42,436 nt of DNA from Candidatus Amesbacteria bacterium (GCA_027331445.1 DAHWUD010000007.1:1-42436), one strand, 5' to 3'. Positions 1 through 42,436 are shown, counted from the stretch's first letter. Program-made: numbers and translations. The notes: generated from the letters alone by a model not told the origin.

Positions 1-1
1 A

Positions 2-139
2 TTGTATATCCAAGATTGGGACAAGTTAAACCAAAAACTTATTCATTATTTAACCTGGTACAATACACGAAGACCACATTACTCACTCAACTACATGAGC
101 CCAACCCAATACCTAAACCAGCTCCATTCCGAAAAGTAG
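2..139 (+). pseudogene. IS481-type transposase, C-terminal fragment (5' end outside window)
   Basis: The window opens inside a reading frame that ends with TAG at 137-139. Its translation contains the run TWYNTRRPHYSLNYMSPTQY, the conserved C-terminal end of the DDE catalytic domain of IS481/IS3-type transposases (typically WYN..RPH.SL.Y.SP..YL). Only about 45 residues are visible, so it cannot be said whether the full gene is intact. It lies just upstream of the promoter of the next gene. The family assignment rests on this short motif and on the presence of a related element at 10.0-11.0 kb. Confidence 0.7.
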
Positions 140-156
140 GCATCCTATACAGGGTT

Positions 157-184
157 TTGACTTTCTCCAAATATGCACTAAGAT
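157..184 (+). promoter_or_regulatory. Promoter of the 195 gene
   Basis: TTGACT (157-162), 16-bp spacer, TAAGAT (179-184), then 10 nt to the ATG at 195. No Shine-Dalgarno is visible, so the transcript would start at or just before the start codon. Confidence 0.6.
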
Positions 185-194
185 CCCCTTATTC

Positions 195-638
195 ATGGCG
201 GCTGAAAGAAATTACTCCGTGCTGGCTGTGGGCGTCCTCGTTCTGTCGGGCATTGCCGCCTTGGGATATTACGATACTTATCTGCATAAACCTGTTTCCA
301 CCCCCTCACCCCCCTCTAATTCTCCCGCCCTGCTTGCCCTATCCCGCAGCAACCCCACCCCCATTACCGTCAATGGGGTAGAAATCTCCCCCCTCTCACC
401 TCCCGGATACGACTGCGTCGCCATTTCCCCCGCCACCGGCATCCTTAATACCTATGACGCCGACGCCGCCATCTTAAAAATGCGCGGCCTGCCAGTTTCT
501 GTCTGGCTCCGCTACCGCAAGGAGCTTTTAAACCGGAACGGTCAGGTCCTGGTTCCTCCCACCCTCTCTACTACCGCCGTCCGCAACGTCAAGGTCGGTA
601 ACCTGGATTGCCTGGCCCGGGTTGCTGCCGTTAAGTAA
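195..638 (+). CDS. Membrane-anchored protein of unknown function
   Basis: This 147-residue protein has a single hydrophobic segment near the N-terminus (about residues 7-27, YSVLAVGVLVLSGIAALGYY), followed by a Pro/Ser-rich linker and a soluble C-terminal domain of roughly 95 residues with two cysteines. The topology is that of a small protein anchored in the cytoplasmic membrane with its domain outside. I do not recognise the domain; the part around VNGVEISPL and SVWLRYRKELLNRNGQVLVP has the look of a small beta-rich domain. It precedes fmt by 14 bp, but fmt has its own -10 box, so the two need not share a transcript. Confidence 0.7.
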   Translation: MAAERNYSVLAVGVLVLSGIAALGYYDTYLHKPVSTPSPPSNSPALLALSRSNPTPITVNGVEISPLSPPGYDCVAISPATGILNTYDADAAILKMRGLPVSVWLRYRKELLNRNGQVLVPPTLSTTAVRNVKVGNLDCLARVAAVK

Positions 639-640
639 GC

Positions 641-652
641 TATAATCTTCTC
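641..652 (+). promoter_or_regulatory. Leaderless -10 box of fmt
   Basis: TATAAT at 641-646 is followed by CTTCTC and then the ATG at 653. A -10 box 6 nt from the start codon places the transcription start at about the A of ATG. No convincing -35 is seen. Confidence 0.65.
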
Positions 653-1444
653 ATGCCCCCCCTTGTCTTTTTCGGCTCTTCCGCCTACTCCATCCCCGTT
701 CTCCAAACTCTTCTTGACCACCATCTTGACCTCGCCGTCGTCACCACTCCGGACCAACCCGCCGGCCGCCACCTGCAGCTTACCCCCAATCCCCTGAAAA
801 AGTTCGCCCTGGAAAAAGGCCTCACGGTTGCAACCTCACCTCTAACCCCTCTCCAAGATTTTGGAGAGGGGAACCAAAGGGGTGAGGTGGTCGGTCTCGT
901 CGCCGCTTACGGCAAAATCATCCCCCAATCCGTCCTGGATAAATTTAATTCTCAAATCTACAACATTCACCCATCATTACTGCCCAAATATAGAGGCCCT
1001 TCCCCCCTGCAGCAGCAAATTTTAGACGGACTGACTACCACCGGCGTCACCATCATCCAGCTGGACGCCCAAATGGACCACGGTCCCATCGTCGCTCGGT
1101 CAGAAGAACCCTTGCTCCCGACTGACACCCCCGAAACCTTGGGAAAGCGTTTGTTTATCAAGGGAGCCGAGTTGTTCATAAATCTTGTTGGTCATTTGTC
1201 ATTAGGTGAATTAGGGAAATTAGAAATTCAGGACGACTCCGCCGCCACATATACCAAAAAACTCACCCGGGAGAACGGTTTTGTCCCTTACCCGGAGTTC
1301 CAAACCCAAATTCAGCATCCTTCCCCCGAATTCTCCCGCAAATTCCGCGCCTACTTCCCCTGGCCCGGTCTCTGGTCCACCGACCCGGCCGGCACCCGCC
1401 TCAAACTCACTTCCCTTCACCCACTTCGTCTATCCCATAATTGA
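653..1444 (+). CDS. fmt: Methionyl-tRNA formyltransferase, short form
   Basis: The enzyme formylates Met-tRNA(fMet) with 10-formyl-tetrahydrofolate, making the bacterial initiator. The N-terminal Rossmann-type domain starts with LVFFGSSAYSIPVL; the signature HPSLLPKYRG lies at residues 106-115, preceded by the conserved Asn (N104), and the MDHGPI segment near residue 142 holds the conserved Asp. The C-terminal tRNA-binding domain is present but short (FRAYFPWPGLWS), giving 263 residues against about 310 in typical Fmt. Residues 61-79 are encoded by a long palindrome that looks like an inserted repeat, between the substrate-binding N-terminal strand and the GLVAAYGKIIP strand. Function should be retained because the insert falls in a surface loop region, but this is inference. 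Confidence 0.9.
   Translation: MPPLVFFGSSAYSIPVLQTLLDHHLDLAVVTTPDQPAGRHLQLTPNPLKKFALEKGLTVATSPLTPLQDFGEGNQRGEVVGLVAAYGKIIPQSVLDKFNSQIYNIHPSLLPKYRGPSPLQQQILDGLTTTGVTIIQLDAQMDHGPIVARSEEPLLPTDTPETLGKRLFIKGAELFINLVGHLSLGELGKLEIQDDSAATYTKKLTRENGFVPYPEFQTQIQHPSPEFSRKFRAYFPWPGLWSTDPAGTRLKLTSLHPLRLSHN
833..888 (+). repeat. Palindromic element inserted within fmt coding sequence
   Basis: The inner stem CCCCTCTCCAA/TTGGAGAGGGG is perfect with a 4-nt loop, and an outer arm ACCTCACC/GGTGAGGT closes the element. It stays in frame and encodes SPLTPLQDFGEGNQRGEV. A second element of the same design lies in comM (20338-20392). Confidence 0.7.
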
Positions 1445-1468
1445 CACACTTCTCGCCTAGGTTAGAAT
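1441..1468 (+). promoter_or_regulatory. Promoter of the small secreted protein
   Basis: TTGACA (1441-1446), 16-bp spacer, TAGAAT (1463-1468). Six nt further on is the codon ATA, at the position where other genes here carry ATG or GTG. Confidence 0.65.
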
Positions 1469-1474
1469 CCGCTC

Positions 1475-1711
1475 ATAGAAATCGATCGCCCCAAATCTGA
1501 AAGAAAGGCCGGCGTAACCACCAGAACCGTCACCGCTCTGGCCGTCCTGGCTAGTCTGGTCGGAGTCGTCCCGGAAACTTCACCCGTCCAAGCCGCCGGT
1601 CCCGAAAATGGAAATACTACCAGATCCAGCGAGGCGGCGCCGCTTTCTCCGAACCGGGTCCAAATTGCTTCCCGATCACAAGTCTTTCTTCCCCTGATCA
1701 CAAAAAACTAA
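1475..1711 (+). CDS. Small secreted protein with apparent ATA start
   Basis: The frame runs 78 codons from ATA at 1475 to TAA at 1709-1711. It encodes a basic N-terminus (EIDRPKSERKAG), a hydrophobic stretch TVTALAVLASLVGVV, and a likely signal-peptidase site after SPVQAA, followed by about 35 exported residues ending in QVFLPLITKN. No ATG, GTG or TTG occurs early in the frame. The strong promoter with a 6-nt gap to ATA, and the stop codon overlapping the stop of the convergent rpmB, support a real gene. It may instead be a gene whose ATG mutated to ATA. Function unknown. Confidence 0.55.
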   Translation: MEIDRPKSERKAGVTTRTVTALAVLASLVGVVPETSPVQAAGPENGNTTRSSEAAPLSPNRVQIASRSQVFLPLITKN

Positions 1712-1926
1712 GCCGCCGCCACTTTTTGTACTTCGCTCTTCCCCTTCAGTATTCTCAGACACTTCGTGCACAACCTCAGCCCCTGCCAATTGTGTAAATT
1801 TGGTCGAAACACTTTCCGCGTATGCGGGGCCCGCTTTTTCCACCGGCCTCCAGCGACTCCCCGGCCATGGGTATGCGACTCTCCGTACTGCACTCCCCGA
1901 CCGCAATTATCACACACATAAGCCAT
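1708..1926 (-). CDS. rpmB: 50S ribosomal protein L28
   Basis: The 72-residue protein begins MAYVCDNCGRGVQYG and shows L28 hallmarks: a CxxC pair at the start, the SHTHGR region, RWKKRAPHTRKVFRPNLH, and a second pair LCTKCLRILK near the C-terminus, so this is a zinc-binding form. It is part of the large ribosomal subunit. The start at 1926 is preferred over an upstream in-frame ATG because a TAAAAT box lies 7 nt before it on the minus strand; the longer form would read through the divergent promoter. Its stop overlaps that of the convergent secreted-protein gene. Confidence 0.9.
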   Translation of the reverse strand: MAYVCDNCGRGVQYGESHTHGRGVAGGRWKKRAPHTRKVFRPNLHNWQGLRLCTKCLRILKGKSEVQKVAAA

Positions 1927-1957
1927 AGCTTTTATTTTACCATATAATAGCTCTATT
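1927..1957. promoter_or_regulatory. 31-bp divergent promoter region, rpmB / M50 protease
   Basis: The 31 bp between the two start codons contain TAAAAT on the minus strand (1939-1934, 7 nt before rpmB) and TATAAT on the plus strand (1943-1948, 9 nt before the protease ATG). The two -10 boxes are only 3 bp apart, so each promoter's upstream part lies within the other gene and both polymerases compete for the same site. Confidence 0.65.
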
Positions 1958-2548
1958 ATGCTGGGCCAACTCTTCACTTCACCCGCCGCTTTCTTCCTCG
2001 AACTGATCGGGATAATTTTGGCCATCGGCATCCACGAAGCCGCCCATTGCTACACCGCCGATTACCTAGGCGATCCCACTCCCCGGGCCCTCGGCCGGGT
2101 CACCCTAAATCCCCTGGCCCATCTGGACCCCATCGGCACACTCATGATCATCGTCACCGGCGCCTTCGGCTGGGGCAAGCCCTCCCCATTCGACCCTTAT
2201 AACCTCAAAAACCCGCAGCGCGACACGGCCCTTATCTCTCTCGCCGGCCCCGCCAGCAACCTGATGTTAGCCGTTATCTTCGCCGTCATCCTCAGGTTAA
2301 CGGGCACCTCTTTTGTCAGCGATCTTCTGGCTTCCCTCATCTTTCTCAATGTGAATCTTGCCCTTTTCAATCTTATTCCCATCCCGCCCCTGGACGGCGC
2401 CAAAATTTTCCTCCGGACCAACCCCTTCCGCAGCCAAAACTCTTATCTATGGCTGCTCCTCATATTGCTGCCCTTCTTTGGCGGCCAATCCGTGGCCACC
2501 CTGGTCATCTCCCCCATCAGTAATTTTATCCTCCATTTTCTCATCTGA
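1958..2548 (+). CDS. Site-2-protease-like (M50) integral membrane metallopeptidase
   Basis: The 196-residue, highly hydrophobic protein has the zinc motif HEAAH at residues 26-30 in the first helix and NLIPIPPLDG at 138-147, whose Asp supplies the third ligand in the M50 family. LNPLAHLDPIGTL and the SLAGPASNL segment are typical of the compact rhomboid-size M50B branch common in small-genome bacteria. Such enzymes cut transmembrane segments of substrates; the substrate here is unknown. It could be relevant to the membrane-tethered regulator at the end of the window, though nothing in the sequence links them directly. The gene is leaderless by its promoter. Confidence 0.85.
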   Translation: MLGQLFTSPAAFFLELIGIILAIGIHEAAHCYTADYLGDPTPRALGRVTLNPLAHLDPIGTLMIIVTGAFGWGKPSPFDPYNLKNPQRDTALISLAGPASNLMLAVIFAVILRLTGTSFVSDLLASLIFLNVNLALFNLIPIPPLDGAKIFLRTNPFRSQNSYLWLLLILLPFFGGQSVATLVISPISNFILHFLI

Positions 2549-2576
2549 GTTCTCAGCTGCTTCTTGTTTTCTTGTG

Positions 2577-2582
2577 TATAAT
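2577..2582 (+). promoter_or_regulatory. -10 box of the putative ncRNA
   Basis: TATAAT with no open frame downstream; start is expected near 2588, exactly where the structured RNA's closing stem begins. Confidence 0.5.
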
Positions 2583-2588
2583 TAAAGT

Positions 2589-2775
2589 GTCCTGCCAAGA
2601 AGGACGTCAGGGTCATTTTCCTTGACTATTTTCCCAAGTTAGGGCAAGGGCACAATTCTTTGTCGGTCCTAGTACCGCTGGAGACGTTCCCCCCGAGGCT
2701 TTGCGAAGGGGGACAGCTCGCCCACTTACTCTTGACTCGGGGAAAACCCCTCGACCCCTGATTGGCGGGACGTTT
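2589..2775 (+). ncRNA. Putative rod-like structured RNA of about 185 nt (6S-like size)
   Basis: The first ten bases, GTCCTGCCAA (2589-2598), pair with TTGGCGGGAC (2762-2771), including one G-U pair. Immediately inside, TCAGGGTC pairs with GACCCCTGA with one bulged C, and TTTTCC can pair with GGAAAA. Local hairpins include CGGT/ACCG and a CCCCC/GGGGG stem. A TATAAT box lies 6 nt before the 5' stem, and no convincing protein frame covers the interval. Length and long-range rod shape recall 6S RNA, but the conserved 6S features cannot be confirmed by eye. The RNase P, tmRNA and SRP core sequences are absent. It precedes a tRNA cluster and may instead be part of that transcript. Confidence 0.45.
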
Positions 2776-2821
2776 AGTTTCCCCCCCTCCAGCCGCTCTG
2801 AACTGCTAAAATTGCTATGCT

Positions 2822-2893
2822 GCCACCTTAGCTCAGCGGTAGAGCAGCTGTTTTGTAAACAGCAGGTCCTCGGTCCAAATCCGAGAGGTGGCT
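2822..2893 (+). tRNA. tRNA-Thr (anticodon TGT)
   Basis: The acceptor stem GCCACCT pairs with AGGTGGC, the anticodon stem GCTGT/ACAGC encloses the loop TTTGTAA with anticodon TGT, and the T-arm is CTCGG/CCGAG. The discriminator is T and no CCA is encoded. Confidence 0.95.
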
Positions 2894-2921
2894 CCGAATC
2901 TGTTAAAATCATCTTCAATCC

Positions 2922-3003
2922 GCCGAGGTATCGAAGTGGTCAAACGAGCCTGACTGTAAATCAGGTGGCTTCGCCTTCCCAGGTTCGAATCCTGGCCTCG
3001 GCA
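2922..3003 (+). tRNA. tRNA-Tyr (anticodon GTA)
   Basis: The acceptor stem GCCGAGG pairs with CCTCGGC, the discriminator is A, and the anticodon loop CTGTAAA contains GTA. The long variable arm (GTGGCTTCGCC) makes it a class II tRNA, as expected for bacterial tRNA-Tyr. Confidence 0.95.
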
Positions 3004-3050
3004 CACCGCCAGGATTCTTGCCCGCAGGGCAACATTCTGGCCTCGGCACA
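2992..3050 (+). repeat. Duplicated 3' end of tRNA-Tyr with intervening hairpin
   Basis: CTGGCCTCGGCACA at 2992-3005 (the tRNA 3' end) recurs exactly at 3037-3050. Between and around the copies is a hairpin: GCCAG (3008-3012) with CTGGC (3037-3041), inner stem TTGCCC/GGGCAA with a GCA loop. This may be a relic attachment site or a processing/termination structure. Confidence 0.5.
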
Positions 3051-3087
3051 ACTTGCAAAATCTTGCCATCTAGTCTCATAGCTCAAT

Positions 3088-3303
3088 ATGGCCAATCACA
3101 ACAGCTCACCCGAAGCCGTCATCGACAGCTACAAACACGCCGGAGAATATTTAGTCATCGTCGGACTGTCCGCTGTTGGTCTTATTGCCTTAGCCGTAAG
3201 CGCCCCGGGATTAGTTGACGCCGCAAAAACCACCTGGCCCGGGATCATAAATGGAGTTTCCAATGCGGCTCAATTCCTGTTTAGTCCCCCTGCCGCTCCG
3301 TAA
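3088..3303 (+). CDS. Small single-pass membrane protein
   Basis: The 71-residue protein has a polar N-terminus, one hydrophobic helix (about residues 20-42, GEYLVIVGLSAVGLIALAVSAPG) and a second weakly hydrophobic C-terminal stretch. I do not recognise it. It sits between two tRNA genes, and no clear Shine-Dalgarno or -10 box decides its start, so its expression is less certain than that of its neighbours. The codon pattern matches host genes (many C-ending codons), which supports coding. Confidence 0.55.
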   Translation: MANHNSSPEAVIDSYKHAGEYLVIVGLSAVGLIALAVSAPGLVDAAKTTWPGIINGVSNAAQFLFSPPAAP

Positions 3304-3320
3304 CTTCTCTTTTCCTCTGA

Positions 3321-3326
3321 TATAAT
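3321..3326 (+). promoter_or_regulatory. -10 box of tRNA-Thr(GGT)
   Basis: TATAAT lies 12 nt before the first base of the tRNA, leaving a 5' extension of only a few nucleotides. Confidence 0.6.
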
Positions 3327-3338
3327 TTCCCTAAACTC

Positions 3339-3410
3339 GCCTGGGTAGTTCAGTGGTAGAACGCATTCTTGGTAAGAATGAAGTCGTGAGTCCGATTCTC
3401 ACTCCAGGCT
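3339..3410 (+). tRNA. tRNA-Thr (anticodon GGT)
   Basis: The acceptor GCCTGGG pairs with TCCAGGC (one G-U), and the anticodon stem CATTC/GAATG encloses TTGGTAA with anticodon GGT. It is the second threonine isoacceptor within 600 bp. The discriminator is T and CCA is not encoded. Confidence 0.95.
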
Positions 3411-3420
3411 CACAATTTAG

Positions 3421-4620
3421 TTATCTCGCGTCGTACATCGTCCGCAGGTACTCTTTGAGGCTTGTCACTCCCTCGTTTACCAGTCTTACCCCCTCCCGGC
3501 TCATTCCGGTAAACCCTCTCTTCCCCATCTCTTCCCTAAACTCCGTCTCCCCCGCTCCCGAAAACACCAGTTTTCGCACTTCATCGTCTACCTCCAGTAA
3601 TTCATAAATTCCCACCCGCCCGGCAAACTTGGTCTGCCGGCACATCTCGCACCCCTTGCCCGCAAACAATTCCCCCAGCGCTTGTCCCGCCTCTGCCACA
3701 TACCGCTCCACCTCCTCCTGGGTCGGCACATATTCCGCCCGGCAGTGCTCACACACCCGCCGCAGCAGTCGCTGGGACATCACCGCCCGCAGGGCGTAGT
3801 TCAGCATGTATTTATCCACGCCCAGATCCATCATCCGGTACAGCGCCCCCACACTATTTCTGGCGTGGATAGTCGATATTACCAGATGCCCCGTGAGTGC
3901 CGCCTGGATCGCCACCTTGGCCGTTTCGCTGTCCCGGATCTCCCCTACAAACACCACATCGGGATTGAGCCGCAGCATCATGCGCAGGCCATTGGCAAAA
4001 TCCATTCCGATGTCTTCCCCGACCTCGATCTGGTTAATCCCCCCGATCACGTATTCGACCGGGTCCTCCAGTGTCATAATGTTGACCTCCCCGTTGTTCA
4101 GGTATTTAAGGCAGGTATGCACCGTCGTCGTCTTGCCCGCCCCCGTCGGCCCGGCCACCAGAAACAATCCGTACCTCCCTTCGATATTCTTTTTTATCTT
4201 ATCGACAATCAGAGGCGACATCCCCAGCGCCTCAAATTCCGAATACTGCGGCAGGTCCAGTACCCGCAAGGCCACCATCTGCCCGAAGTTAGTCGACACC
4301 ACCGCGACCCGCAGCACGTAAGGATGGCCTTCCACCTCTACCCGAATCTTGGCCTCCTGCGGCTTGCGGTTTTCCGTCACGTCCATATTGGCGAGCACTT
4401 TAATCCGCGCCAGAGCCTGGTCGTATGATCCCGGCGGCATCACCCCGAATACCTGCAGCACTCCGTCCACCCGCAGCCTCACTAGCGTTTCTTTTTCCTG
4501 CGGCTCAAATAAGATGTCCGATGCATTCATTTTCGCTGCCTGCGAAATCACCTGGTCCACAATCTCCACCGGCGACGACATTCCCGACAAAGAAAACGCT
4601 TCCGCATAATTGCCGTCCAT
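3421..4620 (-). CDS. PilB/GspE-family secretion ATPase (type IV pilus/type II secretion)
   Basis: Cytoplasmic hexameric ATPases of this family power assembly or retraction of type IV pili and type II secretion pseudopili. Counting from the ATG at 4620 (399 residues), the Walker A motif GPTGAGKT is at 157-164, the Asp box around EDPVEYV (185), Walker B DVVFVGEIRD at 221-230 and the His box TGHLVISTIHA at 243-253. Two CxxC pairs (CEHC and CEMC) form the zinc-binding region usual in PilB/GspE. The N-terminal domain is short, closer to PilT-type length, but the zinc site argues for the PilB/GspE side. An upstream in-frame ATG exists, but TTGACT-17-CACAAT-6-ATG fixes the start at 4620. No other pilus genes are nearby. 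Confidence 0.85.
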   Translation of the reverse strand: MDGNYAEAFSLSGMSSPVEIVDQVISQAAKMNASDILFEPQEKETLVRLRVDGVLQVFGVMPPGSYDQALARIKVLANMDVTENRKPQEAKIRVEVEGHPYVLRVAVVSTNFGQMVALRVLDLPQYSEFEALGMSPLIVDKIKKNIEGRYGLFLVAGPTGAGKTTTVHTCLKYLNNGEVNIMTLEDPVEYVIGGINQIEVGEDIGMDFANGLRMMLRLNPDVVFVGEIRDSETAKVAIQAALTGHLVISTIHARNSVGALYRMMDLGVDKYMLNYALRAVMSQRLLRRVCEHCRAEYVPTQEEVERYVAEAGQALGELFAGKGCEMCRQTKFAGRVGIYELLEVDDEVRKLVFSGAGETEFREEMGKRGFTGMSREGVRLVNEGVTSLKEYLRTMYDAR

Positions 4621-4626
4621 ACCACC

Positions 4627-4668
4627 ATTGTGACCATCCTTTACAACCAAGTCAATAAACGATAAAGT
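4627..4668. promoter_or_regulatory. Interleaved divergent promoters
   Basis: Minus strand: TTGACT (4655-4650), 17 bp, CACAAT (4632-4627), 6 nt to the ATPase ATG. Plus strand: TTTACA (4640-4645), 17 bp, TAAAGT (4663-4668), with a leader to the GTG at 4699. The two overlap, so they should be mutually exclusive. Confidence 0.6.
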
Positions 4669-4698
4669 AGAACCATAGCTGAAAGGCGGTGATACTAA

Positions 4699-5115
4699 GT
4701 GGATCCCAATCAAAACGTTCAAGCTGTCTGTACCAACTGTCAAGCCGTGCACACGGTTGACGGCCGCACTGTCTGGGTCTGCGAGAATTGCGGCACCCAA
4801 AACGAGCCCGCCGTCGCCCCGGCTCCAGTCACGGAAGCAGAGACTCCCGTGATGCCCCCGGCGGCACCGACACCCGATGTCACCGCCGCCCAGGCCGAAA
4901 TCAATTCAGCAGCGGCCCAGGTAACCCCGCCCATGTCTCCGATACCTACCCCGACTCCGGCTTACATGAATGTGGGTAGTCCGGCGGCGGACGCTTCATC
5001 CGCTACCCCGCCTCTGCCTCCGGTAGTCCCGCCTGTCGGTATTGCGGATCAGTCCTCACCCGTTATGGGCGGCTCTGCTCCTCCGATGCCCCCCGGACCG
5101 GGCGTCTCCCGCTAG
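4699..5115 (+). CDS. Zinc-ribbon protein with long Pro/Ala-rich tail
   Basis: The 138-residue protein begins at GTG, preceded by AAGGCGGTGAT, a good Shine-Dalgarno 5 nt before the start; this gene thus has a real leader, unlike most neighbours. Residues 11-34 form a zinc ribbon with two CxxC pairs (CTNCQ and CENCG). The remaining 100 residues are Pro, Ala, Thr and Ser-rich low-complexity sequence with no hydrophobic segment. The ribbon resembles those that open many small regulatory or surface proteins of this group. I do not assign a function. Confidence 0.65.
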   Translation: MDPNQNVQAVCTNCQAVHTVDGRTVWVCENCGTQNEPAVAPAPVTEAETPVMPPAAPTPDVTAAQAEINSAAAQVTPPMSPIPTPTPAYMNVGSPAADASSATPPLPPVVPPVGIADQSSPVMGGSAPPMPPGPGVSR

Positions 5116-5215
5116 CCGATTTCCGAAACTGCTCCGGCTCTGTCCGGCGGTCCGACCGCCGACAGGCTGGATGGCAGGTGTATTTTTGTTCCCAATAGGA
5201 TATAATTTCGCAACC

Positions 5216-5389
5216 ATGGCCAAAAAAGGCGCCCGTCAAGTCTTCGCCCTCATCTGTTCGGTTTGCAAAAGCCAGAATTACCTATTGGAAAGAAACAAGA
5301 TCAACACTCCTGAAAAAGTAAATTTGACTAAGTACTGCCGTAAGTGCAGGAAACACACGCTTCACAAGGAAACTTCCAAGCTGAAATAA
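5216..5389 (+). CDS. rpmG: 50S ribosomal protein L33
   Basis: The 57-residue protein starts MAKKGARQVFALICSVC and ends HTLHKETSKLK. It has the L33 pattern: basic N-terminus, CxxC (CSVC), the NYLLERNK segment, KYCRKCRKHTLHKE with the second CxxC, and a Lys C-terminus. It is a component of the 50S exit region. TATAAT at 5201-5206 lies 9 nt before the ATG and no Shine-Dalgarno is present, which favours this start over in-frame upstream ATGs overlapping the previous gene. Confidence 0.93.
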   Translation: MAKKGARQVFALICSVCKSQNYLLERNKINTPEKVNLTKYCRKCRKHTLHKETSKLK

Positions 5390-5396
5390 TCTCCGC

Positions 5397-5780
5397 CTAG
5401 TCCTCAAAAGGCATTTTCTCCCGCCAGAACACGCCGGGCGCGTGCTTTACCCATTCCCAAAGCCTGGCGTAGCCAAAAACCCTCCCCACTCCCGCCGCCG
5501 AAGTTACTGCCGAAACAGCGGCGACCGTAAAATTCTCATCGTGCCCAAAAAAATGCCTGAATAAAATATTCGCTCCCAGCATCGCCGTCCCGACTACTCC
5601 GCCATAGGCCAAACACCCCGCGCAGCTTGTATATGCCTCGCGGTCTTCCTGCCGCTTGGTAAAATTTCTCTGTTGTTCTGCCTCAAGTCCCCACTCCAGA
5701 GCCGCTTTCCTGGCCGCCAAGGGCCCCAACTGGCGGTCGATTTTATCAATTTCCGCCATCAGTTCCTTTTCCCTACTCAT
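5397..5780 (-). CDS. Coiled-coil plus transmembrane protein, unknown function
   Basis: The 127-residue protein has an N-terminal amphipathic coiled-coil-like region (residues 1-45, rich in Lys, Glu, Gln and Leu), then two hydrophobic stretches (about 52-74 and 84-102) separated by a charged turn FGHDENF. A TATAAT box (5794-5789) lies 8 nt before the ATG, giving a leaderless transcript. It is not recognised as any known family. It is convergent with rpmG; only 7 bp separate the stop codons. Confidence 0.65.
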   Translation of the reverse strand: MSREKELMAEIDKIDRQLGPLAARKAALEWGLEAEQQRNFTKRQEDREAYTSCAGCLAYGGVVGTAMLGANILFRHFFGHDENFTVAAVSAVTSAAGVGRVFGYARLWEWVKHAPGVFWREKMPFED

Positions 5781-5816
5781 ATCTGCGTATTATAAGACAT
5801 TTATACCCAATTTACC

Positions 5817-6122
5817 TCACCTTCCTCCCTGGGCTAATTTCACTGCCTTCCTGATCTCCTCCGCAGTCGGCGGATTTTCCAAAGTATTCCTCAGATAGGC
5901 TTCATAAGTCTGTTCATCCAATCTAAAGTATTTCGTTTCCGCACCGGCGTATGGCATATTTCCGCCCGGTCCATTCCCGTCTATAAATAAACCGCTGCCT
6001 TTGGGACCCGCCCGTACCGCCGCCACCCGATGCGTAAACGCATCCCGCAACACTCCCCAAAAACCTTCTTCTTTTACCTCCGGCACATCCGCGCCGGGTA
6101 TCTTTACTTCCCTTCGATTCAT
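5817..6122 (-). CDS. Hypothetical soluble protein
   Basis: The 101-residue protein has no membrane segment. Its C-terminal part (RLDEQTYEAYLRNTLENPPTAEEIRKAVKLAQGG) is helical in character and the middle is glycine-rich (SGLFIDGNGPGGNMPYAG). It starts 8 bp after the stop of the next gene upstream on the same strand, so the two probably form an operon. Function unknown; the GNGPGGNMP region might be a nucleotide or metal-binding loop, but that is only a shape impression. Confidence 0.5.
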   Translation of the reverse strand: MNRREVKIPGADVPEVKEEGFWGVLRDAFTHRVAAVRAGPKGSGLFIDGNGPGGNMPYAGAETKYFRLDEQTYEAYLRNTLENPPTAEEIRKAVKLAQGGR

Positions 6123-6130
6123 GGTTCAAG

Positions 6131-6496
6131 TTAATCTTCGTCTTCCCCAATTCCCGGCGAACGCGAATCCGGCGCAACCAGCGCCATGCAGCTTTTCGCC
6201 AAAGCATTAGGTCTTTTAATTTTAATATGGAATAACCCTTCTTTTTCCAAACCGGTGATCTTAAACCCGTCTCTCTGCGGAACCATCAAAGCATCATTTC
6301 TTCCTCCGTCCGCCGCCGGAACCGCCAGGGAAACTCCCCTCCCCCTCCCGGGAACATTCGCCCACGGCTGCTCGTTGCTTCTCACATGGACTTCATGATC
6401 CCTCCTTAGCTGACGGTCGCCTGCGATCCGAGCTACCAATTCAGTCTCCCTCAACTTTCCCGTCCGTACCAGCCGCAAAGCTTTAGTCCCATTCAC
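6131..6496 (-). CDS. Hypothetical protein, GTG start
   Basis: The 121-residue, basic and largely polar protein begins at GTG (6496), preceded on the minus strand by a TAATAAT-like -10 and no Shine-Dalgarno. It has no membrane segment and no motif I recognise. It is the first gene of a probable two-gene unit with the 101-residue protein. It borders the tRNA-Trp integration region, so it may belong to the accessory DNA there. Confidence 0.45.
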   Translation of the reverse strand: MNGTKALRLVRTGKLRETELVARIAGDRQLRRDHEVHVRSNEQPWANVPGRGRGVSLAVPAADGGRNDALMVPQRDGFKITGLEKEGLFHIKIKRPNALAKSCMALVAPDSRSPGIGEDED

Positions 6497-6561
6497 GACA
6501 ATTCATTATTACTCTGCCCCACCGGCAGGTCAATCTTCAGACCGAGCAAAAAGTTTCCGAT

Positions 6562-6597
6562 ACGGTAGGATTGCGTTCTCCAAAACCACCAATGAAG
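6562..6597 (+). repeat. Partial degenerate copy of tRNA-Trp
   Basis: Thirty-six bases match tRNA-Trp positions 6714-6749 with two mismatches, both in the anticodon stem. The flanks do not match, so acceptor and T arms are missing and the copy cannot function as a tRNA. Confidence 0.75.
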
Positions 6598-6699
6598 ATC
6601 CGGTCACGAGCATGGCGAGAGATAGAGGAAGTTTTAGGGAAGGGACCCCAAGTACTTCCGATATTCTTTCCGGGTGTTTTTAGGGTAAAATCAAGCCAT

Positions 6700-6770
6700 A
6701 GGCCTGTCATTCAACGGTAGGATTGCGGTCTCCAAAACCGCCAATGAAGGTTCGATTCCTTCCGGGCCTG
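6700..6770 (+). tRNA. tRNA-Trp (anticodon CCA)
   Basis: The acceptor AGGCCTG pairs with CGGGCCT (one U-G), the D stem is ATTC/GGAT, the anticodon stem GCGGT/ACCGC encloses CTCCAAA with anticodon CCA, and the T arm is GAAGG/CCTTC. The discriminator is G, as in bacterial tRNA-Trp. Confidence 0.93.
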
Positions 6771-7240
6771 CATAGCCGGATTTTGATACCACAAATCTTC
6801 TAATTGTGGCTGCATTTCGGCTCTTTTCTTAGGTTCGAACCCTGCGGAGGCTGTCGCTTCAGCTTTTATAATCTCCCCAAAGTAGAAATATGGCTTTTGA
6901 ACGTCTAATCGGAGCTTTTTGCCTTGCAAAATCATGTTCGAACCAATTGTCGCCAATATATCCCGCTTCTCTGCCTTCGTCCCATTGGCAAATTTATACC
7001 TGGCCTGAACCGCAAAATCCAAATTTTGTTCCAAGTTTTCAATCCAGTTCTCAATCCGCTTACCTGTAGCTCCCATCAGAAGTTCTATCTCCCGCTTATC
7101 TTTTACAATCGCCTCTTTTTGAGATTTAAACTCCTCATCAGAAAGCAACGACCCGTCCGAATTAGCTGGAGATATTTTCAACCGTACCAGGTTATCCAAT
7201 CGCTTCACACAATCCTCATAGTTTTTCTGCTGCTCGTTTA
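6711..7240 (-). pseudogene. Serine recombinase, C-terminal remnant next to tRNA-Trp
   Basis: Only the C-terminal part of a large serine recombinase remains. The segment from about NEQQKNYEDCVKRLDNL through SDEEFKSQKEAIVKDKREIE to FANGTKAEKRDILATIGSNM matches the coiled-coil/zinc-region tail typical of resolvase-type integrases in this lineage (a pattern like DEEF..KK..L..E, then F.NG...KR.IL..LGSN). The N-terminal catalytic domain is absent, and upstream the frame is replaced by an IS30 transposase in another frame. The coding frame runs into the antisense of tRNA-Trp, as is common for integrases beside their tRNA attachment site. It is inferred to be the remnant of an element that used tRNA-Trp. 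Confidence 0.7.
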
Positions 7241-7647
7241 TGACCACATTCCAGCTGTTTCCAGAGTTTATGTCTTCTCCATTGTCTGGAGTAAATCCAA
7301 ATGTAAATGGATTCCTTACAGATGGACAAGCCAGGATGATCAATCCCAATCCGTCCGGAAATAGTTTCCGGGCTCCAACCCAGTTTTATTTTGTCCAAAA
7401 CATATCTTAAGGTCTCAGAATCCTTAAGTGGAGCTTTATATCTCTGATTTCTCTCCCACTTACCAGCTCTTTTGTCAGCCAAAACCGGGTTATATGATTT
7501 ACCATACCTAGTCTGTCTTTTGAGTTCACGACCTAGGCTAGTGTGATCCCGACCTAACTTTTTGGCTATATCTCTCAAGGTAACACCTTGCTTCAACCCA
7601 ACATATAACTCCACCCGTTCTTCCAAAGACAAATGCCGATATTTCAA
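7240..7647 (-). pseudogene. IS30-family transposase, truncated
   Basis: The frame opens at a TTG (7647) preceded by AAAGGTGGTGATTTAA, a Shine-Dalgarno. The N-terminal helix-turn-helix (LSLEERVELYVGLKQG, then RDIAKKLGRDHTSLGREL) and the WSPETISGRI and KESIYIWIYS motifs are IS30 hallmarks. It stops after about GHKR (near 7240), where the typical family continues with the DDE catalytic core for another 200 residues; here the sequence switches frame into the recombinase remnant. It is therefore inactive, with only the DNA-binding part left. A possible left end of the element is the GTGGTGCACTTCG region near 7690. Confidence 0.75.
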
Positions 7648-7724
7648 TTAAATCACCACCTTTCTAGAACTGTAATTCTAGCCTAAGTGGTGCACTTCGT
7701 TTTGGACTCTAAGGTTTTATCGCA

Positions 7725-7910
7725 ATGGGTTTAGCTAAAGCTACTGGTCCAATTGGATCTATCCCCATGGGCGCTCGTTACATTAATCATCATCCCATCA
7801 GCTCCACGATGAAAAGTCTGCCTGCGAATACTTTCGACACACTCCCTGACCAACCAGGTTACGCCAAAGACCTCGTCTGGCTAGCTCAGCAACTTCTCAA
7901 CTGGCAATAG
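7725..7910 (+). CDS. Short open frame, uncertain
   Basis: This 61-codon frame follows the IS30 end. It has no signal, membrane segment or recognised motif, and no clear promoter or Shine-Dalgarno. It could be the tail of a gene cut by the insertion, or not a gene. Confidence 0.25.
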   Translation: MGLAKATGPIGSIPMGARYINHHPISSTMKSLPANTFDTLPDQPGYAKDLVWLAQQLLNWQ

Positions 7911-7952
7911 CTCTATATAAATTCGCGTGTCTTCCTTGTATACTGCCGGAAC

Positions 7953-8183
7953 TCAGATTCTCGCTCCAATAAGACTGCTTCCCAAAAGAATCTCCTCCGG
8001 GTTTCCCTCAAACCTGATAAAGCTTCTAATCGACCGCATATTTTTACTCAGCCTCAAAGTCCCATATAACCGCTTGGCTTCCTCCAGATAATAATTAGCC
8101 TGCCGCACCCTGTTTGCCGACAAATAATTAGCCGCCCTTTTCAAATCCAGTGCAATCGTCTGCCACACCTGCTCCTCATTCAT
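7953..8183 (-). CDS. Small helical hypothetical protein
   Basis: The 76-residue protein is predominantly helical by composition (LDLKRAANYLSANRVRQANYYLEEAKRLYG), resembling a single helical-hairpin domain, and has no membrane segment. Its ATG overlaps the stop codon of the DUF5674 gene (ATGA), so the two are translationally coupled and are likely functional partners. Confidence 0.6.
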   Translation of the reverse strand: MNEEQVWQTIALDLKRAANYLSANRVRQANYYLEEAKRLYGTLRLSKNMRSIRSFIRFEGNPEEILLGSSLIGARI

Positions 8184-8512
8184 ACTCGAAGTAGACGCCT
8201 CAATATTACTTCAAATTTCTTTCTGATATCGGGGTCAAGGATATCTGAACTCATATTTGATCCCGACCTGTTGTTGATAATTGAATCAAATGTCACCCGT
8301 TTTGTCTCCAGATCATACCCGCCACCCCACAAATCTCCCTGCAAACTACCTTGATCCAAAAGCAGCTGTTCCTCATCAACATGCATCTTTGCTCCCGCAC
8401 TCATCACTTCCTTTTTGATATCGATCACGACCTTAATATAAAACCCCCCTATCTCCTCCGCCAGCTTGTCTATTGCCTGACCGTCGACCGGGCTATTTAT
8501 CACCACCACCAC
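8180..8512 (-). CDS. DUF5674 family protein
   Basis: The core VVIDIKKEVMSAGAKMHVDE, followed by EQLLLDQGSLQGDLWGGGY, FDSIINNRSG and DPDIRKKFEVILRRLL, matches the DUF5674 pattern I know from Patescibacteria (..VDIEKEIMA.GGELHADEE.LLLE.GS.Q..LWG..). The molecular function of the family is not established; the conserved His, Asp and Glu residues suggest a catalytic or metal site. The start is the first of four GTG codons at 8512, because TATAAT (8524-8519) lies 6 nt upstream. The N-terminus is slightly shorter than in relatives. It is co-transcribed with the 76-residue protein. Confidence 0.7.
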   Translation of the reverse strand: MVVVINSPVDGQAIDKLAEEIGGFYIKVVIDIKKEVMSAGAKMHVDEEQLLLDQGSLQGDLWGGGYDLETKRVTFDSIINNRSGSNMSSDILDPDIRKKFEVILRRLLRV

Positions 8513-8621
8513 AATCTGATTATAGCTTAGCCGCCCAGCAGGTTCTTCCTTCGTCTTCCACCAGCTACAGTCGTGACCTTAACCTGAACCGCTAACCTCA
8601 TCTAAAATTCCCCGGCGAAGC

Positions 8622-9983
8622 TTAATTGAGTGACTCCAGACAAGCCTTTACCCCGTTAGCCGTAAACAACTCTACCGGATTCGCAACCGCAGTGATGTTT
8701 ACTCTCCGTGCCCACTCTCCATATGCGTTTTGTTTCGGCTGTTCCGCCGCTCTCACAGTCGGTTCCCCATTGGCCACCAAAGGCAGATAAGCCTGCGGCA
8801 GTGCCCTTGGCCGAGCTATCCCCTTCATACAATCAAGCGCCCAAAAATTACAACCGGTACAGGCGTCGGCAGAGGTCACACCCGCGGTTATATCATGCCG
8901 AAGAAGCCCACCCCTGTATAAATCCCGCCGGAAGAAAGCCAAAGTCTTATCCATCACCCCTTGGATTGTGCCGGCATACATTGAATCTCCATCCGCCCAC
9001 TCTACCATCCCGGCCAAAACAGAGCAGTTATCGGAAAGAAATCTCCGCTCGTCAACCGGCGTCACCTTAAAGCCACCCCCGTTACTATCCCATAAATCCC
9101 TGATCGTCGTATCCACTATCGCTCTTCCCGCATCCTGGAACTTCTGATCTCCGGTAAGTCTGTAGGCTCTAGCCAAAGGCACCAGTGAATAACCTTGGTC
9201 CCACGTCCGCGGAGGCCTCTCCTTACTCGGATCAAGTGAAAGGTATGTACCATAGGAGTTCTCTGTACTAAATCTCCTCAACATATCCTCAGTTAAATAG
9301 GTTCCCAAATAGCCCCAGACTGGGTTTTCAGTCGTCTTAGCTAAATTAAAACAGTTAGCCGCACAAAAAGCCTGCACCTGAACCCGGTTAAATGGAAAAC
9401 CTGCCGGCATGTTCTGATCAATAAATTCCGGATCCGCTACCAAAGATAGCACAGTCAAAAGCGTGCTGCCCTGGGAGTAAACAGCCAATTTGTCCTTGAT
9501 GTCTTGTTTATCCCCACTATAGTTCTTTAATCCATCAATCAGAGCCAAATGTCCCATTGCCGCAGGGTAAATCAGCTGTCTGAGTGCGTCCTGATCATTA
9601 GGGTCTGTCTCAAGTTGGGCCACCACTTTATCAACCAGCCCTACTTCATACTCAACGGTTCGATTTGCCCGACTGGTAGCCTTGCTATCATCTTTCTCTT
9701 TTCCAACTTGGTACAAAACGACCGGAGCATTCGATGGAGAATGCGGCATCATATCCCCCAACCACGTACCCGATACTTCATTCCACTCCCTTTCATTCAG
9801 TAGAGCGTAAATCGGGTCAAACATCAGCAACAGCTCCGAGTTTTCTCCGGAAACAGTTTTATCAATCCCTAATTCTAGACTCGATCTGTTTTTCCCCAGC
9901 GGCCGCAATGCAGTGGAGACTACTCCAAAAGCCGCAATTTGCAAAAACTCCCGCCTGGTAAAACGCCACTCTGAAATTCCCAT
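8622..9983 (-). CDS. Tat-type secreted protein with probable (alpha/alpha) toroid fold
   Basis: The 453-residue protein opens with a twin-arginine signal: TRREFLQ followed by IAAFGVVSTALRPL, so export in folded form is expected. The body is helical and repetitive in the way of six-hairpin (alpha/alpha) toroids; PRTWDQGYSLVPLARAYRLT and DAGRAIVDTTIRDLWDSNGGGF read like glycoside-hydrolase or cellobiose-epimerase-type helices. Two cysteine-containing segments (CAANC, ACTGC) may form disulfides. No catalytic residues can be named with confidence. LPQAYLPLVANG near residue 400 resembles a short motif seen in exported proteins of other phyla. TATAAT lies 11 nt upstream of the ATG. No tat genes are in the window. 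Confidence 0.65.
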   Translation of the reverse strand: MGISEWRFTRREFLQIAAFGVVSTALRPLGKNRSSLELGIDKTVSGENSELLLMFDPIYALLNEREWNEVSGTWLGDMMPHSPSNAPVVLYQVGKEKDDSKATSRANRTVEYEVGLVDKVVAQLETDPNDQDALRQLIYPAAMGHLALIDGLKNYSGDKQDIKDKLAVYSQGSTLLTVLSLVADPEFIDQNMPAGFPFNRVQVQAFCAANCFNLAKTTENPVWGYLGTYLTEDMLRRFSTENSYGTYLSLDPSKERPPRTWDQGYSLVPLARAYRLTGDQKFQDAGRAIVDTTIRDLWDSNGGGFKVTPVDERRFLSDNCSVLAGMVEWADGDSMYAGTIQGVMDKTLAFFRRDLYRGGLLRHDITAGVTSADACTGCNFWALDCMKGIARPRALPQAYLPLVANGEPTVRAAEQPKQNAYGEWARRVNITAVANPVELFTANGVKACLESLN

Positions 9984-10032
9984 AGAATCATCATATTATA
10001 CAGCTAAACAGCCGCAGCTGTGCTGGCTGGGG

Positions 10033-10963
10033 ACATCGGTAACACTTTTGGAAAGTAGGCTGCAGCTTAAGCTAATGGGGTTTTGTAATCAAGGGCTTGG
10101 TGGGGCCGGACGGAATTGTATTCGACGAGCCATTGTCCTGGAGTGTCCGGTTAAATCTTTCCAACCGGGGATTGTCTTTGGGGGTCCCAGCCCGGGAATA
10201 AATCTGTCGGATTGACTCCCGGCAAGCCGGAATAAAGCTTCTGGCAAACTTACCACCGTTGTCACTGTGGACCACTCGGATATTACCCCGGGAGAGATAT
10301 ACCAAACGGTTAAGAAAATTGACTGCCTGGGTCGAAGTCCCGCTCATACACCCTGGCAAAAGCCAGTCTACTCGTGTCTTCCGGGGCCGTAAATGTCCCT
10401 TCTGACTCCGTACCACCAGAATAATTGTGTCTACGTGCACCAGGGGCCGGATATGCCTTCTTTTCCTGCTCCACCGGGTCCGGATACAGTTTGTGCTTTT
10501 GCACCACCCGCTCAATTTTCCAGGTGGAGATGTCTTCCCGGTATTTTTGCTGGTATAGCGTTTTTAGTTTGGCTTTGCCCCGTTTCCTTCTAGTCTGATT
10601 CCGCAGTTTAACAACCCGCCGTCCCTCCAGAGCAGTTACCTCCCCAGTCCGGCGTTTAATGGGAGCTTTGGACTTCTCTTCCAGGGACTGGATCACCCGG
10701 GGGTTAAACCTCGCCTTCCATTTGTGAAAGGTCTTAGTGGAAATCCCGAAATAACCGGCGGTTTTGATCACATTCCGCTGACCTAGAGTAATCGAAGATC
10801 AGCCACTCCAACTTTTGCTTAGTTACATCCGAGACGTGCCAATATTCGGCTAGGTCCCGCCAATGGTTCAACTGTGGTTGATGGTTTAAAGGCAACCAGT
10901 TGTACATCGGTAAGTCACCTCCTTTGTAGACCGTAATTCTACTTCGAAGTGTTACCCCGATGT
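10033..10963 (-). mobile_element. Decayed IS481-like insertion sequence
   Basis: Ends are inverted: ACATCGGTAACACTT at 10033-10047 and, as its complement, ACATCGGGGTAACACTT at 10963-10947 (two extra G). Between them lies a broken transposase. No convincing target duplication is visible. Confidence 0.75.
10072..10907 (-). pseudogene. IS481-family transposase with multiple frameshifts
   Basis: The start MYNWLPLNHQPQLNHWRDLA is characteristic of the IS481-type transposases found in Patescibacteria; its ATG (10907) has a perfect AAAGGAGGTGA Shine-Dalgarno. Reading continues in other frames: the helix-turn-helix GYFGISTKTFHKWKARF, the catalytic-domain pieces HVDTIIL, DTSRLAFARVYE, VVHSDNGGKFARSF and TPKDNPRLERFNRT. 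The coding thread changes frame at least three times (near 10780, and back and forth around 10400-10460), and the end is degenerate. It is inactive. The strong Shine-Dalgarno contrasts with the leaderless starts of host genes. Confidence 0.85.
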
Positions 10964-11748
10964 ATCCCAACCCACACAGCAGCTATTGCATAACTTTTCG
11001 AAAAGATCTACTCTCAATCACAGTAAATCCAGATTCAAAATCTTCACTGTCTTTATTAAAATACATTTTACTGCTCATCCTCGTCTTTCTTCCGGCCTCC
11101 ATATTTTTAAACTTCCCGCCCTTGGGTGGCAGCAACCGTCTCTTAAGGGTATGCAAATTTGACGAACGGACAGGGAAATACGATGGTTGTCTCTGGCGCT
11201 GGGATCCTGCCCTCAGCCAGCCACCTATTACGGCTCCGACTCCGATTACAACTAAAACCGGTTCACCCACACCCACTCCGCAAACCGGTAAAATAGCCAC
11301 GGGCTCAGAAGTTTTTTCCCTGCGGGACCTGCGCTTCAAAATCCCCGCCGGCTGGTGGATAACAACAGGTACAAACCCTTATTTTGGTGATAGCTGGATT
11401 TATATAAATCCCATTCCTCCTAAATACTCTGGTGAATCGATCTTCATTTTTAAGGCAGTTTCCAATAAATACCAACCGACTATTGACTATCAACACTATC
11501 TATCCATAATCCAGAGAGAAACCGTTTATGTTTCCAGAATAAAAGGCGAACTATTAATCGGCTATGCCACACCTCCCACCGGCCCGGATATCACCTGCCC
11601 CGAATGCTATCTGGGTAAATACAAAACTGGCGAAAAGGTCGCCATTACTTTCATCAGCAAAGGCAACAATTACTACACCCTTGAGGGATCCGTCGGAAAT
11701 TACGAACAGGCCTACCAGCGAATCCTCTCCACCCTCAGTTTCCCCTGA
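10960..11748 (+). CDS. Membrane-anchored protein with exported C-terminal domain
   Basis: The frame encodes a hydrophobic helix LLKYILLLILVFLPASIFLNF, then a Pro/Thr-rich linker, then a soluble domain of about 150 residues beginning SLRDLRFKIPAGWW and ending AYQRILSTLSF, a pattern common in lipoprotein-like or anchored surface proteins of this lineage. A CxxC (CPEC) sits near residue 210. The first ATG (10960) lies inside the inverted repeat of the adjacent IS, so the natural start may have been displaced or lost; the true N-terminus is uncertain by up to 30 residues. No function assigned. Confidence 0.6.
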   Translation: MYPNPHSSYCITFRKDLLSITVNPDSKSSLSLLKYILLLILVFLPASIFLNFPPLGGSNRLLRVCKFDERTGKYDGCLWRWDPALSQPPITAPTPITTKTGSPTPTPQTGKIATGSEVFSLRDLRFKIPAGWWITTGTNPYFGDSWIYINPIPPKYSGESIFIFKAVSNKYQPTIDYQHYLSIIQRETVYVSRIKGELLIGYATPPTGPDITCPECYLGKYKTGEKVAITFISKGNNYYTLEGSVGNYEQAYQRILSTLSFP

Positions 11749-11822
11749 AAGCTCTAGTCAAGTTTCCTTATATTCCCCCAGCCACCAAATACCCTATAAT
11801 TAGCTTGGTTCCCCCGCCCACG

Positions 11823-11828
11823 TAAAAT
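11823..11828 (+). promoter_or_regulatory. Leaderless -10 box of the EEP-family gene
   Basis: TAAAAT, 6 nt before the ATG at 11835. A second possible box, TATAAT, occurs about 30 nt further upstream. Confidence 0.5.
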
Positions 11829-11834
11829 CTCCCC

Positions 11835-12530
11835 ATGGAAATCGTCTTTCTCAATACTTTCGACGGTCGTATCCGCCAGCCCCTCAGCCAATTCCTAACC
11901 GATCGGGCGCCGAAAACGGACGTCTTTTGTTTCCAGGAATCTTCTCAAAACCCCGGTGGCATGCAGGAGCTGGCCGTTGCTTTACTCCCCGGGTTCAAAT
12001 CCGCCTCAGCCTATAAGAAAATCTCGCCCGAAGACGATTTTTCCCAAACCACATATCTTAGCCCCGATGTCAGACTGCTTGACCAGGAGGTTCTCTCCCC
12101 CATGGACCAAAACGTCGGCTTGGGTCTGGTCACCACCGTTCAAAAAGATGATCGCCAACTCACCGTCTGCAATTTTCATGGCCGCTCCCGGCCCGGCGAC
12201 AAACTCGACACCCCCGAGAGGATTGACCAGTCGCAGCAAATCCTCGATTTTTTCCGGGCTTGGGCCATTCCCCTGATTGTCGGCGGCGATTTCAACGCCG
12301 ACATCGAAACTGAATGTATCCGCATGTTTGCCTCAGCCGGCTACAAAAATCTTATCCGCGAATATCAGATTTACACCACCAGGAATCCCCTCGCCTGGAA
12401 AAAACATCCCCTGACCCCCCAGCTTCACTCAGACTATGTCTTCGTCAGTCCTGACGTCCCGGTCTCCGGCTTCACTGTCCCCCGAAATGAAATTTCCGAC
12501 CACCTGCCGCTGATTCTTGAAACCAAATAG
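11835..12530 (+). CDS. Endonuclease/exonuclease/phosphatase (EEP) superfamily protein
   Basis: This Mg-dependent phosphodiesterase fold is shown by its ordered motifs: N-terminal FLNTFDG (Asn metal ligand), VFCFQES (catalytic Glu), NFHG in the central part, GGDFNAD (Asp and Asn), and the C-terminal pair SDYVFVS and ISDHLPLI with the catalytic His. At 231 residues it is a compact single-domain member with no signal peptide, so probably cytoplasmic. Substrate cannot be told from sequence; relatives act on DNA, phosphoinositides or sugar phosphates. Confidence 0.8.
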   Translation: MEIVFLNTFDGRIRQPLSQFLTDRAPKTDVFCFQESSQNPGGMQELAVALLPGFKSASAYKKISPEDDFSQTTYLSPDVRLLDQEVLSPMDQNVGLGLVTTVQKDDRQLTVCNFHGRSRPGDKLDTPERIDQSQQILDFFRAWAIPLIVGGDFNADIETECIRMFASAGYKNLIREYQIYTTRNPLAWKKHPLTPQLHSDYVFVSPDVPVSGFTVPRNEISDHLPLILETK

Positions 12531-12557
12531 CTTGCCGGATATGGCATAATAATGCCA

Positions 12558-12875
12558 GTGAAAAGCTTCTCACTGGATTTTGTTGCTTTCCTCCAAGCCG
12601 CCGGTGTTTTTATCTATTGTTTTGCCGTCGGCCTCCTAATCTATAACGGTAACCGTCTCTTCGGCCCCCGCCCCACTTTGCTCGCCCCCATCGCTACTAT
12701 CAGCCTGTTTGCCGTCTCCGCCATCATCTGCACCCTCATCTTCCTGGCCTATCCCTTTGTCCTGATTTGGGAGCACCGGCAGACCAAAACTGCTCTCACT
12801 TTAGTCTTGTCTTCCACCGCCTGGCTGGCCGCCCTAGTCGTCGCACTCCTGGTCACTCTCATGCTCTTCAGATAG
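12558..12875 (+). CDS. Small multi-pass membrane protein
   Basis: About 105 residues with three hydrophobic helices (FVAFLQAAGVFIYCFAVGLLIY, TLLAPIATISLFAVSAIICT with FLAYPFVLIW, and TAWLAALVVALLVTLMLF). An ATG at 12552 is in frame, but the only -10 box, CATAAT (12545-12550), ends one base before it; the GTG at 12558 lies 7 nt from the box and fits the spacing seen elsewhere, so it is preferred. The family is not recognised. Confidence 0.55.
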   Translation: MKSFSLDFVAFLQAAGVFIYCFAVGLLIYNGNRLFGPRPTLLAPIATISLFAVSAIICTLIFLAYPFVLIWEHRQTKTALTLVLSSTAWLAALVVALLVTLMLFR

Positions 12876-12918
12876 CTGCCCCGCGAGGGTTTTTTGCCGC
12901 TGCTCCGTCTAACTCTGT

Positions 12919-13158
12919 ATGGAGAGAGTCAGAACCATCAGAACCATTAGAAACGTGGAGAACTTAGTTATCAGTAAGACCACCATCAGCGAATTACTAA
13001 CAGCCTTATCCGCCAGAGAGCTTGATGTGCTCTGGGATCTGGCGAAAACCGGCCTGACCATTCAACAAATTGCCGATAGAAATGGCCTATCCATCAGCCA
13101 GTGTCATACCATCCGCTCCTCCTTAGCCAGAAAAGCGATTGCTATCCTTGGAAAATAG
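12919..13158 (+). CDS. Small helix-turn-helix (LuxR/sigma-region-4-like) protein
   Basis: The 79-residue protein contains LSARELDVLWDLAKTGLTIQ, followed by QIADRNGLSISQCHTIRSSL and ARKAI, the pattern of a LuxR-type or sigma-70 region 4 HTH: an opening helix, then the T.QQIAD..G.S...V..... DNA-reading helices. It has no receiver or ligand domain. It may be a stand-alone regulator. The start is uncertain: the ATG at 12919 has neither a spaced -10 box nor a Shine-Dalgarno. Confidence 0.55.
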   Translation: MERVRTIRTIRNVENLVISKTTISELLTALSARELDVLWDLAKTGLTIQQIADRNGLSISQCHTIRSSLARKAIAILGK

Positions 13159-13189
13159 ACTTTGGCCCGGATACTGTTAAACTATGCCC

Positions 13190-13768
13190 ATGGCTCACCG
13201 TCTTGTCTGCATCACCGGTCTGGTCGGCGCTGGCAAAAGCGTCGTCTCCGATTATTTCGTCAGCCGCGGGCACTATCTGTTTTTCCGTTTTGGCCAGTTG
13301 GTGCTGGACGAGGTTAAAAACCGCGGCCTGCCCCCCTCAGAGGCCCTGGAAAGGCATATCCGCGAGGAGATCAGACACAAGTACGGCATGGCCGCCATGG
13401 CCACGCTTAATTTAGACCAACTGGACCGCCTGCTTCGCCAAGACAATGTCATCGCCGACGGTCTGTACAGTTTTGAAGAGTACCAGGTCCTCAAACACCA
13501 TTTTGGCCATCAGTTGGTGGTCATCGCCGTCTATGCGCCGCCGCCGCTTCGCTATCTGAGGGTCTCCCGGCGTAAATCCGGTCCCGAGGACGTCAATCTG
13601 CGCCACCGCAATATTCCTGCTGCTGCTGCCGCCCAACGTGACCTGGCCGAACTTACCAACCTAAATAAGGGTGCCACCATTGCTATGGCTGACTTTACTC
13701 TGGTCAATACCCGCACTCTCCCTTACCTCTACCGCCAAATCCGCGACGTCATCTCCCGCCTGCCCTAG
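13190..13768 (+). CDS. P-loop kinase related to dephospho-CoA kinase / UPF0200
   Basis: The N-terminal P-loop GLVGAGKS and the closing ADFTLVN with the preceding RDLAELTNLNKGATI region match the AAA/dephospho-CoA-kinase-like proteins of archaea and Patescibacteria. The middle holds DGLYSFEEYQVLK (a Walker-B-like strand with acidic residue) and the VYAPPPLRYLRVSRRK lid. The phosphate acceptor is unknown. An ATG at 13184 directly abuts the -10 box TAAACT (13178-13183), so the ATG at 13190, 6 nt away, is preferred. Its stop overlaps the convergent gene's stop. Confidence 0.7.
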   Translation: MAHRLVCITGLVGAGKSVVSDYFVSRGHYLFFRFGQLVLDEVKNRGLPPSEALERHIREEIRHKYGMAAMATLNLDQLDRLLRQDNVIADGLYSFEEYQVLKHHFGHQLVVIAVYAPPPLRYLRVSRRKSGPEDVNLRHRNIPAAAAAQRDLAELTNLNKGATIAMADFTLVNTRTLPYLYRQIRDVISRLP

Positions 13769-14535
13769 CTGCTTCGTCCGCCCTTTTTAGCCCCGGGTCC
13801 GTAACCCGCCGGCCGATATAATTCAGGTTCGCTTCTGATCTCGAACTTGCCCTCTATCGCATCCTTCCGCCCGAAAAATGCGTTCACTCCCCGCCCGTCA
13901 CATCCCAGCAATACATAACCCTTCTTCCGTCCCAGTTTTTCCAAAGCCGCCAGGCTGGCTCCGAAATTATTTGTCCCGTCGGGCGCAAAATCCGCTTCAT
14001 ATTTCGCCACCCGCTCCTCCCGCGGCCCCCAACCGGCGTTGTATTCAATCACCACCACCCGCGGCCGGTAATGTCTTATTGCCTCCCATACCCAGTAATC
14101 GTTGCCGTCGATATCGATTGACAGCAAATCCGGCTCCCGGGGCACCCGGTATTTTGAAAGCAGCCTCTCGATGTTGCCCGGGGTCACTTTTTCCTTCTTT
14201 ACCCCGTTTCCTTCGTAAGCCGCGTCCATCCACAATCCCCGCCACCCCGTTTCCCGCAGCCTCCGCGTGTTGCATTCCCGGCCGGACTCCACTCCGAACT
14301 CCACAAAATACTGATTCGTCGTCCCCATCCGTTCAAAAATCGCCCGCAAAATTCCGTCTTCCCCGTTTTGTGAGTAAATCCGCATCTCGTAATCCCGGAT
14401 GTTTTTGATTTTCTCCGCCTTGTCCGACGCCCGCTTAAACTCGGACTTCAGATACTTTCCCACCCACATCATCGCTTCCGGTTTTGGCAGTTCCCAAAAA
14501 CTTTTTACCAGCTGCCTCAGGTCTTTTCCGCTCAT
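13765..14535 (-). CDS. FkbM-like SAM-dependent methyltransferase
   Basis: The 256-residue protein carries a class I methyltransferase core: YFVEFGVESGRECNTRRLRE as motif I with the SAM-binding acidic loop, WMDA after the second strand, and PDLLSIDIDGNDYWVWEAI as the motif typical of FkbM-type enzymes. IYSQNGEDGIL upstream is the family's opening signature. FkbM-type enzymes commonly O-methylate sugars or other surface molecules, but the substrate here is unknown. Its ATG follows the preceding gene's stop by 4 bp, suggesting co-expression with the cohesin-like membrane protein. Confidence 0.8.
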   Translation of the reverse strand: MSGKDLRQLVKSFWELPKPEAMMWVGKYLKSEFKRASDKAEKIKNIRDYEMRIYSQNGEDGILRAIFERMGTTNQYFVEFGVESGRECNTRRLRETGWRGLWMDAAYEGNGVKKEKVTPGNIERLLSKYRVPREPDLLSIDIDGNDYWVWEAIRHYRPRVVVIEYNAGWGPREERVAKYEADFAPDGTNNFGASLAALEKLGRKKGYVLLGCDGRGVNAFFGRKDAIEGKFEIRSEPELYRPAGYGPGAKKGGRSS

Positions 14536-14539
14536 GCCC

Positions 14540-15244
14540 TTACCTTAAAAGCCCCGCTGTCGGCGTCGCCGCCGGGTTCAGCGTCAATACCGCCCCCGTT
14601 TCCCCCAGTATCACCCGGGTAGTCCCCGTGCTGACCACTTGGCTGGTCGCCGCGTCGAATGTCAGGGTCGCCTCCTGGTTGGCCGCCTTAGTCACTACAG
14701 CCAGGGGAATCTGCGCCACCTCAATTTTTCCCACGGGCGCGGCCCCGCCCGGCGCCACCTGCAGCACCAGGCTGATCTTGCCGGTTGTGTTTGCCTCCGC
14801 CCGGCTGGTCTTCTGCACTATAGTCGTAAATTGTTTAGCCGTCGTCACCTCCGCAGCCAGCTGCACCTTCGTCGGATCAAAAGTCACCACTGTCGACACC
14901 AAGGCTACCGGCACCGACCCGGATTGCAGGATCAGCTGTTCCGAAATTCCCGGCGGCAGCGTCGCCCTTCCCGGAACCAGGCTCAGCTGGGCTTGTTCCA
15001 CCGCCGCCATCTCCACCGGCCGCGTTTGCTGTCGGGCCAATAGCACCAATCCCGGCAGCATCAGCCCCAAAAGTCCCAGCACTACCACCCCGCCCATCGG
15101 CACTCTCCGCAACCGGCCCCTCAAGCCGTCCCGCCACTTTCTCCTTCCGGGAAAATCCATCCCCGGCGGAGGCGGCGGCACCAGCCCGGCCGGGACATCA
15201 GGCAAAAAATCCATCTCCCCCATTCTAACCACATTTTCGCTCAT
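14540..15244 (-). CDS. Membrane protein with cohesin-like exported domain
   Basis: The 234-residue protein has an N-terminal cytoplasmic Pro-rich, basic stretch, a single helix (about residues 50-70, MGGVVVLGLLGLMLPGLVLL), and an exported beta-rich domain. The domain contains PVALVSTVVTFDPTKVQLAA and ends with EATLTFDAAT and RVILGETGAVLTL, reminiscent of cohesin-type carbohydrate-protein binding modules. It is preceded by AGGTGAT, a Shine-Dalgarno, and a 22-bp perfect palindrome farther upstream, so it appears regulated and has a leader. Confidence 0.6.
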   Translation of the reverse strand: MSENVVRMGEMDFLPDVPAGLVPPPPPGMDFPGRRKWRDGLRGRLRRVPMGGVVVLGLLGLMLPGLVLLARQQTRPVEMAAVEQAQLSLVPGRATLPPGISEQLILQSGSVPVALVSTVVTFDPTKVQLAAEVTTAKQFTTIVQKTSRAEANTTGKISLVLQVAPGGAAPVGKIEVAQIPLAVVTKAANQEATLTFDAATSQVVSTGTTRVILGETGAVLTLNPAATPTAGLLR

Positions 15245-15264
15245 CCTTCAATCACCTGCCGTAC

Positions 15265-15286
15265 TATTACTATATATATAGTAATA
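15265..15286. promoter_or_regulatory. Perfect 22-bp AT-rich palindrome
   Basis: TATTACTATAT followed by ATATAGTAATA: 11-bp arms, no spacer. It lies between the cohesin-like gene and the cobalamin riboswitch promoter. It may be a dimeric repressor operator or contain the TATATA -10 of the minus-strand gene. Confidence 0.55.
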
Positions 15287-15322
15287 CATCTCACCGCAAA
15301 GCTTCTGTATCAAAGACCTCTC

Positions 15323-15351
15323 TTGACAACCTGCCGCTTCCCGAGCATATT
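15323..15351 (+). promoter_or_regulatory. Promoter for the cobalamin riboswitch transcript
   Basis: TTGACA (15323-15328), 17 bp, CATATT (15346-15351); start expected just inside or before the riboswitch's GGTGCC. Confidence 0.6.
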
Positions 15352-15450
15352 GGTGCCAGATTGTGTTCCAGGAAGTTGGGTGTAAATCCCACGCTGTGCC
15401 GCAACCGTGATAGCCGGAAAACTAGCAATCTCTTATTCCCGCGCAGGAAC
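15352..15450 (+). promoter_or_regulatory. Cobalamin (B12) riboswitch
   Basis: The conserved core is readable in order: GGTGCC, then AGGAAGTTGGGTGTAAATCC, then CACGCTGTGCCGCAACCGTG followed by ATAGCCGG, matching the B12-box pattern GGUGCC...AGGGAA..GGUG.AAAUCC..GC.GU.CCGCAAC.GUGA. The downstream arm leads into CAGGAACCT directly before the ATG at 15453, so ligand binding may hide the AGGA ribosome site. It looks shorter than the longest class; the exact subclass cannot be assigned by eye. Confidence 0.8.
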
Positions 15451-15452
15451 CT

Positions 15453-16409
15453 ATGCCAATTCAAGATCGTCTCGCCTTTGATACCCGCCTTTACCTTCGT
15501 TTAGATACCAAAGCCGTCGCCACCGACCTGGCTTCGCTTGGTTTCGAAGCCAAACTCTCAGAAACTGAAATTGACGGCATCTACCCGGAACGCATCTGGC
15601 ATTATGACCACCTTCCGGAAAAACTCTCCACCGACCCTGATCAACTGGCTAGTACCCAAGCCGCTCTGAATCTCAAAAGTCAAATTTACTCCACTCCCCC
15701 GGAAGCCAAACGCCTCATCCTTCTTGTCAGCCCCCCTGACCCAAAACTTAACTACCGCGAATCCCGCCTCGACATTGCCCTGGTCGAAAATCATGGTGGA
15801 GAAATTACCTTTAACGCCTATGGTATACCTGCGAGTTGGGACGAAACCCGAGTTCTCAATTACGTCCGTCAATTCCAACCCCTATCTGATCTGAATTCAT
15901 TCCCATTAGAAAAATCTGAGGCTATTACCACCCCTATTCCTCGCACGTTTTACTCCCAGTCGGACTTGGAATCCGCCGCCCCCAGATATTTGCCTCTCCC
16001 AAATGAGGTCTGGCGGCAAATTCTTTCCGGAGAAGTTAATAAACGTTGTGAGGACCTTACTCAACAACTCACCCCCATCGCCCAAGCGATGCTTTCTGAA
16101 ACTCTCACCGCCAAAACCGGTAGCGACTTCGTTAAAGCCGGAGCCAAGGCCGAAAAAGCTCTGATGCGCATCACAGGATTCCGGCTCTCCGGCGAATTTT
16201 CCGGCTGTGGCCTGCTCAATAGCGAAATTTCCTCCGCTGCCTCTGGTTTTGTCACCCTGCAGAGAGAGAAAAATGGCATCTGCGTCAAAATCAAATGCCC
16301 GTTATGCGGCTGGGAACCCACCGAGGAGCAACTTAAAAACATGCCCAAATCCTGTCCCGGGAAAGACAAAGATGGGAAAGTTTGTGGCTACATTCCCAAA
16401 TCCGGATAA
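15453..16409 (+). CDS. Cobalamin-riboswitch-controlled protein of unknown function with C-terminal zinc ribbon
   Basis: The 318-residue soluble protein has no signal or membrane segment. Residues 1-200 form an alpha/beta region I do not recognise (DTRLYLRLDTKAVATDLASL; LILLVSPPDP). The C-terminus holds a zinc ribbon with CPLCGW and, about 17 residues later, CPGKDKDGKVCGY. Because the gene follows a B12 riboswitch, it is expected to relate to cobalamin use, uptake or replacement, but no transporter, corrinoid-binding or ribonucleotide-reductase motif is visible. It appears to be a single-gene transcript ended by the terminator at 16465. Confidence 0.7.
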   Translation: MPIQDRLAFDTRLYLRLDTKAVATDLASLGFEAKLSETEIDGIYPERIWHYDHLPEKLSTDPDQLASTQAALNLKSQIYSTPPEAKRLILLVSPPDPKLNYRESRLDIALVENHGGEITFNAYGIPASWDETRVLNYVRQFQPLSDLNSFPLEKSEAITTPIPRTFYSQSDLESAAPRYLPLPNEVWRQILSGEVNKRCEDLTQQLTPIAQAMLSETLTAKTGSDFVKAGAKAEKALMRITGFRLSGEFSGCGLLNSEISSAASGFVTLQREKNGICVKIKCPLCGWEPTEEQLKNMPKSCPGKDKDGKVCGYIPKSG

Positions 16410-16464
16410 ATCCTATACCATCCCCTTGTCAAATCCACACCCGGCAGCTATAATACTTGACATC

Positions 16465-16483
16465 GAGTCGCAAGACTCTTTTT
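16465..16483 (+). terminator. Intrinsic terminator
   Basis: Stem GAGTC/GACTC with GCAA tetraloop, followed by TTTTTG. It separates the riboswitch gene from secE. A GTTTGGC/GCCAAAC inverted repeat follows just before the secE promoter. Confidence 0.65.
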
Positions 16484-16535
16484 GTTTGGCAAAATCACGC
16501 AGCCTGAGCCAAACGAGTGCATGTTAAAATAAATT

Positions 16536-16715
16536 ATGCCCGTCACCGATTATCTCAAGACCACTTTGTCTGAGCTCAAACAGGTGCGCTGGCCCACCCG
16601 CGCAGAAACCACCCGTTTGACCATCATCGTCATCGGCATTTCCGTAGTCGTGGGCGCCTACGTCGGCGGCCTGGACTATCTCTTTACCAATTTACTCCAA
16701 TATATCATCAAATAA
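16536..16715 (+). CDS. secE: Preprotein translocase subunit SecE
   Basis: This 59-residue protein begins MPVTDYLKTTLSELKQVRWP and continues with TRAETTRLT and one transmembrane helix IIVIGISVVVGAYVGGLDYL. The EL..V.WP....T amphipathic segment and single helix are the SecE signature. SecE stabilises SecY in the translocon. TAAAAT (16525-16530) lies 5 nt before the ATG and there is no Shine-Dalgarno. It heads the usual secE-nusG-rplK order, with nusG starting 2 nt after its stop. Confidence 0.9.
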   Translation: MPVTDYLKTTLSELKQVRWPTRAETTRLTIIVIGISVVVGAYVGGLDYLFTNLLQYIIK

Positions 16716-16717
16716 TC

Positions 16718-17371
16718 ATGGCTGACATAGCTGCTACCACTCCCGCCCCCACCCTCTCCGTCACCGAACGCGGCCTGGGCGGCAAAAACATCCCCGGGCA
16801 CATCATTATCAACACTGCCCCCCAAGACGAAGGTTTACCCGCCGCTAAGCGGGCGCATTGGTACGTCGTCCACACCTATTCCGGCCACGAAGCCCGGGTC
16901 GCCGAAACCCTCCGCCAGAGAGTCGCCACCTTGGGCCAGTCCGACAAAGTCTTTGAGCTCTTAATCCCCACTCAGGACAAAATCCAGATCCGCCACGGCA
17001 AAAAATCCTCCGTCAAAGAGAAGATCTTCCCCGGCTACCTCCTTATCAAAATGACCGTTGACGACGATTCCTGGCTGGTCGTCCGCACTACCCAGGGCAT
17101 TACCGGCTTTGTCGGCACCGGCAATCGCCCCACTCCCCTGTCCGAGTCCGAAGTCGCCGCCATCATGCAGTTTGCCCAAATGGGCGCCCCCAAATACAAA
17201 GCCAACTTTTCTGTGGGCGAAGCCGTCAAGATCACCGACGGCCCCTTCTCCGACTTTTTGGGCAGCATTGAATCCATCGACGAAGCCCACGGCAAGCTGC
17301 GGGTCTTGGTCAGCATTTTCGGCCGCGAAACCCCCGTAGAATTAGACTTCTTACAGGTTAAAAAGATTTAA
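16718..17371 (+). CDS. nusG: Transcription antitermination factor NusG
   Basis: NusG binds RNA polymerase, suppresses pausing and couples transcription to translation or Rho. After about 45 extra N-terminal residues the NGN domain begins (HWYVVHTYSGHEARVAETLR), with the conserved KEKIFPGYLLIKM segment and TTQGITGFVGTG, and ends in a KOW domain: VGEAVKITDGPFSDFLGSIE followed by KLRVLVSIFGRETPVELDF. The 217-residue length exceeds the usual ~180 because of the N-terminal extension. It follows secE by 2 bp and is co-transcribed. Confidence 0.95.
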   Translation: MADIAATTPAPTLSVTERGLGGKNIPGHIIINTAPQDEGLPAAKRAHWYVVHTYSGHEARVAETLRQRVATLGQSDKVFELLIPTQDKIQIRHGKKSSVKEKIFPGYLLIKMTVDDDSWLVVRTTQGITGFVGTGNRPTPLSESEVAAIMQFAQMGAPKYKANFSVGEAVKITDGPFSDFLGSIESIDEAHGKLRVLVSIFGRETPVELDFLQVKKI

Positions 17372-17376
17372 AAACT

Positions 17377-17571
17377 ATGCCTGAAATTCCTCTTCTTACT
17401 ACCACCATCGACACCCTCCGCTGCCCCGGCTGCAAATTCTTCAACCGGCCCGCTTTCGTCCCCCGCCGGCCTGACAGCCAAAGTCAAGTTGTCTGCAAGA
17501 AATTAACCGACGCCCGAGTGCTAGAATACTTTAGACTGTTAAGTTCCTGTCCCGTCAGGGAATCCAAATAA
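17377..17571 (+). CDS. Small cysteine-containing protein inserted in the nusG-rplK operon
   Basis: The 64-residue protein contains CPGCKFF near residue 16 and single cysteines later (VVCKKL, SSCPV), enough for a zinc site of CxxC...C...C type. It lies 5 bp after nusG and 5 bp before rplK, a place where most bacteria have no gene, so co-expression with the ribosomal proteins is near certain if it is translated. No family recognised. Confidence 0.6.
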   Translation: MPEIPLLTTTIDTLRCPGCKFFNRPAFVPRRPDSQSQVVCKKLTDARVLEYFRLLSSCPVRESK

Positions 17572-17576
17572 CTCAT

Positions 17577-18002
17577 ATGGCCGCCAAAAAAATCAAAGTC
17601 GTCCTCAAGCTCAATCTCCCCGCCGGAGTTGCCACCCCGGCTCCTCCCGTCGGTCCCGCCCTGGGTCAGCACGGCCTCCCGATCATGGACTTTGTTAAAC
17701 AATACAACGACCGCACCAAAGACCAAAAAGGCGATATCATCCCCGCCGTCATCACCGTCTATGAAGACCGCACATTTTCCTTTGTCACCAAACTGCCTCC
17801 GGTCTCCGCCCTGATCAAGAAAGCCCTCAATCTCAAAGAGGCCTCCCATAAGCCGGGTACCGAAGTCGCCGGCACCATTTCCACTGCCCAGATCCGGGAA
17901 ATTGCCCAGAAAAAATTGGCCGACCTCAATACCGATTCTCTCGATTCCGCCGTCAAAACCGTCGCCGGTACCGCCCGCAGCATGGGCATCACCGTCGTTT
18001 AA
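17577..18002 (+). CDS. rplK: 50S ribosomal protein L11
   Basis: L11 (141 residues) shapes the GTPase-associated centre on 23S rRNA. The start MAAKKIKVVLKLNLPAG, the PPVGPALGQHGLPIMDFVKQ segment (family: PPVGPALGQ.GVNI..F...), YEDRTFSFVTKLPPVSALIK and the C-terminal IREIAQKKLADLNTDSL, then GTARSMGI make the call unambiguous. In most bacteria rplA follows at once; here rplA is 3.7 kb away across an opposing gene cluster. Confidence 0.97.
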   Translation: MAAKKIKVVLKLNLPAGVATPAPPVGPALGQHGLPIMDFVKQYNDRTKDQKGDIIPAVITVYEDRTFSFVTKLPPVSALIKKALNLKEASHKPGTEVAGTISTAQIREIAQKKLADLNTDSLDSAVKTVAGTARSMGITVV

Positions 18003-18303
18003 TTCGTTCCACCACCGGAGATCGGTTTCCCGTTTTATCAATCCCTACTATCTTCGCTTCACCCACAGAATTTTCCGATATCGGATAGCCGGGAATCACA
18101 TCCCCCATCGACCCTTGGCTGATCCTCTTCCCTACTTCTGTACTTTCACCCAAGATCTCAAAACCCCGTTTTTCCCATTTCTCTACCTCTTCCGCCCTCG
18201 CCATCTCGTCCTCAGGCAAAACCACACATCTCAGGACACGACCACCCCCCAGCAAATACACTTTGTCGCCTCTCCCAACAGCCGGTAAAACTTCTCTTGC
18301 TAT
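17989..18303 (-). CDS. Hypothetical protein with possible ATA start
   Basis: The frame can begin at ATA (18303), 6 nt after TAAAAT (18315-18310), itself 17 bp from TTGTGA (18338-18333). From there it encodes 104 residues: AREVLPAVGRGDKVYLLGGG, then RVLRCVVLPEDEMARAEEVE, ending in a basic tail. A GTG at 18261 is an alternative start, preceded by GGGAGAGG. The VYLLGGGRVLRCVVLPEDE strand pattern suggests a small beta domain; function unknown. The gene overlaps the 3' end of the convergent rplK by 14 bp. Confidence 0.5.
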   Translation of the reverse strand: MAREVLPAVGRGDKVYLLGGGRVLRCVVLPEDEMARAEEVEKWEKRGFEILGESTEVGKRISQGSMGDVIPGYPISENSVGEAKIVGIDKTGNRSPVVERIKRR

Positions 18304-18332
18304 GTTTACATTTTACTCCCGCCTTGCAACTC

Positions 18333-18689
18333 TCACAACACCACATTCTTATAATGCCTGATGCCCGTCACTGCATCGTCCTCACCCAACTCTACGGCGA
18401 CCATGTCTATCCGGCAGGCCGCCTCTTTTCCTTTCAGATATACCTGGGCCATCCGCTTTACCTTCTCATACTTATATCGGGTAAACGTTTCCTCCGGTGA
18501 TCCAAACAGCCGCCCTTTTTTGGTCTTTACCTCGACAAATACCACCTCAGCATTATCACGGCAAATTAAATCAATCTCGCCAAACCGGGTAGAAAAATTG
18601 CGCAAAAACACCTCATATCCCAGTTTCTCCAAATATAGGGCCGCCTCATTTTCCCCCTTCCTCCCGGTCTCCCGATTAAACTGTTTCAT
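18333..18689 (-). CDS. yraN: UPF0102 / YraN-family putative endonuclease
   Basis: YraN proteins have the PD-(D/E)xK nuclease fold. Here the motifs are GRKGENEAALYLEKLGYEVF, NFSTRFGEIDLICRD (the GEIDLI acidic residues) and VVFVEVKTKKG (the ExK). The length, 118 residues, is normal. Its ATG follows the comM stop at once, with AGGTGAGC as ribosome site, so it is translated from the dprA-comM-yraN transcript. This trio is a common gene order linked to DNA uptake and recombination; its own biochemical role is not established. Confidence 0.9.
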   Translation of the reverse strand: MKQFNRETGRKGENEAALYLEKLGYEVFLRNFSTRFGEIDLICRDNAEVVFVEVKTKKGRLFGSPEETFTRYKYEKVKRMAQVYLKGKEAACRIDMVAVELGEDDAVTGIRHYKNVVL

Positions 18690-19170
18690 ATCAGCTCACC
18701 TGCCGGTATTGTAATGCCTCCGCCATGTGCGCCGGCTTAATCTCTTCCTCCCCCGCCAAATCGGCGATGGTCCTGGCCACTTTAATTAACCGAAAATACC
18801 CCCGGGCGGACAAATCAAACTTTTCCACCGCCAGCCGCAGCAGCCGCTCCGTCTCCCCGTCTAATTTACAGTAACTTCTCACCTGTTTATTTCTCATCTG
18901 GGCATTGGCATACAACCCCGAATCCTTTAACCTTTGTTCCTGCCGCCTTCTGGCTGCCACCACCGATTTTCTCACTTCTCTTGATGTTTGAGAATTTGAA
19001 TTTTGAATTTGAGCGGACAGTTTGTCCGTCTCCACGGCCGGCACCCGCACGTGCAGGTCAATTCGGTCCAGAATCGGCCCGGACATCCTGGCCCGGTACT
19101 TGGCCACCATTTTGGCCGAGCACTGGCACTCCCGCCGCGGATGCCCAAGATATCCGCACGGACAAGAACT

Positions 19171-19680
19171 ATCAGAGACCCCTAGGCACAAAAAATAGCA
19201 GCCCTCAAACAGGACTGATAACAACGTTGCAAAGACTCGAGGCTATTTTAGAAACAATGTAAATCCATGCATCTATTTAAATTTTATTCTCATACCTCCA
19301 CACCACTACCTTACATCAAATCAGAATTAAAAAATATATTACTGATTTATCTATATGTGAAATATTTTTCTCTCTGTTTTGGCCAACAGTGCTCTTTCTT
19401 GCAAACTTCTTTGACCTTGAGGTCCTTCTTCCGTATAACATTCTCCTTCAAATACTTCACCTGCTTGCACTTTGTTTTTGCCTTCTTCAATTCTTCTTCT
19501 AAGGCATCCTTCAATATCAGAACAAGCTACTTGAATAGGACCGTCCAAAGCTAAACTTGCAATTCTTGCTTTACATTCTTTCATAACTTAAACTCACCCT
19601 CTTTCTTTTGTTTGGCAGGTAAGCAGCATTTTAGTATTCAATAAAGAATTAATCAAACACCAAACAATGCAAATCCTCAT
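19171..19680 (-). mobile_element. AT-rich ~510-bp insertion in comM, class unknown
   Basis: The insert breaks NPCP|CGYLG; the microhomology TGCCC/TGTCC at the ends makes the exact borders ambiguous by a few bases. It is clearly more AT-rich than its surroundings. Near its 5' end (comM sense) GGATTTGCATTGTTT recurs as GGATTTACATTGTTT about 410 bp later (plus strand 19663-19677 and 19252-19266). No long terminal inverted repeats or transposase are seen. An exon-intron pairing AATCCCT/GAGGATT with a U-G at the junction resembles a group I P1 helix, but no catalytic core could be identified by eye. Confidence 0.6.
19351..19584 (-). CDS. Small open frame inside the comM insertion
   Basis: The 77-codon frame begins at ATG 19584 with GAGGGTGAG as a plausible Shine-Dalgarno 8 nt upstream. 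It encodes a charged, helical protein (CSDIEGCLRRRIEEGKNKVQ, SLQERALLAKTERKIF). A/T-ending codons set it apart from host genes, suggesting transfer. No homing-endonuclease or transposase motif is visible. Unknown function. Confidence 0.45.
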   Translation of the reverse strand: MKECKARIASLALDGPIQVACSDIEGCLRRRIEEGKNKVQAGEVFEGECYTEEGPQGQRSLQERALLAKTERKIFHI

Positions 19681-20337
19681 GGGCAGGGATTGACCGCCGC
19701 CACCAGAGCAAACCCCGCCGGATACGTCACATGGGCCGCCGCCCGCACGATCCTCACCGCTCCGTCTTCCATCGGCTGCCGCAGTCCTTCCAGCACTCCC
19801 CGGGGAAACTCCGCCATCTCATCCAAAAACAGCACCCCGAGATGTGCCAGGCTCACCTCCCCCGGCATGGGATTGCTCCCCCCGCCCACCATGCCCGCCG
19901 CCGAAATTCCGTGGTGCGGGCTGCGAAACGGCCGCCGCCGCACCAGCGACTCCCCCGGATCCAGTAGTCCCGCCACCGAGTAAATGCGCGTCACTTCCAA
20001 CGCCTCGGCCGCCGACAATGGCGGCAAAATCCCCGGCATGGCCCGGGCCAGCATAGTTTTTCCCGTCCCCGGCGGTCCCCACATCAACAGGTTATGACCT
20101 CCCGCAGCTGCAATCATCAATGCCCGTTTGGCCATCTCCTGCCCGGCCACCTCGACCAGGTCAAACTCCACTCCTGCCGTCTCCACTTCCTCTTCCACAT
20201 CCAAATGTCCCAGCTTCTCAATTTTCTTCACTCCGGTGAGGTGATCGACGAGCTGGGCCAGGTTTCTCACCGGAAACACCTCTATTCCCTCTACCACCGC
20301 CGCCTCATTCGCCGAAAAAACCGGCACAAAAATTTGA

Positions 20338-20392
20338 GGTACCCCCCTCTCTACTCCCCCTCCTAAACTAGGAGGGGGATGGGAGGTGGTAC
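20338..20392 (-). repeat. Palindromic element inserted within comM coding sequence
   Basis: A perfect 10-bp stem CCCCCTCCTA/TAGGAGGGGG with an AAC loop, closed by outer arms (GTACC...GGTAC). In the comM frame it encodes [17 protein letters not shown], similar in layout to the fmt insert (S..P...G.G..RG). Confidence 0.7.
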
Positions 20393-20804
20393 TCGCGGCA
20401 TGCAATCCCACCAGCAGCACTCCTTTAGTCGCCCTCAGACTTCCGTCCAGGCTCAACTCCCCATAAAAAATTGAACCCTGAAAATTGAATGTTGAGCTTT
20501 GAATCTGCCCGCTGGCCGCCAGTATCCCCACCGCTATCGGCAGATCATAAGCCGCCCCCTCCTTCGGTACATCGGCCGGGGCCAAATTGACCGTAATTTT
20601 CTTGGGCGGAAAATCCAATCCCGAATTGTTGATCGCCGTCTTTACGCGTTCCTTGGCCTCTTCCACCGCTTTACTTGGCAAACCCACGATCGTCAGTCCC
20701 GGAAACCCCTACTCGGCCACATCCACTTCCACCTCCACCGGTACACTGACGAGGCCCACCAGTGCCACAGATTGCACCTTCACCAACACTAAAATTATCT
20801 TACC

Positions 20805-21647
20805 CTACCCCGCCGCAAAATACTTGCCCTCTTTTTCTAAAATTTCTCCCGCAAGCAGCATCCCCGTCAACTCTGCCATCACCTCGGCTGCGGGTTGGTT
20901 AAGCTTCCTCACCAGATCATTTACCGTCAGGGCCTCATTCTCTAACAAACTATATATCTTCACATTTTTAGTCACTCTTTTTGCATCAGAAGTCTCCATT
21001 CGCGTCTGTTGCTGCGGCAGCCACATTTTGGCTGTTCCCTCCGCAATTAGCCGGTTCGTCCCCTCGGACACCCGGCTGGTCACCGGTCCCGGCACGGCCC
21101 AAATAGTTTTGCCAAGGCTTCTGGCCAAATCTACCGTGATCAAAGCCCCGCTTTTTTCCGCCGCCTCCACCACATACACCTCCCCGACCAGTCCCGCCAC
21201 GATCCGGTTTCTCTGGGGAAAGGTCCACAGCGCCGGGACTTGGGTCTTCCACTCCGAAATTACCAAGCCGCCCCCGTCACAAATTTGCTTTACCAGCTCC
21301 TCTTCTTCAGCCGACATTCCTCGATACTCCGCCCCCCAGCCCAGCACCGCCACCGTCCGCCCGCCGCAGGCCAGACATGTTTCGTGCGCCAGCCGGTCCA
21401 CTCCGTACATAAACCCCAACACCACGGTCATTCCCGCCTCCACCAGCCCCGGGACCAGCTTTTCCGTCACCCGCCGTCCGTACTCCGTCATCCGCCGGCT
21501 GCCCACCACAGCCGCGGCCCACCCGAACAGCTTCGCGTCCCACCTCCCCCAAAAGAACAACTTTTTAGGCGGGTGGTCCGCCGCCGCCAACCCGGCCAGG
21601 CATTTTTCACCCGCCACCTCAATTTCCCGGCAACTTTGCGCCGTCAC
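20805..21647 (-). CDS. dprA: DNA-processing protein DprA (short form)
   Basis: DprA binds incoming single-stranded DNA and loads RecA. The Rossmann-like core is present: AAVVGSRRMTEYGRRVTEKL, then GVDRLAHETCLACGGRTVAV, SEGTNRLIAEG and the C-terminal winged-helix-like region (ALTVNDLVRKLNQPAAEVMA). The usual SGLARGID is replaced by LGFMYGVD, a divergent version of the most conserved loop. The N-terminal SAM domain is missing, giving 280 residues. The GTG start lies 7 nt after TATAAT (21660-21655). It heads dprA-comM-yraN. Confidence 0.85.
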   Translation of the reverse strand: MTAQSCREIEVAGEKCLAGLAAADHPPKKLFFWGRWDAKLFGWAAAVVGSRRMTEYGRRVTEKLVPGLVEAGMTVVLGFMYGVDRLAHETCLACGGRTVAVLGWGAEYRGMSAEEEELVKQICDGGGLVISEWKTQVPALWTFPQRNRIVAGLVGEVYVVEAAEKSGALITVDLARSLGKTIWAVPGPVTSRVSEGTNRLIAEGTAKMWLPQQQTRMETSDAKRVTKNVKIYSLLENEALTVNDLVRKLNQPAAEVMAELTGMLLAGEILEKEGKYFAAG

Positions 21648-21654
21648 CGTAAAT

Positions 21655-21664
21655 ATTATATAAT
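21655..21664. promoter_or_regulatory. Symmetric bidirectional -10 element, dprA / rplA
   Basis: ATTATATAAT is a perfect 10-bp palindrome. It reads TATAAT leftwards (7 nt to the dprA GTG) and TATAAT rightwards (21659-21664), so two divergent promoters share overlapping -10 boxes. The rightward transcript has a ~35-nt leader with GAGGGAGGT before rplA. Confidence 0.65.
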
Positions 21665-21705
21665 CTCTTCACCTCGCAATTAGTGAGGGAGGTAAAAAAA
21701 CCGTC

Positions 21706-22548
21706 ATGGGTAAAAAACGCGTTTCCACACTGGGATCAGAAGATGAAGCCGCGGCTCGCTCCAAGCGGGCGGTGCAGCTGGAACAAAAAAAACTTCGCGA
21801 GGGTCCACCCGCTGGCAAGCGGGCCAAGTCTCCCGGATTAGCCGGAGGCCAACGGGTTGTCGATACCACCGCGGAAAGTCTGGCCGAGTTGGCCGTCATC
21901 GAAGCCAAAAAACAAGCCCTGGCCACCTCCACCCCGGAGGCTCAGGCCAAAACCCCCAAAAAAATCAGGACCCGCTCCAAGGCCTATCAGGCCGCCAAAG
22001 CCCAGGTCAACCCTGAATCCGCCTATCCCCTGGATGTCGCCCTTTCCCTGCTAAAAAAAGTCTCCATCACTAAATTTGATCCTACCGTGGAACTGCACCT
22101 CACCCTCAAAGAAAAAGGCTTTACCAAAAACATCGATCTGCCTCACTCCACCGGCAAGACCCGTAAAGCCGCTGTCGCCGACGCTGCCACCCTCGCCCAA
22201 ATTGCCGCCGGCCGGATCGATTTTGACCTTCTGTATGCCTCTGCCGACCAGATGGGCCAGCTCATCAAGTACGCCAAAGTTTTGGGCCCCAAGGGCCTCA
22301 TGCCCAATCCCAAAGCCGGCACCGTAGTCTCCGACCCCGCTGCCGCCGTTGCCGATTTGGCCAGCAAAAACACCATCACCCTGAAGACGGAAAAGGACGC
22401 CCCTTTAATCCACACTCAAATCGGCAAACTTTCTCTGGGCGACGCCAAGCTGACCGCCAATATTCAAGCCGTCCTGGCCGCCGTCCCCCGCCCTCAAAAA
22501 GTCGTCCTCAAATCCACCATGAGCCCGGCCATTAAACTTGTGGTATAA
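21706..22548 (+). CDS. rplA: 50S ribosomal protein L1 with long N-terminal extension
   Basis: L1 forms the mobile stalk at the E site. The conserved part begins around residue 100 (YPLDVALSLLKKVSITKFDP) and includes LPHSTGKTRKAAV, AKVLGPKGLMPNPKAGTVV and the closing TMSPAIKLVV. The first ~100 residues are an Ala/Lys/Glu-rich, probably disordered extension (KKRVSTLGSEDEAAARSKRA...), making 280 residues against about 230. The loop after VELHL is short compared with typical L1. Ribosome site GGGAGGT lies in the leader. It is separated from rplK by the dprA cluster. Confidence 0.95.
   Translation: MGKKRVSTLGSEDEAAARSKRAVQLEQKKLREGPPAGKRAKSPGLAGGQRVVDTTAESLAELAVIEAKKQALATSTPEAQAKTPKKIRTRSKAYQAAKAQVNPESAYPLDVALSLLKKVSITKFDPTVELHLTLKEKGFTKNIDLPHSTGKTRKAAVADAATLAQIAAGRIDFDLLYASADQMGQLIKYAKVLGPKGLMPNPKAGTVVSDPAAAVADLASKNTITLKTEKDAPLIHTQIGKLSLGDAKLTANIQAVLAAVPRPQKVVLKSTMSPAIKLVV
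22543..22548 (+). promoter_or_regulatory. -10 box of the rplJ transcript
   Basis: TATAAT overlaps the rplA stop codon. It gives a ~65-nt leader before the rplJ ATG, where ribosomal leader regulation by L10 often acts; the leader structure was not resolved. Confidence 0.5.
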
Positions 22549-22572
22549 TCCTTCCATTACCTAAGACAGCGT

Positions 22573-22606
22573 GTGCCAGCTCGTACTGAGCTTGCCGAAG
22601 TATCAC
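22573..22606 (+). repeat. Dispersed-repeat-like segment in the rplJ leader
   Basis: GCTCGTACTGAGCTTGCCGA and the following AGTA resemble the widespread TTCGACAAGCTCAGTACGAG type of intergenic repeat (as its complement). It sits in the untranslated leader. Confidence 0.4.
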
Positions 22607-22618
22607 GCCGAGGTTATT

Positions 22619-23137
22619 ATGTCTAAATACACTCCCAAAAAGATCAGTCAGGCCAAATCCGCTTCCGTGGCCGATCTGAAGACCTTCCTCCGGGTTGCAA
22701 AATCCGTGGCGGTAGTCGATTACACCGGCCTCAAAGTCTCTCAGGCTACAACTTTGCGCCAGGCCGTCAGGGCTGCCGGCGGCCACGTCTTAGTCACCAA
22801 AAACACTCTCTTCCGGATTGCCTTCGGTCAGCCTTTATCTCTCTCCGGTCTCAACGCCTTCGTCTTCTCCGATACGGATGAAGTCTCCGCCATCAAAGCC
22901 CTGGCCGATTTTTCCAAAAAAAACGGTGTCCTCACCTTCAAAGCCGGTTTATTGGGCGACCGGGTGTTGACCGCCGCCGAGATCGCCCGGCTGGCCACTA
23001 TTCCGGACCAGACCACCTTAGCCGGTAAATTGGTCGGCACCCTCAACTCCCCCCTCTTTAGGCTGGTTTACGCCCTCAATTGGAACCGTTCCCGATTAGT
23101 TCGCACTCTGGAGGCTGTCAGAGCCTCCAAATCCTGA
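22619..23137 (+). CDS. rplJ: 50S ribosomal protein L10
   Basis: L10 (172 residues from the ATG at 22619) anchors the L7/L12 stalk. The start MSKYTPKKISQAKSASVADL is used rather than an upstream in-frame ATG that would translate the repeat-like leader. VAVVDYTGLKVSQATTLRQA, AAGGHVLVTKNTLFRIAFGQ and LLGDRVLTAAEIARLATIPD are typical L10 motifs; the C-terminal helix binding L12 follows. The ORF leads into an 80-residue gene before rplL instead of directly into rplL. Confidence 0.93.
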   Translation: MSKYTPKKISQAKSASVADLKTFLRVAKSVAVVDYTGLKVSQATTLRQAVRAAGGHVLVTKNTLFRIAFGQPLSLSGLNAFVFSDTDEVSAIKALADFSKKNGVLTFKAGLLGDRVLTAAEIARLATIPDQTTLAGKLVGTLNSPLFRLVYALNWNRSRLVRTLEAVRASKS

Positions 23138-23138
23138 T

Positions 23139-23381
23139 ATGGGCAAAGCCAACTTCAAAAATAAAGCCCTAAGGAATAAGGCCAAAAAAATGCTTGCCGA
23201 GGGTCAACTTACCGGCCTGAAACCCGGTGAGGCCGAAAATATTGCCGCCGCCCGGGTCAGACTGGGGATTCCTACACTGGTCGACATTGTCACCCTAGCG
23301 AGGGAGCAGGGTATTTCCCTGTCGGAAGCGGAAAGACGCTTATCTCAACCTCACTCTTCATCCAAGGAGGTGAGAACTTAA
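23139..23381 (+). CDS. Small basic protein between rplJ and rplL
   Basis: The 80-residue protein starts 1 nt after rplJ and its stop overlaps the rplL ATG (TAATG), so it is embedded in the operon. It is basic at the N-terminus ([20 protein letters not shown]) and has a helical C-terminus: [20 protein letters not shown], then SLSEAERRL, in the style of a small DNA/RNA-binding helical domain. The family is not recognised. Its 3' end contains the strong AAGGAGGTGAG ribosome site for rplL. Confidence 0.65.
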
Positions 23382-23770
23382 TGAGCGACAAAGTCCACCA
23401 AATCATTACCGACGTCGAAGCCCTTTCCGTTTTGGAATTGGCCGACCTCGTCAAAGCCTTGGAAGATAAATTTGGCGTCTCAGCCGCCGCACCCGTCGCC
23501 GCGGCAGCCGCGTCCGCTGCGCCGGCCGCAGCCTCTGGCGAAGGTCCGGAAGGGCAAACCTCGTTTGACGTCATTCTCGCAAATGCCGGAGCCAACAAGA
23601 TTGCTGTCATTAAAGCCCTGCGCGAAATCAACCCCAACCTGGGATTGAAGGACGCCAAGGATCTCTCAGAAAAACCCAATGCTGAAATTCTCACCGGAGC
23701 CAACAAGGCTGCTGCTGAGGAAGCCAAGGCTAAATTAACTGCTGCCGGAGCCACTGTTACTTTAAAGTAA
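23381..23770 (+). CDS. rplL: 50S ribosomal protein L7/L12
   Basis: The stalk protein recruits translational GTPases. The N-terminal dimer domain ([20 protein letters not shown]), the Ala-rich hinge and the C-terminal domain ([20 protein letters not shown], then [20 protein letters not shown]) are all present; length 129 is normal. The start is preceded by AAGGAGGTGAG, one of the strongest Shine-Dalgarno sequences in the window, consistent with the need for several L12 copies per ribosome. Confidence 0.97.
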
Positions 23771-23786
23771 CCCCTCCGCGCTCAGT

Positions 23787-26048
23787 TCAAAGAGTCTCCC
23801 GCTTTGCGGGAGATTTTTTTATCCGTACCAGGATAACCGCCAGAACGACTCCGGCAAATACTCCCCCGACCACATACATCCAGAGCATCGCTGTCTGCGG
23901 CTGCATCACTACGTCCACTTCTACGACCGGTGCATCCCCCCCACGGTAATACTTTGCTGCCTGTTGTAAGACCCGTAAGCGATCGTCAACAAGTGTTCCC
24001 CGGCCGCCACCTGCATAAATTCCGCTATCCCGTTGGTGTCCGTCGTCGCCTCCATTGGCGTTGAATGTAAAGTTACCTTCGCCCCCGCTACCGGCTGTCC
24101 CCGGCTATCATCGACTTTGACTTTCAGGTCATAACCCTGCTCTGCCGGCACCGGACTTATCAGATTTTCCCCTCCCGGCATCGGCGTTTCCGTCGCCGCC
24201 GGCACCACCGGACTCACATTGGTAATCCGCACGCCTCCTATTCCACTCCCCGGCAGCTGCACCGCCATCTCCCCCGACCAGGGCCCCGGCATGCAGCCAC
24301 CACCGGCCCGCACCCTAAAGTAATATTTACTTCCGGTGTCCAGACTCCCCACCATCAGAGTTCTGTCGTTTCCTCCTGCCACATCATCATAGCTGTATTC
24401 ATATCCCCCTGTCGTCCTGCCGTACTCCACTGCAAACCGGTCAAAACTCCCGCTTCCCATGGAAAAATATAGCTTAGCCGTCCGGTTGTCGGTCGCCACA
24501 CCCGAATACAAATCCGGCGTCGGCGGCACCACGCTGGTGCATACCGGGGCCGGGAACGGCCCCTGGGGTAACCCCCCCGGACGAACTCGCTGCCGGGATT
24601 GGCGTCGGCGTGGGTGTCGGCGACGGAGTCGGAGTCGGTGTCGGCGTAGGCAATGTCACATACCCGAAATACAAAAAATTCGGATCCAGCGCCGTCGCCG
24701 GCACCGCCCCGTTCATCCGGAAGGCAAACATCAGTTCCCCGTTATACCTGTTGTCATACAAAATCGGGATGTCGGCGCTCCCATCTGCCCCCGCACTCCC
24801 TCCCGGCGATGTGTAGTACCGTGTCGCCGAAGACACTGTCGTCCCGTCGAAAGTCTTGTAATCGATCGACCCGTTGTCTCCGTTGGTCGTGGATTCAATA
24901 TAAGACACATACACCAGTCCCTGCGTCGCGTCGTACGCAATATCCAAGGTTGGTGCATAGCTGTGCTTCCCGTCAGCGCTGTAAAAATCGTAAGTGCCGG
25001 ATATGTTATCGCTGGCATCCAGGTAAGCTATACTGTCCGTATCCCCGTTGGTATTGTCTTTCCACCTCGGCTAGCCCAGGTACAGCCTGTCGTTAGCCGT
25101 ATCCAAAACCGGCCTGGTTAAAAGCTGGTTTTTCAGAATATATCCTCCGCCAGTAGTGTTAATTTGCCCCAGCACCCCCACGCTGGTCCAGCCCCCGCTC
25201 CAATTCAGGCTTCCGCTGTTCCACGTCGCCCGGTACACATCCACCCGGTTGTTTGTCGAGTTATTTTCTCCGGCAAACACGTATATGTCCTTGGCGTGTA
25301 TCCCGCTTCCTCCTCTGATCCCTGCTGCCTCCTCCACATCTCCCGAAGTCGCAGTAAAAATCTTATCCGCCGTCACTTGGGGCGGATCCGTCGAAAACAC
25401 TCCGGCAGAACTGATAGCCGTCCAGTTGCCCGCTGTTCCGTCTGCCGAAGTCATGGACAACTGCCGCATCGATCCCCGCACCTCGGCAAACCCCGTTCCG
25501 TACTTCGCCCACACCGCAATCAGCAACCCATGGGCCGAACCGTCGTTGTTCCAGATCGCCACCGTCTGCCCCAGGGTATTGGACGACGAGTAATCCAGCT
25601 GCAGATTCACACTCGAATCGTAGGTAATCGCCGTAATGTTAATCCTGCCGTCTCTCGTAATCGTGTATCTGCGGTAAATCATGCCATCCGAACTGGCCTG
25701 CGCCTCCCAAATCACATGCAGTTCGTCATCAATTGAATCGTAAGCCACGCTTCCCCGCGTCAAATAGCCTTAGCTGGTCGCCCCTTGTGTCCATATGGCC
25801 CCCTTGTCGTTCGACCACGTCCACCAGTGGTAATTGTTGGCCCTGTCTTCCGTCAACCAGATATACTTGCCGTACTTATCTATGGTCCATACCCGCCCCT
25901 GGGAAAAATTGATACAGTCTGTCCCGCAGTCGTTACCCGCCGCCGTTCCGATCTTGGCATACGTCCCGTCGGCCTGGACCGGTTTTACCTGCACCAGCCA
26001 CCACCCCAGCCCCGCCACCACTCCCAGAACGACGACAAACTTTTTCAT
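23787..26048 (-). pseudogene. Large surface protein gene broken by two stops and two frameshifts
   Basis: The pieces join into one protein. The signal anchor MKKFVVVLGVVAGLGWWLV starts at 26048. A TAA (25772-25770) follows TQGATS, and a TAG (25073-25071) follows DRLYLG, both in frame with matching sequence on each side. After a (TP)n linker a frame change near 24540 leads into CTSVVPPTPDLYSG and a fibronectin-III-like domain, then a carboxypeptidase-regulatory-like domain (DSRGQPVAGAKVTLHSTPME). A second shift in a run of seven G (23937-23943, plus-strand C) leads to a C-terminal helix (LWMYVVGGVFAGVVLAVILV). The N-terminal half resembles an exported beta-propeller (YDSIDDELHVIWEA). Four lesions argue for a pseudogene. 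Confidence 0.75.
23795..23820 (+). terminator. Intrinsic terminator after rplL
   Basis: TCTCCCGC/GCGGGAGA stem with TTT loop and seven T. It ends the rplA-rplJ-rplL transcript. Its sequence also forms the C-terminal codons of the opposing surface-protein frame. Confidence 0.9.
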
Positions 26049-26079
26049 GGGCAGAATCCAGTTATTGTATAAAAGTATA

Positions 26080-27084
26080 TTACTTGTGCACAATACTCTT
26101 CTTGTATAAATCCAAATTCTCCAGTGCGATCCCCGTCCCCCGCACCACGCACAGAAGCGGTTCCTCCGCCACGTGGCACGGCACCCCCGTCAGTTCCGTC
26201 ATCAGTTTGTCCAGATTGCGCAGCAGCGCCGTCCCCCCGCTCATCACAATTCCCTTATCAATAATGTCTGAAGACAGCTCCGGTGGTGTCTCCTCCAGCA
26301 CCCCCTTGGCCGCCCCCACAATCGAAAGCAAAATCGGCCGGATGGCCTCTGTCACCTCCGTGCTGGAAATCGCCACCGCCCGCGGCAGCCCGGTCACATT
26401 ATCCCGGCCTTTTACCTCCATCGCCTCTTCCTGCGGCAGCATGGTGGCCGAACCGATCCTGAGTTTCACCTCCTCTGCCGTCGTCTCTCCCACCAGCAGA
26501 TTGTGTTTTTTCTTCAAAAATCCGGCAATCGCCTCGTCAATCTTATTCCCGGCCACCCGCACGCTCTTATGCTGGACCACCCCGCCCAGGGAAATCACCG
26601 CCGCCTCCGCCGACCCCCCGCCGATATCAATAATCATGCTTCCGGAAGCCGCCGCGATCGGAATTTTTGCCCCGATCGCCGCCGCCAGCGGTTCATCAAT
26701 CAGATACGCCACCCGGGCTCCGGCCGAGAGGGTTGCATCCAAAACTGCCCTTCTCTCCACCTGTGTCACTCCCGCCGGCACACAAATCATCACGTCCGGC
26801 TTAAACAGCCACACCCGCCCGCATACCTGGGCGATAAAATAAGCCAGCATCGCCCGGGTCACCCGGTAATCAGCGATCACTCCGTCGCGCATGGGCCGCG
26901 AGGCCGCAATGTTTCCCGGCGTCCGGCCTAGCATTTCCTTCGCTTCATTGCCAACTGCCACCACCCGCCCGTCTTCTACCGCAATCGCCACCACCGTCGG
27001 TTCATTCATCACCAATCCCTTGCCGGCCAACCACACCAAACTGTTCGCCGTCCCCAAATCAATCGCCAGTCTTTTGTTTTTCAT
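26080..27084 (-). CDS. mreB: Rod shape-determining protein MreB
   Basis: MreB is the bacterial actin that directs the elongasome. The actin-ATPase motifs are clear: IDLGTANSLVWLAGKG (phosphate 1), IIDIGGGSAEAAVISLGG (phosphate 2), VMSGGTALLRNLDKLM (adenosine), and MREB-type NEPTVVAIAVEDG plus LIDEPLAAAIGA. Length 334 is normal. The TATCAT box (27095-27090) lies 5 nt before the ATG with no Shine-Dalgarno. It appears to be transcribed alone; mreC and mreD are not nearby. Confidence 0.95.
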   Translation of the reverse strand: MKNKRLAIDLGTANSLVWLAGKGLVMNEPTVVAIAVEDGRVVAVGNEAKEMLGRTPGNIAASRPMRDGVIADYRVTRAMLAYFIAQVCGRVWLFKPDVMICVPAGVTQVERRAVLDATLSAGARVAYLIDEPLAAAIGAKIPIAAASGSMIIDIGGGSAEAAVISLGGVVQHKSVRVAGNKIDEAIAGFLKKKHNLLVGETTAEEVKLRIGSATMLPQEEAMEVKGRDNVTGLPRAVAISSTEVTEAIRPILLSIVGAAKGVLEETPPELSSDIIDKGIVMSGGTALLRNLDKLMTELTGVPCHVAEEPLLCVVRGTGIALENLDLYKKSIVHK

Positions 27085-27165
27085 AATTTATGATATGTTT
27101 AGATCTCTTCTGATTACTTTAAACTCTCAGCTAAACTGCCTTATTAAATGCTAAAATACTCAATT

Positions 27166-28410
27166 ATGCAAGGAGCCGTGCGATCCCGGTTTTGGCTTCT
27201 CCTCTTGGGCCTGGTTATAGTTCCCGCCGGAACCGTCGCCGTCATTCTGTTTGCCAAAGGCTATCGCCCGGATCTTGCCCATCACGGTCTCCAGCCTACC
27301 GGCCTTTTAGTCGCCACTTCTTACCCCGACGCAGCTCAAATCTTCGTTGACGGCCAGCTTAAATCCGCTACCGACACCACTTTTAACCTGCCGCCCGGCC
27401 AATACGATATTGAAATAAAAAAGGACGGTTACTATCCCTGGAAAAAACATCTCACCGTTCAGGCCGAGATTGTCACCCGGGCAACTGCCGTTCTCTTTCC
27501 CACCATTCCTACTCTAAAAGCCGTCACCAGCGATGGCGCCAATCACCCCGTTCTTTCCCCGGACGGTTCTCACCTGGCCTTCTTCGGAGCCGGCATAAAT
27601 AGTAACAACATATACACACTAGATCTTTCTGATTCACCACTTGGGCTGCTAAATCGCGACTCCAAGTTGATCACCACCCTCCCCACCTCCTCTTACCGCT
27701 TGTCCTGGTCACCCGACTCCCGCCAGATATTAGCCCAAGCCACCTCTTCTGCCGTCTTAATCGACCCTAACTCCTCGCAAACTACCAATGCGACTGATAA
27801 CCTCTCTCAAATTTTAAAAGATTGGACACAGAGGCAAAATATCAAGACCGAACAGAAGTTTAGCGCTCTCCCCGGGAAGCTGCAACCTGTCATGGCCACC
27901 GCCGCCGCCGATTTGGTCTGGTCTCCCATGGAAAATAAGCTCCTATACACGGCTACCGCCTCTGCCGTCCTGCCTGCGGAAATCATTTCCCCCCTTCCCG
28001 GCAGCAGCACTCAGCCTCAGGAACGCTCCCTTACCCCCGGCCATGTCTACGTCTATGATATAGAAGAAGACCGTAACTTCTATATTGATAATGTCACCCC
28101 TCCCACCCCCTCTCCTAAATCCGAGACCAAATCATTGCCAACCATCAATAGCTATCAGCCAACAGCTATCAACGCGGGCTGGCTTTGGTTTCCCACCTCA
28201 TCCCATCTTTACCGGGTTACCGCCAATCAGGTCACCATCGAGGAATACGACCGCCAAAATCCGGTTACGGTCTATGTCGGTCCCATGTCCGAGCCCGTCG
28301 CCTTTCCCTACCCTTCTGCCAAACAGATGCTAATTTTGGCCAATCTCAATACCACCCCTGTCCCCTCAGGTTCAGCCTTGCCCCAGCTCTACGCCGTCCC
28401 CCTGCGCTAA
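27166..28410 (+). CDS. Membrane-anchored PEGA-domain protein with beta-propeller region
   Basis: The start is the ATG at 27166 (MQGAVRSRFW), 8 nt after TAAAAT (27152-27157); an ATG at 27148 lies upstream of that box. A single helix (FWLLLLGLVIVPAGTVAVIL) anchors the protein. A PEGA domain follows (AAQIFVDGQLKSATDTTFNL, then PPGQYDIEIKKDGYYPW), then WD40/TolB-like blade motifs (HPVLSPDGSHLAFFG, YRLSWSPDSRQILAQ, DLVWSPMENKLLY). About 414 residues. Such proteins are common cell-surface components; the ligand is unknown. Confidence 0.75.
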   Translation: MQGAVRSRFWLLLLGLVIVPAGTVAVILFAKGYRPDLAHHGLQPTGLLVATSYPDAAQIFVDGQLKSATDTTFNLPPGQYDIEIKKDGYYPWKKHLTVQAEIVTRATAVLFPTIPTLKAVTSDGANHPVLSPDGSHLAFFGAGINSNNIYTLDLSDSPLGLLNRDSKLITTLPTSSYRLSWSPDSRQILAQATSSAVLIDPNSSQTTNATDNLSQILKDWTQRQNIKTEQKFSALPGKLQPVMATAAADLVWSPMENKLLYTATASAVLPAEIISPLPGSSTQPQERSLTPGHVYVYDIEEDRNFYIDNVTPPTPSPKSETKSLPTINSYQPTAINAGWLWFPTSSHLYRVTANQVTIEEYDRQNPVTVYVGPMSEPVAFPYPSAKQMLILANLNTTPVPSGSALPQLYAVPLR

Positions 28411-28439
28411 TGCGGTTCCCCAAGGTATAATTGTCCCGG

Positions 28440-28511
28440 GCCTCCATAGCTCAACGGACAGAGCAGTCCCGTCCTAAGGGAAAGATGAGGGTTCAATTCC
28501 TTCTGGGGGCA
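28440..28511 (+). tRNA. tRNA-Arg (anticodon CCT)
   Basis: Acceptor GCCTCCA pairs with TGGGGGC, the loop GTCCTAA carries anticodon CCT, and the 3' CCA appears encoded (28512-28514). TATAAT at 28426-28431 is its likely promoter. Confidence 0.93.
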
Positions 28512-28537
28512 CCACCTTAACAATTTATTTTTTATAC

Positions 28538-28609
28538 CGGGGTGTGGTGAATCGGTATCACGCTACGTTCGGGACGTAGAGACAGAGGGTTCAATTCCCT
28601 CCACCCCGA
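28538..28609 (+). tRNA. tRNA-Pro (anticodon CGG)
   Basis: Acceptor CGGGGTG pairs with CACCCCG, the anticodon stem CTACG/CGTAG encloses TTCGGGA with CGG, the T arm is GAGGG/CCCTC, and the discriminator is A. Confidence 0.93.
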
Positions 28610-28663
28610 CTAAACTATCTTCTTCATTTTTTTAATCTTTAGCCCCCGTCCGGAAATTAACCC

Positions 28664-28837
28664 CTAAACAAAGTCCCCGCCCACTTGCACAAACCTCGTC
28701 ACCAGCCCCAATATATCCCGAAAACTTGCTCTATTTACTACAGGATCTTTAACTTGCACTGCGTCCCCTTTTTCTGCCACTACCTCTACCCTCTTATACT
28801 CTCCCGCTCTTATATTCTTTTTTCTTTGGGCAGCCAT
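28664..28837 (-). CDS. Small basic protein, 57 residues
   Basis: The frame begins ATGGCTGCC at 28837 and ends TAG at 28664. It encodes MAAQRKKNIRAGEYKRVEVV, then AEKGDAVQVKDPVVNRASFR and DILGLVTRFVQVGGDFV. A TAAATA box lies 6 nt upstream of the ATG, matching the leaderless pattern. The sequence is basic at the start and amphipathic at the end; no family recognised. The codon use, spacing and promoter make it more than a chance frame. Confidence 0.5.
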   Translation of the reverse strand: MAAQRKKNIRAGEYKRVEVVAEKGDAVQVKDPVVNRASFRDILGLVTRFVQVGGDFV

Positions 28838-28957
28838 TATGTATATTTAAAACACTCCTAGCCATAGCTGTCAATGCCCACTTTACTATATCGTATACAC
28901 AATTTATTCAGCCACGCCCTTTTATCCCTCTCGTTTTTGCCCCAGAATCACCAATTA

Positions 28958-30025
28958 CTATAAGTCCAAAACATCGGCCAGTTGCTTCACCAGCGTTACC
29001 ACTACTGCCGGGGCCAACAGGCTATTAGACTCCACCCCGTTGTCGTCCTTAATCGTCCAGGGTTTCTCTTTCACCACCACCCCCGTATCCCCTTTCCGGG
29101 TCAGGACATACTCCGGCGTCAGCTCATACTTGTCAAAATACTTCTTCGCCTGCACCGCCGGGACATGATTTCTTAGCAGAATCTTTGCCATTCCGTGCAA
29201 CCCCGACACTTTCTTCAAAATTTCCTCGTCCTTCTCCAGCCGCTCCCTGATAGGTCCGATTCCCAGGTCGTCCCCTTCTTTCGGCAGCATTACCTGCCGG
29301 TGGCATTCCGGGTTGTCACAGTGCATGATAAATTTCTCCGTTTTCGGGTCAAACTCGATATCTTTTGTCACCAGCAGTTTCAGATTCCGGGAAGTTTTGC
29401 ACTTGGGGCACACCACCCGGTACTTGATCCGCTCGTCGATCACCGAGATAGGAATATCGATGAGGATAAACATATCCGGATCCGACCTCAGATTCGCCAA
29501 GTCCCGGAAAAACAGCGAATATGACACCTGGTCCATATCCCGCGGCAGGCCGTCCAAAAACACGGCCTTACCGGAATATTTTGCCAATCTGACTTTCAGC
29601 AGGGCCAGGATAAATTCCGTCGGCAGCAGGCTGGCGGTGCTCCGGCCGTGCAATCTCTCCACCGCCTCGTCGAAGCTGATAAAACCCCTATAGCTAGCCT
29701 TGAGCTGTCTATATTCATCCGATTTCACAAACTGGTCCCATCCGGCGTGCACCTCCCGTACCAGGTCCCCCACGCTCACCAGGGCCACTTTATCCTGACC
29801 GAATATCTCGGCCACCATATTGGAATAAGTCCCCTTTCCCGAGTTCTTCTTCCCCACAAAATAGGCCATAAATGTCCCTGCCTTAAGATATTTCCTGATT
29901 GCCGCTATCTCATCCCCCGCCTTAGCCTCAAAATACGGCTTCCGGGACTTGGGGTCCGCCAGGTCAAAAGTTTTGGTCAGCCCCTTAACTTTAGTCCCCA
30001 CAATAGGAAACTCTAATCCCCTCAT
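28958..30025 (-). CDS. Adenylate-kinase-like NMP kinase with zinc-binding insert and extensions
   Basis: Counted from the ATG at 30025 (355 residues), the P-loop GKKNSGKGT is at 58-66, DGLPRDMDQ supplies the NMP-binding Arg motif, and a lid region holds VVCPKCKTS and CDNPECHR, a four-Cys zinc site. It is longer than adenylate kinase (~215 residues), with a 55-residue N-terminal extension and a long C-terminal part, so the substrate is uncertain. An upstream ATG at 30034 overlaps the TAAAAT box (30038-30033), so the ATG 7 nt after the box is chosen. Confidence 0.75.
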   Translation of the reverse strand: MRGLEFPIVGTKVKGLTKTFDLADPKSRKPYFEAKAGDEIAAIRKYLKAGTFMAYFVGKKNSGKGTYSNMVAEIFGQDKVALVSVGDLVREVHAGWDQFVKSDEYRQLKASYRGFISFDEAVERLHGRSTASLLPTEFILALLKVRLAKYSGKAVFLDGLPRDMDQVSYSLFFRDLANLRSDPDMFILIDIPISVIDERIKYRVVCPKCKTSRNLKLLVTKDIEFDPKTEKFIMHCDNPECHRQVMLPKEGDDLGIGPIRERLEKDEEILKKVSGLHGMAKILLRNHVPAVQAKKYFDKYELTPEYVLTRKGDTGVVVKEKPWTIKDDNGVESNSLLAPAVVVTLVKQLADVLDL

Positions 30026-30061
30026 ACCGCCCATTTTACCGCATTTTTCTTCCTACGCCAA

Positions 30062-31345
30062 TTAGTCATTGCCGACTAATTCCAATAGCTTCCCCTTTTG
30101 TGTCTCCTCGACAGGCCCCACTACTGCCAGATTTACCTTCTCCGGCACAAACAATTCCCTCGCCACTTGTTGAATTTGTGCGGCATCAATCCGCATCAAT
30201 CGGGTAACTACATCATCATATGACATCATGGCATCCGGCTTATCCAGCGCCTGCCGGGCATACCACTCCATCTGCGAAATCGGGTTTTCCATGGCAAACA
30301 ACATCGGCCCTCTCAGCTTCTCCTTGGCCGCCGCCAGTTCCGTCTCCGACAACCGCACCTCCCGCATCCGCTTCATTTCCTGCCAAATAGCGGTGATTGC
30401 CGCTTCCATCTTATCCAAAGCCACTCCGGCATACACGCTCCATACCCCCACGTCAACCAGCTGCTGGCTGCCCGCATGCACCGCATAGCACAATCCCCGC
30501 TTCTCCCGGAGTTCAATAAACAGCCTGCTGGACAATCCCTGGCCCAAGTACGATGTGAGGACAGCCAGCGGAAATCTCCTCTCGTCACTGTCGTTTACTC
30601 CCCGCACCCCCAGCTCTAGATGCGCCTGCGCCGCCAGTTTCTTCTTATAGATTTTCACCTCCGCCTCCCGCTGTCTGTCGTCTACCGGCTTAAAATCGTC
30701 CCCCCCCGCCTTGGGTAACCCCCCGAACCACTCTTCAATCTGCCGTTTCACTTCTCCGGTCTGGGGCAGTTTCCCCGCCAGCACCACCACCAGCTTTCCC
30801 GCCACATACTGCCGACCATGGTAAGCCAGAAAATCTTCCCGGTCCACCCTTTTGATCACCTCCGGCTTCCCCAACACCATCATCCCTAAGGGGTTTTTGC
30901 CGTACATCAGGCTTTGCAATTCCTCAGACACGATCTCATCCGGCCGGTCTTCCCGCCGGTTTATTTCCTCGAGAATCACTCCCCGCTCAATTTCCAAATC
31001 CCGGGTAGGTATCGTCGGGTACAGCGCCAGTTCTTTAGCTACTTCCAATCCTTCGTGCCATCGATCCGCCGGAATCTTGCACCAGTAAGCCGTGGCGTCC
31101 ACGTCCGTCCAGGCATTTTGGATCGCCCCCAACCCTTCCAGGTAGCTTGTCTCCCGATGTGTGGGAAACTTTTTCGTCCCTTTGAAGGCCATATGCTCCA
31201 GAAAATGGCTCAGGCCGTTAATCTTCGCCGTCTCATACCGGCTGCCGGTCTGGATATACACCCCCACTCCGATGCTTTGCACCCCGGTCATCGGTACCAG
31301 CACTACCCTGACGCCGTTGTTCAGTCTGTAAAACTCAAATGCCAT
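30062..31345 (-). CDS. M16 family zinc peptidase
   Basis: Insulinase/processing-peptidase-type protease of 427 residues. The inverted zinc motif HFLEH is at 47-51 (GLSHFLEHMAFKGT), and the distal Glu lies in ERGVILEEINRRED about 75 residues later. The C-terminal domain includes GLSSRLFIELREKRGLCYAV, the usual R/Y-containing motif of the family. The start is set by TAAAAT (31358-31353), which overlaps the argS stop, 7 nt before the ATG; an ATG 9 nt upstream lies within the box. Substrates unknown. Confidence 0.9.
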   Translation of the reverse strand: MAFEFYRLNNGVRVVLVPMTGVQSIGVGVYIQTGSRYETAKINGLSHFLEHMAFKGTKKFPTHRETSYLEGLGAIQNAWTDVDATAYWCKIPADRWHEGLEVAKELALYPTIPTRDLEIERGVILEEINRREDRPDEIVSEELQSLMYGKNPLGMMVLGKPEVIKRVDREDFLAYHGRQYVAGKLVVVLAGKLPQTGEVKRQIEEWFGGLPKAGGDDFKPVDDRQREAEVKIYKKKLAAQAHLELGVRGVNDSDERRFPLAVLTSYLGQGLSSRLFIELREKRGLCYAVHAGSQQLVDVGVWSVYAGVALDKMEAAITAIWQEMKRMREVRLSETELAAAKEKLRGPMLFAMENPISQMEWYARQALDKPDAMMSYDDVVTRLMRIDAAQIQQVARELFVPEKVNLAVVGPVEETQKGKLLELVGND

Positions 31346-31355
31346 GCCTGCCATT

Positions 31356-33023
31356 TTACATCACCTCGGGTGCCTCAATCCCGAGCAAATTCAATCCGTT
31401 ATATAGTACCTGCCCCACCGCTGCCGTCATCGCCACCCGGAATTGCTTTGTCTGCCCCCCCTCCGGCGGAGTCAGTATGCTGTGCTTGTTATAAAACGTA
31501 TTAAATCTGGCCGCCAGCTCAAATAAGTAGTTGCACACCAGGTTCGGACTGTATCTGTTTGCCGCCTCTTCCACCACCTCCGGGAACCTGTAAATCCATC
31601 GCAGCCCCGCCAGTTCCTCATCATTAAAGTTCAACGTCCAAGATTCCGTATCCAATTGGATACTGGACTTCGAACCTTGAACCTTACTTATAATACTCTG
31701 TGTTCTCGCATACGTATATTGCAAATAGGGTCCTGAGTTGCCCTGAAGTTCAAACATTTTCTCCCAATCAAACACAATATCACTCTGCACTCCGTGTTTG
31801 AGATCAAAATATTTGATCGCCCCGATGCCCACCTTGCGGGCCGTCTCCTCATTCACGTCTTCTCCCAGCTTTTTTGCCCTCTCAACAGCCTCTAGTAATA
31901 TCTCCTCCAACTTAACGGTTTTCCCTTTTCTGGTCGAGAATTTCTTTCCGTCCGTATCTAAATACAACCCATGCTTAGTGTGCACTAATTCTGTTCTTTC
32001 GTCCGTATACCCCAGCATCTTTGCAGCCTGGAATATTTGGGCAAAATACAGCCCCTGCTCTCCCCCTACTTCATAAATAATCTTCACCGGCTGCCATCTT
32101 TTCATCCGATAGGCAATCGTCGCCAAATCCCGGGTGGCGTACGTCGTCGCCCCGTCGCTTTTTAAAATCATCAGCGGCACCTCCATCCCCGGAATCTCTA
32201 TCACCCATGCCCCCTCACTCTCGTGCGCCAGTCCCTTTTTCTTTGCCTCCTCAATCACCGCCCCCATCTTGTCCTCATAAAAACTCTCCCCCAGTGTTTC
32301 ATCAATCTTCACCCCCAGCAGGTCATAAATTCGATAAAACTCCGCCATCGATACATCCCAACATTGTTTCCATAAATTCCGTGCCGTCGCATCCCCCTGT
32401 TCCAGTTTCACAAACCACTCCCGCGCTTTTTCCTCCAGACTTTTATCCTCCTGTGCCATTTGATGAAACCGCACATACATTTCCTCCAGCACCTCAATGT
32501 TCAGTCGCTTCGGATTCTCCCGGTCCAGCATGTACAGCAATTTTCCAAACTGGGTCCCCCAATCCCCCAGGTGATTATCTCCAATTGTCTCAAAACCCAA
32601 AAAGCGATACAGGTTATACAACGCCTGTCCGATAATGGTTGATCGCAGATGCCCAATCCCGAAGGCCTTGGCAATATTCGGCGCCGAATAATCGATTATC
32701 ACTCGCTTACCTAATCCGCTACTTGATTTCCCGAAATCTCGTGCCTGGGTTATCACTTCTTTTACAATACTGACAAGAACCTCATTTCGGATCCATATAT
32801 TGATAAAACCCGGCCCGGCCACCTCTACTTTGGCAATCACATTATCTGGTTTGATAGCATTTTTTATTTTTTCCGCCCCCGCCTTGCCCTTTTTTAAAAC
32901 CAGGGCGATGTTGGTCGAGTAGTCCCCGTTTTGGGCCAATTCCGGATGCTCCAATTTCACCTGATCCGGTTCCGCCCCGGCCGCTCTGGCAACCGCCTCT
33001 CTTACATGAGTCCTCATATCCAT
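31356..33023 (-). CDS. argS: Arginyl-tRNA synthetase
   Basis: Class I synthetase of 555 residues. The N-terminal additional domain (EHPELAQNGDYSTNIAL), the HIGH-type motif in SAPNIAKAFGIGHLRSTIIG, NHLGDWGTQFGKLL, and FSTRKGKTVKLEEIL in place of KMSKS are all ArgRS features; the DALR anticodon-binding C-terminal domain ends the protein. TAAAAT (33035-33030) is 6 nt before the first ATG. Located between atpC and the M16 peptidase; tRNA-Arg(CCT) lies 3 kb away. Confidence 0.95.
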   Translation of the reverse strand: MDMRTHVREAVARAAGAEPDQVKLEHPELAQNGDYSTNIALVLKKGKAGAEKIKNAIKPDNVIAKVEVAGPGFINIWIRNEVLVSIVKEVITQARDFGKSSSGLGKRVIIDYSAPNIAKAFGIGHLRSTIIGQALYNLYRFLGFETIGDNHLGDWGTQFGKLLYMLDRENPKRLNIEVLEEMYVRFHQMAQEDKSLEEKAREWFVKLEQGDATARNLWKQCWDVSMAEFYRIYDLLGVKIDETLGESFYEDKMGAVIEEAKKKGLAHESEGAWVIEIPGMEVPLMILKSDGATTYATRDLATIAYRMKRWQPVKIIYEVGGEQGLYFAQIFQAAKMLGYTDERTELVHTKHGLYLDTDGKKFSTRKGKTVKLEEILLEAVERAKKLGEDVNEETARKVGIGAIKYFDLKHGVQSDIVFDWEKMFELQGNSGPYLQYTYARTQSIISKVQGSKSSIQLDTESWTLNFNDEELAGLRWIYRFPEVVEEAANRYSPNLVCNYLFELAARFNTFYNKHSILTPPEGGQTKQFRVAMTAAVGQVLYNGLNLLGIEAPEVM

Positions 33024-33032
33024 AAGTTGATT

Positions 33033-35556
<2,524 letters not shown>

Positions 35557-35560
<4 letters not shown>

Positions 35561-37029
35561 GCCGTCAGTTTTCCGAGCCAGAAGTCCGCTCCTCTTCTGA
35601 CATCTTCCATTAAATTATTCATGGCTTCATTGCGGTTGACCGTATCGTTCACTGCCTGCATGGTCGTGGCGTCAGCCAGGTAAGCCTGCACCAGCCTCTC
35701 CGGATGATCGCCGTTCCATACTCCGGTCACCAAAAGTGCCAGCAATACCAGCTGTACGTTAAGCGGCACCACCAGAAACACCGGCTGGTCAAAAAACTTG
35801 ATCAGCTTCTCTCCCATGGCCAAAATCTGCCGGGAACTTTCTCCCAATTCCGCCCCGAACTTCAAAAAAGACTGGGTCTTCTCATAACCGGTCAGCAGAT
35901 CCAAAAGCATCCTTCCCACATCCCGCCGCAGCGGCGTCTGTGTCTGCCGTCCCACCCGGGTCACGGATACAAACGGATTCACCGCCGGCCGCCGCCCCCG
36001 AAAGAAGAGGTCACTGTCAAAATACACGTGTCCGTCCGTCATGGACATCAAGTTGGTCTGAATATAGCCCGAGATATCACCCTGCACCGTTTCTACGACA
36101 GGCATACAGGTAATCGCCGCCGTCTTCTGTCCGACTTTAAAGTACCCCGACCGCTCCATCAACTTCGAATGCACATGGAAAATATCCCCCGGATACGAGT
36201 CTCTCCCCGGAAATTTTCGGGACAACAAAGACAATTCCCGATAAAACTTGGCGTGCGTAGACATGTCATCCAACACTACCACCGCATCCCTCCCGGTATC
36301 CCTAAAATATTCCGCTATAGTCATAGCTGTATATGGGCACAGATAAATTTCCCCCGAGGCATCCTGAGAAGAAGCCGCCACCACCACCGTCTTGTCCGCC
36401 ACTTTATTGGCCGCCAAAAATTCTTCCAGCTTCCTGATTTCCGCTTTCTGCTTGCCTATGGCCGCATAAATGCAAATGTTTCCCAGCCTGGCCTGGGACA
36501 AGATAGTCTGGTTTAACAGATAGCTTTTTCCGGTCTTCCGGTCTCCCAGCACCAATTCTCTTTGTCCTCTCCCCAGCGGCACCAGCAGATCCACAATCAT
36601 CACTCCCGTCACAAACGGCTGGTCCACCCTGACCCGCGTCCCGATCCCCCCCGGAGTCACATCCACCGTCCGCCATTCGGCGATGCCGTTTCCCGCCGCC
36701 CCGGCAATCGTCCGGCCTAAGACGTCAATTGTCCGCCCCAACAATCCGTCGCCCACCGGGACTGATAATTTCCGCCCGATCCTTGTCACTCGCGTCCCAA
36801 CTTTGATAGGCTCTCTGGCAAACACCAAAATCTCCACTTCCTCGGATTTCAATGCCATTATCTGCCCCAGCTGCCCCGACTCCAGCAGCACCATTTCTCC
36901 CAACTTGACATCTGGCAGTCCTTCCGCCTGAATGATAGAAGATACCACTTTCACCACAAAACCCACCTCTCCCGAAGCTTTCAGGTAATCAGCAAACACA
37001 TTCTTTGACTGCTTATTAGTTTCCGCCAT
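35557..37029 (-). CDS. atpA: F1 ATP synthase alpha subunit
   Basis: Regulatory/catalytic partner of beta, 490 residues. GDRKTGKS is the P-loop, the Arg finger lies in VSVTRVGRQTQTPLRRDV, and YDDLSKHA is replaced by LDDMSTHAKFYRELSLL. The order of domains (beta-barrel KVGTRVTRIGRKLSVPVGDG, then the nucleotide domain, then the helical C-terminus) is normal. It overlaps atpH by 14 nt. Confidence 0.95.
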
Positions 37030-37495
37030 ATGCCATCCTTAACAATGTCTCTGCCTGCTTTGCCCACACCTTCTCCATCCTGGTTGCCAGCGAAAAATCT
37101 CCGAATTTTCCTCCGTAGGTAACCAGAGCTCCTCCTACTATCAAAGCATCTCTTTCTATATCAACAATAATTCCCGCAGCCACTTCTTTCCTGAGCTTAT
37201 CGGATATCTCCTGGACCATTTTTTCCGTTGGTTCCACTGCCAGCGTTAATCTTGCTACAGGCAGCTCTACCAGCTCCTTTTTTAATTCCCGCAAAACCTT
37301 CTGCCTCCCTTCGGCATCCTGCGGTAATCGCTGGTTTAGCACTTGAGCCACCTTGAGTCTTACCTTGGTCTTCATAACTTCCTCCCATGCTTCCGGATTC
37401 GTCCGGAACAATCCCGCCTCCAATGCCTCCGCTTCTCCCAGTAGCCTGTTCGCCTCCTCTTTGGTTCTGGTTAGTTGCCACAACTCAGAGTACAT
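37016..37495 (-). CDS. atpH: F-type ATP synthase delta subunit
   Basis: 159 residues of mostly helical sequence, with the delta/OSCP C-terminal motif DIERDALIVGGALVTYGGKF (family: D..LIGGL....G....D.S). The N-terminal helical domain is short. It joins the b stalk to F1. It overlaps atpF by 11 nt; its position between atpF and atpA is the canonical one, supporting the call. Confidence 0.85.
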   Translation of the reverse strand: MYSELWQLTRTKEEANRLLGEAEALEAGLFRTNPEAWEEVMKTKVRLKVAQVLNQRLPQDAEGRQKVLRELKKELVELPVARLTLAVEPTEKMVQEISDKLRKEVAAGIIVDIERDALIVGGALVTYGGKFGDFSLATRMEKVWAKQAETLLRMAYGGN

Positions 37496-38075
37496 TTGCC
37501 TTCTTGGCTTCCTCCAAAGCTTGCTTAATTAATTCGGGATGCTCCTCCAGTGTCAGGCTTTTAATCCCCGCCAGCCGGCAAAACTCCCTGGCCACATCCT
37601 CCGCTCTCGCTTCAAATTCCCGGATTTTAGCCGTTTTATAATCCTCAATCTGCTTGTTTGCCTCCTGTAATTGCTGATCGATTTTTACCGCTACGGACTG
37701 CTCCACCCCCACCGTCTGCTTCTCCAGTATCGACTTAAAATCGGCAATTTCGCCCATCGCCCCGCTCTCGATCGATTTTGATATATTCTGAAGCATTTCT
37801 TTATAAATATCCACCTGCTTTAAAGCCGCTTCCTGCAATCGTTTGTTCAGTTCCTCCTGATTTCCCGCTGATTCCAAATTTGCCTGGTTGAGGATCAGCA
37901 CCGCCTTATCCCGGGCCTCCTCGATCATCTTGGTCGCTTTCTCCCGGGCTTTTTCCTCAATCTCCGCCCGCGTCGCCCGCATTCCCTGGAATTTCCGCAT
38001 CAGCCTCTCGTAGGCCGCCAGCACTACGGCTAACACCAGGCTGACAATAATTAACCCCAGAAATTGGATGTCCAT
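37485..38075 (-). CDS. atpF: F-type ATP synthase b subunit
   Basis: 196 residues: an N-terminal membrane helix (QFLGLIIVSLVLAVVLAAYE) followed by a long charged helix (RATRAEIEEKAREKATKMIE; AREFCRLAGIKSLTLEEHPE at the end), the peripheral stator. The C-terminus (EHPELIKQALEEAKK) is a normal b ending. It lies 4 bp after the c-like gene. Confidence 0.88.
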   Translation of the reverse strand: MDIQFLGLIIVSLVLAVVLAAYERLMRKFQGMRATRAEIEEKAREKATKMIEEARDKAVLILNQANLESAGNQEELNKRLQEAALKQVDIYKEMLQNISKSIESGAMGEIADFKSILEKQTVGVEQSVAVKIDQQLQEANKQIEDYKTAKIREFEARAEDVAREFCRLAGIKSLTLEEHPELIKQALEEAKKANVL

Positions 38076-38079
38076 AAAA

Positions 38080-38922
<843 letters not shown>

Positions 38923-38931
38923 TCAAGCACG

Positions 38932-38953
38932 AATGTCCAAGTTTGTCCAAGTC
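38932..38953. promoter_or_regulatory. Tandem TGTCCAA site upstream of the ATP synthase promoter
   Basis: Two 10-bp units, TGTCCAAGTT and TGTCCAAGTC, one helical turn apart. The same arrangement, 20 of 22 bases identical, occurs at 39295-39316 before the MerR-type fibre gene. Confidence 0.6.
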
Positions 38954-39236
38954 TTCCCAACTATAATTTTACCCAGTCTCTACTTTCACGAATTAGCGTA
39001 TTTCAGCCTCAAAAATAACAATCGCACAAAATTGTTACCCAATAAACAATAAGAAATAAACAACATACTACAGGATGAAGAGGTAAAACCAAATAAATTT
39101 CCGCAACTTCCTTTTAGTCGGGTCACGAAAATTTTATTCAGCAGTTTTTTAAAAAAATAACTCTGTCGATTGCCTTCTCAATCTATATCAAACCCACTCA
39201 ACATTTAAAAATTAGCCCATTTACACCGTTTACCTA
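38954..39236. other. AT-rich intergenic stretch without genes
   Basis: No open frame with support on either strand. It has several A/T runs, a TATAAT (38962-38967) with no gene after it, and no recognisable DnaA boxes. It separates leftward genes from a rightward gene. Confidence 0.6.
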
Positions 39237-39267
39237 TTGACACCTCAATTCCATATATAATTAAATA
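39237..39267 (+). promoter_or_regulatory. Promoter region of the membrane-tethered regulator gene
   Basis: TTGACA (39237-39242) is followed by AT-rich sequence offering TATAAT (13-bp spacer) or TAAATA (19-bp spacer, the long spacing typical of MerR-controlled promoters). The choice cannot be settled by eye. Confidence 0.45.
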
Positions 39268-39278
39268 TAAATTAAACA

Positions 39279-39316
39279 TGGACATCCGACATTAAATGTC
39301 CAACTTTGTCCAAGCC
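39279..39316. promoter_or_regulatory. Operator-like cluster: inverted and tandem TGTCC half-sites
   Basis: TGGACAT (39279-39285) and ATGTCCA (39296-39302) form a 7-bp inverted repeat; TGTCC recurs at 39297 and 39307, 10 bp apart. The cluster lies between the promoter and the ATG at 39324. Confidence 0.6.
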
Positions 39317-39323
39317 AAAATCC

Positions 39324-42300
39324 ATGCCCGATACTCTGCCCCGTCAACTACCCAACTCTCCGGTCACAATTCAGGAAGCGGCCGACTTTCTTGGCGTTTC
39401 CACTAAAACCCTGCGCCGGTGGGAAAAGCAGGGCCTGCTCGTTCCTGACCGCACTCCCGGAAATCAACGCCGCTATAACCGTATTCAGCTCACCACCTTT
39501 TCCCTCACCAAAAAGCAGCCTATCATCGTTCCGCCGCCTCCCGTTCTTTCCCTGCCCCACCCTGCTGCTCCTCCTCCGCCTTCGCCACATTTTCCCTTGC
39601 TTCGTTATGCCTACCTGCCTCTGATCGTTTTTGCGGTAATTATCGGCTCGGCCTTTTTCGCCTTACGTACTCAACTTCCCTCACAAGCCGCTCAAATTGC
39701 AGCTCGCGGCCTGGCCGTACTTCAACAGAGATTTCCCGCACCGCCCCGCCGGCCTGCAAACCCTCTTCATCTCAGCCAGCTCAAACTCGATAATTCCCGC
39801 GTTCTGGCCGCTCAGACCTCGGCTGAAAGCTTCGTTTTCAACGTCAATGTCCCCAGCATCTTTAGAGCCGAAGCCACAGCCAGCTCCACCCTGGATGTTC
39901 TCGGCAATCTTACGGCCCCCAATATCATCTATGGGATTAGAGCTGGTCAGGGCATTGCCGTTTCCCCGGGTCAAACACCCACTATTTCTCTTATCAATCC
40001 CGTCAACAATTTAAAATCTTTCTCCACTTTTTCAGTTTCCGGCCAATCTGACGTGGTTGCGGGAAATAATTCCGACAAGCTCACCCTGATCGCGGGATCC
40101 AATGTCTCCCTTACGACCGATGCGGTCAATAAAACCGTCACCATCTCCTCCTCCACCCTGGGTACCCCGGTATCCATCGGTAATGGCGGCACCGGTCTGT
40201 CAAGTTTTACCACCGGCGATATCCTCTATGCCTCGGCCACCAACACTCTCAAAGCCCTTCCCATCGGCACCGCCGGCCAACTGCTTGCCGTCTCCGGAGG
40301 TGTCCCTGCCTGGATCACCAGATCAACTGCCTGTGCCGGCAGTTGTCTAGGAACCGCTCCCACAAGTACACAGACTATCACACCCACTCAAACAACCGCT
40401 ATTGGGCTAAGTGTCGCCCAGGCCGCCTCCGGTTCCGTAGACATTTTCAACATCACCAACAACGCCGGCTCTACTAAATACCTCGAAATAGACAGCAGCG
40501 GCAACACTATCGTCAATGGCAATCTCAATGTCGGCAATCTCACCGCTTCCTCCCCCGTCTTCACCGACTCCGGTAAAAATCTGACCTCCACGGGTGTCGT
40601 CTCCGAGATCCACGGGGGTACCAACCAATCCACCTATACTACCGGTGACCTCCTCTACGCCTCGTCTGCTAATACCTTATCCAAACTTTCCATCGGCACC
40701 GCCGGCCAACTGCTTGCCGTTTCCAGTGGCGTTCCCGCCTGGACGACTTCCAGCGCAGTCAACTACTGGCAGCTTGCTGGAGATGTTCTGGCTCCCGGCG
40801 GATCTGCTACCGTAACAGACCGCCTAGTCCTGGGCGGGCAAACATCCACTCCCTTCCAGTTTGAAGTCAATGGCAGCCAAATTGGCAAGGCTTTGGTCTC
40901 TCTAAATGAAACGGGTAATCAAAACATCCTGGTGGCTTCTGCTTCCGGTTCAAACGTATTCACACTAGATCGTTCTGGTGATGCTTCCATGTCAGGAAAC
41001 CTTACCCTCAACTCTCCCGCCACTATCGCCACTACCAACAAACAAACCCTGACCTTAGGCGACACTAATACCGGCAACATCATCTTTAGTGGCGGTAATA
41101 TTGGTATCGGCACCAATGTCTCCCCCAAAACTGCATTAGAGCTAAACGGAGCCATGTATTTAGACTCCATAAGCATTCCCTCCACTCCCACCTATCAACT
41201 CTACAACAACGCAGGCTCTCTCTATTGGGGTTCCGACACAGTCTGTACCTCCAGCAGCGGCTGCGCTGCCACCGGCACTGTTCTCACTTCCGGCACTCCC
41301 AGTAGCGGCCAGGTTACTTTCTTCCAGGATCCAACCCACATCACTGGAAATAGCAGTTTCTTTTGGGACATCACCAATCACCTCCTTGGTCTGGGTACCA
41401 ATTCTCCTACCTCCATGCTCTCAGTCAATGGCGCTGTCACGGGCAAAGCCCTCGCGTATTTCAACGAGACCGGCGACCAAAAGATCCTGGTCGCTTCCGC
41501 CTCCGGGGTCAACGTCTTTAGCATGGATAAAAGCGGGAACTTAACCGCCGGCACTTACAACGGCCAGACCATCAGTAGCGCCGCTTCCTTCACCGGCAGC
41601 GCCACCGTCGCCAACGGCTTTACCGTCACCGCCGGCACCATCACCACTCCCTTGGCTACCGGCGCCCTCTACAGCAATTCCGGCACCCTCACTTCCGAAG
41701 CCCAGTTAGCGGTAACCCGCGGCGGCACCAACTCGACTGCTGTTCCCGCCAATGGCCAGGTGGCCTACGGCACCGGCACCGCTTACCAGTTCACCTCCGG
41801 GGGCACCACCGGCTATGTCCTCTCCTTTAACTCCGGCTCCGCTCCCACCTGGATCTCTCCCACGGGCCTGGGTACCAACTACTGGCAGGATACCAGCCAC
41901 GTCCTGGCTCCCGGGGGCAATGCCACCGTCACCGACCAGCTGGTCCTGGGCGGCAACACCACCACGGCTTTCCAGTTTGAAGTCAGCGGCAATCTGGCCG
42001 GTAAAGCTTTAGCCTCCTTAAACTACACCGGCACCGACCAGAAGATCCTGGTCGCTTCCGCCTCCGGGGTCAACGTCTTCCAGCTCGGCCGCACCGGCAC
42101 TCTGACCGTCGGCGGCACCTCCGGCAGCAATACCGGCGCCGTTGCCTTCCAGGACGGCTCTGATACCAATACTGTCACCATCCAGGCCGGTGCCACCTCT
42201 CCTTCCTCTTACACTCTTACTCTCCCCACCGCCCAGGCCAGCGGCGCCCAAATTCTCCAAAACAATGGTTCCGGGGTCCTCTCCTGGGTTACCAGCGGTA

Positions 42301-42436
42301 CCAACTACTGGCAGCTTGCCGGCAATGTCCTGGCTCCTGCCACTGCCACAAATCAATTAGTCCTGGGCGGCAACACCACCACGGCTTTCCAGTTTGAAGT
42401 CAGCGGCAATCTGGCCGGTAAAGCTTTAGCCTCCTT
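39324..42436 (+). CDS. Membrane-tethered MerR-type regulator with giant tail-fibre-like exported region (3' end outside window)
   Basis: The frame stays open for 1037 codons to the window edge. Residues 14-58 are a MerR-type winged helix: VTIQEAADFLGVSTKTLRRW, then EKQGLLVPDRTPGNQRRY. A Pro-rich cytoplasmic linker follows, then one helix at about 93-114 (RYAYLPLIVFAVIIGSAFFA). From about 120 on the sequence is Gly/Ser/Thr/Asn-rich beta repeats like phage tail fibres and long surface fibres, with repeating units NYWQLAG.VLAPGG, LVLGG.T.T.FQFEV.G, KAL.SLN.TG, KILVASASGVNVF and GNLT. With the basic HTH inside and the repeats outside, this reads as a one-component membrane-integrated transcription factor. 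The C-terminus, where such fibres often carry a self-cleaving chaperone domain, is not visible. Confidence 0.75.
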   Translation, partial: MPDTLPRQLPNSPVTIQEAADFLGVSTKTLRRWEKQGLLVPDRTPGNQRRYNRIQLTTFSLTKKQPIIVPPPPVLSLPHPAAPPPPSPHFPLLRYAYLPLIVFAVIIGSAFFALRTQLPSQAAQIAARGLAVLQQRFPAPPRRPANPLHLSQLKLDNSRVLAAQTSAESFVFNVNVPSIFRAEATASSTLDVLGNLTAPNIIYGIRAGQGIAVSPGQTPTISLINPVNNLKSFSTFSVSGQSDVVAGNNSDKLTLIAGSNVSLTTDAVNKTVTISSSTLGTPVSIGNGGTGLSSFTTGDILYASATNTLKALPIGTAGQLLAVSGGVPAWITRSTACAGSCLGTAPTSTQTITPTQTTAIGLSVAQAASGSVDIFNITNNAGSTKYLEIDSSGNTIVNGNLNVGNLTASSPVFTDSGKNLTSTGVVSEIHGGTNQSTYTTGDLLYASSANTLSKLSIGTAGQLLAVSSGVPAWTTSSAVNYWQLAGDVLAPGGSATVTDRLVLGGQTSTPFQFEVNGSQIGKALVSLNETGNQNILVASASGSNVFTLDRSGDASMSGNLTLNSPATIATTNKQTLTLGDTNTGNIIFSGGNIGIGTNVSPKTALELNGAMYLDSISIPSTPTYQLYNNAGSLYWGSDTVCTSSSGCAATGTVLTSGTPSSGQVTFFQDPTHITGNSSFFWDITNHLLGLGTNSPTSMLSVNGAVTGKALAYFNETGDQKILVASASGVNVFSMDKSGNLTAGTYNGQTISSAASFTGSATVANGFTVTAGTITTPLATGALYSNSGTLTSEAQLAVTRGGTNSTAVPANGQVAYGTGTAYQFTSGGTTGYVLSFNSGSAPTWISPTGLGTNYWQDTSHVLAPGGNATVTDQLVLGGNTTTAFQFEVSGNLAGKALASLNYTGTDQKILVASASGVNVFQLGRTGTLTVGGTSGSNTGAVAFQDGSDTNTVTIQAGATSPSSYTLTLPTAQASGAQILQNNGSGVLSWVTSGTNYWQLAGNVLAPATATNQLVLGGNTTTAFQFEVSGNLAGKALAS
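41943..42436 (+). repeat. Exact 77-bp repeats inside the fibre gene, 417 bp apart
   Basis: Positions 41943-42019 and 42360-42436 are identical over 77 bp (the second copy reaches the window end). They encode LVLGGNTTTAFQFEVSGNLA with GKALAS. A further 38-bp exact repeat starting AAGATCCTGGTCGCTTCC occurs near 41480 and 42041. Confidence 0.9.

Follow-up and report, generated by a model that had tools for sequence, protein, structure and literature searches.

A BldC-like DNA-binding domain fused to a membrane-anchored, phage-type fibre and linked to an F1 operon with a c-like protein devoid of the ion-binding carboxylate in Candidatus Amesbacteria

Why should a DNA-binding domain be part of the same polypeptide as a giant exported fibre? 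The question is raised by a gene at the end of a 42,436-nucleotide stretch of Candidatus Amesbacteria DNA (GCA_027331445.1 DAHWUD010000007.1:1-42436), which we refer to as the window. The source genome comprises 925 kb, a small size that is compatible with an assignment to the CPR. The original prediction saw in the gene a MerR-type transcription factor tethered to the membrane, whose fibre might touch a surface and signal towards DNA. The features discussed below are collected in Table 1.

Table 1. Features of the fibre gene, the intergenic region and the divergent operon (positions in the window).
Feature	Position	Strand	Basis and remarks
F1 beta subunit	33292..34722	-	PF00006, 1e-58; Walker A GGAGVGKT and GERTREG present
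F1 gamma subunit	34715..35560	-	PF00231, 2e-21
F1 alpha subunit	35557..37029	-	PF00006, 6e-65
delta/OSCP-like subunit	37016..37495	-	PF00213, 3e-7
b-like stator protein with a TM at its N-terminus and a coiled coil	37485..38075	-	assigned by position; no Pfam match
X0: signal peptide, exported phage-appendage-like beta domain, c-subunit-like hairpin, GRNP loop	38080..38922	-	model, alignment
Second repeat copy TGTCCAAGTTTGTCCAAG	38934..38951	.	some 12 bp upstream of where the divergent X0 frame begins
TTGACA, possible -35 box for the fibre gene	39237..39242	+	sequence
Operator-like direct repeat TGTCCAACTTTGTCCAAG (other strand CTTGGACAAAGTTGGACA)	39297..39314	.	just upstream of the fibre start
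Fibre gene, BldC-like HTH + TM + fibre	39324..42436	+	cut at its 3' end by the scaffold gap; TTG 39306 as an alternative start further upstream
BldC-like / MerR-type winged HTH	39360..39479	+	PF00376, E = 4e-15; best PDB sequence and fold matches BldC 6amk/6ama; contact residues kept; AlphaFold2 pLDDT 93-95
Pro-rich linker PIIVPPPPVLSLPHPAAPPPPSPHFPLL, residues 66-93	39519..39602	+	translation
Single transmembrane (TM) helix, predicted N-in / C-out	39609..39665	+	translation; AlphaFold2 helix 98-117; corresponding segment in all 40 homologues
Extracellular fibre, opening with the conserved 'LTAPNIIYGIRAGQGI..GQTPTIS' and continuing in repeats of phage-fibre type	39666..42436	+	translation; PHROG tail spike / tail fibre matches in homologue L037

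From its ATG, the frame continues over 1037 residues to the end of the window without a stop codon. An open frame of 3.1 kb that begins with a recognisable helix-turn-helix (HTH) domain lies far beyond what chance would produce. On the contig, a scaffold gap of 100 N (contig positions 42437-42536) follows and interrupts the frame, so that the gene is incomplete at its C-terminus; roughly 100 further bases beyond this gap belong to the same repeat family as the fibre. The translation bears out the Pro-rich linker and the one TM helix (about residues 96-114) that had been read from the sequence originally, followed by more than 900 residues of repeats rich in Ser, Thr, Gly and Asn. AlphaFold2, applied to the N-terminal 330 residues, modelled the HTH with high confidence, and the fibre part with low confidence and unresolved as a monomer.

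Relatives show that this fusion is not peculiar to one assembly. The first 165 residues were searched against 187 related genomes and matched 118 of them; because many of these matches were bare HTHs, we picked loci with long frames and fetched 40. In each of the 40 homologues HTH, TM and fibre are encoded in a single frame, of which the longest comprises 4721 residues and 20 are terminated by a stop codon. The layout is the same throughout: one or two HTHs, a strong TM segment some 80-280 residues in, and then a fibre whose length runs from several hundred to over 4000 residues. An assembly chimera of HTH and fibre, which the original prediction had itself named as a finding that would undo it, is ruled out by this fusion in 40 of 40 homologues from other genomes. 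A scan of contigs with the fibre N-terminus returned as its sole match an unrelated Lentzea sequence. Five complete homologues (L037, L040, L047, L048 and L055) end in a Peptidase_S74 domain with the motif S-D-x-R-x-K, and K1-lyase_C, LamG-type lectin, SH3, Kelch and Peptidase_G2-like domains are also found at C-termini of complete frames. The proposed combination of a membrane-tethered DNA-binding protein with an exported phage-type fibre is thus widespread among relatives. The S74 domain that had been anticipated for the missing end of the gene is present in the five relatives, and a profile search (PF13884) of the source genome gave no match.

The HTH itself belongs to the MerR fold, as the Pfam MerR profile indicates, and its closest likeness is to BldC. 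BldC-DNA complexes are its best matches in the PDB both by sequence (6amk, 6ama) and by fold in Foldseek (rmsd about 1.5 Å), the fold neighbours also including RacA. The top NCBIfam model is HTH_BldC, with a score of 30.7 bits that falls below the cut-off of 77, and for this reason we speak of a BldC-like domain and not of a BldC member. The residues with which BldC contacts DNA are largely kept among the 50 HTH units aligned (T27 in 50, R30 in 41, W31 in 46 and R47 in 49). In the patch F21/V23/W31/L43, through which BldC associates head to tail, F21 is replaced by Leu, the Val and Trp are kept, and position 43 is mostly Pro, Ala or Ser and rarely Leu. The Pro linker and the TM helix follow directly after the HTH, with no dimerisation coiled coil or effector domain in between. 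The MerR-type assignment of the original prediction therefore stands as regards the fold, but gives way to BldC in sequence, structure and residues; a classical MerR sensor is rejected, as the C-terminal coiled coil or effector domain is missing and the putative site is a direct repeat rather than a palindrome.

BldC forms head-to-tail oligomers on direct repeats, for instance on 5'-CAATTCGGACAATTCGGACA-3' (PMC5859096). A comparable 18-bp repeat lies upstream of the fibre gene, and its consensus has exactly two exact matches in the 925-kb genome, one beside each of the two divergent starts. When a looser pattern, TGTCYAAN{3,4}TGTCYAA, was searched in the 187 genomes, 21 matches were obtained, a total equal to that of the reversed control (21), so that only the positions of the matches are informative. 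Seven of the 21 are located at most 400 bp upstream of BldC-fibre genes, where about 0.003 would be expected by chance; two of these seven are in the source genome, from which the pattern was taken, and five are in other genomes (G003, G026, G078, G130 and G182). A second comparison, scored independently of the repeat sequence, covered the 40 regions upstream of the fibre gene in the window and of its homologues. Of these, 12, 9 and 11 held direct repeats spaced at 10, 11 and 12 bp, respectively, compared with 1.5-2 in shuffles, and repeats at 10-12 bp were present in 62% of the upstream regions versus 25% of GC-matched segments from the same loci. Spacings of 7-9 or 13-18 bp gave no clear excess over the controls, and several of the 40 regions carry no clear direct repeat. 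A group of four homologues (L050, L052, L054 and L057) combines another repeat unit, AAATCTATG with a period of 10, with another recognition helix, in which SIDT or HIDT replaces STKT. That repeat unit and recognition helix differ together is as expected if the HTH reads the repeat.

The HTH is likely to bind DNA, in line with the role first proposed for it, since it retains the contact residues of BldC and since BldC-like direct repeats lie at the promoter of its own gene. HTH domains at the membrane can also serve other ends: in RodZ, likewise an HTH-TM protein, the HTH binds MreB. By this precedent, and with RacA among its fold neighbours, the domain might be a module that anchors a protein or the chromosome, fixing the base of the fibre or placing the locus at the membrane, with regulation as a secondary effect. 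We consider this distinctly unlikely, since R30 and W31 of the recognition helix and R47 of the wing are conserved, and since spaced direct repeats at promoters are unexpected for a pure protein-binding domain. The best reading of the sequences is that the HTH would regulate its own gene and jointly control the divergent operon; it is supported by the retained contact residues and by BldC-like repeats that sit at both divergent starts and are enriched upstream of homologues. Repression is slightly favoured, because in the window and in the closest relatives the repeats lie between the promoter and the start codon. As for the promoter, the possible -35 box is accompanied by no clear -10 box in the window. 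Four relatives (L062, L063, L064 and L066) have the promoter TTGACA-N19-TATAAT, and of the 24 upstream regions that could be scored, 19 have a spacer of 18-21 bp. Such a long spacer is suggestive of MerR-type promoters, but we left it out of the argument, as the window's own -10 box is unclear.

What, then, would the second repeat control? The adjoining ATPase operon, which the original prediction does not mention, runs divergently from the fibre gene in the order X0, b-like, delta, alpha, gamma and beta. X0 has no significant match in Pfam, NCBIfam or PHROG. Its model (pLDDT 90) comprises a signal helix and, besides an exported beta domain, a helical hairpin that matches the ATP synthase c subunit 9itt_I with a TM score of 0.88 on the target and an rmsd of 1.2 Å over 67 columns. 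All 29 homologues compared share an unchanged cytosolic loop, GRNP, and none has an acidic residue in helix 2, where the ion-binding Glu/Asp of the c subunit sits. As modelled, X0 thus shows a c-type fold from which the ion-binding carboxylate is absent. The exported domain resembles in its fold the preneck appendage and head decoration proteins of phages, and its profile also matches domains within 11 of the 40 fibre proteins. The operon contains no a-subunit gene and no recognised epsilon subunit. Profiles for the a (PF00119) and c (PF00137) subunits found no match in the source genome, and matched control genomes as expected; as the source genome is 94% complete, an Fo may have been missed. 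Apart from the alpha and beta genes of the operon, its sole ATP-synt_ab match is a weaker one on a different contig, which is probably Rho.

The association of this operon with the fibre extends well beyond the window. Of 380 genomes sampled from the whole phylum, 140 have a match to the X0 profile, part of these matches being the exported domain inside fibres. Full-length X0 and a BldC-fibre are both present in 43 of the 187 genomes, and in 35 of these 43 they are at most 9 kb apart. Only two arrangements occur among the 35, namely divergent genes (20) and a fibre gene after the F1 operon on the same strand (15). The pairing is found in other classes of the phylum as well. Some fibres adjacent to X0 begin with another MerR-like N-terminus (L168, L162 and possibly L169), and other adjacent fibre homologues have no HTH (L157, L167, L164 and L166). 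Because of the latter, the HTH would be an accessory of the fibre-ATPase module, for which DNA binding is not essential.

Could the neighbour nevertheless be a normal ATP synthase whose c subunit has diverged, beside which the fibre lies merely by incidental genome order? Its alpha, beta, gamma and delta subunits do match their own Pfam families, and many relatives do carry true ATP synthase genes. A true a subunit is encoded elsewhere in 45 of 64 X0 genomes, so that X0-F1 would constitute a second, distinct system in most carriers; in the remaining 19, including the source genome, none was detected. However, an operon without an a gene, a c-like protein without a carboxylate but with an exported phage-like domain, and linkage to the fibre in just two arrangements make the ordinary enzyme very unlikely. 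Membership among the F1Fo ATP synthases was rejected on the acid-free helix 2 and on the absence of PF00119 and PF00137 matches from the source genome. A viral source of the fibre has to be weighed too, namely a prophage or phage-remnant tail fibre to which an HTH was fused by chance. The fibre repeats would fit it, as would one homologue (L037), which has S74 and whose fibre matches PHROGs of phage tail-spike and tail-fibre. We regard such a remnant as extremely improbable, given that neither the HTH-TM-fibre protein nor X0 is present in IMG/VR, where HTH matches were short HTH proteins or recombinases without a TM, and that linkage to a cellular F1 operon is conserved across the phylum.

The reading that we favour, and consider fairly probable, is a self-regulated surface fibre that works with an Fo-less rotary ATPase, the BldC-like HTH acting at both promoters. 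A giant phage-derived fibre, probably trimeric, would be anchored at the cell surface by its one TM helix, while its cytosolic winged HTH would recognise direct repeats arranged head to tail, both at its own promoter and at that of X0/F1. Expression of fibre and operon may in this way follow the amount or the assembly state of the membrane-held fibre. The product of the operon would be a rotary ATPase made of F1, b, delta and the c-type rotor X0, which has no ion-binding carboxylate and would bear its phage-appendage-like domain on the outside. Fibre and ATPase might then act as one module of the cell surface, plausibly an ATP-driven attachment or surface machine. Against this reading count the upstream regions without a clear repeat, the partly kept head-to-tail patch, the HTH_BldC score below its cut-off, the X0-adjacent fibres that lack an HTH, and the true a subunit in 45 of the X0 genomes. 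We speculate further, although with more doubt than belief, that this is a phylum-wide ATP-driven machine, in which the F1 motor turns or works a c-type rotor whose exterior phage-appendage domains engage a giant fibre tethered through the membrane to its promoter by the BldC-like head; host-dependent, ultra-small bacteria would thereby unite attachment, force and gene expression in a single module.

A different account would make of the protein a one-component signal transducer of the membrane, which resembles ToxR or CadC or acts by regulated proteolysis; contact of the fibre tip with a host cell would change transcription through the HTH. It draws on the HTH-in, fibre-out layout of 40 of 40 homologues, on the LamG, SH3, Kelch and K1-lyase_C domains near some C-termini, which suggest binding functions, and on the operator-like repeats at the gene's own promoter. 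This account appears unlikely to us: no sensor or site-2 protease site was identified, the only targets found are the gene itself and its neighbour, a long flexible fibre conducts conformational change poorly, and S74, if present, is distal to the TM and unable to free the HTH. The last point also decides against the idea of a release as in MYRF. Because S74 lies beyond the TM in all five homologues that carry it and is not matched in the source genome, we reject such a release; self-cleavage at this position would shed the outer tip and the HTH would stay on the membrane.

Returning to the fibre-ATPase module, a search of the accessible literature found no description of this fibre or of X0. 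Two reports come close to parts of it. In Saccharimonadia, genomes that encode just the F1 part of the ATPase have been noted, to which the accessible portion of the report assigns no function (PMC9166423), and ProAD contains 20 candidate F/N-ATPases whose c subunits are without the acid, likewise with no function assigned in the accessible text (PMC11738941). The means by which ultra-small, host-dependent bacteria hold on to their hosts and power their surfaces are a largely open field, for which a conserved module of fibre, Fo-less ATPase and DNA-binding head supplies named genes, sites and testable predictions. The pairing of X0/F1 with the fibre may represent an undescribed, self-regulated surface attachment machine that recurs across the phylum. 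If this is true, a DNA-binding domain within a surface fibre would offer the cell a novel means to count its appendages at a promoter. The annotation 'F-type ATPase' in such genomes may also not imply ATP synthesis, since the sole F1 operon of the source genome lacks a recognisable a subunit, and its c-like protein is devoid of the acid that would bind the ion.

How does the locus compare with known systems? ToxR and CadC combine an OmpR-type winged HTH with a small periplasmic sensor. They share with the fibre protein a cytosolic winged HTH, a single TM and an exported C-terminal part, and to this extent the ToxR-type layout proposed originally is upheld; the HTH here is of the MerR/BldC and not of the OmpR type, and the place of the sensor is taken by a phage fibre whose length ranges from about 700 to over 4000 residues. 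MYRF, a eukaryotic membrane transcription factor with a phage ICA/S74 domain, has the order DBD-ICA-TM, in which self-cleavage frees the DNA-binding domain (PMC3742443, PMC3742440, PMC8326128). DNA-binding domain, TM and, in some homologues, the S74 chaperone are likewise united in one protein here, but in the order HTH-TM-fibre-S74, and the source genome is without S74.

The BldC protein of Streptomyces is similar in its MerR-like winged HTH without coiled coil or effector domain, in its DNA-contact residues and in the direct repeats, about one helical turn apart, that accompany it; the repeats are also alike in sequence, with ..TTCGGACAATTCGGACA for BldC and CTTGGACAAAGTTGGACA in the window (PMC5859096). 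BldC is, however, a soluble protein of 68 residues (PMC5859096), whereas the domain described here continues into a linker, a TM helix and then a giant fibre, and it keeps the L43/F21 patch only partly. The chimeric fibre proteins of Bdellovibrio are also phage-like fibres of a bacterium, and let this predator recognise other cells; in contrast to the present fibres, the accessible part of that report describes for them neither a DNA-binding domain nor a TM anchor nor a linkage to an ATPase (PMC10769870).

A last comparison concerns the F1-like X0 ATPases of Mycoplasma, which are linked to gliding and to the MIB-MIP system, whose function depends on the F1-like ATPase (PMC12994834, PMC8406192). 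Types 2 and 3 are encoded by seven-gene clusters for alpha, beta, gamma and epsilon-like subunits and three proteins unrelated to a, b and c, the X0 proteins having no similarity to these subunits (PMC3369863). The system described here differs in its c-like X0, in its b-like and delta-like genes, in its lack of a recognised epsilon and in a partner that is a fibre with a DNA-binding domain; membership in Type 2/3 is ruled out by the c-like X0, the delta-like subunit and the unrecognised epsilon. Both systems nonetheless combine an F1 paralogue without Fo, a linkage to surface proteins and host-dependent bacteria of small genome size, and by this analogy the Mycoplasma ATPase would be the closest functional counterpart of the X0/F1 module.

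X0, the first gene of the F1 ATPase operon divergent from the fibre gene, occupies the place of the c subunit in that operon, and its product matched no family model. Neither the a nor the c subunit of ATP synthase was detected in the whole genome, which is 94% complete, and an ion-driven ATP synthase is apparently absent from it. Fibres linked to X0 in related genomes (L loci) differ at their N-termini. A MerR-like type different from that of the window's fibre reads FGKGDPxNRLRYYTKIGLLP (in L169 by eye only) and is in one case present in tandem.

X0 and X0-linked fibres
Feature	Position	Strand	N-terminus or architecture
X0	window 38080-38922	-	c-subunit-like hairpin without carboxylate, fused to exported phage-appendage-like domain
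HTH-less fibre adjoining X0	L157:9090-13595		TM or signal helix
HTH-less fibre adjoining X0	L167:11379-17885		TM or signal helix
HTH-less fibre adjoining X0	L164:6814-9294		TM or signal helix
HTH-less fibre adjoining X0	L166:10632-12242		TM or signal helix
X0-linked fibre	L168:2130-9251		different MerR-like
X0-linked fibre	L162:4244-6466		different MerR-like
X0-linked fibre	L169:14359-17295		different MerR-like (similarity by eye only)

Around the start codons of four homologues (L039, L050, L052, L053), GACGGA lies upstream of the gene and TCCGTC just within it, two motifs with the potential to base-pair over that codon. CTGCCC/CTGTCC recurs close to the start codon of other homologues, regardless of frame. 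A TGTCCAA repeat array near position 1501 of L093 (G067:C2:141321) is translated as a repeated VGQ-L-KSW peptide and adjoins a serine-recombinase-like gene.

The window's own genome encodes a second BldC-like HTH (L005, contig C12:1-2076), within a soluble 207-aa frame that adjoins a repetitive beta-helix-like frame; here the HTH is apparently fused to a GHKL/HATPase-like domain.
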